42,103 bases of DNA from a virus, in IMG/VR virus record IMGVR_UViG_3300048835_000287, positions 1-42,103 of that record. One strand, given 5' to 3'. Below the pieces are notes generated by a model. It saw only the letters and a list, made by a program, of their open reading frames with translations. It searched no databases and was not told where the DNA came from. Position numbers and translations under genes: made by a program. This document shows, piece after piece, positions 1 to 42,103 of the stretch; positions within the stretch are counted from its first letter, which is position 1, and each line of letters opens with the position of its first letter.

Positions 1-119
1 CAACAGATGCCGGATGAACCAATGAACTCCCCCAGTCCACACGTCCGCCGCGGACGCGCGCGGACGCGCGGATGCTATACGAGCGTACAACAACTTTTTT
101 CAGCAATTTCAGGGGTTTG
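1..119. other. host flank, no gene seen
   Basis: Short stretch to the left of the tRNA fragment, taken as chromosome outside the element. It has a perfect 10-bp tandem repeat (51-60 and 61-70) and a 6-bp inverted repeat (42-47 with 51-56). An open frame crosses it, but that frame reads straight through the tRNA remnant and is not a believable gene. That this is host DNA is inferred from the orientation of the tRNA fragment. Confidence 0.5.
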
Positions 120-166
120 TGGCTCCGGCGGTAGGGATCGAACCTACGACCAATTGATTAACAGTC
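120..166 (-). other. attachment site: 3' half of tRNA-Asn
   Basis: On the minus strand this reads as the 3' part of a tRNA: anticodon loop with GTT (Asn; loop 158-164), 3' side of the anticodon stem (153-157), variable loop, complete T arm (131-147), 3' acceptor strand (124-130), discriminator G and encoded CCA (120-122). The 5' half (acceptor 5' strand and D arm) is absent. Pairing of the anticodon stem fails at base 167, so identity to the intact tRNA probably ends at 166. This is the usual remnant left where a tyrosine-integrase phage enters a tRNA 3' end. It predicts an intact tRNA-Asn at the other junction, just past the right end of the window. Confidence 0.85.
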
Positions 167-248
167 GAGATACGGACAAGCGAAATCAAGTGGTTAGCTT
201 TTGTGAAAGCAGAACTTTTAGAACTGTGTTTTGCTTGGTGAGGGTGGC

Positions 249-419
249 ATGGATTACCTTCTGATTATCAGTTTAGTTGTAGGCGCCCTCGTCATTCTTG
301 CAGTTATGCTCGAGGTCGTGATCCGCCTCACGCGCGTCGAGAGCGAGGAGAAGCGGAAGGAGCGGGAGAAAGACAAGGCCGCCTACAAAAAATGGGAAGA
401 CGACGAGCGCCGGTCCTAG
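249..419 (+). CDS. small single-pass membrane protein next to the attachment site
   Basis: A 56-residue protein with one hydrophobic segment (about residues 4-27) and a highly charged, Lys/Glu-rich tail, so it probably sits in the inner membrane with the tail in the cytoplasm. The ATG at 249 follows a purine-rich GTGAGGG ribosome site and is preferred over an upstream TTG at 231. It is the only plus-strand gene at this end, lying between the attachment site and the convergent virion operon. That is a common place for genes expressed from the prophage. Its stop shares the bases CTAG with the stop of the convergent gene. The family is not recognised. Confidence 0.6.
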   Translation: MDYLLIISLVVGALVILAVMLEVVIRLTRVESEEKRKEREKDKAAYKKWEDDERRS

Positions 420-526
420 CAGCACGGCCCGCCCGGTGGCAGCTTGCCCCTTGTGACGCCAAGATACAGCGCCCAAAGGATCAAGCCCAAGATCACCGCG
501 CGGATCGCCAGTTCGACCCACCACAT
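416..526 (-). CDS. 36-residue membrane peptide at the end of the virion operon
   Basis: It starts with an ATG overlapping the tail-spike stop (ATGA) and ends at a TAG that overlaps the convergent gene. The product is nearly all one hydrophobic helix (about residues 4-24), with a Trp-rich N-terminus and a Pro/Gly/Cys-rich end. No family is recognised. Coupled translation and the clean membrane helix support a real gene, but it is very short. Confidence 0.45.
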   Translation of the reverse strand: MWWVELAIRAVILGLILWALYLGVTRGKLPPGGPCC

Positions 527-3192
527 CACGCCACAAACGCCTCATACTGCGACGGCAGCGGGCCATTGTCCGGCATGACGCCAGGCGGTCCTGCGCTAAA
601 GCCTGCCCCGCCGCCAAGTTGGCTCCAACGTGACTGGCTGATCCCGATGGTGATGGCTGTCTTGAACTCAAGCCGCTTGATCCGCCACCGATTTGCCCCG
701 GAATCGTAGACCGTGAGCGCCCGGTCCGTGATGATGTCATCTGACAAAAGGACGCGCTTAGTTCCGAAGGTGTAGAACCCGTCTCGTATGAGTTTGTTTT
801 CGAGCTGCACTTGATCGAGAGTGATCTTTAGCCCCTGTGTCGCGCGCTTGATGACCCCGACACTATCCGTGATCGTGCCATTGATCGTGTCCAGGTCTCC
901 ACCAAACCAAGCAACAGGATCTTGCACATAGCTCAGAGACGAACCCAAGGAGGCGAGGTTTCTTTCTTCATAGAGGTCAGGGTTAAGATCGGGCAGCAAT
1001 GTATCGCTGTCGGGGAAGTCCGTGTTGGCCCAACCATACTTCTTTGTGCAATCGACAAGGGTAAGCCCGATCACTTTATTATGGATCGTGTCGAGGTTCA
1101 CATAATCTTTCTCGCCCGTCCCGGCCTCCTTCAAAGTCGTGTAGCGGAAGAACGGCTGGATCGCGCGAAGATAGTTTAAGATCTTCACATTCTTGTAGAT
1201 GTTGCCACCCGAGTTTGTCCCGAAGTTGATAGCCCCGTTACTAGAACCGCCAGGAATACCTTTTGCCGCTGCGCCGGTGAACGGGTCTTTTCGCAGGCCG
1301 TGGACAAAGACATTCTCAAAGAGGTAGTGGGCGATGTATTCGGTCGCGACCGCGCTGGTCCTGTTTTCCCAGAACCGCAGGTTTCGGATCAGACTGATGA
1401 TGTTGTGCCCTTGTTGCGGACCGGACTTGTTGATCTCCCAACCGGAACGGTTGCACCATCCGCCGCAGTCATCCATGCGCTGCAACTGCGGAGAGTCAGG
1501 GTCGATTTTGGTGGTGCCGGGGTAGCCATCCCACAGGATCGTTTCCTCGAAAAAGGCGACTTGCGGCATATCCGCTGCGACCGCTGCCCGCATCGACCAG
1601 CGGAACGCTACGTTGCAGTCGATGGCTTGGTTGTCGATCAGGAACAAGAGCCGCGACAACATCCAGAAGCCAAAGCCCATCTTGCCGGTCAGGCGAGAGT
1701 TGTCTTCCTTCTGCGGAAGGAACGTGGATTTTCCGCCGATGGAGCGGTTGCCCCGCCATGTCCCGACTTCGTCGCCTTTTTCCGAGACAAAGCCCGCGCC
1801 GTGGTGATCGTAGCTGATGTTATTGATGAAATCGCACTTGCCTGAGTGGTGAACAAATGACCAGCCATCGTTGAACTTGACCACGCAATCCTCGAAGATC
1901 GCGCGGTCGCAGAGGCACAAACTGTCACCGGAGTATTCGCAGGTTCCCATGACCGCCCAGCCGGTCATATGCGCGTGCACAGCATAGCGACCGGTCTGGT
2001 TGGTCGTTGCCGTAACCCCGCCTTCAGGGACGACGCCGTTCACAATGTCAAAGACAGGCTTTTCTGTTGTAGTGCCGGTCTTGTCCGTGCGTCCCAGGTT
2101 GATAAGCTCAACGCCCCGCACGTTGACCATCGGGGTATGCATGTCGATGATGTGGCCGAGACGGTGGATCGGAGCCGTGGGGCTTTCGATCACGATGTTC
2201 CGGGTCATGTTGTAGACCTCGAACGGCAGCGCGTCCGGGTCGGTCAGGGCAAAAGGACCGTCGTGATTGAAGCGCAGCCCTGTCCCGGCAGGCTCACTCG
2301 GATGCCTGTTGAACAAGACGCGGGTGTTCGGGCCGGAAGGGCCAGAGGTAAAGCCCGTGATGACGACCCGCTCGTTCCAGCGTTCCGGCAGCGCGCCGTT
2401 GTTAATCGTATTCCGTCGGTTGGAAGCTGTGGGAACGAGAACCTCGTCCCCGATATTCCAGCCAAGCGGCGCAGATGCGAGGTCAATCCCCGTGTCGCCT
2501 GCCATCGGGTGCGTGACGACGCGGAGATAGGGCGTCTTGTAGACGCTGCACATCCTGCGGATGCCGTGATTGATGATGCCGCGCCCCTGAAGGTTCGGGT
2601 CAGCGACCACATCAATATCCGTCTGCGACTGGATGATGATATGGGCTTTGGCCGTGAGGGGTTCGGTGTCAGACCCCGCCTTCAAATAGGCCCGCATGTC
2701 GTTGTAGAACGTGTCGAGGAACATGCGGGTGTTCGTGTCCACCTTCCATTCCCACCAGCCGTCATTGCGGATTTTGATGCTTTCGGCGGCGGTTGGACGG
2801 GTATTATCCGCCCCCGTCATCGTGATGTCCCAGATCGTCGTCTTGCCGAAGGGGTTCAAAACGATGTCACCGCCCTGCGGGATGCGGCCCAAGTCCCAGA
2901 GCGCCGGGTTTGAAGCCGGACCATTTGCGATCTTGACGATGGTTGCAGCCGCACGGGGAACAACGAGGTTCGCCGCGACTTCCTCGGGACGCCGCCTGTC
3001 GAACAGGTCCGTCATGTAGGTGTAGGGTGCGGCCTTTGCGGCTGCGACAAACGCAGGAATGTCGTCTTCGGGATCAGGCAGATCGGGTGGCGGACCTACC
3101 ACCGCCCCCGAATAAGGGGTGGAAAGAACCTGTCGGATTTTGCCCAAAGCATCCAGCGTGAGGACGCGCCCGCCGTTGTGAAGGACGGTCAT
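526..3192 (-). CDS. tail spike, G8/parallel beta-helix type
   Basis: An 888-residue protein, the last large virion gene. Residues about 1-80 are likely the virion attachment part. About 100-300 resemble the G8-type region of CEMIP/TMEM2-like proteins, for example the stretch around WNIGDEVLVP at 245-254. About 340-740 carry a right-handed beta-helix pattern, with RYAVHAHMTG at 402-411, FVHHSG at 446-451 and NNISYDHHGAGF at 457-468 matching the helix motifs of that family. Spikes with such folds usually bind or cut surface polysaccharide, so capsule or O-antigen recognition is inferred. Enzyme activity cannot be read from the sequence. It follows the glycine-rich adhesin gene with a 2-base gap. 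Confidence 0.7.
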   Translation of the reverse strand: MTVLHNGGRVLTLDALGKIRQVLSTPYSGAVVGPPPDLPDPEDDIPAFVAAAKAAPYTYMTDLFDRRRPEEVAANLVVPRAAATIVKIANGPASNPALWDLGRIPQGGDIVLNPFGKTTIWDITMTGADNTRPTAAESIKIRNDGWWEWKVDTNTRMFLDTFYNDMRAYLKAGSDTEPLTAKAHIIIQSQTDIDVVADPNLQGRGIINHGIRRMCSVYKTPYLRVVTHPMAGDTGIDLASAPLGWNIGDEVLVPTASNRRNTINNGALPERWNERVVITGFTSGPSGPNTRVLFNRHPSEPAGTGLRFNHDGPFALTDPDALPFEVYNMTRNIVIESPTAPIHRLGHIIDMHTPMVNVRGVELINLGRTDKTGTTTEKPVFDIVNGVVPEGGVTATTNQTGRYAVHAHMTGWAVMGTCEYSGDSLCLCDRAIFEDCVVKFNDGWSFVHHSGKCDFINNISYDHHGAGFVSEKGDEVGTWRGNRSIGGKSTFLPQKEDNSRLTGKMGFGFWMLSRLLFLIDNQAIDCNVAFRWSMRAAVAADMPQVAFFEETILWDGYPGTTKIDPDSPQLQRMDDCGGWCNRSGWEINKSGPQQGHNIISLIRNLRFWENRTSAVATEYIAHYLFENVFVHGLRKDPFTGAAAKGIPGGSSNGAINFGTNSGGNIYKNVKILNYLRAIQPFFRYTTLKEAGTGEKDYVNLDTIHNKVIGLTLVDCTKKYGWANTDFPDSDTLLPDLNPDLYEERNLASLGSSLSYVQDPVAWFGGDLDTINGTITDSVGVIKRATQGLKITLDQVQLENKLIRDGFYTFGTKRVLLSDDIITDRALTVYDSGANRWRIKRLEFKTAITIGISQSRWSQLGGGAGFSAGPPGVMPDNGPLPSQYEAFVA

Positions 3193-3194
3193 GG

Positions 3195-4940
3195 TTACAC
3201 CGCCTCGGGTTCGCCAGCGAGGTCAGAGGCGAGGATGCGGAACTTGATGCAGCCCGGCTTTCCTGCTTGGCCTGCGGCGGCGGTGTCGCTCGAAAGACCC
3301 GCGCTGCCGTAGTTTGCGATGCCCGTTGGAGAGGTGCCATCGGCGGCTTGCCCGGTTCCCGGTGAACCGCAGCCATACCGCTGTCCGTCGAAGGCAAGGA
3401 AGCCGTCGCCACCAGGGCCGCCCGTTCCGGTGTCGGTTGCGTTGCCGCCAGGACCGCCCGCACCAGCGCCGCCGCCACCTGCGCGGTTAGCCTGCACATC
3501 AGCATTGGTGCCGTTGCCGTTGCCGCCGTTGCGGCCCGACGTGCCAGTGCCGCCAGCCGGGTCCGTGGTGTTAGTGGAGGCGGTCGGCGCACCACCGCCG
3601 TGATAGCCGTTATTGGCCGGTGTAAAGGCTCGCCCGCCCACACCAAAGGTGCAGCTTGTCGATTTGAACACCGCGGGGCCGGTGCCGCTGTTTCCGTTTC
3701 CGGTGCTTGTTTTCTCTGCGCCCGGTGCCATAAAGCTGAAGGCGTGGTTGCCTACGGCCAGAAGAACATCGGTTTGCTCGTCAACCTGACCACCGGATGC
3801 ACCGCCAGCCGCGCTCGAAGTGGAAACCCTTGCACCGCCGCCACCCGGCCCGACGACAAGGATTTTCTTGACGGTCAGATCGACCGTATCCACGGACACG
3901 TTGCCGGAAACGTCGATGCCCGTAAGGGTCACATCGTAGTAGTCGATCCCGCCATCAGTGACGAGTTGCCATGCTCGCCCGCCGGGAGCGGTTGCGTCAA
4001 ATGCTACCGGGTAGCGGAACGTAGCCCCCGCTTCCAATTCGGTGATGAAGGGGGTCATTTCGACCCACCAGGAGTTCGGCCCGTCCTTGCGGACCCGCGC
4101 GACAGCGTTGACCGCATTGATTTCCAGACGGGCATTGGCGACGCCGTTGATCGTCGCGCCTGCGCCCGCCCGTAGTTCAATCACCGCGTTCTTGCGAAAA
4201 ACCTCGAAAGGAACATCCACATCGTAGGACGACACACTGTCCGCCGCGAGCGTGATGGTCAGCTTCGTCACGTTAATGCCGCGAATGTCTTTGCCCACCA
4301 GAGCGGGGCCGAGCGTCAGGGCCGAGCCTCCTTGCTCAGAGACAAGGCGGCCACCCAGGAGTGGCCCTTCCCAGGTGTCGCCCTGAATGGCGTTGTCGGG
4401 CTTCTGCCCGCCGGGGCAGTTTTTCCAATGGCAGGACTTGCCCGCGACCGGGGCAGAGCCACTAATGGTCACGCGAGGGGTGGCCAAATTGCCCGCGCAG
4501 TCTACGATCTGGTAATCCTGCTTGGCGAAGCTGGGATAGGACAGCGCGTCTTGCGTGAACATCGTGCCCGGGGGCGGGTCGAGGTCAGCGGCGAGGTTGG
4601 ATTTACCGACATCGGAGATGTCATCCCAAAAGGCGATCCGATGCCAGATTGCTGCGCCTGTCGGCACAGCCGAGGCCAGCCACGCTCTTACCAGCCCGCT
4701 TGTGCGCAGGAACAGCGAGCCGCTGCCGTAGTTTTGCGTCTGATCGTCGGCCGCTGTAGGATCGAGGCTTCCCCCGTAGTTGTTTTTGCGGCCTTCAACG
4801 AATGCGCCCGACTTGATTTTTGCGACGCCTCTTGCCCAGGCGCCCGGCCCAGTGTTCAGCGAGGCCGGGATGCGAACCTCGGCCGCGTCGGCCTGGGCGG
4901 GTGTGACGATCGTGGTTTCCTGTGACGGCTTCCGCGCCAT
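3195..4940 (-). CDS. glycine-rich tail adhesin / receptor-binding protein
   Basis: A 581-residue protein starting at MARKPS, where the ATG overlaps the upstream TAA by one base; a longer start is possible but unsupported. The N-terminal two thirds look like a beta-rich tail protein. From about residue 360 onward there are dense glycine runs (GGGG, GGAGAGGPGG) ending in a short conserved-looking tail. Such glycine-rich domains form polyglycine sandwiches in phage adhesins such as the S16/T2 gp38 type; that comparison is by composition only. It lies with the tail spike downstream of the lysis genes, so a host-recognition role is likely. Confidence 0.6.
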   Translation of the reverse strand: MARKPSQETTIVTPAQADAAEVRIPASLNTGPGAWARGVAKIKSGAFVEGRKNNYGGSLDPTAADDQTQNYGSGSLFLRTSGLVRAWLASAVPTGAAIWHRIAFWDDISDVGKSNLAADLDPPPGTMFTQDALSYPSFAKQDYQIVDCAGNLATPRVTISGSAPVAGKSCHWKNCPGGQKPDNAIQGDTWEGPLLGGRLVSEQGGSALTLGPALVGKDIRGINVTKLTITLAADSVSSYDVDVPFEVFRKNAVIELRAGAGATINGVANARLEINAVNAVARVRKDGPNSWWVEMTPFITELEAGATFRYPVAFDATAPGGRAWQLVTDGGIDYYDVTLTGIDVSGNVSVDTVDLTVKKILVVGPGGGGARVSTSSAAGGASGGQVDEQTDVLLAVGNHAFSFMAPGAEKTSTGNGNSGTGPAVFKSTSCTFGVGGRAFTPANNGYHGGGAPTASTNTTDPAGGTGTSGRNGGNGNGTNADVQANRAGGGGAGAGGPGGNATDTGTGGPGGDGFLAFDGQRYGCGSPGTGQAADGTSPTGIANYGSAGLSSDTAAAGQAGKPGCIKFRILASDLAGEPEAV

Positions 4941-5371
4941 TATGCTGCCTCCAACTGAATGAGTTCGCCATCTTCCCAAGCCATCGGCTCGTCATCTTCC
5001 CAAGCCCAAACATCGAGCGGGACGTCGGGCGCGATCGTCACGGGGTTGCTTATGTACCAGCGGGACCAGATCCCGCCGGCGTCCTGGCCGCGCACGGCGC
5101 CCACGATCGTCTGGCCAGCGTCCTCGGCCGCGACCACGCGGGTCGCGCCGGTGTCGGCCAGCGTGGTGAAAGGCAGCCTGATGTAGGCGCGCTGATATGC
5201 GACGGCTGCCGTCCAAGGCCCCAACGAAAGCGCCTGGGTGCCGCCGACAAAGTCGTCGCCCGTGAGCGCCGGCGCTCCGGTGCAGACTGCAGCTGATACG
5301 GGTGGAAGGCCACCCTTGCGGCTCCGGAACGGCGACGGGCGCCCGAACGGTGTTCTGGCGCGATTAGGCAT
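4940..5371 (-). CDS. unknown virion-region protein
   Basis: A 143-residue protein with no recognised family. It starts at an ATG that overlaps the end of the upstream gene by 8 bases. The middle looks beta-rich (AYIRLPFTTL, then IWSRWYISNP) and the C-terminus is acidic with a repeated AWEDDE/AWEDGE motif. Its place directly before the glycine-rich adhesin suggests a tail or decoration component, which is inference. Confidence 0.55.
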   Translation of the reverse strand: MPNRARTPFGRPSPFRSRKGGLPPVSAAVCTGAPALTGDDFVGGTQALSLGPWTAAVAYQRAYIRLPFTTLADTGATRVVAAEDAGQTIVGAVRGQDAGGIWSRWYISNPVTIAPDVPLDVWAWEDDEPMAWEDGELIQLEAA

Positions 5372-5666
5372 AGCTGAAGATTACCTTCGACGGTTTCGCC
5401 GCCGCGGCGTAGATCACGTTGGCCCCGACGATCCCCGGGAACATGCCGGCAACGGTGCGCTCGGTTTCTCCTGCGCCGGGCGCAAATGGGAAGCCCTTAG
5501 TCAGCACGTCCGCAAGGGTGGGCGGGGCGCCTTCCGTCCCGGCCAGGAGGCGTACGGGATGCGAGCCATCGTTGATGAATGTGAAAGACGTCGCGATCGT
5601 TTCTGCCGTGACCGTCAACCTGGTGACAGTATTCCGGGGCAGGTTCGTAACAGTATGGGCGGCCAT
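5364..5666 (-). CDS. unknown small virion-region protein
   Basis: A 100-residue protein rich in Thr, Val and Gly, with alternating hydrophobic residues typical of a small beta-sheet structural protein. It follows the Rz1-like gene by 3 bases and overlaps the next gene by 8. No family is recognised. A structural role (tail or decoration) is only suggested by the neighbours. Confidence 0.55.
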   Translation of the reverse strand: MAAHTVTNLPRNTVTRLTVTAETIATSFTFINDGSHPVRLLAGTEGAPPTLADVLTKGFPFAPGAGETERTVAGMFPGIVGANVIYAAAAKPSKVIFSYA

Positions 5667-5669
5667 CGG

Positions 5670-5924
5670 TCAGCTCCTTTTGGTTGGGGGGATTGTCCAG
5701 TCCGCCAGGCCCTCGAGCTGGCCGACGCACTGGCGAAGGTTGGACCGATCGCGGCCCCAGTAGATTTCGGTTTCGCGCTGGCTCAGCCCGCGATCGGGCA
5801 AGGGCGCCGGGCCTGCCACCGGGGTTGTCAGGCTGGGTGGTGGCGAAGGGCGCAGGTCAGCGGGCATTGAGCCTCCGCACGCTGTCAGCGCTAAGGGCAG
5901 GGCGATCAGCATCGGGATCCGCAT
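5670..5924 (-). CDS. o-spanin (Rz1-like outer-membrane lipoprotein)
   Basis: An 84-residue protein with a short lipoprotein signal ending in the lipobox LTAC, making Cys16 the lipidated residue, followed by a proline-rich stretch (RPSPPPS). This is the usual Rz1 design. The ATG at 5924 puts the signal at the N-terminus; a start further upstream would bury it. The gene begins inside the Rz-like gene in another frame (68-base overlap), the classic embedded Rz/Rz1 arrangement. With Rz it should fuse inner and outer membranes at the last step of lysis. Confidence 0.8.
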   Translation of the reverse strand: MRIPMLIALPLALTACGGSMPADLRPSPPPSLTTPVAGPAPLPDRGLSQRETEIYWGRDRSNLRQCVGQLEGLADWTIPPTKRS

Positions 5925-6159
5925 AGGCGGCTTCCTCCAAGGTTTGGGCGAGGGCATCGCGTTCGCGCTGCAGCTCGAGGCGATCGGCCTCGAGGCGGCT
6001 CAGGCGTTCGGCATTGTCGAAGGCTTCGGCCCGTGCGGCCTCCAGGAGCGCCGCCTGACGGGCTTCTACGGTCTGCGCGCCGGTCCGCCATCCGAAGGCG
6101 AAGGCAGCCACCAGCGACGCGCTGAGCGCCAGAAGGAGCCAAGGGCGCGCCAGGGTCAT
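5857..6159 (-). CDS. i-spanin (Rz-like inner-membrane protein)
   Basis: A 100-residue protein with one N-terminal membrane helix (about residues 6-23) followed by a long charged alpha-helical, coiled-coil-like region rich in Glu, Arg, Ala and Leu. The ATG overlaps the stop of the amidase gene (ATGA). Topology, size, position after the endolysin and the overlapping Rz1-like lipoprotein gene together identify it as the inner-membrane spanin. It would span the periplasm and pair with the lipoprotein. Confidence 0.8.
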   Translation of the reverse strand: MTLARPWLLLALSASLVAAFAFGWRTGAQTVEARQAALLEAARAEAFDNAERLSRLEADRLELQRERDALAQTLEEAAYADPDADRPALSADSVRRLNAR

Positions 6160-6638
6160 TGCGGGATCCTCGCGCGCAGCTTGTCGCCGATCGCCACGGG
6201 ATCGCCGATCGCCGTCATCCCGGGCAGCCAGCGAATATCCCACTTGCCCTTTTGCTTGACGCCCAGGGTGGGCTGCACCTCGGCATGGGTCAGCGTCGTG
6301 CGACGGCCGACGGGGATCCCGTACCGCTTGCAGAGCTGCCCGACATGGGCGAGCCCAAAGTCGAGCTGCGGATCGGTGAGAGGGTAGGATCCGAGGAACA
6401 GCGGGAACGGCTGGGCGGCCGCCATGCCACAGAAGGAAACCCCGATCGAGCCGGTGTTCAGCGCCCGGGTGTGGGCGCCATAGATGTGATCGTTGACACT
6501 GATGTTTTCCTCGGGGGGAAGGTCGCCCCGAACGACGCGCAGGCTCTGCTCGTAGAGGAAGTGGTAGTGCTTCTTGTCCAGGAGCGTCGCCTTCGCGCCG
6601 CCGCCGGTCCAATGGATGATGATCCGTACCAGGCTCAT
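6156..6638 (-). CDS. endolysin, N-acetylmuramoyl-L-alanine amidase
   Basis: A 160-residue Amidase_2-type enzyme about the size of T7 lysozyme, cutting the amide bond between N-acetylmuramic acid and L-alanine in peptidoglycan. Zinc ligands fit His9 (IIIHWT), His118 (LTHAEV) and Asp134 (GKWDI), with Lys132 near the active site. The ATG at 6638 overlaps the upstream stop (ATGA) and is preferred to the GTG at 6647. There is no signal peptide, so export needs a holin, presumably one of the membrane proteins just upstream. Spanin genes follow directly. Confidence 0.85.
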   Translation of the reverse strand: MSLVRIIIHWTGGGAKATLLDKKHYHFLYEQSLRVVRGDLPPEENISVNDHIYGAHTRALNTGSIGVSFCGMAAAQPFPLFLGSYPLTDPQLDFGLAHVGQLCKRYGIPVGRRTTLTHAEVQPTLGVKQKGKWDIRWLPGMTAIGDPVAIGDKLRARIPQ

Positions 6639-7051
6639 TTGCGCCACCAGCGCTTAAGGCGATCGAAGATGTGGCCGTGCGGGTAGAAGGGCGCTTTCCA
6701 GAGCGGCCAGTCGTGACGCTCCTCGGCCGGGATCAGGAGCTGCAGCGCCTTCAACAGGTGGTAGCCCGCGAACAGCAGCAGGAGATCGAAGATGACGTTG
6801 ACGCGGGTCCAGCCCGTCGCCTCGCCCCAGCTGGCCCATGTGCCAGGCGCAGCCGCGTCGACCAAGGTGGGTACGACGTCCCAGTAGAGGACGCGGAAAA
6901 CAACGGCCCAGATGATGCCAGAGACGCCCATGGCCAGGTGCATGGTCGCGTCGCGCTCGCGCTGCATGGCCCAGCCCACCAGGCCGCGCCAGATAATCAG
7001 AAGGACGATGACCGTCCCGATCGCGAACGCCTCATTTACCCAGTGCATCAT
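6635..7051 (-). CDS. three-helix membrane protein of the lysis cassette, holin candidate
   Basis: A 138-residue protein with three clear hydrophobic helices (about 8-28, 38-56 and 83-108) and a basic, Trp-rich C-terminus (LKRWWRK). It lies directly before the endolysin gene with an ATGA overlap, a usual place for a holin. It is longer than most holins. Three other small membrane or coiled-coil proteins precede it, so which one makes the hole is not settled. Confidence 0.6.
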   Translation of the reverse strand: MMHWVNEAFAIGTVIVLLIIWRGLVGWAMQRERDATMHLAMGVSGIIWAVVFRVLYWDVVPTLVDAAAPGTWASWGEATGWTRVNVIFDLLLLFAGYHLLKALQLLIPAEERHDWPLWKAPFYPHGHIFDRLKRWWRK

Positions 7052-7199
7052 TCGCCCGGTCCCTTTTCATTTTCTCAACCACCTTCTCGAGGGCGATCCG
7101 CCCACCGCGCACGGCTTCGACGTTCCGCTCGACACGGGCCTCGATCTCGGCGATCTCGTCGCCATGGTCGGGCCGCTTAAGTTTCAGCCAGCTCATCAT
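7032..7199 (-). CDS. small coiled-coil protein in the lysis cassette
   Basis: A 55-residue, highly charged protein predicted to be one long helix (EIAEIEARVERNVEAV and on). There are two adjacent ATGs, and the first overlaps the stop of the gene before it. The 3' end overlaps the next membrane protein gene by 20 bases. There is no membrane helix. It could be a holin regulator or antiholin partner, but this is only suggested by position. Confidence 0.5.
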   Translation of the reverse strand: MMSWLKLKRPDHGDEIAEIEARVERNVEAVRGGRIALEKVVEKMKRDRANDALGK

Positions 7200-7405
7200 C
7201 CGCGGCCCTCCACTGCGTCGGTCAGGGCGTCCATCGCCTTGGTGGCCTCGCGGGCAACCGCAGCGTGCGCCTCCGAAAATTTCTGCAAGTCCTCGATGCG
7301 CTTGTCGGTGACAACGTCGTTGCGCTTCCGCTCCTCGCGGTAAGCCCAGGCCAGGCCAATGATGACGATGCCCTGCAGGCCGTACTCGAGGAGCGCCTGG
7401 TCCAT
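7196..7405 (-). CDS. small membrane protein with coiled-coil tail (XhlA-like holin candidate)
   Basis: A 69-residue protein with one N-terminal membrane helix (about 8-22) and a charged helical tail. This resembles small phage holin or XhlA-type membrane proteins. The ATG at 7405 overlaps the upstream stop by one base (TGATG), and the stop overlaps the next gene. The identity is inferred from layout and position rather than from a diagnostic motif. Confidence 0.55.
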   Translation of the reverse strand: MDQALLEYGLQGIVIIGLAWAYREERKRNDVVTDKRIEDLQKFSEAHAAVAREATKAMDALTDAVEGRG

Positions 7406-7728
7406 CACCAGCCCTTTCGCTTGTAGTAGCCGGCGCCCAGCCAGAGCCCGTGCACCGCGATCAGGAGCGGGATCTGGTAGAGCGCGGCCGTCGCGATCAG
7501 GGCGACATGGGCGATGTCCTCGAGGCAGTCGTTGACCTCGGCCCGGTAGAACTGCCACTGCCCGAATTCCCAGGCGGCATAGGCGAAGATCACCAGCCAC
7601 CATGGAAAGCCCACCAGGACGGGCAGGCCGCCCACCAGGTACGCGTGCCCCGCCTGGTTGCGCAGATAGCCCAGGGGATCATCCTGAAAGCTCGAGGGCG
7701 TGCGGAACATGCGGACCAGCCACATCAT
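7405..7728 (-). CDS. membrane protein upstream of the lysis genes
   Basis: A 107-residue protein with about three hydrophobic segments (roughly 28-52, 70-84 and 86-102). It begins with two adjacent ATGs overlapping the upstream stop. A conserved-looking motif (RNQAGHAYLVGG) precedes the first helix. No family is recognised with certainty. It could be a holin component or a membrane anchor for the lysis machinery. Confidence 0.55.
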   Translation of the reverse strand: MMWLVRMFRTPSSFQDDPLGYLRNQAGHAYLVGGLPVLVGFPWWLVIFAYAAWEFGQWQFYRAEVNDCLEDIAHVALIATAALYQIPLLIAVHGLWLGAGYYKRKGW

Positions 7729-8291
7729 GGCAGGCTCGCCAGGAAGGCCGCGATCGCCGCCGGCGTCGCGCCGTTCTCGATCATCACCGCGACCATGAAA
7801 ATCACGTCAAGCTGCTCGGGCGTGATGTCGAACTCGCCCACCAGGTAATCCATGTCCGGATGCACCCTGAGCACGATCGTGACGCGCTGATCCCACCGCA
7901 CCAGGGGGTCATAGGGATCGGCCAGGCGGCGCGCCTCGACCGCCTGGGTGTATTTGTCCAGAAGGTGCAGGAAGCCCTCGGCCGGGAAATACTCGAGGGC
8001 GTCGAAGAACGCCTTCGCGTAGGGCTGCCAGCTTTCGCGGGCGAGCTGCAGCTCCTCCTCGGGGGTGAGCGGCGGCGGGGTCGGGATCTGCGGCGCGGCC
8101 GGGACCAGGGTCCAGGCGCCGGCAACCCACCGCGCGCGCTGGCCCGACGGGATCGCGGGCGGCACGGTGGTGACGCAGCCGGCCGGGATCAGGTAGTCAT
8201 CGCCCTCGATCAGCGGATCGGGGCGCGGGTTCGCGTCGGCGAGCTGGGGTCCGACGTAGTAGCCTTGCGGGTCGAGCTGATAGACGATCAT
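7725..8291 (-). CDS. putative tail-fibre-associated (assembly) protein
   Basis: A 188-residue protein directly downstream of the collar-domain tail fibre. The N-terminus (QLDPQGYYVGPQLAD, then a GDDYLIPAGCVT stretch and a GQRARWVAGAW stretch) follows the style of short tail-fibre assembly or attachment proteins. A Pro-rich linker leads to a helical C-terminal half. Fibre genes are commonly followed by such a chaperone, so this role is likely but unproven. Confidence 0.5.
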   Translation of the reverse strand: MIVYQLDPQGYYVGPQLADANPRPDPLIEGDDYLIPAGCVTTVPPAIPSGQRARWVAGAWTLVPAAPQIPTPPPLTPEEELQLARESWQPYAKAFFDALEYFPAEGFLHLLDKYTQAVEARRLADPYDPLVRWDQRVTIVLRVHPDMDYLVGEFDITPEQLDVIFMVAVMIENGATPAAIAAFLASLP

Positions 8292-8300
8292 GGCGCGCTC

Positions 8301-9701
8301 CTAAAAGACGACGACCCAAAGGGCGTTGGTGTTGTCTGGCCGCGCCTCGGCGCCGCCTGACCAATCGGTTGCGAAGGGGTGGCCGTGATCGCCGACGTAG
8401 GACGTGGCTTCGGTGCTCTGGCCGCTGTAGACGGACTTGCCGCTGCCACCGGCTGCGGTGCCCGGTGTCCCTGTCCGTGTGAAGGTATGGTTGTGCCCGC
8501 CGGTGGAGCCGGTCCAGCCGCTGTGCTGGTGCGCGAGGTTTTGGCTGCCTTGCAGCGTGCCCGCTGCCCGGCCGGCGTCGACACCGGCGCCGTCGTCCAG
8601 GCCACGCACGAACCGACCGCGCCAGTCCGGCAGGGTAAAGGTGGTCGATCCGTCGCCCGGCCCGTACTGCGCCGCCGTCTTGACGCCCTGGCTGGCTGCG
8701 ACCATGCCGCTCGCCGCAGCGGCAGCAAAAAGCGCAGCATAGGTCGTTCGCGAGAGGGCTGCGCCGTTAAGTTTCAGGCGGCCGGGAGGGGCCGTGGTGC
8801 CGAGATAGAGCTCGACGATGCCCGGTTGAGGCAGGCGATCGGCGATGCCGAGGTTGACGACCGCCGTTGGCTTGCTGGCCAGAAACTGCAGGTTGTCGGA
8901 ATTATTCATGTCGCCGGTGCCGGCCCCGGGCGCGCCGGGCGGCATGTAGACCTCGATCCTTCCAGCGCCAAGGTCGGCGGCAATGGTCGTCGCGATATGC
9001 GCGATCTTGGTATGGTACTGGGTGTTGTTCACTCCGTAGAGGAACACGTGGCCGATGCTGTAGAGCACGCCCGTCGCCCAGTTGCCCTTGAACTGGACGA
9101 CGCCGGCCTGCGCAGCTTGGGCGGCCAACTTGGCGGCATTGGCATCAGCGGCGGCGATCGTGGCCGTTTGCGCGGCCGCGACGGCCGCGGCGCCATTGGC
9201 CTGCGCGTCCTCGATCGCGGTGGCCGTCGGGCCCGCGACGGGTTGGCCGTCCTCGAACATCACGACGCGGCCGTTGACCGGCGTAAACGGATTGAGCGGC
9301 GCGCTGGTGCTGCGCAGCGTGCGGCCGAGCGTCACCTCGATCGCCTTGGTCACCTCGGCCCGCTCCTGGGCGATCATGGTCAGGCGATCGAGCTGGCGCT
9401 CGAGGGACCGCTCGCGCGCGCCTTGGGTCGCGCCCCAGCCCTGCTCGAGCGCGGTGGCCCTGGTGATGGTCAGGGTCCAGCCCATGTATCCCGCGGCCGT
9501 CGGAGCCGAGAGGGTGAGGTTGCCAGAGACAAGGCTCTCCTCGGGCGACACGGTGAAGTTGCCCGGGGCCAGCTCCACCACGTTGTCACCTTGGGACACG
9601 GTCGCGACGATCGAGCCCTCGGTGTAGGGATGCGGGATCGCGAACGGCCCGGTGCCGGCGATCGTGTAGGGCGGGGCTGGCTCGAATGCGTCGATGGTCA
9701 T
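8301..9701 (-). CDS. tail fibre with T7 gp17-like N-terminus and tail-collar domain
   Basis: A 466-residue protein. The first 150 residues resemble the T7-type fibre attachment domain (PHPYTEGSIVATVSQG, then an RLTMIAQERAEV helix). An Ala-rich coiled segment at about 170-200 suggests a trimeric shaft. The C-terminus has a collar-domain signature (LPDWRGRFVRGLDDGAG) and ends in a conserved-style NALWVVVF. It should attach to the short tail and bind the host surface. The ATG overlaps the upstream stop (ATGA). Confidence 0.75.
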   Translation of the reverse strand: MTIDAFEPAPPYTIAGTGPFAIPHPYTEGSIVATVSQGDNVVELAPGNFTVSPEESLVSGNLTLSAPTAAGYMGWTLTITRATALEQGWGATQGARERSLERQLDRLTMIAQERAEVTKAIEVTLGRTLRSTSAPLNPFTPVNGRVVMFEDGQPVAGPTATAIEDAQANGAAAVAAAQTATIAAADANAAKLAAQAAQAGVVQFKGNWATGVLYSIGHVFLYGVNNTQYHTKIAHIATTIAADLGAGRIEVYMPPGAPGAGTGDMNNSDNLQFLASKPTAVVNLGIADRLPQPGIVELYLGTTAPPGRLKLNGAALSRTTYAALFAAAAASGMVAASQGVKTAAQYGPGDGSTTFTLPDWRGRFVRGLDDGAGVDAGRAAGTLQGSQNLAHQHSGWTGSTGGHNHTFTRTGTPGTAAGGSGKSVYSGQSTEATSYVGDHGHPFATDWSGGAEARPDNTNALWVVVF

Positions 9702-12196
9702 TGGCTGCCTCCGAAGGCGTTGGAAAGGTCGGGCAGGCGGATGCCGTCATTGGATCCGCGCGTGGGCAGGAAAGGCTGGGTGCCGTAGTCTCGCTCAAGC
9801 TGTTTCAGCTTGCGGCGCATGGCGGCCTCGGCCTGCGGGTCGAGGAACGCCTGCAGCTCGTCGGCCACCAGGCGCGAATAGGCGGCGCGCACCGGCCAGG
9901 CCGAGGAGAAAAACGGGGTGTTCTGCCGCACGGTGTTGGCGATGTCGCGCCCCACGGCCGTCGGCTTGCCGTTGATCGCGCTGGTCACGTTCGACGCAAC
10001 AGGGCCGATGACGTCGCCGATCGCGCCGGCCACGGGCCCGGCCAGCGTCTCGCCGATGCCCCCGCCCACGCGGCTCGTCTCGGACTGGAAGAAATCTCCG
10101 AAGATGCCGAGCCCGCCGCCCTGGAAGGTCGCGGCCAGCCAAAACTTGCCGTCCGTCATCGGCCGCGGATCGTTGCCCTTGGCGAGCTCTTTCAGCTGGA
10201 TCGCAAGCGCACCCAGGACCAGAAGCATGGCGGACATCTGCGCGGCATACTTCGCCTTCGCGACCGGGGTGGGCAGGTTCATAAACCGCCGGTACTGGCC
10301 CAGCATGAGCGACATGGTGAAGCTCTTGTAGGCGGTCGAGGAGCGCAGGAGCTCGCCAGAGAAGCTGCCAGCCGGGGCGGTGCCCTGCAGGAGCGCGCGG
10401 CCCTCGAGGCTGGCCGTAGGTACGGCAAACTCGAGCTGCTCCTGCATGGCCATCTGCAGGCGCATGGCCAGGCCCTCGGCCTCGACGCGGGGCAGGGCAC
10501 GCTGCGTTTCCAGCCAATAGAACGGCGATATGAAATTCGCCCCGCCGGGCGCTTGGAAGTGGGTCGAGGGATCGCGCAGGAGATCCCAGTCGGCCGCTGT
10601 GATGCCGCGCGCTTGGAACAGCGAGCGCAGGGGCGCGTCGATCTGCGCGAAGGGCCGGCCAGCGTTGTCCGCCATGAAGCCCGCGAACTCCATCTGGAAC
10701 GCGATCTTGCGCATGTCGGTGATGAACGAGAGGCCGGTCGCCCGAAGGGTGAAGCCGGCCATCCGCTCGGGGATCCCGGTGCCGAACATTTGGCCGAAGA
10801 ACCGGGCCGAGCCGCCGCCGGCATCCGCCAGGGTCTGCGCAACATAGCCCATGCGCGCGGCCGTCTCGCGGGTGGCATGGCTCGCGGTCAGCTTCACCGA
10901 TCGGGCGAGCACGTTGCTGGCCGACATGCCCATGGTCTGCGCCGCCATGGTGATGGTGGCCACGTCCGTGACCGATGACAGCACGGCGCTGCCCAGCTGG
11001 ATCGACGTCAGAACCGCCCGGGTGCCGCCGAAGAACCGGGCCACGGCCACGCGCTCGGCGCGGTTGGCGGTGCCGTCCTGGTGCGCCAGCATCGCCTTGG
11101 CGACGGCCGCCTGCGTGTTGACACGGGCCTCGAGCTTGGGATCGCTCAGCGCGGCCGCGCGTTTCCGGCCAACCTGCTCGGCATAGGTCAGCCCGGCGCG
11201 CGGGTTTGGCCCCAGGACGCGCATGAGGGCCGCATCGCGGGCCATGCCGTGCAGGCCGTTCATCATGGCCGAGAAGGGGTCGGCCGTGCCGAACTGGGCG
11301 TTATAGTCCAGCCAGTCGGATCCGCTCTTGAAGTGCATGACGCGGTGCTCGCCGCGCTGGTTGTAGAGCGCCTTGCCGCCAAAGCTCAGGGACGGGTCGC
11401 GATCATCCCAGCCGCCCGAAACGATGCCGTCATAGACATCTTTCAGGAACCGCTGCGTCGCACTGCGCGGCGGTACCTGGCCGGGGGCCGCGCTGAACGG
11501 CTTGCCGGTAGAGAGATCAGGGATCCTATCCCAGGCGAGGCGCGTCTCGATCGCCTGCGCCCAGGCGTCGAAGCCGGCGCGGCGCAGCTGGCCCGCGTCA
11601 TGGGCATGGGGCACGCCATAGTCGGCCAAGTTGCCGATGTCGGCGCCCAGGCTGTTCAGGGTGCGGCGCATCCGCTGTTGCTGGGCCCGCACGGCCTTGG
11701 CTAGCGTGGCGGCCGAGGCGCTGCCCGTCGCCTCGCCGTGCAGCTCGCGCACCAGGTCGCGCAGGAGCGCCTTGTTGCGGCTCGAGCCGGTGACGTTCAA
11801 GCCAACCTGCTCGAGCACCTGGCCCAGCCCGGCGTTGATCGACGCCTCGTAAGCCTCGGTCAGCGACTGGACGCTTTCGCCCTTGAAGCCGCTGCCTTCC
11901 GAGTAGGCCATGAGGTTGCGGATAGCGAGCGCAGGATCTGGCGAGGTTTCGACCAGGTTCTGGATCCGGCGCATCGCCTGCAGCTGGTTCACCACCTTGT
12001 GGTAGCGTGACCGTTTCGCCTGGGCGGTTGCCTGTTTCAGATCCTTGGCGGCCAGAGCGGCCGCCTGGCCACGCGGCATGATCGTCTGGTACCGCGCAAA
12101 GAGCTGGTCGAAGGCTTTCTTCGCAGCGATGCCGCGGTTGCGGTCGATCTCTCCGAAGTCCACCCCACGCGCCAGGCAGTCGGCCATGCTTGTCAT
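9698..12196 (-). CDS. large internal (ejected) virion protein
   Basis: An 832-residue protein, third in a row of large proteins between the nozzle and the fibre, matching the position of the T7 internal core proteins gp14-gp16. The N-terminal region is helical and Gln/Arg-rich. The C-terminal half has hydrophobic, glycine-rich segments (AQMSAMLLVLGALAIQL and a GGLGIFGDFF stretch) that could insert into the host membrane during DNA ejection. The ATG at 12196 overlaps the upstream stop (ATGA) and is chosen over a start 10 codons earlier. No enzymatic motif was seen. Confidence 0.65.
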   Translation of the reverse strand: MTSMADCLARGVDFGEIDRNRGIAAKKAFDQLFARYQTIMPRGQAAALAAKDLKQATAQAKRSRYHKVVNQLQAMRRIQNLVETSPDPALAIRNLMAYSEGSGFKGESVQSLTEAYEASINAGLGQVLEQVGLNVTGSSRNKALLRDLVRELHGEATGSASAATLAKAVRAQQQRMRRTLNSLGADIGNLADYGVPHAHDAGQLRRAGFDAWAQAIETRLAWDRIPDLSTGKPFSAAPGQVPPRSATQRFLKDVYDGIVSGGWDDRDPSLSFGGKALYNQRGEHRVMHFKSGSDWLDYNAQFGTADPFSAMMNGLHGMARDAALMRVLGPNPRAGLTYAEQVGRKRAAALSDPKLEARVNTQAAVAKAMLAHQDGTANRAERVAVARFFGGTRAVLTSIQLGSAVLSSVTDVATITMAAQTMGMSASNVLARSVKLTASHATRETAARMGYVAQTLADAGGGSARFFGQMFGTGIPERMAGFTLRATGLSFITDMRKIAFQMEFAGFMADNAGRPFAQIDAPLRSLFQARGITAADWDLLRDPSTHFQAPGGANFISPFYWLETQRALPRVEAEGLAMRLQMAMQEQLEFAVPTASLEGRALLQGTAPAGSFSGELLRSSTAYKSFTMSLMLGQYRRFMNLPTPVAKAKYAAQMSAMLLVLGALAIQLKELAKGNDPRPMTDGKFWLAATFQGGGLGIFGDFFQSETSRVGGGIGETLAGPVAGAIGDVIGPVASNVTSAINGKPTAVGRDIANTVRQNTPFFSSAWPVRAAYSRLVADELQAFLDPQAEAAMRRKLKQLERDYGTQPFLPTRGSNDGIRLPDLSNAFGGSQ

Positions 12197-15100
12197 GCCG
12201 CCACCCCCGTCGCTTCGATCGCGCACGCCTGCACGAAGGCGTCAAATTGTGCGTCCTGGTCGAGATCGTCCAGGAGCTCGGCCGCGGTGCGGGTGGTGCC
12301 GTCGGGAAGCTCGACCTCGAGATCTCCGAACGCCTGGCGCAGATCCGCGGTATTGACTTCGCCAGGCGCGGCCTCCATGTTAGAAGTGTCCCCACGAGAA
12401 GGAGGGACAATCTCCATGACATTTGACAGCTTTGTATCTTGGGACTTCCGCCCTGCGGTGCTGTTCCGGAAACCTTCCGGCGCGTTCGTGGCTCTGGCCA
12501 TGCTCGAGCCGGGCTCCGATTGGGTATCGGTCGACGCCCTCGATGTCGTCCATACCGCTTCGGTGTTCGGATCCGAGGATGCGTTTCGGGGGGCTTTCGA
12601 GCGCAGCTGGGGTGCGATCGACATTCCGTCGGCCGAGAAGGCGACGGAACTGAGCACGTCCCGGTCGGCCGCCGCGTAAAGCGCGAGCTCGCCTTCAAAG
12701 AGCGCGATCGCCTGCGGATCCTCGGGATCGAGGCCGCGACGCTGCGTATAGGACGCGGTCCCTTTCTTCTTCGCGTCGAACATGCCCCGGGTCCAGATCT
12801 GGACCTCGCTCAGCATCCCGTCGGCGTGCCGCACGATCAGCTTGCGATCGACATATCCCTCGCGCTTTCGCGTCCAGCCCTCATCGACCAGGTCGAACTC
12901 TTCGGCCAGCTGCGCGACCAGCTGCTCGGCCTCCTCGAGATCCGTCACGATGAAGCCGCCGCGCGAAACGTCGGTCAGCTGGCGCGGGCTGGCATAGCTC
13001 TTGCGGGCGAGCTTTTCCTCGGTTGTAGCCCGCTCTTTCAGCCCGGGATCCTTGAACGTGATGCCGAGCTCGCGGCCGATGCGATTGCCGGCCTCGCTCA
13101 GCTTGGCCTGGGCATCGGCCGCCCGGGTGTAGAGCGTGTCGAGATCATCGAAGGGCTGGGCCATCGCCAGGCGCAGAACGAAGGTGACCGGATCCGCCTC
13201 GGCCAGGATCTCGGCCGCCGCGGGCGCTGCCGTCGCGCGGATCTCGGCCGCGATCTCCTGGTCGGCCGCCTCAGCCTCGAGCGATTGCGCGCCTTCCTCG
13301 TAACCCTCGTCCACCAGGTCGGCGCGCAGCTCGGGTGCCGCGCCCCGCGGCCGGCCGATGTCGTCGGGCAGATCGCCGAAGATCTTCGGGTCGATCGCGC
13401 GCAGCACGTCGGCCGGGCCCGGCCCGTCGAACATGCCGCCGGTGGCGCCGGCCTTGCGTGCATCTTCCGCGTAGCGTGCCAGGAAGCCCGCGACCTCGTC
13501 GGCCGGGGCCGCCTTGCCATCGCGCCAGAACTTGCGCACCAGGGCGGCGGTGAGCGGTGCCACGGGGCCCTCGAGGAGATCGACCTCCTCGAGGAGCTCG
13601 GACACGGCCCGGGCGATGCTCAGCCCTTCGCGGCTCGACAGCTCGCGGGCGGCGCCGATCAGGCGCATCGCGTCCAGGACATAGGGCGAGACGTCCATTT
13701 CAGGGCGCACCAGGCCGGCCTCGATGTCGGCCCGCAACGCGGCCCAGCTGGGCGCGGCGCGATCGAGCGCCTCCATGAGCGATTTAAGGGGGCCCGCGTC
13801 CGTCTCGGTGAAGCGCGCGAGGATCTCGGGATCCGGCCAGGCGCGGGCAAAAAGCGCCTCGCGCAGCTGCCGCTGGCCCTGGTTGTTCAGCACGCCGCCC
13901 TCGCCGAACATCGAATTGCGCGCCGATCGAGGAAGGCCGGAAAGGGCAGCCTTCACGAACTCGCCATTCGACGCCGCGGTGAGCGGCTGGGTCGGATCGA
14001 GGCGCATGAGGACCGGCGATGTCATCGCCCGGCTCGAGGCGCGGGCGACTTCGGTGGGCGTCATCTGCGCAACGCCGCTGTCTTGGGCTTCGACCACGAA
14101 CCGGCGCAGCTCGTCATCTGAGAGGGCGCTGCGTCGGCGGGCCACAAGAACGGGACGCTCGACGCCCTCGGGGATCGCGAAGCCGGCCGCCTCGATCTGG
14201 CTGCGGTAGGCGCCGCTGCGATCGGGGAACTGGTCATAGGCCCGCGCGATCGCCGCCACGCGGCCGTTGCCGCTTTCGATCATGCCGTCGGGCCCGACGA
14301 TCGGCGCGCCGCGATCGGCCGTCGGGGCCGGCATGAGGCGCATGGGATCGAGCTGGGCGGCCGTGTCGGAAATCCAGGCATCGGATGCCTGGCGGCTACG
14401 ATCGCGCGGCTGGAAGTCACCGCTCGCCGCGCGCAGCTGGGAAATGTCGAGCACCTCGTATTCGACGTCGATCCGGAAATCCTCGCCGGCCGTCACCTGG
14501 CCCTCGCCGGTGTAGCCCCGGGTCGTCGGCGAATAGGGGGCAGCGTCGCCAGAGATCGCGACGCCGTCGTGCTTCGGCACGGCGCCGCCCTCGTACTGGC
14601 GCTGCAGCGAGACGGCGTAACCGATGCGCCGCTCGAGGTGCGGGATCCCCGGGCGCTCGTAATATTTCGACACGAACGCGGCCGCCTCGCGCGCGTCCTT
14701 CGCCTGGCTGATCCTGGACCAGGCGCCGGCCTCGCTGGTTTTCAGCTCGTGATCGACAAAGGCGATCTGCGTGTCGAGATCGCTCGGGCTTTTGCCACGC
14801 TTCTGCGCGAACGCCTCGAGCGCCCGGCGGCGATCGTTCCACTGCGCGATGCCGTAGGCCGCGCCGCCGTCTCCCACCGCGTCGGTGCGCAGACTGGGCC
14901 CGCTCTCCACCATGAAGTTACCGACCAGGCCAGAGGCGATATGCGGCTCGTAGCCCAGCTCGAGGAACTTTCCGAACACATAGCCCGCCCGGTTCGTGCG
15001 GGGCGAGGCGTTGCCGGCCGGGGTGTAATCGAACTTGATCGGGCCGGCGGGCGACTCGACCTCGTTCGGCGGGGGCGCGATCACCTCTTGCACGGTCGGA

Positions 15101-15879
15101 TCGCCGCGCAGCTGCGCCTCGGCCGTGTCGACCGCAACCTCTGCGTCGATCTCGTCCATGTCGGCCGGCTTGGCGTCCAGGACGCCGCGGCGCCGGGCGG
15201 CGATCATGCCGTAGCCTTTCAGGATGCCCACCACGCCGGTGGCAAAGGTACCGCCCAGCAAGGCCCCCATGCCGATGCGGCCGAGGACGTCGGGCTTGGG
15301 CAGATCGAGATCCTCGGCCACCTGGAATTCGCGCGGCAGCACGGCCGCCTCGCCGATCGCGCCAAGAGCGGCCTCGCTCACGATCGTCCGGAGTGCGCCG
15401 CTCGAAACCCCGAAGGGCAGGAGCATCAAGCTGGTCTGGTCCGTCATCGCCCGCGCGGATCCGCCCAGGAACTCGGCAAAGCCGCCCCCCGGCTGGTCGA
15501 GGATCGACTGCGCCTCCTCGAGCTCGGCCTTGCGCTCGCCGTCGATCGCCAGGTCGAACTGCTCGCGCGAGAGGGGCAGGGTGCCATACTTGGTCGGGTT
15601 GGTCGGTACCTCGCGAGAAACCTCGTCAAGGACCATGTCCTCAAAATCAATCCAATTGTTCTCGTAATCCCACCGGCGGTTCTGGATGCGCATCTTCGCT
15701 TCCGAGCCGAGCATCCCGTACATTTCGGTGGCGAGCCCGCGGCGCTTGTCCTGGGTATAATTCCAGGCGTCGGTGCGGATCGTCTCGGCTTCCCAGGCCG
15801 CACCCATGACATCCCAGCTGCTCACGTCCATGTCGGGCGGGGCGGGCAGGTTTTCCTCGGGCAGGGGCAGATTCGTCAC
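12193..15879 (-). CDS. multidomain internal virion protein: lysozyme + ParB/DdrB-like + RelA/SpoT-like
   Basis: A 1228-residue protein with a GTG start overlapping the upstream stop. Residues about 295-430 form a phage tail-lysozyme domain (Glu325 in NFMVESG; AAYGIAQWN). About 470-690 resemble the DdrB-like ParB domain of polyvalent proteins (GPDGMIESGNGRVAAIARAY; RRSALSDDELRRFV). About 905-1035 resemble a RelA/SpoT synthetase fold (LARKSYASPRQLTDVSRG, KREGYV, LSEVQIWT). The position fits a T7 gp16-like ejected protein that opens the peptidoglycan. The other domains may act in the new host, which is inference. Residues about 1068-1155 are Ser/Thr/Asn-rich and lie antisense to a plus-strand gene. 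Confidence 0.75.
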   Translation of the reverse strand: MTNLPLPEENLPAPPDMDVSSWDVMGAAWEAETIRTDAWNYTQDKRRGLATEMYGMLGSEAKMRIQNRRWDYENNWIDFEDMVLDEVSREVPTNPTKYGTLPLSREQFDLAIDGERKAELEEAQSILDQPGGGFAEFLGGSARAMTDQTSLMLLPFGVSSGALRTIVSEAALGAIGEAAVLPREFQVAEDLDLPKPDVLGRIGMGALLGGTFATGVVGILKGYGMIAARRRGVLDAKPADMDEIDAEVAVDTAEAQLRGDPTVQEVIAPPPNEVESPAGPIKFDYTPAGNASPRTNRAGYVFGKFLELGYEPHIASGLVGNFMVESGPSLRTDAVGDGGAAYGIAQWNDRRRALEAFAQKRGKSPSDLDTQIAFVDHELKTSEAGAWSRISQAKDAREAAAFVSKYYERPGIPHLERRIGYAVSLQRQYEGGAVPKHDGVAISGDAAPYSPTTRGYTGEGQVTAGEDFRIDVEYEVLDISQLRAASGDFQPRDRSRQASDAWISDTAAQLDPMRLMPAPTADRGAPIVGPDGMIESGNGRVAAIARAYDQFPDRSGAYRSQIEAAGFAIPEGVERPVLVARRRSALSDDELRRFVVEAQDSGVAQMTPTEVARASSRAMTSPVLMRLDPTQPLTAASNGEFVKAALSGLPRSARNSMFGEGGVLNNQGQRQLREALFARAWPDPEILARFTETDAGPLKSLMEALDRAAPSWAALRADIEAGLVRPEMDVSPYVLDAMRLIGAARELSSREGLSIARAVSELLEEVDLLEGPVAPLTAALVRKFWRDGKAAPADEVAGFLARYAEDARKAGATGGMFDGPGPADVLRAIDPKIFGDLPDDIGRPRGAAPELRADLVDEGYEEGAQSLEAEAADQEIAAEIRATAAPAAAEILAEADPVTFVLRLAMAQPFDDLDTLYTRAADAQAKLSEAGNRIGRELGITFKDPGLKERATTEEKLARKSYASPRQLTDVSRGGFIVTDLEEAEQLVAQLAEEFDLVDEGWTRKREGYVDRKLIVRHADGMLSEVQIWTRGMFDAKKKGTASYTQRRGLDPEDPQAIALFEGELALYAAADRDVLSSVAFSADGMSIAPQLRSKAPRNASSDPNTEAVWTTSRASTDTQSEPGSSMARATNAPEGFRNSTAGRKSQDTKLSNVMEIVPPSRGDTSNMEAAPGEVNTADLRQAFGDLEVELPDGTTRTAAELLDDLDQDAQFDAFVQACAIEATGVAA
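12353..12381 (+). promoter_or_regulatory. candidate sigma70-type promoter for the nested plus-strand gene
   Basis: TTGACT (12353-12358), a 17-base spacer and CATGTT (12376-12381) fit a -35/-10 pair reading rightward. It lies 34 bases before the ATG of the antisense-nested gene. The -35 is 5 of 6; the -10 keeps only the key A and final T. It sits inside the coding sequence of the opposite-strand virion gene, so chance is possible. Confidence 0.35.
12416..12679 (+). CDS. 87-residue protein encoded antisense inside the virion gene
   Basis: An ATG with a strong Shine-Dalgarno (AGAAGGAGGG ending 10 bases upstream) opens an 87-codon frame with ordinary protein composition: WDFRPAVLFRKPSGAFVALAM, then DALDVVHTASVFGSEDAFRGAF. 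By hand count G+C is about 62 percent at first and 54 percent at second codon positions, as in a real gene. The antisense virion frame would show the reverse order, and its translation here is Ser/Thr/Asn-rich and unlike the rest of that protein. The family is not recognised. It could be expressed from the prophage while the virion genes are silent. Confidence 0.6.
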   Translation: MTFDSFVSWDFRPAVLFRKPSGAFVALAMLEPGSDWVSVDALDVVHTASVFGSEDAFRGAFERSWGAIDIPSAEKATELSTSRSAAA

Positions 15880-18011
15880 TTGCCAGCCTCCCGGATGAGA
15901 TCGGAGAGACGGAAGCGGTAGGCGCGGCCCTTGGCGTCGTCGGCCCGGCGCACGGTGTAGGTGCGGCCTGCGACGGTGTAGCGGAACTCGTACACGTCGG
16001 CTTTCTCACTCACGCGGTGCAGCTGCAGCGAGGGAAACAAATCGCGCGGCGTCTTGCCCAGGTCGGGCTTGGCGCCCTCGAGGCCGGCGGCCGCGAAGGC
16101 CCGCATGGGATCGGGCGGCGTCTCCATGGCGCTGCTATCCCAGCCGCCGATCGAGGGATCCCACCGTTGCCCGTCCAGATGGCGCTGCAGGTTCTCGAGG
16201 CCGGCCTCAACCTCGATCGCCGGCACGCCCGCGGGCAAGCTCACATAGGCGTCGCCGATCGGCTGGACGCCCCCGATCGTGAGCTGGCCGTTGGCATCGG
16301 GTACCGCGCCGGTGACGCGCTGGATCGAGCTCGTGAACAGGTCGAGCGCGGCGGGATCGTCCATGAAGGCGGGCGCGGTGTCGCCCACGTCGGTCTGCGA
16401 GGCGCCGGCGCCGTCGGCATAGAGCGCGGTCGCGGCCGCCATGATCTCGGCCTGCAGGGCCGGGTTGCCGTCGAAGGCGCCGCCGGTGACTTGCGACAGG
16501 ATGGATCTCTGGTTTGCCGGGCTGGGCAGGTTCACGGTGCCGAGCGCCTGGCGCTGCTGGCCGCGCAGGATCTCGGTGACAAGGGGTGCGTCACCAGTCG
16601 AGGCCAGGAGCGAGAGGGTGCGCGCGAATACAGGATCCGCCTCGAGCACCTTGGCCACGTCCTCGGCCTTCCTGGGATCGGCCGCCAGGATCGCCTTGGC
16701 CAGCGCGACCTTGGGCCCTGGCTCGGCCTTCGGGTCCAGAATCGCGCGCAGCTGCGCCTTTTCTTCGCTGTCGAGGATCGCCTGCGATTTCGTGTAACCG
16801 CCCTTGGTCGCGTAGTCATTGAAGGCGAGGCGCTTGGTCAGGCCCTGCACAAAGGCGTCGGGCGCTGCCGGGTCGAAGGCGGGCAGCTCAGGCACGGCCA
16901 TGCCAGCGTCGCGCGCCTGCTCGACAGCACCGGTATTCCAGCCCTTGGCCGCTTCCTCGCGCCAGGAGCGCAGCACCACCAGGCGTTCATTCTCCCATTC
17001 TTCTTCGATCGGCCGGGCTTCCTCGGCGGCGATCGCCGCATCAAGCTCGGCCACGGTCATCTGCTTGATGTTCGGGATCTCGCCCTGCAGCTCGTAGGCG
17101 GCCTTTGCCTTGGCCCATCCCGGCCGGGCCTGAGCCTCGGGGCTGTCCAGGAGCGTCATGTCGGCGGGCGTGCGGCCGGCGCCCAGGATGCTCGTCATCG
17201 TGGTGAGCCGCTTGTCGAGATCCGCCTCGGCCTCCTTGGCGGCCACTTCGACCGCCTTGGCTTCCTTTGCGGTGCGCTCGTCGATCGAGCGCTGAGCGAG
17301 GATGCGCAGCTTGGTGACGTCCTCGCCCAGGTCGTTGTAGGCGCCGGCCTCGGCCGCGGCCAGGAAGCCCTCGGGATCTGCCTCGATCTGTGACGCTGCG
17401 CGCTGGCTAAAGAGCCGGGTCCGCAGCGCCTTTTTCTCGGTATAGACCGCGGCCGCGTCCATGCCATTGGCGGCCGCCCGGGCGTCGATGTCGGCCTCGC
17501 CCTGGGCGATCAGGGCCTGCAGGGTTTCATCGTCGGTCGTGGCGCCCTGCACAACGATCTCATCTTGCAGCGCCATGCTCGTCGCGGTGCGCTGCGACTG
17601 GCGAAGCCCGATCGCCTTGTAGCCCAGGGCATCAGCGTGGCGATCGGCCAGGCCGGTCACGGCCATGTCGAACCGGTCGGCGATGCGCTTGTCGACGCGG
17701 GGCAGGCCGTTGTCGTCGGCACCGGTGAGGTACTTCTGTTTCAGCTCGGCCACGCGCTGCGGCCAGAGGGTGTCGATCGCGTCCGGATCTCCGAGCTGCT
17801 CAAACTCCTGACGCAGCTGGCCGAGATCTCGCGTGACGTCCAGTTGCAGGCGCTGCGCCTGGCGATCGAGCCGGTCCCGCTCCATCGCGGTGCCGATCTG
17901 CATGGCGGCGCTGCCGAACTCGGCGACGGCCGAGCCTGTGTTCCGTGCGGCAACGGGCACGTTGGCCGAGCGGCCCGCGATCACCCCAGCCTTTGGAACG
18001 GTCAGCGTCAT
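15876..18011 (-). CDS. internal virion protein (gp15-like position)
   Basis: A 711-residue, largely helical protein rich in Ala, Glu, Arg and Gln, with long coiled-coil-like stretches (about 30-100 and 230-350) and a small beta-rich C-terminus (VYEFRYTVAGRTYTVRR). Length, composition and place between the small glycine-rich internal protein and the lysozyme-bearing protein match the T7 gp15 slot. It probably forms part of the ejected core. The ATG shares one base with the upstream stop. No enzymatic motif is visible. Confidence 0.65.
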   Translation of the reverse strand: MTLTVPKAGVIAGRSANVPVAARNTGSAVAEFGSAAMQIGTAMERDRLDRQAQRLQLDVTRDLGQLRQEFEQLGDPDAIDTLWPQRVAELKQKYLTGADDNGLPRVDKRIADRFDMAVTGLADRHADALGYKAIGLRQSQRTATSMALQDEIVVQGATTDDETLQALIAQGEADIDARAAANGMDAAAVYTEKKALRTRLFSQRAASQIEADPEGFLAAAEAGAYNDLGEDVTKLRILAQRSIDERTAKEAKAVEVAAKEAEADLDKRLTTMTSILGAGRTPADMTLLDSPEAQARPGWAKAKAAYELQGEIPNIKQMTVAELDAAIAAEEARPIEEEWENERLVVLRSWREEAAKGWNTGAVEQARDAGMAVPELPAFDPAAPDAFVQGLTKRLAFNDYATKGGYTKSQAILDSEEKAQLRAILDPKAEPGPKVALAKAILAADPRKAEDVAKVLEADPVFARTLSLLASTGDAPLVTEILRGQQRQALGTVNLPSPANQRSILSQVTGGAFDGNPALQAEIMAAATALYADGAGASQTDVGDTAPAFMDDPAALDLFTSSIQRVTGAVPDANGQLTIGGVQPIGDAYVSLPAGVPAIEVEAGLENLQRHLDGQRWDPSIGGWDSSAMETPPDPMRAFAAAGLEGAKPDLGKTPRDLFPSLQLHRVSEKADVYEFRYTVAGRTYTVRRADDAKGRAYRFRLSDLIREAGK

Positions 18012-18577
18012 CAGCCGAGCACCCTCTTGTCGGTAATGCCCGGCCAGAGCTCGGGCGCGGCCGTCAGGAGCGAGCCCGCCGCGCTGAACCGGCTCTTGAT
18101 AAACGCATCCTCAGCCTGGGCTTTCACGACGCGCTGCGCGCCGGTCAGCTCGCGGCGCTTCGCCTCGCCGTCAGATCTGATCGCCTGGCTTTCAAAGCTC
18201 ATTTCCTGCGCGGCAGTGCGGCCGAGAAGCATGGCGGTGGGGCTGTCGAGGCTGATCCCGCGCTTGGCCAGCTCGGCGCGCTGTTGCGCCGTCGCCGCGC
18301 GCCATTCCTGGCGCTTGCGCATGTCGGCCGTGGCGGTGAGCTCGGCCTCGGTCTGCGCCTTGGCCTGCAGCTCGGCGATCTGCTCGTTGCCGGCGTCGAC
18401 CGCCATGTTCCCCTGGCTGAGCGATCCCGCGATCGAGGCGACGGTGCCCACTACCTGCAGCAAACCGCCGAAGGTCAGGCCGCCCGCGGCCGCGCCGGTT
18501 GCAGCTGCGGCCGTGGCGCCGGCGGCCGTCGCGCCGCCGATGCCGGCTAGAGGGGCGAGGAGTGCCGGGAAACACAT
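18011..18577 (-). CDS. small internal virion protein (gp14-like)
   Basis: A 188-residue protein with a long Ala/Gly-rich hydrophobic N-terminus (about residues 5-60) that could insert into membranes, then a charged helical region (IAELQAKAQTEAEL and on). This is the layout of T7 gp14-type proteins, which build the outer-membrane part of the ejection channel. Its position right after the nozzle gene supports this. Start and stop codons overlap both neighbours (TAATG, TGATG). Confidence 0.65.
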   Translation of the reverse strand: MCFPALLAPLAGIGGATAAGATAAAATGAAAGGLTFGGLLQVVGTVASIAGSLSQGNMAVDAGNEQIAELQAKAQTEAELTATADMRKRQEWRAATAQQRAELAKRGISLDSPTAMLLGRTAAQEMSFESQAIRSDGEAKRRELTGAQRVVKAQAEDAFIKSRFSAAGSLLTAAPELWPGITDKRVLG

Positions 18578-20790
18578 TAGCGGCCACCTTCCTGAACAAT
18601 GGGCACGACGGCCGTGACGGTCATCGGCGCGCCGCTGTGGGGGGTGAAGCGCAGCGATTGCTGCAGGGCCTGGCCGGTCGTCAGCTCGATCTGTGCCACC
18701 CCCGAAAAGGCGTCGGTCAGATCCGACGACACGACACGCGGGACCAGGGCGACGGGCTTTGTAAGGCGCTCGACGGGCGGGAAATCGCGCTCGATGCCCT
18801 GCACATAGCCTTGGGCGGTGCGGTGCAGACCGATTCCGAACTTGCTGTAGAGCCGCTTGCGCCGCCCCATGGTGTTGCCGTCATTGGCTTGGGCGACGAT
18901 GTCGAGCAATTCCACCTGGTGGCTGTCATCGAACAGCCCGATGCAGCCGCGCGTGACCGGCTCGGGCAGGACGATCTCGCCGCCTTCCGGCACCATGATC
19001 GGGCCGAACTCGCCAACATCGGTCCAGGCAAAGACCAGCTCGCCCACCAGGTGGGGCAGGCTGAACGTGTCGGTCGCCTCGCCCAGGACGAACTGCTTTG
19101 CCGCGAAGAAATGACAGGCGTCCGCGATCGACTGGATCCCGGTCAGCACGCCATAGGTGAGCGCGAGCTCCTCGACGTAGCGGACGGTCAGCCCGTTCAC
19201 GGTGCGGCGCACCACCAGGCAAAGGACGTCCTGCGTTCCGGTCGCGTCCGGATAGACCGCCATGGCCTCGACAAAGCCATCGGCCAGCGTCAACACCGCC
19301 CAGCCGAGAATCTCCTCGGTCGGGTCATAGATCATCGCGGCCAGGTCGCCGGATCCGCGCCGCACCCAGGCGATCGGCTGGGGCACGCCTTGCCAGACGA
19401 TCTGCTCAAAGAGCTCGGCGCCCAGGTGCTGGGCCGGCAGGGAAAGGTTGGTCGCCTTGTTCGCGTCCTGCTCGAAGCTGTAAGAGATCAGGAACAGGCG
19501 CTGCTTGTTGCGGGTGATGAATACCGGGTTGCCATCGGGCGCGATTGGCAAGGCGCGCGACGCACCCAAGGCGCCGTCAAGGCCAAAGACCGCCGTTGTG
19601 GGCCCGATTACCTGGGCGCGGGTTTCCGAGCGGGTGCTGTATTCCTCGCCCAGGGCGAAGATGTGCAGCCCCGATCGGCCGCGCTTCAAGCTCTGGATCC
19701 GGTTCAGGCTGGTATCGCCGGCAATGGCATAGGCGAAGCTGCCATCGGCTTCGGTCGACGGCTCGAAATTGGTGAACTCACCCACCGTCGAAAACCAGAC
19801 CGTGCGCGGATCCGTGGGCGTGCCGGCGAAGCATAGGCGCTGATCATAGATCTCGACAGAGGACGGCCAGCCGGTGCGGGTTGACCAGGCGCCCTCAGAG
19901 AAGCGATAGGTTGGGCTGTCGACGCAGGCTTGCGGGATCCGCTTCAACACCGTCGCCGTGGCCGAGGTACTACTGGCGACGGCCGTAATTCGCACAATGC
20001 CGGTCTTGTCAGACAAAAACAGCCACTTCGTGCCGTTCGCGGTCAGCGCCTCGCCTTCCTCATGGATCGGCGGATTGGTCCCGGCGTTGGTGCCGGCGGT
20101 GAGCTGGTAGACATTGTCGCCATAGCGACGCACTGCCCCCACGGCGATCGTCTCGTTGCTCGTCCAGAGCGGGACCGTCGTGTAGGTCGAGGGCTCGAGC
20201 TGCAACAGTTGCCCGATGCGATCGGCGGCGAAGGCGCTAAAGTTGGCCGTGAGTGTGATCGTGCCCACCGCGCCGCTTGCTTGTATCGTCAAGCCAGCGT
20301 CAAGGTTCTGCGTCCGGAACGGCCCGCGATCAAAGGTTTCCGGCTGGATCGTCCAGTTGTCGAGGGCGAACCGGCTCAGGCGCTGGACAGGCCCAAGGCC
20401 GTCCAGAATGTAGATTACGTCGGCCGACTGCACCCATTGCAGCGTAGCTCCCGAAGCGTTTGTGAAAGGCGTGGTCAGCTCGTAAGGCACCCCCCCCGAC
20501 ATGACCAGCGCGCCATAGCGCCAGACGCGCATCTTGTTTGCGGTGAACTCGAGCACAACACTGTCATTGGTCGCGAACACAAACGGGATCAGCAGCGCCG
20601 CGGCGTTCGACTTGGTCGCGCCGCGATAGAGCGTGCCAGGCGCCCGCGTGAAACCGCCCTGCGCGAGGGGCAGGAAGCCGCGGCATGTGGCAAGACCGGT
20701 CTGGTAGCGCTGGTAATCATACCGGCGGTGCAGGAGCGGGTCGATCTCGCCGCTCGAGAAGGCTACCTGGGGCGGGCTCGTCCGCGTCAC
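18577..20790 (-). CDS. tail nozzle / tubular protein B-like
   Basis: A 737-residue beta-rich protein whose N-terminus (FSSGEIDPLLHRRYDYQRYQ, then FLPLAQGGFTRAPGT) resembles the nozzle proteins of short-tailed phages. It follows the tail-tubular A-like gene, as gp12 follows gp11 in T7. It would form the distal tube and bind the fibres. The GTG start overlaps the preceding stop (GTGA). The call rests on the N-terminal pattern, size and order. Confidence 0.7.
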   Translation of the reverse strand: MTRTSPPQVAFSSGEIDPLLHRRYDYQRYQTGLATCRGFLPLAQGGFTRAPGTLYRGATKSNAAALLIPFVFATNDSVVLEFTANKMRVWRYGALVMSGGVPYELTTPFTNASGATLQWVQSADVIYILDGLGPVQRLSRFALDNWTIQPETFDRGPFRTQNLDAGLTIQASGAVGTITLTANFSAFAADRIGQLLQLEPSTYTTVPLWTSNETIAVGAVRRYGDNVYQLTAGTNAGTNPPIHEEGEALTANGTKWLFLSDKTGIVRITAVASSTSATATVLKRIPQACVDSPTYRFSEGAWSTRTGWPSSVEIYDQRLCFAGTPTDPRTVWFSTVGEFTNFEPSTEADGSFAYAIAGDTSLNRIQSLKRGRSGLHIFALGEEYSTRSETRAQVIGPTTAVFGLDGALGASRALPIAPDGNPVFITRNKQRLFLISYSFEQDANKATNLSLPAQHLGAELFEQIVWQGVPQPIAWVRRGSGDLAAMIYDPTEEILGWAVLTLADGFVEAMAVYPDATGTQDVLCLVVRRTVNGLTVRYVEELALTYGVLTGIQSIADACHFFAAKQFVLGEATDTFSLPHLVGELVFAWTDVGEFGPIMVPEGGEIVLPEPVTRGCIGLFDDSHQVELLDIVAQANDGNTMGRRKRLYSKFGIGLHRTAQGYVQGIERDFPPVERLTKPVALVPRVVSSDLTDAFSGVAQIELTTGQALQQSLRFTPHSGAPMTVTAVVPIVQEGGR

Positions 20791-21383
20791 CAGCGCGCCT
20801 CCTCAACCCAGTCGCCCTGCTCCTCGCCGCCGTCGTAGCGGGCCTCGCTCGCCATGCGGCTATCCTCGCGCATGGCCGCCTCAAGCGTGGCGCGGGCCTT
20901 CCCCTCGAGGCCCTCGACCTTCGACTGCGTGGTGAGCCAACGGGGCGCGAGAAGCACGGCCAGCGCCAGGGCGACGGCCGTCTGAAAGGTTTCCGGAAGG
21001 GCCGTCTCGTTGTCGATTCGAGCGGTGTAGCGTATGGGCAGGGGCGCGCGCCGGTTGCAGCGCAGCCCGATCTTGTCCAGGCGCCAGCGGGTTCCGCGAT
21101 CGCCAACCTCGCGCAGCTTCACCAGGTCGCCCGGTACCTCGTAGAACCAAGGCAGCGCCGGGTCGATCGCCATTTCTGGGGCGGGGATTGCCTCGGAAAG
21201 GTGGACATAGGTCGAGGCAAAGGACCAGTCGCAGGAGCTGAGGCAGCTGTTAAGCGCGATCGGATATTGGTCTGCCGCGTCGGTCGCCTTGTCGCTGTCG
21301 TCCTCAAAGCTCGAGATCGGCGCCAGCTCGAGGAAGCGGAACGCCTGGGCGGCTATCGAGGATGCGGCGATCGGGTCGGGCAT
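20787..21383 (-). CDS. tail tubular protein A / head-to-tail adaptor
   Basis: A 198-residue protein with the typical opening of the T7 gp11-type adaptor family: a helical start, a short acidic segment (ISSFEDDSDKATDAADQYP) and CLSSCDWSFA. Later residues include WFYEVPGDLVKLREVGDRG, matching the family habit of reading local structure before a C-terminal helix. It would bridge portal and nozzle. It precedes the nozzle gene with a GTGA overlap. Confidence 0.7.
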   Translation of the reverse strand: MPDPIAASSIAAQAFRFLELAPISSFEDDSDKATDAADQYPIALNSCLSSCDWSFASTYVHLSEAIPAPEMAIDPALPWFYEVPGDLVKLREVGDRGTRWRLDKIGLRCNRRAPLPIRYTARIDNETALPETFQTAVALALAVLLAPRWLTTQSKVEGLEGKARATLEAAMREDSRMASEARYDGGEEQGDWVEEARW

Positions 21384-21404
21384 GACGGGCCTCGGCTGTG
21401 GTAG

Positions 21405-21430
21405 GGCCGGGGCCTGTTACGGCCCCGGCC
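21405..21430. terminator. GC-rich hairpin after the capsid-associated gene
   Basis: A perfect 10-bp inverted repeat (21405-21414 with 21421-21430) with a 6-base loop lies between the capsid-associated gene and the adaptor gene. On the minus strand, the direction of transcription, no T-run follows, so a strong intrinsic terminator is unlikely. It may protect the 3' end of the capsid message or lower downstream expression. Confidence 0.4.
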
Positions 21431-21449
21431 TTTCGTGTCGAGCCCCGCC

Positions 21450-21908
21450 TCAGCGGTAGCGGTAGTGGAATTCGCCCTTCATCGAACCGGCGCCCGTGGC
21501 GTTGGCCGGGCCGGTGGCATAGATCCCGATGGTGCCGCCGGGATCCTTGGCGAGGCCGAGGGCTTCCCAAAGCGCCACGCCGTGCTTGGCGTCGCCCTTG
21601 GTTAGCGGCGTCACATAGGTGCCGGCAGATTTCAGGATCGTGATGAGGGCCGTGGGCAGCGCCTTGGTGCCGATGTTCACCGTGGCAAAGCCCCAGGCGT
21701 CGACCTTGAACCAAGTCTCGTGGCCCAGGATGCAATCGCTCGGCAGATCGGCCAGGAGGAACTGGCTGGTGGCCAGGTCATCGGCGGCGTTGGCAACGGT
21801 AAAGGCGGCGATGATGTTCTGGCCGCGCGCACGCGCCGGGTCGGGCGTGGCCTCGCCCAGCAAGGGCTGGGTCTTGTAAAGGTCGGACTTCTTCTGAACG
21901 ACGGGCAT
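21450..21908 (-). CDS. capsid-associated / decoration-type protein
   Basis: A 152-residue protein immediately downstream of the major capsid gene, with an ATG behind a GCAGGAG ribosome site. It is mostly beta-rich (LGHETWFKVDAWGFATVN). No family is named with certainty. Small proteins in this position are often head stabilisers or decoration proteins, which is the working guess. Confidence 0.5.
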   Translation of the reverse strand: MPVVQKKSDLYKTQPLLGEATPDPARARGQNIIAAFTVANAADDLATSQFLLADLPSDCILGHETWFKVDAWGFATVNIGTKALPTALITILKSAGTYVTPLTKGDAKHGVALWEALGLAKDPGGTIGIYATGPANATGAGSMKGEFHYRYR

Positions 21909-21971
21909 GGGATCTACTCCTGCGATGCCAAAAGGGGGAAGGCGGCCGGGGTCAGACCTCGGCCGTCAGGA

Positions 21972-22904
21972 TTACTCCACGCACTCGATGGCGATGACGC
22001 CCTTGTCCTCGATGCGGACCGCGTCGATGTAGGCCGACACGTAGCAGTACGGCTTGTTCTTGGCCGAGCTGTCGTTCCACATATCGCCCTTGACGTCCTG
22101 CCAGATGCCGACCGCGATGTTGTTCTTGGTCCACATCGGGCAGAGGCGGGCCGCGCCGGCGGCGTTCTTGGGCAGGCGGTTCGTCACCACCCAGGTGAGG
22201 CCCATGAGCGGGGTCGGAACGCCGGTGCGCAGCTGCTCGATCGAGAAGGCGTTCAGCGGGGTCGAGGATGCCTGCGCGATCGCCAGCAAGTCATCAACCT
22301 GCTCGGGGGTGATCCCGCAATACATCTGGTCGCCGTCCTCGATGCCGAAGTCGGCCTTGTTCAGCGTGAGCTTCGCCAGGCGCAGCTTGTCGATCGTCAG
22401 ACCGGTACCACCTGCAGGCATTACCTGGCCGGTGGGCAGGCCGATCACGGTGCTGCCGCGCTTGCCTTCGACCGCGCTGCCGAGGATCCCGCCGTCGGTC
22501 ACGAGGAATTCGCCGTCAACCCGGCGGATGCCGAGGGTACGGTCAGCTTTGCCGCGGATGACGCGGCGCGTGTGCGTGGTCACAAACGACGACGTCGGAT
22601 CGGTCGCCATGGCGAACTTGTCCTCGGTGTCGATGTATTGCCCGCTCTCGATGACCGGCGGGCGGACCAGCCAGCGGCGGCTGCCGGTGACAGGCATTTC
22701 GGGGTTCCGGCGGCTGCGATCCTCGCCGTACTGGTACTCGCCGGCGTTCAACAGGTCGGCCGCGGTCTGCGCTTCGCCCGATGCCGAAACTTCGGTCACG
22801 GTACCGGCGAAGGGGTTCTTGGTCTGCTGGGTCACGGCCGTGACGGACGCGGCATACATCAGCTTGTGATGCGCCTCGACGGCCATTGAAATCTGGTCGG
22901 GCAT
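21972..22904 (-). CDS. major capsid protein
   Basis: A 310-residue protein of the Phage_capsid_2 style (HK97-like fold). It lies downstream of the scaffold gene and upstream of the tail-tube genes, the normal place in short-tailed phages. Diagnostic-looking segments are MPDQISMAVEAHHKLMYA at the start and LNKADFGIEDGDQMYCGI near residue 200. It has a strong ribosome site (AAAGGAGGGG, 4 bases from the ATG) and its own long leader after a terminator, fitting high expression. Confidence 0.8.
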   Translation of the reverse strand: MPDQISMAVEAHHKLMYAASVTAVTQQTKNPFAGTVTEVSASGEAQTAADLLNAGEYQYGEDRSRRNPEMPVTGSRRWLVRPPVIESGQYIDTEDKFAMATDPTSSFVTTHTRRVIRGKADRTLGIRRVDGEFLVTDGGILGSAVEGKRGSTVIGLPTGQVMPAGGTGLTIDKLRLAKLTLNKADFGIEDGDQMYCGITPEQVDDLLAIAQASSTPLNAFSIEQLRTGVPTPLMGLTWVVTNRLPKNAAGAARLCPMWTKNNIAVGIWQDVKGDMWNDSSAKNKPYCYVSAYIDAVRIEDKGVIAIECVE

Positions 22905-23102
22905 GGGCCCCTCCTTTGGAAAACTGACGATGTCTTGTGAGTTTTCGGCCGGGGTGCCCGATCGCGATGCGGACCCATCCTCGAGATACGCTCTCTGGGC
23001 GGCCGTCTTTCCGGCTGTCGTCCCGACCGGGCAAGCGCCCGGGTGCCGATCAACATCTAGGGATACACGAAAACCGAATCACTGCAACTGGGGTCACAAA
23101 CC
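22905..23102 (-). promoter_or_regulatory. non-coding leader of the capsid gene
   Basis: About 200 bases without a credible gene upstream of the capsid gene. On the minus strand there is a weak promoter-like pair (TTGCAG, 16 bases, TATCCC), then a tight hairpin with 6-bp arms and a 4-base loop (CCGGGC and GCCCGG, 23028-23043), then the ribosome site. It follows directly after an intrinsic terminator, so a new start for capsid transcription here is plausible. Confidence 0.4.
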
Positions 23103-23135
23103 AAAAATGCCCCTCCGACGGGTTCGGAGAGGCAT
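23103..23135 (-). terminator. intrinsic terminator before the capsid leader
   Basis: Read on the minus strand, a 12-bp stem with one mismatch (23124-23135 with 23107-23118) and a 5-base loop is followed by five T residues (23103-23107). It lies 33 bases after the stop of the small gene at 23168 and would end or weaken the upstream packaging/portal transcript. Confidence 0.65.
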
Positions 23136-23167
23136 CTTCGCGCTTGACAGAGTGCGAAACGGTGATC

Positions 23168-23392
23168 TCAGGCCGGGATGACGGCAAAGCCCTCCATGTC
23201 GAGCTTGACCGTCAACGCCATTCCGAGCGGCCGCGCCTCGGTGTCCGGATCCGCTGGCGTGAACTCGGAGGGGTAGCGCCGGCGCATCCGCCGGTGCATT
23301 TCGATCCCCATCACCAGCTGAACCGGATCGTAGTCCCGCAGCATCATAGCGGCCCGCGCTTCGGCAATCTGCTGCAGCTCGTCCATCGCCAT
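23168..23392 (-). CDS. unknown 74-residue protein between scaffold and capsid
   Basis: A short protein with a helical N-terminal half (MAMDELQQIAEARAAMMLRD) and a basic MHRRMRRRYP segment. It starts 3 bases after the scaffold stop and is followed by the terminator. No family is recognised. The position suggests a capsid assembly or scaffold partner. Confidence 0.55.
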   Translation of the reverse strand: MAMDELQQIAEARAAMMLRDYDPVQLVMGIEMHRRMRRRYPSEFTPADPDTEARPLGMALTVKLDMEGFAVIPA

Positions 23393-23395
23393 GGC

Positions 23396-24358
23396 TTACC
23401 TCGTGGCGGCCTTGGCCAGCGCCTCGAACCGCGGCTGCAGCTCGCGCATCTTGGCGGCATTTCCTGACGCGAGCGCCTTCTGCCATTCGCTGCCGTCGGC
23501 CGTGAACGCGGCGAACTGGGCCCGCGCCTCGGCCGGGGTCACGGTCAACTGGCCGCCCTTGCCGCCCCCGATCAACGCATCCTCGCCCGCCATGTCGGCG
23601 ATCGCCGCCATGAACTTGATGGTCGAGGCGTCGCCGGTCTTTTCGCTCAGCACCTGGCTGAGGGCCGCGATGTGGTCGGGGGTGAGCCCGGCCTTGGCCG
23701 CGACCAGCTCGGCGCCCTGGCGGGCCTTGTTGATGAGCGCCGGGGTCTGATCGCCAAAATCGCGGCGCAGCTCCTCCATCATCGTCGACTGTGCGGCCTG
23801 CAGCCCTTCCTTTGCGGCCTTGTCCATGGCCGCCATCTTTTCCGCGAAAAGGTTGACGTAGCCTTGGTGGACCTCGGGCGGCACGCCGGCCTCAAACGCG
23901 ATCTTGCGCGCCTTCGCCTCGAGATCCCCATCCCAGGCGGCATCCTTCGGCCAGGTTTCGGGGGGCTTCGCGGTATAGGCATCTTCCTTGTCGGGCAGCC
24001 CTAGGGCGGCGCGGTTGGCCGTGGCCCATTCGCTCCACTTCTGCCCCTCGGCCGGCTTGTCGATGATCTTGTCGATCCCGCGGCCGAGGCGCTGCTCGGC
24101 CTGCCGGTGGCCCTTCACGAGTTTGGCGGTGATCTCCTTGGGGTCGTCAACGGTCAGGCCGCGCGCCTTCATCCATTCCTGATCCTCCGGCGCATAGTCA
24201 GATCCCTGCCACCAGGGCGTGGCGCCCGCGCCTGCAGCTGCTGCGGCTGCGGCGGCGGCCGCTGCGGCGTCTCCCGCGCCGGGATCGCCACCGGCCGCAC
24301 CCGCGCCAGCCCCATCGTTCGGGGCCCTCAAGATCAGTTTCTGCCAGGGTCGGTTCAT
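23396..24358 (-). CDS. scaffolding-type protein
   Basis: A 320-residue protein directly before the capsid gene. The N-terminus has a low-complexity Gly/Ala stretch, including a run of 12 alanines (about residues 31-42), then an acidic helical body rich in Ala, Lys and Glu (VNLFAEKMAAMDKAAKEGLQ). This is the usual composition of phage scaffolds. It would guide shell assembly and be lost on maturation. The ATG overlaps the upstream stop. Confidence 0.65.
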   Translation of the reverse strand: MNRPWQKLILRAPNDGAGAGAAGGDPGAGDAAAAAAAAAAAAGAGATPWWQGSDYAPEDQEWMKARGLTVDDPKEITAKLVKGHRQAEQRLGRGIDKIIDKPAEGQKWSEWATANRAALGLPDKEDAYTAKPPETWPKDAAWDGDLEAKARKIAFEAGVPPEVHQGYVNLFAEKMAAMDKAAKEGLQAAQSTMMEELRRDFGDQTPALINKARQGAELVAAKAGLTPDHIAALSQVLSEKTGDASTIKFMAAIADMAGEDALIGGGKGGQLTVTPAEARAQFAAFTADGSEWQKALASGNAAKMRELQPRFEALAKAATR

Positions 24359-24660
24359 TCGTCATCCTCCATCAGAGTGTTCATGTCCTCAAAGCTCGTG
24401 CCCATCAGGGCGAGGAGCTGCACGGCGAAGTCGCGTCGGCCCGCCTCGTAGGCGAGCCGGTGGGGATCGAGCTGGTCGAGCTCGGGGATCCCGTCCTGCA
24501 GCGTGACCGCCTGCATCTGCAGCACCCCGCCCAGGCGGATGATGTCCTGCTGCAGCCGGCCGTCGTCCCGCGCGACCTTGGACCAGCGCCGCGCCACTTC
24601 GATCGCCTGGGCGCGGCGCGGGAACAGGGCCCGCAGAACGGTGAGGCGGTTCCAGATCAT
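24355..24660 (-). CDS. Bbp19-like small protein
   Basis: A 101-residue helical protein. The C-terminal part (YEAGRRDFAVQLLALM) resembles the small Bbp19-type proteins found between portal and scaffold genes in short-tailed phages. The exact role is unknown. Translation is coupled to both neighbours by ATGA overlaps. Confidence 0.5.
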   Translation of the reverse strand: MIWNRLTVLRALFPRRAQAIEVARRWSKVARDDGRLQQDIIRLGGVLQMQAVTLQDGIPELDQLDPHRLAYEAGRRDFAVQLLALMGTSFEDMNTLMEDDE

Positions 24661-24890
24661 TTGAGCTGGCCGTCCGGTTCAGCGCACTCGCCCAGCCAAG
24701 CAAACTCGCCGCTACCGGGGCAGTAAATCGCATATCCGCGCGAGATCGCTTGTCGTTGCCAATCCGGTTCAAGCCACCAGGCGATGCCGATGTAGATCAA
24801 CAGCGAGATACACCCGACAGAGGCCGCCACGGCGAGGTAGAACAGCCCAACAAGGGCACTGCCAACCCCGCGAAACGCGCTTCCATCCAT
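24657..24890 (-). CDS. small membrane protein after the portal gene
   Basis: A 77-residue protein with one strong hydrophobic segment (about residues 11-39) and a short outer part holding two cysteines. It starts 1 base beyond the portal stop and overlaps the next gene. No family is recognised. A membrane protein inside the head gene cluster is unusual. Confidence 0.5.
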   Translation of the reverse strand: MDGSAFRGVGSALVGLFYLAVAASVGCISLLIYIGIAWWLEPDWQRQAISRGYAIYCPGSGEFAWLGECAEPDGQLK

Positions 24891-24891
24891 G

Positions 24892-26553
24892 TCATTCCCC
24901 CTGCGACTGCATGGCCGAGGCAGCGCCCGCGACGTCCTTCAACGCCCCGGCGCCGGCCTGCGCCATGGCCATGGCCTGCATGGCCTGCTGCTGCTGCTGC
25001 CGCTCGGCTGCCAGCGCTTCCGCCTCCTCTTTCGAGCGGAACATCTTCGCGGGCGCCCCGCGGGCTTCCATGAGCACCTCGAGCGCCCCGTCGGGGTCGA
25101 TCCGATCGGCGAAGCGCTGCGCCGCGTCGGGACTCAGCTTGGCGAGCGGGGCGATGTCCTCGAGGATACGCACGGCCGCCAGGCCCTGGGCGCTCTTTTG
25201 GGCGGCTGCGGCGGCCGACTGGTAGTCCACCTGCAGGCCAACCTCGGACATTTCCGGCGGGGGCGGGGGCAGCTGGCCAGCGCGCCACAGGAGCGCGAAG
25301 CGCCGGCCGATCTTGGGCGCAAGGAACTCCTCCTGCACGCGGCCCTGGTGCGGGGCCCAGAGACGCTGGCGCTCCTCGGTGATCGCCATGACCTCGGTGG
25401 CCGTCATGCCGGTGCGGCCGGCCAGGTTCATCAGTGTGTAGTGGAAGGCGTCCTTGATCTCCTCCATCTTCTCGCGCTTCTCCTCGATCGTCAGGCCGGT
25501 GCTGCCCGTGATCTCGAGGGGGCGCAGCATCTGGTTGCCGCGCATGTCAAGCGCGCCGTAGACCACCGCGCCGGGCCGCACGCGGCCGTTCAGCGGCCAG
25601 TCGCCCCGATCGGGGGCGAGGAGCGTCGGATCGCTGGCCCGCTGCGCCTGGCGCAACGTCGCCTCGTCCATGCGGTTGTGGGCCCGGGCGCTGGCCAGCG
25701 CAATGAAGCCTGGCCCCACGCCGTAGGTGCGGCCGCTGTCGACTTCCCACCGGGGGCCATGGAACGGCATTTCGTCGTAACCGCTCTCGCGCACCAGGGC
25801 GCCCTCGATCTCGCAGACGTACCGCGAAACCCACCGCTTGCCCCTGACGCCCAGCATTCCTTTGCGCCAGTCGTCATTGGTCAGCACGTGATGGTAGAAG
25901 GTGATCTTGGCCTGGTCGCCCTTCTCGGCCATGTCCTGGATCCTCGCGGGCAGGTAGCCCTTCCGCGCGAACATGCGCAGGGCGGCGGGCGCTTTCAGGT
26001 GGAACTTGCGCACTACCTCGCAAACCCGGCCGAAGCCGTCGATCTCATAGCAGACCTCGGCCAGGCTCAAGGTGACGTCCATGATCTTCTGTTCTTCGGC
26101 CACCAGCTCGTCGTACTGGGCACCGTTGCCGAAAGCCGCGAGATCCGAAAACACCTGCGTGGTCGCGGTGTAGAACGGGCTCACCGCCGGGCCGAAGCTC
26201 GCGAGGATCCGATCGCGGACCTTGTCCAGCCAGAGCCGCGCAGGCTGCCAGGCGTTGAGATCGGTGTCGTTGGTTTTCAGGCCAAACCACACGTTTGCCG
26301 GGTTGGTCAGGGTGCCATAGAGCCCGGCCGAGAAATTCGACTGGGCCATGATCGGGGCGCTCGAGAGGGGTTTTTCCTGCACCTTGGTGGTGTGGTCGTC
26401 CAGGCTGAAACCGCCCCGTTGCGGGCGGATGAGGCGGGCGATCGCCTCCCAGTTTTGCTCGTCCTCGACGCGGTCGGTTTTGAGCTCGCCCCAGCGACGC
26501 TCGGCCTCGGTAAAGGCCGGATGCTTCACCGTGATCGCAGACATGCTGCTCAT
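24892..26553 (-). CDS. portal protein (head-tail connector)
   Basis: A 553-residue protein of the T7 gp8-like head-to-tail connecting family. Typical segments are RWGELKTDRVEDEQNWEAIA near residue 20, SNFSAGLYGTLTNPANVWFG near 75 and the long helical C-terminus with a Gln/Ala/Met-rich end (QQQQQAMQAMAMAQ). It forms the 12-subunit ring through which DNA enters and leaves. It lies downstream of terminase and upstream of the scaffold, as expected. Confidence 0.85.
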   Translation of the reverse strand: MSSMSAITVKHPAFTEAERRWGELKTDRVEDEQNWEAIARLIRPQRGGFSLDDHTTKVQEKPLSSAPIMAQSNFSAGLYGTLTNPANVWFGLKTNDTDLNAWQPARLWLDKVRDRILASFGPAVSPFYTATTQVFSDLAAFGNGAQYDELVAEEQKIMDVTLSLAEVCYEIDGFGRVCEVVRKFHLKAPAALRMFARKGYLPARIQDMAEKGDQAKITFYHHVLTNDDWRKGMLGVRGKRWVSRYVCEIEGALVRESGYDEMPFHGPRWEVDSGRTYGVGPGFIALASARAHNRMDEATLRQAQRASDPTLLAPDRGDWPLNGRVRPGAVVYGALDMRGNQMLRPLEITGSTGLTIEEKREKMEEIKDAFHYTLMNLAGRTGMTATEVMAITEERQRLWAPHQGRVQEEFLAPKIGRRFALLWRAGQLPPPPPEMSEVGLQVDYQSAAAAAQKSAQGLAAVRILEDIAPLAKLSPDAAQRFADRIDPDGALEVLMEARGAPAKMFRSKEEAEALAAERQQQQQAMQAMAMAQAGAGALKDVAGAASAMQSQGE

Positions 26554-26759
26554 GCCGCCACCCCACCAAGCGTGGCCGTCGCAGGGATCCCGCTCGGGCT
26601 GGTCAGGACGTTGGCGGCGGCACCGGCGCGGCGACGACGCAGGCGGGCCTCGATGTCGGCTTGGCCTTGCGCCTCCTCGTTGTCATAGGACGCGACCTGG
26701 ACAGGCTTCGTCTCGATCGCGGCGGGGGCGGAAATCTTGGGCTTGTTGAAGATGCACAT
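26550..26759 (-). CDS. small conserved-style protein before the portal gene
   Basis: A 69-residue protein starting MCIFNKPK, with a helical acidic middle and a GAAANVLTSPSGI end. This layout is common for the short protein encoded just before the connector gene in T7-like temperate phages. Its role is unknown. The stop overlaps the portal start (ATGA). Confidence 0.55.
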   Translation of the reverse strand: MCIFNKPKISAPAAIETKPVQVASYDNEEAQGQADIEARLRRRRAGAAANVLTSPSGIPATATLGGVAA

Positions 26760-26762
26760 GGG

Positions 26763-27287
26763 TCAGGTTCCTTTGGTTGCGGGGGCTGGGTGGGCGGACC
26801 AGGCGAACTGGCGGTAGATCTCGCGGCCGTCGCTGCCAAAGCCTGGCATTTCGGCCTCAAAGGTGAAGCCGATGCCGATCAGGAGCGATGAGGCGGTGGG
26901 GTGGCCGGCCCAGGTGCGGGCCTCGACACGGTTGATCCCGCGCTCGGTGCACCATTGGGGCATGACGTTGCGCAGGTGGAGCGCCAGGACGGCCAGCGGC
27001 CGGCGCCAGGCGCGGTGATCTCGGGCGAGGAGGGCGGCATTGGCCACGCCCGCCTGGCCGCTGTTGGCGATCGCCAGGACGGCGAAGGGGTTGGCGCCAT
27101 GCGCGGGGTCGGTGTGAACGACATAGCTCGCGACGTGATGCGCCTGCATTGCGCGCCAGTCGCCAAACAGGGCGAGCGCGGTGGTGGCTGCGCCCCGGAT
27201 GATCTCGGCCTCGAGGCGGTCGTTGACGTCCAGCCGCTGCAGCACGGCCATGGCGGACAGATCATCGTAGGGGCGCAGCTGGATCAT
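26763..27287 (-). CDS. GNAT-fold-like protein (T7 gp13-like)
   Basis: A 174-residue protein that reads like a GNAT acetyltransferase fold: an N-terminal RPYDDL region, a central beta segment (NPFAVLAIANSGQAGVAN), a helix and a C-terminal IGIGFTFEAEMPGFG strand. T7-like phages carry such a protein (gp13-type). The classic acetyl-CoA loop is not obvious, so enzyme activity is uncertain. The ATG at 27287 overlaps the upstream stop and is preferred over an earlier start. Confidence 0.45.
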   Translation of the reverse strand: MIQLRPYDDLSAMAVLQRLDVNDRLEAEIIRGAATTALALFGDWRAMQAHHVASYVVHTDPAHGANPFAVLAIANSGQAGVANAALLARDHRAWRRPLAVLALHLRNVMPQWCTERGINRVEARTWAGHPTASSLLIGIGFTFEAEMPGFGSDGREIYRQFAWSAHPAPATKGT

Positions 27288-27592
27288 GCGGCGGGGTCTT
27301 TCAGCTCGAGGAGCTGCTGGCGCGCCGCGTTGCACCAGTTGGCCAGCGCCATGCTCTTGCCGGCCGTCGACTGCGCTTTCAGGCTGCAGAGGGTGACGTA
27401 GCTGACGTCGCCCACCTCGCGGACTTTCAAGCCCTCCTCGGCCTCGAGCTGGTCGAACAGCGCCGGCCGGTGCGAGTGGTGGTTGCGCTCCTCGATGAGC
27501 GCGACCAGGCGCGCCAGGCGGTCACGCATTGGCTCGGGCGGGGGTTTCAGTTTCGGCTCGCGCTTCGGCGCGGCCGTCGGTTGCTTGGCCAT
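27284..27592 (-). CDS. unknown small protein after terminase
   Basis: A 102-residue protein with a Lys/Pro-rich N-terminus and a helical body (ALIEERNHHSHRPALFDQLE). It lies 2 bases after the terminase stop and overlaps the next gene. No family is recognised. The basic N-terminus could touch DNA, but this is speculative. Confidence 0.5.
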   Translation of the reverse strand: MAKQPTAAPKREPKLKPPPEPMRDRLARLVALIEERNHHSHRPALFDQLEAEEGLKVREVGDVSYVTLCSLKAQSTAGKSMALANWCNAARQQLLELKDPAA

Positions 27593-27594
27593 GG

Positions 27595-29355
27595 TTATCC
27601 TCCGTAGGGGTTCAGAACGTCGAAGCCGGTCGAAAGCCCACCGGCAGGCTCAGGGGGGCGCCCGAAGGTCGGGCCGCCGTTGTGGCCCATCAGGGCCGAT
27701 TTCCCGTCTGGGAAACTGATCGGGGAAACCCCGTTCGCGCGGTGCTCGGACAGCAAGAGGTACTGCCCGGCGTCATGCACGTTCGCCTCGGTCAGGGTCT
27801 TGTCGGGAACCTTCCGCTTGTCGCCATTGGCGTCGACCTCGTCTTTCCAGACATACCGGGCCTCAAAGCCGCGGATCAGGAACTTGCACGAGGGGTCGAT
27901 CAACAGGCCAGGCGCGCCGGCGTGCACGAACTCGAGCGCCGCGCGGACCGCCTCGAGGCGGGGCTGAATGCGGTTCGTCCCGATCTTCTGCGGCCGCACG
28001 CGGAAGCCTGCAGCCTTGCCGACCAGGCGGTTCCAGGTGTCGTTCTCGTCCGCCGCCTGGCTGGCGCCGTGCTCGCCCGCCATGTCGCCCCAGCCGCCTT
28101 CGATCTCCCAGCCTGGCCAGCGCGCCTCGAGGAGCTCGGCCAGGCGGCGCCCGAACTCGGCCGCCATGAGGCGCTCGGCCGGGAAATGCAGCTCGCCCAG
28201 GATCCGCCAGTGGAACGGCGCCAGGAACTGGCCGATGACGGCCGCACCCTTGAAACCCTGGTCGAGCCCAATCCTCAAGGGCAGGCCCGGTTCGGGAGGG
28301 ATCGTCGCCTCGGCCACGTGGATGCGGCGATTGAACTCGCGCTTGAACACCGGCTCGCCGGCGCGCAGGTAAACGATCTTGTTGTAGATCAGCCGGTCGA
28401 TCATGTCGCCGCGCCCCGCGAGGCGCATGGCGGCGATCTGGCGCGGGTAGTAGGCGGCCGAGAGGTTCTGCAGGTTTTCGCAGCCGGGCTGGCCGTAGCC
28501 TGGCTGATTGTGGAACTCGATCCGGATCCGGCGCGTGCCCTCGGGCAGATCGGCCGACAAGGCCGCACCCATGCGATCGCGCTCCTCCTGGTCGTGGAAA
28601 ACCCGGTAGGTCCAGTTGTCCTCGTCTGGCGCGTTGAAGTCGCAGACGATCTGGCCATAGCCGCGCAGCTCGGGCGGGTAGCCCTCGAAATGCGAGGCGC
28701 CTGGCCAGCGGTCGATCCGGCCGATGCCGGCGGTCAACACCTCGATCGGCACGGTGTCGGTTTCGTTCAGCCAGATGTCGGTGGTCTGGATCCCGCGCAT
28801 CGCGGCGATCACGTCGTCGCCGAAGGCCATGAACTGCGCCTCAAACTCGATCGGCCCGTGGCCGTCATCGAAGGCGATCACGTGGCTCACCGGCGCGCCG
28901 CGGCCGCCCGACCAGGTGCCCAGGTGCTTGGGGAATACCTCGAGGTAAGACGGGATCGTGGTCGACCAGAGCTGGCGGTAGGTTTCGCGCACCACGAGGA
29001 GCTTGTAGCGCCGCGTCCCGTCGATCGTGGAGCGGGGCATCATCAGCGCGCGACGCAGGCGCGATTTCAGGGTGGTGGTGGTCTTGCCGCTGCCCACCGG
29101 TCCCTGGATGCCGACAATGTCCGCGTCGGACCAGTAGAGCGCCTCGGCGGTCGGCCCCGGGAAAGTGGCCGCACCCTCGATCGGCATGTTGCCTTCGTAG
29201 AAATTCCCCTCTAGCTTCGCGACTGCCTCGCTTGCGTCCAGACCCTCGAGATCGGCGACCTTCGCCTCGTCCAGGACCGCAACCCGCCCCTCGTCGGCGG
29301 ACAGGGAAGGCGATCCCCCCGTACCCCGTTCCTGTGGCCCAAGTGTCGCGCTCAA
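27595..29355 (-). CDS. terminase large subunit
   Basis: A 586-residue packaging motor. The Walker A motif GPVGSGKT is at residues 85-92 and Walker B (DIWLNE) at about 193-198. The C-terminal nuclease region begins near RIGLDQGFKG. It cuts concatemeric DNA and pumps it through the portal. The start is a TTG with a strong ribosome site (GGAGGG, 7 bases upstream), overlapping the stop of the small gene before it (TTGA). No ATG gives a complete protein. Confidence 0.85.
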   Translation of the reverse strand: MSATLGPQERGTGGSPSLSADEGRVAVLDEAKVADLEGLDASEAVAKLEGNFYEGNMPIEGAATFPGPTAEALYWSDADIVGIQGPVGSGKTTTTLKSRLRRALMMPRSTIDGTRRYKLLVVRETYRQLWSTTIPSYLEVFPKHLGTWSGGRGAPVSHVIAFDDGHGPIEFEAQFMAFGDDVIAAMRGIQTTDIWLNETDTVPIEVLTAGIGRIDRWPGASHFEGYPPELRGYGQIVCDFNAPDEDNWTYRVFHDQEERDRMGAALSADLPEGTRRIRIEFHNQPGYGQPGCENLQNLSAAYYPRQIAAMRLAGRGDMIDRLIYNKIVYLRAGEPVFKREFNRRIHVAEATIPPEPGLPLRIGLDQGFKGAAVIGQFLAPFHWRILGELHFPAERLMAAEFGRRLAELLEARWPGWEIEGGWGDMAGEHGASQAADENDTWNRLVGKAAGFRVRPQKIGTNRIQPRLEAVRAALEFVHAGAPGLLIDPSCKFLIRGFEARYVWKDEVDANGDKRKVPDKTLTEANVHDAGQYLLLSEHRANGVSPISFPDGKSALMGHNGGPTFGRPPEPAGGLSTGFDVLNPYGG

Positions 29356-29567
29356 TTTTCGCCCTCCGGATGCCCGAAAAAGAAGGATGGCCTCACACAG
29401 AGGGGGAGAGAGTGTCGCGCGCAGGCCGCCCCCCCGGGGGTCGCGCTGGCGGCCGCGATCGCCAGGGCGCGAAGGGGGGTGGGGTCGAGCGCCAGGCGGG
29501 CGGCGCGGGCAGTTGCCGATTGATTTTCGATCAATTGGCCGTTGCCATATTTGTGTAGCGATTTCAT
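29352..29567 (-). CDS. short open frame between the two terminase genes
   Basis: A 71-residue frame whose ATG overlaps the upstream stop (ATGA) and whose stop overlaps the terminase TTG. The composition is Ala/Arg/Pro-rich and not clearly natural, and it covers a run of C and G residues (near 29440) able to form a hairpin. It may be a genuine coupled gene, or a packaging-site spacer that happens to stay open. Confidence 0.35.
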   Translation of the reverse strand: MKSLHKYGNGQLIENQSATARAARLALDPTPLRALAIAAASATPGGAACARHSLPLCVRPSFFFGHPEGEN

Positions 29568-30217
29568 GGTGTTACCTCATCCGTCCGCGAACCATCGTCC
29601 GCGCGCCGAACGGGCGATCCGCTAAGTCCTTGATTTCCTTGGGTTGGCATCGGCATGGGTGGCGGCGCCACGCGGCGCGGCTGAGGCGTCACGTCGCGCG
29701 CCCCAGCTGGCCCAGGCTGCACCACCTGGGCGGTGGATCCGCCAGCCACGAACACCTGCACCGGCGCCTGCGGTGCCGCGTCGGGCGTCACCTTGGCCAG
29801 GCCATAGGGCAGCATCGCCTCGAGCGAGCGCAGCTGCGCCGTGAACACGAACTGGAAGGTCGCCAGGCGCTGCGCCGTGCTCGGGGCCGAGGGCGAGCCC
29901 TTGTAGCCCGTGGCGCCCGCCTCGGCCCAGGCGAGCACCTGCTCGGTGCGGGCCATGGCGCTCAGGAACGCATCCTCGGTCGAGGCGAGCCCTGCCATTT
30001 CGGCCAGGACGTCCTCGGGCAGGCGGTAGCCCTTGGTCGCCAGCCACTCGCGCATCTGGCTGGTCGCCTTGCCCTTGCCGCGCGGTGGCCGCCCGGCCTC
30101 GCCCGGCTGGAGCTCGTCGGGCAGGAAGGTGAGCTGCTCACCAGCGGCCTTGGCGGCCGTGATCCGCTCCGCCGCGTCGCGGGCCAGCTCTTCGAACTTG
30201 GTGACCGGGCCAGTCAT
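29564..30217 (-). CDS. putative terminase small subunit
   Basis: A 217-residue protein immediately upstream of the large terminase. The N-terminal half is helical and basic (GRPPRGKGKATSQMREWLATKG), which fits DNA binding. The last 70 residues are Pro/Gln/Gly-rich and probably flexible. The ATG at 30217 has an AGGA site 8 bases upstream and is chosen over a TTG at 30223. The call comes mainly from position. Confidence 0.5.
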   Translation of the reverse strand: MTGPVTKFEELARDAAERITAAKAAGEQLTFLPDELQPGEAGRPPRGKGKATSQMREWLATKGYRLPEDVLAEMAGLASTEDAFLSAMARTEQVLAWAEAGATGYKGSPSAPSTAQRLATFQFVFTAQLRSLEAMLPYGLAKVTPDAAPQAPVQVFVAGGSTAQVVQPGPAGARDVTPQPRRVAPPPMPMPTQGNQGLSGSPVRRADDGSRTDEVTP

Positions 30218-30263
30218 GGTCAAATCCTGCCCATTTTGAATGAATTCAGAGACTTAGATGGGT

Positions 30264-30535
30264 CACGACGCGGGTGACAGTCAGCGTCGTGGCCTGCGTC
30301 GTGGTCTAATCTCTTCTTTTCTTCATTCTTATCAAGGAGATAGATAGAAGCCACGACGCCACGACGCCACGACGTTAATATCTCATGCGTGATCGGGCGC
30401 AGCTGCGCACATACATGTGTGTGAGAGGATTGAACGTCGTGGCGTCGTGGAGGCGGGTAAGTGTCTGATACCCTTGGACAAAACCCCACGACGTTACCAC
30501 GACGTTGCCACGACGTTGACGCAATCGCGTCGTGG
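30264..30535. repeat. iteron cluster, candidate replication origin
   Basis: The 430 bases between the helicase stop (30648) and the small-terminase start (30217) hold no convincing gene. They contain 12 copies of CCACGACG. Direct copies start at 30264 (7 of 8), 30351, 30359, 30367, 30486, 30497 and 30508; inverted copies at 30285, 30297, 30435, 30443 and 30528. Three are in head-to-tail contact (8-bp step) and three are spaced 11 bp apart, about one helical turn. An AT-rich segment (30305-30350) lies between groups. This looks like initiator-binding sites plus an unwinding region, next to the replication genes. It may also control the virion operon downstream. Confidence 0.7.
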
Positions 30536-30647
30536 CCCGGACCCATGGTGGAGGGCCCTTGTCGCGCGTCAATTATGGCTATGAATGGGTCGGGGGTCCA
30601 GACCGAAGAACCGTGACAGATCAGGGCCTTAAGATTATCGTGGCGCA

Positions 30648-32660
30648 TCAGAAGTCGTTCTCCTCGATATCGAGGGGCGATCGAGCAATAGGTTTGGGCG
30701 CGCGATTTCGGTCTTGCGGGAACATCTCGAGGCCGGGGGTCGAGGTTAGAGGTATCTCCACGCCGCGCGTCGAAACACCAGCAAGGGTGCGGGATGTCTT
30801 GCTCCACGAGGCTCCCTTGACGCGCTCAAGTGATTGCTTCCACGCACCACCAGCCCACTGCGTGCCCTCGAACAGGGTCAGCAGCGATGCAGCTTTCGCG
30901 TTCCCGACGAACAGGTAGCCCGGCTGGTCTCGCTCGCTGACGACCTTGATTAGGGCCTTTGCAAGCTTTGCATTCGCTGCCTGTGCCCTTCGTTCTTTGC
31001 CGTCCCGATCAGCCGAGAACTCGTTTAGGAGGGCCTCTGGCGCTCCTGGCGACTGCGCGGCAACCTGCACCCACTGAGCGACTGTGAACTGTTCCCCTCG
31101 GCGGAAAACGTCGAAAGGTTGTGACATCAGATGCACGAGCACTTCGTCTGCATCCGTGCCCAGCTCTGCCAAGTCGGTCTTGATGTACCTGGCGATCTTC
31201 TCTGTCCAGCCCTGCAGCTCGTCTGGCATGGGCATCGCCTCGGCCGTCATCATTTGTGCCATTGCCAGCGTCGTGGCCCAGTTGTCCGCGTTGCGGCCGG
31301 CGATGCCTTGCTCTGCGAAAGCCTCTCGCCATAGCTCGAGACGCTGCGTCCAGGTGGGCCACCTGTCGATCAACTGGCGCTTGATGATCGCGCCCCGTTC
31401 GCGCCACTTGTCAGCTCTCATGGCAGGGGGCTTAGCCCCTTCTGCGAAGGGTTGCAGGGTGAGCGTGATGATGCGCTGCAAGTCTTGGCTTTTGAGAATC
31501 CCTGGGATCAACACCGACGAAAACAGGAAGGTCGATCGCAGTTGGCCGCTCGATCCCTTCTGATCGCTGGATCCGCGCACCCATCGGCCACCAGATGACG
31601 CGACGCGGGCGGCTTCGATGATCGAGCGTTCCTTTGCGCTGCCCGTGTCGCCCGGCTCGAGCTCGTCCAAGGCGATCGGCAAGGTCGACTGGCCCATGAG
31701 CGAGGCAATACCCCGCGCGGTGGCATCAGGGCTTTGGATAAGCCCCTTGTCGCCCCCGTGCAGCATGTTCATCAGGCGCTGCAGGGCGCTCTTGCCTGTT
31801 CCGGGACCTCCGGTCAGCCAATAGGCAGGACGCCAGTCCAGCGCCCCGCCGAAAGCCTGCACGCCCATCATACCGAGCGCGATCGTGGCGTCGATCTCAG
31901 GCCTTTGCCACTGCCAGGTGTTCAAGAGCTCGAGAAGATCAGGAACAGGGTCTGCGTGCTTGCCAGGCAGGGCAGGGTGCGGGATCGGCGGATAGGCCGG
32001 GTAGATCTTGTTCTGGTGGGTCGTGGGCTTCTGCGTCTCGCCCTTCATGATGAGCGTATCGCCGGTATGGTAGATCAGGTTTCCATCGTCATCCGTCCAA
32101 GCACCGACGCCCCTCACAGAGCCCTCGGGATCGAACAGCCCTCGCTCGCTGCACGCCTGGAACATCGCGCTGGCAGCGAGCTGGTGGTTGAAGTGTTCGG
32201 GTTTGATCTTGAGATCGCCGGTCTTGCGGTCCAGCGAGACGGCCGGGAAGTTGTGGTATAGCTTCGGCAGCATGTGTCCGAACAGGGCCATGATCGCCTG
32301 GGCGTCATGCTTGCCGACCGGGCGCATCTGGCCGTGCACGTCGAGATAGAAGTACGTGCCGCCATTCACACCCAACGGGACGACAGGGCAATCTTCCCAT
32401 ATCAGGCCTCGAGGCCTTGCGGGCTTGCGTCCCTTGGGTGGTTTCGCGGTCGGGGGCGTGTCAGGCGGGTCGAGGCCGTCGCCTGGTCGATCCTCGGGCT
32501 GCGCCTCGATCGGCAAAGTCTCGATCGGTTTGGGGACTGGCACCCTCCGCGATTTCGGGGCTCTGGCTGCAGGCGCTGGCTTGTGGGCAGGCTTGCCACC
32601 CAGTGGGGCAGGGGGCGCCGCGGGATTTGACAGCCAGTCGTCGTTGGTCGCTTCGGTCAT
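30648..32660 (-). CDS. replicative helicase, P-loop (primase-helicase type)
   Basis: A 670-residue protein with a Pro-rich N-terminal 90 residues, then a conserved region and an ATPase core: Walker A GGPGTGKS at about 284-291 and Walker B LPIALDELE at about 327-335. It resembles DUF927/SF3-type helicases of phages and plasmids, although the exact family is uncertain. The ATG at 32660 overlaps the stop of the zinc-protein gene (ATGA). It probably unwinds DNA at the adjacent iteron region, working with the Toprim primase encoded upstream. Confidence 0.7.
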   Translation of the reverse strand: MTEATNDDWLSNPAAPPAPLGGKPAHKPAPAARAPKSRRVPVPKPIETLPIEAQPEDRPGDGLDPPDTPPTAKPPKGRKPARPRGLIWEDCPVVPLGVNGGTYFYLDVHGQMRPVGKHDAQAIMALFGHMLPKLYHNFPAVSLDRKTGDLKIKPEHFNHQLAASAMFQACSERGLFDPEGSVRGVGAWTDDDGNLIYHTGDTLIMKGETQKPTTHQNKIYPAYPPIPHPALPGKHADPVPDLLELLNTWQWQRPEIDATIALGMMGVQAFGGALDWRPAYWLTGGPGTGKSALQRLMNMLHGGDKGLIQSPDATARGIASLMGQSTLPIALDELEPGDTGSAKERSIIEAARVASSGGRWVRGSSDQKGSSGQLRSTFLFSSVLIPGILKSQDLQRIITLTLQPFAEGAKPPAMRADKWRERGAIIKRQLIDRWPTWTQRLELWREAFAEQGIAGRNADNWATTLAMAQMMTAEAMPMPDELQGWTEKIARYIKTDLAELGTDADEVLVHLMSQPFDVFRRGEQFTVAQWVQVAAQSPGAPEALLNEFSADRDGKERRAQAANAKLAKALIKVVSERDQPGYLFVGNAKAASLLTLFEGTQWAGGAWKQSLERVKGASWSKTSRTLAGVSTRGVEIPLTSTPGLEMFPQDRNRAPKPIARSPLDIEENDF

Positions 32661-32953
32661 TGTGCGGGCCCGATCGAGCTGACGCGCTTTTCCCAAGCCT
32701 TCCCACCATCTTCGTTTGCGATCGACAGTGCGGCGCAACACGTCGGACATATGCGAAAGGTGACGATCTTGCCTTCATAGGTTTCCGTTCTTGCCCGGTG
32801 GCGTGTCTTCGCCGGGATATTGGCTGCGCAGATGATGCAGCCTTCCTCGTGGTCCTTGGCGGCAACCACGAACCTGTCGGAAAAAACGCGAATGTCGCAG
32901 TCGCGATCGCCCCAAGGCTCTTGCGCCAGGCACTTTGCTTCATCGAACGTCAT
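32657..32953 (-). CDS. small zinc-binding protein in the replication operon
   Basis: A 98-residue protein with two CxxC pairs (Cys39/Cys42 and Cys69/Cys72) spaced like a treble-clef or zinc-ribbon site. It lies between primase and helicase genes with ATGA overlaps on both sides. It might load or couple replication proteins. The function is not known. Confidence 0.55.
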   Translation of the reverse strand: MTFDEAKCLAQEPWGDRDCDIRVFSDRFVVAAKDHEEGCIICAANIPAKTRHRARTETYEGKIVTFRICPTCCAALSIANEDGGKAWEKRVSSIGPAQ

Positions 32954-34095
32954 GCTGCCCCCTGCTCGTTAATTGCGCGCTTGAGCGCGTCATTCAGATC
33001 CTCGCCCGGGATCTCGCTGCGCCAGACGCGCACCAGGCGCCCGGCCTTGGCATGGGCCTGCACTGCCACCTCGAAAGCGTCCTTGGCTTGCTGGTGCTCG
33101 TCGTTGTCGCACAGGAGCACCACCTCGGAGACGTTCCGGGGCAGCTCCACCTTGCCCATATTGGTCAGGCTATAGGCCGCCAGGACGCGCTCAGAAGGCC
33201 ACAGAAGCATGGCTGAGAGGCATGTCTCGATCCCTTCGCCGATAATGACCCTTGTGCCAGGCGCACATTGCGCAAGCGGCACGCCCTTGCCGCCCTTTGG
33301 TCCGATGCCCGACGAGAGCCGGATCGACGCACCCTGAATTGAACCGAGAACTTTCTTGTCATCCGGCAGGTTGGCCTTGGTCCAACCGCGATCGCCAAGG
33401 TGGAGATACGTCCGATGACAGGCGACGATCTGGCCCCGGCCGTTGACCATCGCGGCCACCATGCCAGGCAGCTTGCTGCGGGTCGTCGTAACCTCGCCTG
33501 TCTCCGGATCCGTGTCCTCGCGGTAGTAGCCAAGGGCGGCATGGTAGCGAAGCGCACCAGGCGCGTGCGGCAGGTCCGACAGGTCTATGCCGCGTCCGGC
33601 CAGATAGTACTGCACCGGCGTGCCGAACAAATCCTCGCGGCCCGACAGATAGAGCGCCTCGGCGTGCTTCTGCCGCTTGATCGCCTCGGCCGCCGCGGCC
33701 TCTTCTGCAGCCTTGCGCTGCACCTTGGCACGCTCGATCGCCTTCGCCCTGGCGATGCGCGTCTCGGGGGTTTCCGTCTCGAGGCCGAGGAACGCCCGCG
33801 CCTCGCGGAATGCGGCCGTGTTGTCGGACAGGCCGAGCGACATGCGGATGAGGTCGATCACGTCGCCCCGATCGCCGGTAGCGTAATCGTTCCACCGGCC
33901 GATCTTCGGCCCTGAAAGGTGGATGCAGAAGGATCCGACCGAGCGATCCGCCCGGCCGGGGTTCAGCGTGAAATACAGACCCTTGTCGATGTAGCTGCCC
34001 GACGCGCGCGGCGCGTAGTGATCGGCCACCTGGTCGATGCGCGCGTGCAGCATGTCCTTGATTTCGTCTATGCTGTAGGTCTGCCGGGCGGACAT
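32950..34095 (-). CDS. Toprim-domain primase-like protein
   Basis: A 381-residue protein. The Toprim core is at about 280-370, with the catalytic Glu287 (GEGIETCLSA), the acidic motif LLCDND at 327-332 and PGEDLNDAL. The N-terminal region (GRWNDYATGDRGDVIDLI) resembles the DNA-binding part of phage primases but lacks the cysteine zinc ribbon of DnaG. It should make primers or help the helicase. No DNA polymerase gene accompanies it. Confidence 0.75.
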   Translation of the reverse strand: MSARQTYSIDEIKDMLHARIDQVADHYAPRASGSYIDKGLYFTLNPGRADRSVGSFCIHLSGPKIGRWNDYATGDRGDVIDLIRMSLGLSDNTAAFREARAFLGLETETPETRIARAKAIERAKVQRKAAEEAAAAEAIKRQKHAEALYLSGREDLFGTPVQYYLAGRGIDLSDLPHAPGALRYHAALGYYREDTDPETGEVTTTRSKLPGMVAAMVNGRGQIVACHRTYLHLGDRGWTKANLPDDKKVLGSIQGASIRLSSGIGPKGGKGVPLAQCAPGTRVIIGEGIETCLSAMLLWPSERVLAAYSLTNMGKVELPRNVSEVVLLCDNDEHQQAKDAFEVAVQAHAKAGRLVRVWRSEIPGEDLNDALKRAINEQGAA

Positions 34096-34097
34096 GG

Positions 34098-35270
34098 TCA
34101 GGCAGCCGCCTGCGCTGAAAGCATCCGCTCGATCGCGCCCAGGACATAGTCGCGCTTGAACGTCCGCGCCTTGGTCAGGACATTGAAACGCGGCTTGATC
34201 TCGCCCAACGGAACGCCCAGCTCGAGCGCGATCTCATGATCGGGCCACCCGGCAATCGCGAAATGCAGAAGGTCGTCGTCGCGCTGCAGCGTCCAGGTCT
34301 TGTCACGCTTGACGTCGCGAACGTGCGCGTCCAGTTCGGACAGGCCATGAGGTGTAAGGGATGAACCGGCGCCCGCCACCGCCGGTTCGGACGCGACTTG
34401 CGGCAGGGCGGGGGCGCCCTTCGCGTCCTTGGGGCCTTCGTTCACGGCTGCAGTGCGCACCGAAGCTGTGACGGGCGGGCCCGAAGGTATTGCTACCATG
34501 TTCTCGACGTTGTTGCCTGCCTTGCGCTCGGCCAGGCGCGCCATGATCCGGCCTTTCAGGCCAGCCTTTGCGCGAAACTGTGTGCCCTGCACGGGGCGCT
34601 GCAGGATGCCGGCTGCGATCTTGGCCGCGGCATTGAGAGACAGATCTGCGTTGAACATCTGCCAGGCGCAGGTTTCGATGAGAAGGGTATCCTCCTCGGC
34701 GGTCCAAGCGCCCTGTGCCCGGGGCGCGGGATCTTGGGTCACCGGGGCGGCGCATTCCCTCGCCGCCCCGGTGCCTTCCCCGGCGGGTTCTGGCGACGCC
34801 TCTGACACGTCGCGCTCGAGCTCCTTCGCTGCTTGCTCGGCCGCGGCCGGGGAAGGGGGTTGCTCCGCGTCGACTTGGTCAACGGGACCGGGCCAGTGGT
34901 CGATCGGCTGGCCGTCCACGTGCTTGTCGATGTGCGGCTGAAAGAAATCAGGTAAGCCTTCTCGCAGGACTGACCCGAGGCCCTCTGCTTGGCTGTCATT
35001 GGCGTTCAGTGCCTGTTGGTTCTCGCCGTCACAGACCCCTGCGAGGCGCACCAGCTTATCAGGGTCAGGCCCATCAAAGATGGGATCAGCGTTGAGACCG
35101 GGCATGGTCCACTTGGTGCGGATCAAGATTTCACATCCGGGGGTGAGGTCGAAGATGGCGCCAGTCCAGGCGCCCATGGCGTCCCCGCATCTGCAAAGCT
35201 TCACCAGCATGTCGCGCAACCGCTCGAGGTCGCCAAACGACATGGCATCAAGCTTCGGTTCCTCGTTCAT
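34098..35270 (-). CDS. DNA-binding protein with two HTH-like regions, candidate initiator
   Basis: A 390-residue protein. Residues about 188-245 resemble a Myb/SANT-like fold (AWTAEEDTLLIETCAW and on). About 326-385 resemble a second helix-turn-helix (WTLQRDDDLLHFAIAGWPDHEIALELG). They are joined by a Pro/Ala/Glu-rich linker. It is encoded just before the primase, so it could recognise the iterons or regulate the operon. The ATG at 35270 overlaps the upstream stop; an earlier start adds an unnatural segment. Confidence 0.5.
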   Translation of the reverse strand: MNEEPKLDAMSFGDLERLRDMLVKLCRCGDAMGAWTGAIFDLTPGCEILIRTKWTMPGLNADPIFDGPDPDKLVRLAGVCDGENQQALNANDSQAEGLGSVLREGLPDFFQPHIDKHVDGQPIDHWPGPVDQVDAEQPPSPAAAEQAAKELERDVSEASPEPAGEGTGAARECAAPVTQDPAPRAQGAWTAEEDTLLIETCAWQMFNADLSLNAAAKIAAGILQRPVQGTQFRAKAGLKGRIMARLAERKAGNNVENMVAIPSGPPVTASVRTAAVNEGPKDAKGAPALPQVASEPAVAGAGSSLTPHGLSELDAHVRDVKRDKTWTLQRDDDLLHFAIAGWPDHEIALELGVPLGEIKPRFNVLTKARTFKRDYVLGAIERMLSAQAAA

Positions 35271-35629
35271 GCGGCAGTCTCCTCGTTTGGGTGGGAATGG
35301 GACGCGCGCCAGGCGTCGATCGCCATGCTGGCCCGCCAGAACAGAAACTCCTGCATCGCGCTGCTGGCCGTGAGCATCGCCTGGCACCAGGCTACGCTGC
35401 CGCCCTTTTGGTTGCGCTTCGCGGCGGCGTTCAGCGCCTCGCCGGCGGCCTCGGACAGGGCCTGCATGGGCGTGATGCTGCGATTGACGTGGGGCAGGAG
35501 CTCGACCAGCGCCTCGAGCGCCATGTTGGTGCGGCTATCCTCGATCCGCTGTGTCGCCAGGAAGCCGACCAGGTTGGCCAGCGACTGATCGGCCAGCGAG
35601 AGGCGCGGGCCTGACGCGGCCGGGCTCAT
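35267..35629 (-). CDS. unknown helical protein
   Basis: A 120-residue protein, mostly helical (LEALVELLPHVNRSITPMQALSEA), between a small membrane protein and the DNA-binding protein. No motif or family is recognised. Overlapping start and stop codons show it is part of the early operon. Confidence 0.5.
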   Translation of the reverse strand: MSPAASGPRLSLADQSLANLVGFLATQRIEDSRTNMALEALVELLPHVNRSITPMQALSEAAGEALNAAAKRNQKGGSVAWCQAMLTASSAMQEFLFWRASMAIDAWRASHSHPNEETAA

Positions 35630-35790
35630 GTCAGCACCGCGACGATCAGCGCGATCGCACCGATGACCAGCATTGACACGAAACTGACGATCACGATCAC
35701 GGCCACGCCCAGGCTGAGCGGATCATCGTCAAGCCAGTCGAACGGCGCCGCCTGGTCGGTCTTGTCGTTCTCGATCGGATCCCGGGTCAT
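35626..35790 (-). CDS. 54-residue membrane protein
   Basis: An acidic N-terminus (FDWLDDDPLSLG) followed by one long hydrophobic helix (about residues 27-54) running to the C-terminus. It is coupled to both neighbours by ATGA overlaps. No family is recognised. Confidence 0.5.
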   Translation of the reverse strand: MTRDPIENDKTDQAAPFDWLDDDPLSLGVAVIVIVSFVSMLVIGAIALIVAVLT

Positions 35791-36113
35791 TGGAACAGCC
35801 CCTGCAGGTAGGCGCCCAGGAGCGTGCCAGCGGGGTAGAGCGCGTTGTAGGCGGCGCTGCCGAGCATGAAGGTGAACGCGATCAGCATGACGCGCGTTTG
35901 CTCGGGCTCGACTGGGATCTCGGCCACGATCACACGGGGCTCAGCTGGGGGCGCTGCACCCTGCTCGATCCGGCGGGCGATAATCAGCGCGACACGGGGG
36001 GGCATCCCGTGGATGCAGACGGACGGATTGACTGCCGCGACGGTCCGAAGGTGGCGGGCCAGTTGGTTTGCGGCCTCGATGTCAAGCCGCGCGAGTTCGT
36101 CGGTTTCAGCCAT
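35787..36113 (-). CDS. unknown protein with C-terminal membrane helix
   Basis: A 108-residue protein with a soluble N-terminal part (LDIEAANQLARHLRTVAAVN) and a hydrophobic C-terminal segment (about 75-100). It is a likely tail-anchored inner-membrane protein. It overlaps the gene before it by 8 bases and the gene after it by 4. No family is recognised. Confidence 0.5.
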   Translation of the reverse strand: MAETDELARLDIEAANQLARHLRTVAAVNPSVCIHGMPPRVALIIARRIEQGAAPPAEPRVIVAEIPVEPEQTRVMLIAFTFMLGSAAYNALYPAGTLLGAYLQGLFQ

Positions 36114-36396
36114 GAATGTCCCTCCGGTTCAGGTCGGGCGGCTCAGGAAGCAAAGCCACCTGCGTCGCCCTGAACAGCGCATCGGCCACCTGCAGAAGCG
36201 CTTCGGGCTGGCGGCGCAGGATCTCGTACTGGGTCGCGAAGTCGAACACCGCCGCACGGAACGGCAGATCCTCATCGAGCAGCTCCTCGGCCTGGCTGCG
36301 CAGCTGCTCTACGTCGAGGGGCGTGAGAGATCCGACCTTGGCCTTCATGGCCACGGCGACCGCGCTCGAGGCGACAGGCCGGATCCCGGCTCTCAC
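36106..36396 (-). CDS. unknown early protein
   Basis: A 96-residue helical protein (EQLRSQAEELLDEDLPFRAAVFDF). The GTG at 36396 overlaps the stop of the frame before it (GTGA); another GTG at 36435 is possible. No family is recognised. Most of the sequence looks natural, so the gene is probably real although the start is unsure. Confidence 0.5.
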   Translation of the reverse strand: MRAGIRPVASSAVAVAMKAKVGSLTPLDVEQLRSQAEELLDEDLPFRAAVFDFATQYEILRRQPEALLQVADALFRATQVALLPEPPDLNRRDIHG

Positions 36397-36620
36397 GGCC
36401 AGCTCGCGATGACATGCGGCCGGGCTGCAGCGCACGGCGCTGTCTGCTCAACCCGGCCGCACCGGCCCTGGCGGCTTGCAACGCCGGGGCGCACCGACGG
36501 TGGCCTAGGCCGCCGGTATGGGAAAAGAGCGGCGGCCGCATCTTGAATCGCGACCGCCACCAGGTGCGCACCCCCGAGGCAAGCCAGAGCAGAGGCATGA
36601 GAGGGTGCGGGGAACATCAT
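36393..36620 (-). CDS. doubtful 75-residue frame
   Basis: It starts at two adjacent ATGs overlapping the upstream stop and ends overlapping the next GTG, so it fits the coupled operon. The first 35 residues look like a protein (ALACLGGAHLVAVAIQDA), but the rest is Arg/Pro-rich. A competing frame from 36598 (MPLLWLASG) covers the same bases. Which is translated is not settled. Confidence 0.35.
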   Translation of the reverse strand: MMFPAPSHASALACLGGAHLVAVAIQDAAAALFPYRRPRPPSVRPGVASRQGRCGRVEQTAPCAAARPHVIASWP

Positions 36621-36778
36621 TCGAGCAACCCAGCCTGCCAGTAGAGAAACAGGCCCAAGACCAGGGTGAACAACGCGCTCAAGGCGTTGTAAGGCTCTCG
36701 CGGCTTCCCGTGGCTGGCAATGTGGACCCCTGCACTAACGAACAGGAGAATCACCAGGGTGATCGCTGCCCAGTTCAT
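36617..36778 (-). CDS. 53-residue membrane protein
   Basis: Two hydrophobic segments (about 4-20 and 33-48) separated by a short polar loop with HGKPREPYN. It is coupled to the Cro-like gene by an ATGA overlap. Size and layout suggest a small inner-membrane protein of the early operon. The function is unknown. Confidence 0.5.
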   Translation of the reverse strand: MNWAAITLVILLFVSAGVHIASHGKPREPYNALSALFTLVLGLFLYWQAGLLE

Positions 36779-37062
36779 TCTGCGGCCACCCGTTCGCTGC
36801 TGGCGGCGAGGAGCGCCTCGATCTGGGCCGCAGGCGCGCCCCAGATCAAGTGCTCAGCTGTGAGTGGAATGCCGCGTGCAGCGGCGTGGGCAAGTAGCAA
36901 CCGCATGTGCTTTGCAGAAGGCACATCGCCCCCGGCTCTTCCGTTTGACGGCCGCCTCCACGGGTAAACCGACTTCTCGTGAAGCCCACATATAGAAGCG
37001 ATCGCTTCCGGAGTGCCCAACATGCACTCGCACACTTCAAGTGGTGTAAGGTGATTTTGCAT
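36775..37062 (-). CDS. Cro-like DNA-binding protein
   Basis: A 95-residue protein transcribed away from the repressor. Residues about 12-75 (EAIASICGLHEKSVYPWRRP, then DVPSAKHMRLLLAHAAARG) match the layout of small phage HTH proteins with a carph-isopro-type domain. It is probably the lytic-side regulator. The ATG at 37062 is only 6 bases from the -10 box, so the message may be leaderless. Confidence 0.65.
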   Translation of the reverse strand: MQNHLTPLEVCECMLGTPEAIASICGLHEKSVYPWRRPSNGRAGGDVPSAKHMRLLLAHAAARGIPLTAEHLIWGAPAAQIEALLAASSERVAAE

Positions 37063-37068
37063 GCGCAA

Positions 37069-37098
37069 GATATAGCGATCGCACAAGTTGCTGGTCAA
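37069..37098 (-). promoter_or_regulatory. early promoter for the Cro-like operon
   Basis: On the minus strand: TTGACC (37093-37098), 18 bases, TATATC (37069-37074), then 6 bases to the ATG. The -35 lies inside the 25-bp inverted repeat, so repressor binding there would block the promoter. Confidence 0.65.
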
Positions 37099-37107
37099 GC
37101 AACTTGT
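37083..37107. promoter_or_regulatory. repressor operator, perfect inverted repeat
   Basis: A perfect 10-bp inverted repeat (ACAAGTTGCT at 37083-37092 and AGCAACTTGT at 37098-37107) with a 5-base spacer. It lies in the gap between the divergent regulator genes and covers the -35 box of the leftward promoter. Related half-sites CAAGTT and AACTTG recur at 37174-37179 and 37188-37193 in the first codons of the repressor gene. Confidence 0.75.
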
Positions 37108-37156
37108 TCTAAATGAGCACGTGAACTTGCGGTGCCGAGTGCCTACTTAACGGCGC

Positions 37157-37807
37157 ATGGATGAGAAGTGGTTCAAGTTAAAGAAAAAACTTGCCGGAGT
37201 CACAAACGCGGAAATCGCGAAAAGGCTCGGCCGTGACCATACCGTGATCTCAAAACTTGTGTCTGGCTCACAAAAACTCACATTAGAATGGGCGCATGTG
37301 TTCGCAGAAGTGCTGGACGTGCCCATCCCAGAAGTCCTAGAGAAGTTTGGCGCGATCGACCCGGTCACGGCGCAAGAGCTTATGCCTGGGTTTCGTGAAA
37401 GTGACATAGTTCCGTGCGTGCTTGGCCCAGAGCTAGACGCCAAGATTGCTGATATTGCTAAGGTTTTCGGGGGCGACCTTCGAGGTATCGAGGTTTGGCG
37501 TGTCAAATCTCGAGCGATGGCCCTGGCTGGGTTCATCGAAGGAGACCTAGTCGTCGTTGACACTTTCGTGGGAGAGCGGCTGATCCGCGGTGACATTGTG
37601 CTCGCAAGGGTGTCAGACCGAAAGCTGAGAGGTCAGTTTACTGTCATGAGGAGATATGAGCCTCCCGTGCTAGTCGCAGCGTGCGCTGACCCAAACGAAG
37701 CGGCCGTCTACGTTATGGATGGCGTCGAGGTTTCGGTTCAGGGGAAGATCGTCGCCTCATGGCGCAGCTTCACACCAGTAGATGTGCTAGCAAAGCGGCG
37801 TCAGTAG
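37157..37807 (+). CDS. CI-like repressor with an inactive S24 domain
   Basis: A 216-residue protein. The N-terminal HTH (about 15-37; NAEIAKRLGRDHTVISKLVSG) binds DNA. The C-terminal half follows the LexA/CI S24 layout (WRVKSRAM, then EGDLVVVD and RGDIVLARV). The usual Gly-x-Ser-Met catalytic site aligns to Ser-Arg-Ala-Met, putting Ala at residue 120. The catalytic Lys position reads Met164 in FTVMRRYE. Self-cleavage seems impossible, so induction may need another trigger. No ribosome site precedes the ATG, which lies 7 bases after TACTTA, so a leaderless message is possible. Confidence 0.8.
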   Translation: MDEKWFKLKKKLAGVTNAEIAKRLGRDHTVISKLVSGSQKLTLEWAHVFAEVLDVPIPEVLEKFGAIDPVTAQELMPGFRESDIVPCVLGPELDAKIADIAKVFGGDLRGIEVWRVKSRAMALAGFIEGDLVVVDTFVGERLIRGDIVLARVSDRKLRGQFTVMRRYEPPVLVAACADPNEAAVYVMDGVEVSVQGKIVASWRSFTPVDVLAKRRQ

Positions 37808-37817
37808 CACATTGTGC

Positions 37818-37846
37818 TTGACGGTGTTCGGTGGTTACCCCTATCT
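37818..37846 (+). promoter_or_regulatory. sigma70-type promoter after the repressor gene
   Basis: TTGACG (37818-37823), a 17-base spacer and CTATCT (37841-37846), 32 bases before the ATG of the next gene, which has a CAGGAG ribosome site. It could drive the small genes, excisionase and integrase. Confidence 0.5.
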
Positions 37847-37878
37847 CTTGTGCATCCCGCTTGCACAGGAGATCGCTC

Positions 37879-38121
37879 ATGCCTTCCGAGAAAATCGCCC
37901 ACGTCATTCCCGCCCGATCGCTCCCGATCGAGGACAAAACCCTTCATCACCTTCGCAACATTGCGCACGACGCCCGCCGCGGTCAGACCACCGCGGCCGA
38001 GGCCGAGTTTCTGCTCGCGACCGCCGGCCCGCTCCTGGATGAGCTGATCTCCTGGCGGAACCTGGCGGCCGGTATCATCCCGGCCGAGGCGATGATCGCC
38101 TACCTGCCGGATCGCGGCTGA
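37879..38121 (+). CDS. unknown 80-residue protein
   Basis: Starts at an ATG with CAGGAG 7 bases upstream. The body is helical (LHHLRNIAHDARRGQTTAAE) with no recognised motif. It is the first gene of the rightward excision/integration group and might be regulatory, but nothing in the sequence shows this. Confidence 0.55.
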   Translation: MPSEKIAHVIPARSLPIEDKTLHHLRNIAHDARRGQTTAAEAEFLLATAGPLLDELISWRNLAAGIIPAEAMIAYLPDRG

Positions 38122-38226
38122 GCCCTCTGCCGGGGGCCGCTTGCGACGGTTAAACAGGCACCGTTGGCCCCGCCGTTCACGTCCCGATGCCAAGCGGCGC
38201 ATCGGGCAGTCAACCAAGAGGGACAA

Positions 38227-38418
38227 ATGATGGATGCAATGGCGATCGTCGGGATCGGCTTTGGATTGTTTGCCGGGTTCGGGCTTGTGATCCTGGTCGT
38301 CGCGGCCGCGATGGACAAACACGAAAGCGAGCCGACGGCCGAGGAGCTCGAGGACTTCACCAGGTCGATGGACCGCTGGGGCTATGTGCCCGAGAAGATC
38401 TGGAGGCGCGGCAAATGA
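38227..38418 (+). CDS. small membrane protein before excisionase
   Basis: A 63-residue protein with one hydrophobic helix (about residues 4-27) and an acidic tail (ESEPTAEELEDFTRSMD). The ATG has AGAGGGAC upstream, and the stop overlaps the excisionase start (ATGA). No family is recognised. Confidence 0.5.
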   Translation: MMDAMAIVGIGFGLFAGFGLVILVVAAAMDKHESEPTAEELEDFTRSMDRWGYVPEKIWRRGK

Positions 38419-38696
38419 TCGTGTCGCCGTTCCGCAAGTCGTTCATCACCGCCACCGAAGTGGCCGATTTCCTCGAGCTGCCCTATGCGGCCTTCCTGTC
38501 GAAGCGTGAGGAGCTGATCGCCGAGCACGGGTTTCCGGAGCCGATGCCGTTCAGCAAGCGCCCCATGCGGTGGCGGTCCGATCGCGTCGCCGCCTGGGTC
38601 GAGGAACAGGGCCTGCCGCGCGCTGAAACCGCAGCCCTGCCGCCACGCCCGACGGGGCCCAACATCATCCTGCTTAACGAGGCTCGCACGCCGTGA
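38415..38696 (+). CDS. excisionase-like winged-HTH protein
   Basis: A 93-residue protein with an AlpA/MerR-type helix-turn-helix (FITATEVADFLELPYAAFLS) followed by a wing-like segment (RPMRWRSDRVAAWVEEQG). It sits directly before the integrase gene with a GTGA overlap, the standard place for Xis. It would bend attachment-site DNA and favour excision. Confidence 0.7.
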   Translation: MIVSPFRKSFITATEVADFLELPYAAFLSKREELIAEHGFPEPMPFSKRPMRWRSDRVAAWVEEQGLPRAETAALPPRPTGPNIILLNEARTP

Positions 38697-39898
38697 CACG
38701 TAAACCCCGCTCGCCCATCGGTGATGCCCCCTCTCGCCTGCGCCAGCGCTTCCGTACGGATGGCACCTGGCGCGTTTGGTGGGAACCTCGCGCAGCTGAG
38801 CGTGGGCTGGGCTTCGCCGTGGTCGAGCTCGATGCCGACCGCGCCGCCTGGTCGATCAAGGAAGCGCGTCGCCTGAACGCTGAGGTCGACAAGGCGATCG
38901 AGACGGGCCAGCGCCGCGCAGCTCGCCCGACCGGCCGCACGATGTCGGATCTGATCCGGGAATATCGCCAGTCGATCACCTTTCGCGAGGATCTCGCCCC
39001 CAAGACGCAGCGCTCCTATGGCGCGCTCCTCAATCAGATCGAGGACAAATGGGGGCACCGGCGCGCGATGGACTTCGACAAGCCGGTGATGTTCGCCTGG
39101 TATCAGGCGCTCTACAACGGCAAGAGCGCCCGGATGGCCCAGGCGCTGATCCGCCAGATGTCGATCCTGTTCAGCCATGCCGAGCTGCTCGGCTGGCGAT
39201 CGGAAGGCAGCAACCCGTGCTTCAATCTCGGTGTGCGCACCCCGCGCGGTCGCTCGAGGGTGGCGAGCTGGGATGAAATCGAGGCGCTCCTGCTGACGGC
39301 CGAGACGCTCGGCCGCCACGCCATGGCCTTGGCGATCCGCCTGAGCCTCTACCACGGCCAGCGGGAAACCGATGTTATCCAGGCCACGCGCGGGGCGTTT
39401 CAGCTGCGCATGGCGCGGCCGTGGGGTGAGAAAGAGGAACGCCCGACATGGGTGTGGTTCTTCCGGCGCTCCAAGCGCAAGAACGATGCCTCGCTGCCCG
39501 TCCATGCCGAAGTCATCCCCTTCCTGCGCGCAGCCCTGGCCGATGCCGGCACGGCCGAGAAGCCGCGCCTGCCCACTGATGCGCTCCTGGTCGATGAAGC
39601 GGTCGGCCGGGCCTATGACGAAGATCTGTTCGCCAAGCGCTGGCGCGAGATCCGCGCGAAGGCGGCCGAGCTCGAGGGCATGGCCGACATCACCACGCTG
39701 CAGTTCCGCGATCTGCGCCGCACCTTCGGGGTGCTGGCCCGCCAGGGCGGGGCGAGCGCCGATGACACGGGCGACGTTCTCGGCAACTCGGCTGCGAATG
39801 ATCCCCAGCTGGGCGAGATCTACATGCAGCCGACATTCGACACGACCAGCCGCGCGATCGCGGCGGTCCAGAGCCCAAAGGAGAAGAACCGGAAATGA
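38693..39898 (+). CDS. tyrosine-recombinase integrase
   Basis: A 401-residue phage integrase. The N-terminal and core-binding parts lie at about 80-180 and the catalytic domain at about 190-380. Visible catalytic residues are Arg224 (GQRETD), Lys261 (SKRKN), Arg342 (FRDLRR) and Tyr377 (EIYMQP). Two usual histidines are replaced: Arg339 in box II and Asn365 in VLGNS. The GTG start overlaps the excisionase stop. It would act on the tRNA-Asn attachment site at 120-166. Confidence 0.85.
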   Translation: MTRKPRSPIGDAPSRLRQRFRTDGTWRVWWEPRAAERGLGFAVVELDADRAAWSIKEARRLNAEVDKAIETGQRRAARPTGRTMSDLIREYRQSITFREDLAPKTQRSYGALLNQIEDKWGHRRAMDFDKPVMFAWYQALYNGKSARMAQALIRQMSILFSHAELLGWRSEGSNPCFNLGVRTPRGRSRVASWDEIEALLLTAETLGRHAMALAIRLSLYHGQRETDVIQATRGAFQLRMARPWGEKEERPTWVWFFRRSKRKNDASLPVHAEVIPFLRAALADAGTAEKPRLPTDALLVDEAVGRAYDEDLFAKRWREIRAKAAELEGMADITTLQFRDLRRTFGVLARQGGASADDTGDVLGNSAANDPQLGEIYMQPTFDTTSRAIAAVQSPKEKNRK

Positions 39899-40191
39899 CC
39901 GACAAGGGACTTATCGAGAAGCTAACCGAACGGTACCGTCGCGCCGGTCACAAGGTCCAGACGGCGATCGCCTTCCATCCCGACCGACCGACAGATCAGT
40001 ACAAGGACCTTCGTACCGGGGTGGATCTGTCGAAGTCCGACATGGCCGGCCTCGCGCGCCTGCTGATCTCGAAAGGCGTGTTCACAGAAGCTGACTACAT
40101 CGCGGCGATCACCGAGGCCGCAGAGGCAGAGGCAGCCGCGAAAGAGGACGAGCTGTCGGCGCGCTTCGGCATCACGTTTACCACTTTGTGA
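39895..40191 (+). CDS. unknown protein after integrase
   Basis: A 98-residue protein with a helical body and an Ala/Glu-rich segment (ITEAAEAEAAAKEDEL). The ATG overlaps the integrase stop (ATGA), so the two are made together. No family is recognised. Confidence 0.5.
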   Translation: MTDKGLIEKLTERYRRAGHKVQTAIAFHPDRPTDQYKDLRTGVDLSKSDMAGLARLLISKGVFTEADYIAAITEAAEAEAAAKEDELSARFGITFTTL

Positions 40192-40204
40192 AGGGGAACC
40201 GGAA

Positions 40205-40561
40205 ATGAGGAGCACGCTCTTTGACGCGCCGCCGGGCGCTACACCCTCGAAAAACGCTCACCAAGCGGCGATGATGCCGCCCTTCGGCGAAGTGCCGTTC
40301 GCCCGCCTCAAGGCCGCCTACGATGAGCTGCGCGCAGCCTGCAGGGCCGAGGGCACACCGCGGATCCAGGACGCGATCGACGCCTGGGAACCGCTGGCAG
40401 ATTTCGCGTTCCAGCGGCCGACACTGAGCGAGGCCGACATTGCCGAGGTTCGCGCCTGGTGGGACGTCCTGCCGACGACGCGGGCTGTCAGGCAGGATCT
40501 GTGCAGCACATGCGCGCAGGATCTCGGTGGGCCCCACATGCTGGACTGCCCCTATGGCTGA
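40205..40561 (+). CDS. unknown protein with C-terminal zinc site
   Basis: A 118-residue protein with an AAGGGGAACCGG ribosome region before the ATG. The end carries Cys100, Cys103, His111 and Cys115, a possible zinc site. The remainder is helical. No family is recognised. It overlaps the next gene by 8 bases. Confidence 0.5.
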   Translation: MRSTLFDAPPGATPSKNAHQAAMMPPFGEVPFARLKAAYDELRAACRAEGTPRIQDAIDAWEPLADFAFQRPTLSEADIAEVRAWWDVLPTTRAVRQDLCSTCAQDLGGPHMLDCPYG

Positions 40562-40790
40562 CCGCAGCGCCCAGAAGGTGGCCGACAAATATGTTTCGCG
40601 CGGCGGTGCGGTTCATGGTGCATACGATCGAGCGGCTAAGGTTGATGACCTGCTCGTGCTTGGCAGCTTCCTTGCGTGGCAAGGCCAGCATGACTGGTGC
40701 GGAGGTTACCAACCCGCCGACGCTTGGGCTGCAATGTGCCGCCTGCTCGACCTGCACCCCGTGGAATTTCGGAAGGCGATCCAGTCGTGA
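40554..40790 (+). CDS. unknown 78-residue protein
   Basis: A small protein (VDDLLVLGSFLAWQGQHDWCGG) with no recognised family. It overlaps the gene before it by 8 bases, and the next gene starts at a GTG in its stop (GTGA). It is part of the accessory operon after integrase. Confidence 0.5.
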   Translation: MADRSAQKVADKYVSRGGAVHGAYDRAAKVDDLLVLGSFLAWQGQHDWCGGYQPADAWAAMCRLLDLHPVEFRKAIQS

Positions 40791-41401
40791 CTAAGGCAAA
40801 GATCACACCGGAAGAACTGATCGACTTGATCGGGGAACTTGGGCGCGAGGTGTATTACCTCTTGGATGATTGCGAGACGAGCGGGGAGGTAGGGGGCGAA
40901 ACCCACACGATCACCGCGCACGGGCTGGAGCAGGTCTCCGCCGTGCTCGACAAGATCGAGGCGCTGCCCTTCGAGGAGCCGGGAGTTGTTCTCGGACCGG
41001 GGGCTATGCTGCAAGCCGCGTTGAAGCAGACATTCCTCTCCGGATCGCTTGCCCCTGCCGACAGCCCTTCGTCTGACGATAGTATGCCAGACGAAATCGT
41101 TGCGTGGCCCGGCAGGGTGGGCCCAATGACCGGAGAATGGTCAGCCAATACCCACGACGATGAGCGGGCCGTGGCATACGTCCGCAAAGACAGCGCCGTA
41201 GAGCCTGAAAGCCCCGGCGATACGCTGATGCGTCTCGGCATGGACGGCAAGTTGTGGGCCGAGGAGTTCCAAAGGACGGCAGTGCTTCTAGGCTACCGGT
41301 CAATGGACGAAGGCTGGCTGATCGGGTGGTTCTGCAATGCAATCATGGCGGGCTACGACACCGCTGCAAACGCCGGTCTGCGTGCACAGGAGGAACGCTG
41401 A
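40787..41401 (+). CDS. unknown 204-residue accessory protein
   Basis: Starts at a GTG overlapping the previous stop. The N-terminal half is acidic and helical (ELIDLIGELGREVYYLLDDC). The C-terminal half ends with a helical DEGWLIGWFCNAIMAGYD segment typical of small phage proteins that resemble host-directed factors. No family is recognised. The TGATG junction couples it to the next gene. Confidence 0.5.
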   Translation: MTKAKITPEELIDLIGELGREVYYLLDDCETSGEVGGETHTITAHGLEQVSAVLDKIEALPFEEPGVVLGPGAMLQAALKQTFLSGSLAPADSPSSDDSMPDEIVAWPGRVGPMTGEWSANTHDDERAVAYVRKDSAVEPESPGDTLMRLGMDGKLWAEEFQRTAVLLGYRSMDEGWLIGWFCNAIMAGYDTAANAGLRAQEER

Positions 41402-41636
41402 TGCCTGACATCGAGCTGAGAGGTTCCGGCAACAGCTGGCAGATCATACTAGCTGGCAAGCCGCTGCCGCGGCGCTACAGCGGCCACTGCACGGCGATGG
41501 CAGCCTTGCCGGGGCTCGAGCGACGCCTGCGCAAGGCGGCGGCTCAGCGGCGCCCTGCCTGCGCTGCAAGAGGACGTTCGCCAGCGAAGGCGCGCACAAC
41601 CGCATGTGCGACCACTGTCGGCGGATCCACTACTGA
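41401..41636 (+). pseudogene. zinc-finger protein gene with apparent frameshift
   Basis: The first frame, starting at 41401 (MPDIELRGSG), looks natural through LERRLRKAAAQRRP, then becomes Ala/Pro-rich. The next frame over takes up from about 41554 with CLRCKRTFASEGAHNRMCDHCR, a clear CxxC...CxxC zinc finger, ending at a TGA at 41634-41636. That second frame has no ATG, GTG or TTG after its last stop at 41406. A one-base deletion, a sequencing error or programmed shifting would join the halves into one protein. Confidence 0.55.
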
Positions 41637-41685
41637 ATACCTGACGCGCCCCTCCCCTGGGTTGGCCCCCAGTTGGGCGCGTACT

Positions 41686-41724
41686 GCCCCGGCGGCTCCT
41701 CCTCCCTGCCGCCGGGGCTTTTTT
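41686..41724 (+). terminator. strong intrinsic terminator
   Basis: A perfect 10-bp GC-rich stem (41686-41695 with 41709-41718), a 13-base loop and six T residues follow the zinc-finger gene. It ends the integrase accessory transcript. A second, longer inverted repeat (41644-41651 with 41675-41682) precedes it. Confidence 0.85.
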
Positions 41725-41765
41725 GTATGATCCCGAATCGGCCAGGAAGGCTAAGGGGTGATGCG

Positions 41766-41930
41766 ATGGAAATTGAACCTTGCCCACACTGCAGTGGCGA
41801 GGGGCGCCTGCACTATGCGGTGACCTATCGGGTTCGGTGCCAGAGCTGCGATGCCATGGGCCCGCCTGGCGTGACCAGGCAGATCGCGATCGACGGATGG
41901 AACAAGCGAGAAAAGGAGATCGAACAATGA
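41766..41930 (+). CDS. Lar-like restriction alleviation family protein
   Basis: A 54-residue protein with the Lar pattern: two Cys pairs (Cys6/Cys9 and Cys25/Cys28) and the closing AIDGWN motif. Rac-prophage Lar weakens host type I restriction, so a similar counter-defence role is possible, although many members of this family are uncharacterised. The ATG at 41766 follows AAGGGGTG. The upstream part of the open frame overlaps the terminator and is not coding. Confidence 0.7.
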   Translation: MEIEPCPHCSGEGRLHYAVTYRVRCQSCDAMGPPGVTRQIAIDGWNKREKEIEQ

Positions 41931-42103
41931 AGATTGAATACGGCCTGGGGACCACGGATTATGGACCAGGGGTGTCCATATCCCTGACGGGCGATGAAGT
42001 GGCGGTTGCCATTGACGCCTATCTCACCGCCCACCGGGTGCACGTCGTCGGCGCTCGCACCATAACCGTCAATGGTCAGCTCTGCGAGATAGGACACATC
42101 TAT
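41927..42103 (+). CDS. unknown protein, cut by the window edge
   Basis: An ATG overlapping the Lar-like stop (ATGA) opens a frame with natural composition (SISLTGDEVAVAIDAYLTAH) that is still open after 59 codons at the last base. No family is recognised. The intact tRNA-Asn junction is expected shortly after this gene. Confidence 0.55.
   Translation, partial: MKIEYGLGTTDYGPGVSISLTGDEVAVAIDAYLTAHRVHVVGARTITVNGQLCEIGHIY

What the first reader, a model, noticed from the sequence alone, without database searches (positions are those of the whole stretch)
12193..15879. Ejected virion protein joining lysozyme, ParB/DdrB-like and RelA/SpoT-like domains
The gene sits in the T7 gp16 slot, whose product enters the host with the DNA. 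A tail-lysozyme domain fits that. It also seems to carry a DdrB-like ParB domain and a RelA/SpoT-like region with K-S, D-x-x-R, GY and E-x-Q-x-x-T landmarks at 959-1030. Polyvalent phage proteins are known to mix such domains. A RelA/SpoT-like domain delivered at infection could alter nucleotide signalling or tRNA in the new host.
Basis: partly seen in the sequence, partly recalled or inferred. Interest (0 to 1): 0.7.

Follow-up and report, generated by a model that had tools for sequence, protein, structure and literature searches.

The report
Phage-carried toxin enclosing its probable antidote
A short-tailed phage puts an alarmone-synthetase-like toxin domain on a virion protein that probably enters the host with the DNA, and on the opposite DNA strand inside that same gene lies a conserved small gene, apparently never described before, that most likely encodes the toxin's antidote.

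Summary
The minus-strand ORF 15879-12193 (1228 aa) has a phage tail lysozyme (297-425), a DdrB-type ParB domain (467-582) and a real RelA/SpoT SYNTH domain (about 893-1080). Evidence for the last: AlphaFold pLDDT 90; Z 15.6 to small alarmone synthetases, 15.1 to Tas1; core catalytic positions invariant in 14 loci. The acceptor-side motif is D-R-K instead of G-x-N or S-x-H, so the substrate is open. The slot resembles epsilon15 gp16 more than T7 gp16. Iyer et al. 2017 already described this kind of polyvalent mix. New is an 87-aa plus-strand gene (12416-12679), wholly inside the carrier gene behind the SYNTH domain. It occurs at all 14 distinct SYNTH loci, always with ATG and Shine-Dalgarno. 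Its protein is conserved far beyond what the overlapping sense protein explains (z 6.5 in 5 phages, 12.7 in 12; 12 control stretches -1.6 to 1.3). It folds confidently and matches no known family. One relative has it convergent with only 46 nt overlap; another has it on the same strand, duplicated, behind a truncated SYNTH ORF. I infer a toxin-immunity pair with the immunity gene nested antisense. Neutralisation is untested.

The parts
12193..15879 (-). Carrier: 1228-aa polyvalent, epsilon15 gp16-like (ejection) protein
   Evidence: ORF; domains; slot
14605..14991 (-). Phage tail lysozyme domain, residues 297-425
   Evidence: PF18013 E 1.4e-29; replaced by other sequence in L013, L016 and L032
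14134..14481 (-). DdrB-like ParB domain, residues 467-582
   Evidence: PF18763 E 2.8e-33
12640..13203 (-). RelA/SpoT-type SYNTH (toxSAS-like) domain, residues 893-1080; K948, K956, D970, R973, E1025, Q1027 invariant; acceptor motif D1011-R-K1013
12416..12679 (+). Antisense-nested gene, 87 aa, ATG to stop; probable immunity protein
12399..12405 (+). Shine-Dalgarno AAGGAGG, 10 nt before the ATG of the nested gene
12196..12339 (-). Carrier C-terminus, residues 1181-1228: sense conservation resumes here, so the sense frame is read through the nested gene
   Evidence: (residues 1157-1228: sense z 3.4, antisense z 0.2)
9698..12226 (-). Next gene, phrog_684 (epsilon15 gp17 pilot-like)
   Evidence: E 7.8e-144
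15876..18011 (-). Upstream gene, 711 aa, no family match
18011..18577 (-). phrog_418 internal virion protein
   Evidence: E 3.5e-13

Best explanation
A mobile toxin-immunity cassette sits inside a phage virion protein of the epsilon15 gp16-like ejection slot. The lysozyme opens the cell wall, and the protein (or its C-terminal part) enters the host with the DNA. Its SYNTH domain then transfers pyrophosphate from ATP to an acceptor that is not known: nucleotide or tRNA 3' end. That would halt growth or reprogram the cell, and would also hit rivals in it. The small gene on the other strand encodes a protein of about 87 aa that neutralises the domain, in the producing cell, in a lysogen, or in the newly infected cell once it is expressed. 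The immunity gene is probably nested because the cassette (toxin domain plus convergent immunity gene, as still seen in L048) was inserted ahead of a required C-terminal part of the carrier. The carrier frame must then stay open through the immunity gene. Shown here: the fold (predicted), the conserved catalytic residues, the conservation of the antisense gene as a protein, and its linkage to the SYNTH domain. Inferred: ejection, catalysis, toxicity, neutralisation, evolutionary order.
For: SYNTH domain: AlphaFold pLDDT 89.9, pTM 0.85. VIA-align Z 15.6 (163 aligned, 2.9 A) to B. subtilis SAS1, 15.1 (162 aligned, 3.2 A) to Tas1, 12.9 to CapRel. Profile of the subfamily alone matches Tas1, E 1.1e-14, as best PDB hit. 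K948, K956, D970, R973, E1025, Q1027 invariant in 14 loci. Antisense gene: with the sense protein held fixed, antisense similarity exceeds the null by z 6.5 in 5 phages, against -1.6 to 1.3 in 12 control stretches of the same gene; sense conservation there falls to z 1.8, against 3.4-8.0 elsewhere. With 12 loci z is 12.7. ATG and Shine-Dalgarno in 22 of 22 loci listed. Leave-one-out profiles find it in seven of eight rows (E 8e-18 to 1e-29), all but L018. AlphaFold pLDDT 84, pTM 0.75. Linkage: every locus found with this SYNTH subfamily has it directly behind the domain on the opposite strand, in carriers with ParB, without ParB, with ART and acetyltransferase, or with methyltransferase domains. 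L048 overlaps by 46 of 225 nt only. L058 has it on the same strand in two tandem copies behind a truncated SYNTH ORF. Precedents: toxSAS enzymes come with dedicated antitoxins or immunity proteins (PMC11782079, PMC12226406).
Against: No activity, toxicity or neutralisation data. The acceptor-site motif D-R-K differs from known synthetases, so substrate and even activity are open. The antisense protein has no sequence or structure match to known antitoxins. No promoter-like site was found for it in the window, although that scan covers the sigma-70 consensus only. The L018 copy is not found by a profile that leaves it out. Ejection is inferred from the slot only.
Confidence: 0.66

Rival explanations
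1. The antisense ORF is an artefact: the sense tail is conserved and mirrors into the facing frame, in which codon positions 1 and 2 face each other and wobble faces wobble.
For: The frame relation is exactly the one that mirrors best, and long antisense ORFs are common in this window.
Against: Resampling sense-synonymous wobble bases gives much lower antisense similarity (z 6.5 and 12.7), while the reverse test gives 1.8-2.0. Control stretches give nothing. The protein is conserved in L048 where 179 of 225 nt lie beyond the sense gene, and in L058 where it is on the same strand. Shine-Dalgarno in all loci; the chance product given the sense protein is about 6e-11 for seven loci.
Confidence: 0.03
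2. The antisense gene is real but is not an immunity gene: for example a regulator, a chaperone for packing the SYNTH domain in the head, or an independent anti-host protein that travels with it.
For: No match to a known antitoxin or immunity fold and no functional data.
Against: Strict linkage to this one SYNTH subfamily across unrelated carriers, and a tandem copy kept beside a truncated SYNTH ORF in L058, fit immunity genes best.
Confidence: 0.22
3. The SYNTH domain is catalytically dead or only structural, and works as a nucleotide-binding or scaffolding part of the ejection protein.
For: The acceptor motif is changed (D-R-K; Y1009 is F in three loci) and PF04607 stays below its cut-off.
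Against: Core donor-site and metal residues are invariant at 34-55% identity, and SI2 and Piluca slot proteins appear to lack the domain, so it is not needed structurally.
Confidence: 0.12
4. The domain is an ordinary alarmone synthetase that tunes host physiology at infection ((p)ppGpp or (p)ppApp), with no antagonistic role.
For: Same fold as SAS1 and RelP.
Against: Sequence is closest to Tas1 and the exported synthetase SaEAS; the linked immunity-like gene fits a toxin.
Confidence: 0.12

Closest known systems
Tas1 / Apk1, T6SS (p)ppApp synthetase of Pseudomonas aeruginosa (PDB 6OX6)
   Same: SYNTH fold, Z 15.1, and best PDB match by sequence, E 1.1e-14; donor-site R, E, Q conserved; paired with a small immunity protein
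   Different: Delivered by T6SS; acceptor motif G-x-N against D-R-K here; the 87-aa protein matches no PDB chain by sequence, Tis1 included
Apk2 MuF toxins of temperate phages (PMC12226406)
   Same: Phage-associated toxin protein with a C-terminal SYNTH domain and linked immunity genes
   Different: MuF carrier instead of an ejection protein with lysozyme and ParB; ppApp motif; no report of an antisense-nested immunity gene was found
Phage polyvalent proteins (Iyer et al. 2017, PMC5512222)
   Same: DdrB-ParB fused to lysozyme in Acinetobacter prophages; RelA/SpoT domains with DdrB-ParB in Helicobacter prophages
   Different: That paper's main text contains none of the terms immunity protein, antisense, opposite strand or overlapping
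Bordetella phage PHB04 gp34 family
   Same: RelA/SpoT-like domain related to this one (hhalign probability 97%, E 3.5e-11); small downstream gene in the relatives read
   Different: Same-strand small gene without detectable homology, plus an HD_4 hydrolase gene
Colicin-type immunity genes (own knowledge)
   Same: Immunity gene of pore-forming colicins read from the opposite strand
   Different: Those lie next to the toxin gene; here the gene lies wholly inside it

Membership tests
RelA/SpoT SYNTH domain (RSH superfamily) | SYNTH fold | tested here: met
   Predicted model
RelA/SpoT SYNTH domain (RSH superfamily) | Catalytic core: basic pair, metal Asp, donor-site Arg, Glu and Gln | tested here: met
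   K948, K956, D970, R973, E1025, Q1027 invariant
RelA/SpoT SYNTH domain (RSH superfamily) | Pyrophosphokinase activity | not testable with these tools
   Needs an assay
(p)ppApp-type toxSAS (Tas1/Apk) | G-x-N acceptor motif | tested here: not met
   D1011-R-K1013, invariant in 14 loci; so not filed as an Apk
(p)ppGpp synthetases | S-x-H acceptor motif | tested here: not met
tRNA pyrophosphokinase toxSAS (FaRel2/CapRel) | tRNA-binding N-terminal helices and small acceptor patch | tested here: inconclusive
   CapRel Z 12.9; tRNA binding not tested
Phage polyvalent proteins | Several effector domains in one virion-associated protein | tested here: met
   slot; incorporation into virions not tested
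DdrB-like ParB | PF18763 above cut-off | tested here: met
   115 bits against 27.6
Phage tail lysozyme | PF18013 above cut-off | tested here: met
   103.5 bits against 28.2
T7 gp16 | Sequence or profile match to T7-type gp16 | tested here: inconclusive
   No such family among the matches; the annotated counterpart is epsilon15 gp16-like
Toxin-immunity pair | Small gene strictly linked to the toxin domain | tested here: met
   14 of 14 distinct SYNTH loci, plus L058
Toxin-immunity pair | Neutralisation or binding | not testable with these tools
   Needs co-expression or complex prediction
Genuine overlapping gene | Protein-level selection in the second frame | tested here: met

The most novel reading that the evidence does not exclude
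The first toxin-immunity system in which the immunity protein is encoded entirely on the opposite strand inside the toxin-bearing gene, kept as a dual-coding cassette that moves between ejected and polyvalent phage proteins, with a synthetase domain whose acceptor site differs from known (p)ppGpp and (p)ppApp enzymes.
Probability: 0.55. Interest if true: 0.87.

Novelty: new variant of a known kind. Interest (0 to 1): 0.8.

Why it matters
Genome annotation programs generally refuse long antisense overlaps, so immunity genes of this layout would be invisible. Here one is supported by comparative genomics in at least 12 nested loci. It suggests a way to look for missing immunity genes of apparently orphan phage toxins. 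It also makes concrete the question of what phages do with alarmone-synthetase domains delivered at infection, because the pair can be tested by simple co-expression. The D-R-K acceptor site may mean a new substrate.

Tried and rejected
Direct sequence search of the single domain in PDB and in phage records found almost nothing; only the profile built from IMG/VR relatives reached Tas1. Homology of the antisense protein to the small gene next to PHB04 gp34: not supported, hhalign probability 0.4%. Known family for the antisense protein: none in Pfam or PHROGs, none among PDB sequences, best VIA Z 3.5, which does not show that the fold is new. Codon-position counts alone are not informative in this frame because wobble faces wobble, so I used resampling nulls instead. 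The first resampling test used an alignment built on the antisense protein; the sense-built alignment gave the same result. Plasmid searches gave one Photobacterium locus with an exported synthetase-like ORF and no match to the antisense profile, and no antisense match. A Sulfitobacter podovirus paper looked relevant but did not treat this domain. A promoter scan for the antisense gene found nothing.

Full report
WHAT IS THERE. The window is a 42,103-base virus record from IMG/VR. Its late genes run on the minus strand: terminase, head-tail connector (PF12236), capsid (PF19821), tail tubular proteins, internal virion protein phrog_418, an unmatched 711-aa protein, the 1228-aa protein of the finding, phrog_684, and a tail collar/fibre protein. 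The protein at 15879-12193 carries Phage_lysozyme2 and ddrB-ParB domains far above their cut-offs, and a RelA_SpoT match below its cut-off. In Alcaligenes phage Piluca the lysozyme-ParB relative is annotated as epsilon15 gp16-like and is followed by the epsilon15 gp17-like pilot protein. So this is an epsilon15-type slot; 'T7 gp16 slot' is only an analogy.

THE RELA/SPOT DOMAIN IS REAL. Single-sequence searches were weak. Scans of viral contigs recovered relatives with 34-55% identity in the domain. AlphaFold with 14 sequences gave pLDDT 89.9 and pTM 0.85. VIA-align gives Z 15.6 to B. subtilis SAS1, 15.1 to Tas1, 14.5 to the exported synthetase SaEAS and 12.9 to CapRel, well above the polymerase-type background near 7. 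A profile made only from this subfamily finds Tas1 first, E 1.1e-14. K948, K956, D970, R973, E1025 and Q1027 are invariant in 14 loci. By alignment these correspond to the basic motif, the metal-binding Asp, and the donor-site Arg, Glu and Gln described for FaRel2, Apk1 and SaEAS (PMC11782079; PMC12691689). The acceptor-side motif, G-x-N in (p)ppApp enzymes and S-x-H in (p)ppGpp enzymes (PMC12226406), is D-R-K here without exception. I therefore do not predict the acceptor.

AN ANTISENSE GENE INSIDE IT. The sense protein behind the domain (residues 1067-1155) is rich in Ser, Thr and Ala and yet conserved. Reading the other strand gives a compact 87-aa protein at 12416-12679, with AAGGAGG 10 nt before its ATG. 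The same ORF lies at the same place in the relatives. Because wobble faces wobble in this frame, conservation of one strand can mirror into the other. I tested this by resampling. With the sense protein fixed and only sense-synonymous third bases changed, antisense similarity should equal the null if it is a mirror effect. Observed against null: z 6.5 in five phages (sense-built alignment), while 12 control stretches of the same gene give -1.6 to 1.3. In the reverse test sense conservation is z 1.8 in this stretch, against 4.7-8.0 in the control stretches before it and 3.4 in the C-terminal stretch behind it. With 12 nested loci antisense z is 12.7 and sense z 2.0. So the antisense protein is what selection mainly preserves there, and the sense frame is kept open. 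That sense selection resumes behind it indicates that the carrier is really read through. Limits: third bases shared by descent make the null somewhat low, but the control stretches share that bias.

INDEPENDENT LINES. (a) Shine-Dalgarno and ATG in every locus listed (the start was chosen among nearby candidates by Shine-Dalgarno score, so this count alone is somewhat favourable); for the first seven loci, with starts fixed beforehand from the shared motif, the chance product given the sense protein is about 6e-11. (b) Leave-one-out profiles recover the ORF in six-frame translations with E 8e-18 to 1e-29 for seven of eight rows; only the divergent L018 copy fails. (c) The protein folds with pLDDT 84, pTM 0.75, as four strands and three helices. 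(d) In L048 the carrier ends behind the SYNTH domain, the small gene overlaps the open frame by only 46 of 225 nt, and the protein sequence is still conserved. (e) In L058 the small protein is on the same strand, downstream of a SYNTH ORF that lacks its N-terminal half, as two tandem copies in one ORF. (f) In nested copies Tyr, Cys, His and Gln are almost absent (0.1-0.2% each), whereas the L048 and L058 proteins contain Tyr and Gln. Antisense Tyr and His/Gln codons would put TAN or TGN codons, hence possible stops, in the sense frame, so this is the expected footprint of dual coding.

WHAT IT PROBABLY DOES. The SYNTH domain and the small gene travel together through different carriers: with lysozyme and ParB (window, L014, L015), with other N-terminal parts and ParB (L016, L032/L045, L038, L046), without a recognised ParB (L013), short carriers (L052, L053), with ART and acetyltransferase domains (L056), with a methyltransferase-like domain (L048), and in a giant helicase-type polyvalent protein (L018). 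Slot proteins of SI2 and Piluca appear to lack the SYNTH domain. A toxin-type domain with a strictly linked small protein, duplicated beside a truncated SYNTH ORF in one case, is the pattern of toxin-immunity pairs. Known toxic small alarmone synthetases have such partners (PMC11782079, PMC12226406). I therefore propose that the 87-aa protein is the immunity protein. Integrases in the records of L013 and L018 suggest that at least some of these phages are temperate; a lysogen expressing the small gene from its own strand would be protected against related phages, but that is inference.

COMPARISON AND NOVELTY. Domain mixing of this kind is known (Iyer et al. 2017: lysozyme with DdrB-ParB; RelA/SpoT with DdrB-ParB in Helicobacter prophages). 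BFVD already holds viral proteins of the same fold named 'DdrB-like domain-containing' or 'RelA/SpoT'. tblastn with the window and L018 domains found no member of this subfamily in the isolated-phage collection. I found no description of an immunity or antitoxin protein encoded antisense wholly within its toxin gene, but the library lacks most subscription journals. I file it as a new variant of a known kind: a toxin-immunity pair with a new genetic layout and a new small protein family. Catalysis, toxicity, neutralisation and ejection remain untested.

Noticed in passing
L005/L007, L008, L010, L021, L022, L023 (PHB04-type): A RelA/SpoT-like protein next to a portal gene, followed by a conserved small gene of about 70 aa (consensus MxYIENEGALFRGPARG) and, in PHB04 and L010, an HD-type hydrolase: looks like another synthetase with small partner and alarmone hydrolase.
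   Followed up: partly
L058:5881-6462: Two tandem copies of the antisense-protein family in one same-strand ORF behind a truncated SYNTH ORF; a possible orphan immunity gene.
   Followed up: partly
L018:475-12567: Polyvalent protein of over 4000 aa with helicase domains, an intein-like LAGLIDADG insertion, an HExxH-like motif (IRHEEIHALRD) and the same SYNTH plus antisense arrangement, the latter more divergent.
   Followed up: partly
L037:5788-7635: Photobacterium megaplasmid with two tandem SYNTH-like ORFs that seem to start with signal peptides, like the exported alarmone synthetases.
   Followed up: no
L006:5323-6276: Rumen bacterium 317-aa protein with a SYNTH domain of the G-x-N (ppApp) type and a long low-complexity N-terminus.
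   Followed up: no
window 12741-12759 +: Terminator-like hairpin 62 bases behind the nested gene on its strand; not more than chance expects (mean 0.8 in shuffles).
   Followed up: no

What the first reader, a model, noticed from the sequence alone, without database searches (positions are those of the whole stretch)
12353..12679. Complete antisense gene nested in a virion gene
Inside the 3' part of the 1228-codon internal virion gene, the opposite strand carries a promoter-like pair, a strong Shine-Dalgarno and an 87-codon frame with normal protein composition. The virion protein's translation in exactly this stretch (residues about 1068-1155) turns Ser/Thr/Asn-rich, as if the segment evolved for the other strand. 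Hand-counted G+C by codon position (62 percent first, 54 percent second on the plus strand) supports the plus frame. A prophage could express it while its virion genes are silent, making it a candidate exclusion, conversion or antisense-control gene.
Basis: partly seen in the sequence, partly recalled or inferred. Interest (0 to 1): 0.75.

Follow-up and report, generated by a model that had tools for sequence, protein, structure and literature searches.

The report
Antisense immunity gene inside virion toxin
Inside a gene for a protein that a bacterial virus carries in its particle and probably injects, next to the part that encodes a poison-like alarmone enzyme, the opposite DNA strand carries a real, conserved small gene that is most likely the antidote, so poison and antidote are written on the two strands of one gene.

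Summary
Plus-strand ORF 12416-12679 (87 aa, Shine-Dalgarno AAGGAGG, TTGACT-17-CATGTT promoter) lies antisense inside the 1228-codon virion gene (12193-15879, minus). It has no match in Pfam, PHROGs, NCBIfam, PADLOC or PDB, but homologous nested ORFs occur in seven further phages and diverged ones in two more. All lie at the same place and in the same phase, each with a ribosome site, inside an uninterrupted virion/polyvalent ORF. Substitutions are conservative in the nested frame and radical in the virion frame; a control region shows the opposite.

The place explains the function. Immediately before it, virion residues ~898-1078 form a RelA/SpoT-type synthetase domain whose closest solved relative is the T6SS toxin Tas1. 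Every untruncated polyvalent gene found with this domain has the nested ORF; three relatives without it lack it. Best explanation: the ORF is the immunity protein of a virion-borne (p)ppApp-synthetase-like toxin, constitutively expressed in lysogens, antisense because the virion ORF must continue to a conserved tail. Immunity and enzyme activity are inferred. Such pairs are known in MuF phages (IapK); the antisense-nested arrangement was not found in the literature searched.

The parts
12416..12679 (+). nested antisense ORF, 87 aa (P0001), candidate immunity protein
12353..12358 (+). -35-like hexamer TTGACT of the nested gene
   Evidence: 17 bp before the -10 hexamer
12376..12381 (+). -10-like hexamer CATGTT of the nested gene
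12399..12405 (+). Shine-Dalgarno AAGGAGG, 10 nt before ATG
12193..15879 (-). 1228-codon virion (polyvalent) protein gene that reads through the nested gene
12646..13188 (-). virion residues ~898-1078: RelA/SpoT synthetase-like domain, closest solved relative Tas1 (candidate toxin domain)
12196..12354 (-). virion residues 1176-1228: C-terminal tail, present also in relatives L007 and L008 that lack the RelA/SpoT domain and in shortened form in L009
14605..14991 (-). Phage_lysozyme2 domain of the virion protein (PF18013)
14134..14481 (-). ddrB-like ParB domain of the virion protein (PF18763), hallmark of polyvalent proteins

Best explanation
A toxin-immunity cassette written on both strands of one virion gene. 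The minus strand encodes a virion protein, probably ejected into the host, whose variable region carries a Tas1/Apk-like RelA/SpoT synthetase domain, probably a (p)ppApp or related pyrophosphate-transfer toxin. The plus strand, tail to tail with that domain, encodes its small immunity protein from its own housekeeping-type promoter. In a lysogen the immunity protein is made while virion genes are off, protecting the cell from incoming related particles and from leaky expression; during lytic growth it can neutralise new toxin. The virion ORF must continue through the immunity gene in the antisense frame to reach a conserved C-terminal tail, so the gene could not simply be placed directly downstream of the toxin domain on the same strand. 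Shown by sequence: the real conserved gene, its promoter-like and ribosome sites, the RelA/SpoT homology, the linkage, the double-coding constraint. Inferred: toxicity, enzymatic product, ejection into the host, binding and neutralisation.
For: Nested family: 94.6% identical sister phage and divergent L048-L052 and L071 at 37-48% aa identity with W9, R12, P13, A14, L16, W36, D43, V44 invariant in A5. L016 and L018, in giant polyvalent ORFs, carry a diverged version at the same site (hhalign prob 73, E 3e-5). All ten have the same phase and an SD. Selection: in W vs L002 the amino-acid changes score mean BLOSUM +1.0 in the nested frame and -1.3 in the virion frame; over 21 pairs the nested frame is better in 16 (18 if aligned in the virion frame), while in the adjacent RelA/SpoT segment the virion frame is better in 21/21. 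Nested proteins contain 10 Tyr/His/Gln where 63 are expected, the residues that can create virion-frame stops. AlphaFold2 pLDDT 87 with the family alignment against 53 without. Promoter: combined p 6e-9. Toxin domain: profile hits Tas1 at E 1e-24, or 2e-15 with polyvalent members only; invariant D, YxD and ExQ. Linkage: 10/10 with the domain, 0/3 relatives without. Precedent: MuF-Apk2 toxins with downstream IapK immunity (PMC12226406), layout seen in Pmp13 and PHB04.
Against: No experiment. The nested protein shows no sequence match to IapK-position small ORFs and no fold match; Tis1 could not be compared directly. Toxicity of the RelA/SpoT domain is untested; W alone matches PF04607 only at E 0.013, below the cut-off. 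Exported RelA/SpoT synthetases without immunity genes exist (PMC12691689), so the domain alone does not prove toxicity. No (p)ppApp-hydrolase-like HD_4 domain is found in the window record. The 10/10 association rests on about eight or nine independent lineages, since L002 is close to the window.
Confidence: 0.8

Rival explanations
1. The nested gene is a superinfection-exclusion, lysogenic-conversion or regulatory gene unrelated to the virion protein that happens to lie there.
For: It has its own promoter and is expressible in a lysogen; no sequence homology to known immunity proteins.
Against: It always sits directly after the RelA/SpoT domain in different backbones, including giant polyvalent ORFs L016 and L018, and is absent where the domain is absent. 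A moron of other function would not track one domain.
Confidence: 0.1
2. Spurious ORF: a by-product of G+C-rich coding in the shared-wobble antisense phase.
For: Antisense frames are often open in this genome (many antisense ORFs over 80 aa).
Against: Conserved amino acids, SD and promoter across divergent phages; sign-flip of conservative changes; confident fold with the family alignment; only 6 other SD-bearing antisense ORFs in 46.5 kb.
Confidence: 0.02
3. The transcript, not the protein, matters: an antisense RNA that limits expression of the virion toxin gene.
For: A plus-strand promoter opposes the late operon and would make RNA complementary to the toxin gene's 3' part.
Against: Selection acts on codons and every copy keeps an SD and start; it can only be an added effect.
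Confidence: 0.06

Closest known systems
MuF-Apk2 / IapK (/ Aph1) prophage toxin-immunity modules (PMC12226406)
   Same: RelA/SpoT-type synthetase domain fused to a phage virion protein, with a small linked immunity gene beside it
   Different: There iapK lies downstream on the same strand of a MuF protein; here the gene is antisense, inside the ORF of a ddrB-ParB/lysozyme polyvalent protein that continues beyond it. No sequence match to IapK-position ORFs and no hydrolase gene found in the window record.
Tas1 / Tis1 (Apk1, T6SS effector and immunity)
   Same: Closest solved relative of the synthetase domain (E 1e-24; 2e-15 polyvalent-only); small immunity partner
   Different: Delivery by virion (inferred) instead of T6SS; immunity gene antisense-nested; homology of P0001 to Tis1 not detected and not directly testable here.
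Pore-forming colicins and their opposite-strand immunity genes (PMC9517006)
   Same: Immunity gene on the opposite strand with its own promoter
   Different: Here the immunity gene is wholly inside the toxin protein's reading frame, which reads through it.
Polyvalent proteins of phages (Iyer et al. 2017, PMC5512222)
   Same: ddrB-ParB plus lysozyme plus RelA/SpoT in one large virion protein
   Different: Text searches of that paper showed no antisense or nested immunity genes.
Antisense overlapping genes in prokaryotes (PMC7457138)
   Same: Protein gene embedded antisense in another gene
   Different: Those are mostly supported by expression data; this one has amino-acid conservation across divergent phages and an obvious partner.

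Membership tests
RelA/SpoT-type (toxSAS/Apk) synthetase domain | sequence homology to RelA/SpoT synthetases | tested here: met
   profile of relatives hits Tas1 E 1e-24 and RelA E 5e-5; polyvalent-only profile hits Tas1 E 2e-15; window alone PF04607 E 0.013, below cut-off
RelA/SpoT-type (toxSAS/Apk) synthetase domain | conserved catalytic-motif residues (D; GYxD; ExQ) | tested here: met
   invariant D76, Y115, D117, E131, Q133 in alignments
RelA/SpoT-type (toxSAS/Apk) synthetase domain | (p)ppApp synthesis or tRNA pyrophosphorylation, toxicity | not testable with these tools
   needs biochemistry
IapK/Tis1 immunity protein | sequence homology to known members | tested here: not met
   no hhalign match to five IapK-position ORFs, which are not themselves confirmed IapK; no PDB sequence match to Tis1's entry
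IapK/Tis1 immunity protein | same fold as Tis1 | tested here: inconclusive
   no fold match above background; an unlisted family is not excluded
IapK/Tis1 immunity protein | genetic linkage to the synthetase domain | tested here: met
   10/10 carriers, 0/3 relatives without the domain
IapK/Tis1 immunity protein | neutralises the toxin by binding | not testable with these tools
   needs co-expression and binding assays
Polyvalent phage protein | ddrB-ParB and other effector domains in one virion protein | tested here: met
   PF18763 and PF18013 plus RelA/SpoT-like domain
MuF polymorphic toxin | N-terminal MuF domain | tested here: not met
   no MuF domain in Pfam or PHROG scans of the virion protein

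The most novel reading that the evidence does not exclude
A doubly coding toxin-immunity cassette: an immunity gene wholly antisense inside the toxin-bearing virion gene, kept open in both frames by selection, and moved as one in-frame unit between different polyvalent virion proteins; the antisense translation of the immunity gene serves as the linker to the rest of the virion protein.
Probability: 0.7. Interest if true: 0.85.

Novelty: new variant of a known kind. Interest (0 to 1): 0.77.

Why it matters
Polyvalent virion proteins carry many toxin-like domains, and how the phage or lysogen survives them is unclear. This gives one concrete answer: the immunity gene is hidden on the opposite strand of the toxin's own ORF, where gene callers that exclude long overlaps do not look. 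It is also an unusually well-supported case of a conserved antisense protein gene in a prokaryotic virus, with a predicted partner, so the debated question whether antisense genes make functional proteins becomes testable with a simple toxin-neutralisation assay. It offers a search rule: look antisense just after toxin domains inside large virion proteins.

Tried and rejected
P0001 had no match in Pfam, NCBIfam, PADLOC or PHROGs, none by tblastn in the phage and plasmid collections, and a genome-contig scan gave no relative. A5 in 385 genomes of the class of an alphaproteobacterial MAG gave none, uninformative without a positive control. Structure from a single sequence was poor. Fold searches found only weak SH3/PWWP-like resemblances, Z about 3, taken as background; Tis1 did not appear. 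IapK-position ORFs of MuF phages were not related by sequence. In L007, whose variable region has a P-loop resembling zeta toxin, and in L008/L009, no compact SD-bearing antisense ORF resembling an immunity gene was found; no general rule for all toxin domains is claimed. The generic promoter scan gave no hit; the promoter claim rests on the conserved 17-bp spacing and a background comparison. RelA/SpoT matches in cellular genomes look like the exported Vibrionaceae-type synthetases and were not used for the linkage claim.

Full report
What is there. The plus strand of the window carries an ORF of 87 codons at 12416-12679 (stop included), entirely inside the minus-strand 1228-codon virion gene 12193-15879, opposite its residues 1067-1155. 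A Shine-Dalgarno AAGGAGG lies at 12399-12405 and a TTGACT-17-CATGTT pair at 12353-12381. Plus-frame G+C by codon position is 61/53/75%, matching the hand count. The window is an IMG/VR virus record. The neighbouring 832-842-codon gene has homologues in podoviruses such as phiV10 and SPN1S. The virion protein carries Phage_lysozyme2 and ddrB-ParB domains, that is, it is a polyvalent protein in the sense of PMC5512222.

Is the ORF real? Yes. The sister phage L002 (and the identical fragment L003; 94.6% identical to the window over 10 kb) keeps the ORF at full length and at about 88% amino-acid identity, and its virion ORF is also 1228 codons. Of the 36 substitutions in the segment, 25 are at the wobble position shared by both frames. 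The amino-acid changes are conservative in the nested frame (D/E, F/Y, S/T, V/A, I/L) and radical in the virion frame (K/Y, E/L, A/K, R/L, I/S).

Searching with the adjacent virion domain then found L048-L052, and a search with the nested family found L071. Each has a homologous antisense ORF at the same place, 37-48% identical to P0001 (L071 48% by tblastn), with an SD, inside an uninterrupted virion ORF. L016 and L018, giant polyvalent ORFs, have a diverged version of 70 and 69 codons at the same site (profile match). All ten are in the same antisense phase.

Scored in both frames, changes across 21 sequence pairs are more conservative in the nested frame in 16 pairs (18 if the alignment is made in the virion frame). 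In the neighbouring synthetase segment the virion frame wins 21 of 21 whichever frame is used for alignment. AlphaFold2 gives pLDDT 87 with the seven-member alignment but 53 from the single sequence. In 46.5 kb of these virion genes only six other antisense ORFs of 65 aa or more carry an SD and a start. Upstream of the start, promoter-like hexamers are better than local background (combined p about 6e-9); a 17-bp spacer is seen in W, L048, L049, L050, L051, L052 and L016.

Is the virion frame also kept? Yes. It is open through the nested gene in every carrier. In this phase a stop would arise from Tyr, His or Gln codons of the nested gene after certain third bases. The nested proteins hold 10 such residues where the window's composition predicts 63, and a random 87-aa protein of that composition would leave the virion frame open with probability 0.23. 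Beyond the nested gene lies a C-terminal tail that relatives L007 and L008 share, and L009 in shortened form, although they lack the synthetase domain. So the virion protein probably reads through the immunity gene to reach its tail.

What the neighbourhood says. Virion residues ~898-1078 lie in a hypervariable slot: other domains in L007 and L008, a near-deletion in L009. In the window the slot holds a RelA/SpoT-like synthetase domain. Pfam alone is weak (PF04607 E 0.013 in the window; 4e-9 in relative L022). A profile of six relatives hits the solved T6SS toxin Tas1 at E 1e-24 and RelA at 5e-5; a profile of polyvalent members only hits Tas1 at 2e-15. Motif residues D, YxD and ExQ are invariant. 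The nested stop codon overlaps the last helix region of this domain, so the two coding regions are tail to tail. Every untruncated polyvalent gene found with the domain carries the nested ORF (ten, the window included; L017 is cut off before the site), and three relatives without the domain lack it (Fisher p 0.0035, or 0.0045 with the sister phage left out). A further scan with the polyvalent domain profile found no exception.

How it most likely works. RelA/SpoT-type domains are known toxins in MuF virion proteins (Apk2), with the immunity protein IapK encoded just downstream, binding the toxin and blocking its acceptor site, plus an Aph1 hydrolase (PMC12226406). The same layout is visible in Pasteurella phage Pmp13 and Bordetella phage PHB04, where a small ORF and a phosphohydrolase follow the synthetase-bearing gene. 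(pp)pApp-producing toxSAS are neutralised by Tis1-like proteins at the acceptor site (PMC11782079). By this analogy P0001 is the immunity protein of the virion domain. In polyvalent proteins the toxin domain is internal, so a downstream immunity gene on the same strand would lie beyond further coding sequence; placing it antisense with its own promoter keeps it next to the toxin domain and independent of late transcription, as with the opposite-strand immunity genes of pore-forming colicins (PMC9517006). The L048 and L016 records carry integrases, and the window carries an HTH regulator, which fits a lysogenic state, though the window record itself shows no integrase match.

Limits. Toxicity, product, ejection and neutralisation are inferred. 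P0001 is not a detectable homologue of the IapK-position ORFs, and no fold match was found, so it is described as working like an IapK/Tis1 immunity protein, not as a member. Literature searches found no report of an immunity gene nested antisense inside its toxin's ORF, but only open-access papers were searched.

Noticed in passing
L007:4697-6004: The variable slot of this relative's virion protein has a P-loop-like stretch (GPPAAGKS) resembling zeta toxin/kinases; no nested antisense partner was seen.
   Followed up: partly
L008/L010:5089-6000: The variable slot holds a different, unidentified domain, so it looks like an exchange site for effector domains.
   Followed up: no
L018:4600-4640: A 15-bp palindrome GTGATACAGTATCAC lies upstream of the nested start, possibly an operator for autoregulation of the antisense gene.
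   Followed up: no
L012:1876-4141 and L047:1400-3652: Bordetella phage PHB04 and Pasteurella phage Pmp13 carry Apk2-like layouts: synthetase-bearing virion protein, small ORF (likely immunity), phosphohydrolase, annotated as hypothetical or generic.
   Followed up: partly
L022:4007-4902: An alphaproteobacterial MAG has a stand-alone RelA/SpoT protein followed by a 59-codon ORF, possibly another toxin-immunity pair.
   Followed up: no
window 37157-37807: HTH-domain protein on the plus strand, a candidate lysogeny regulator opposite in orientation to the late genes.
   Followed up: no
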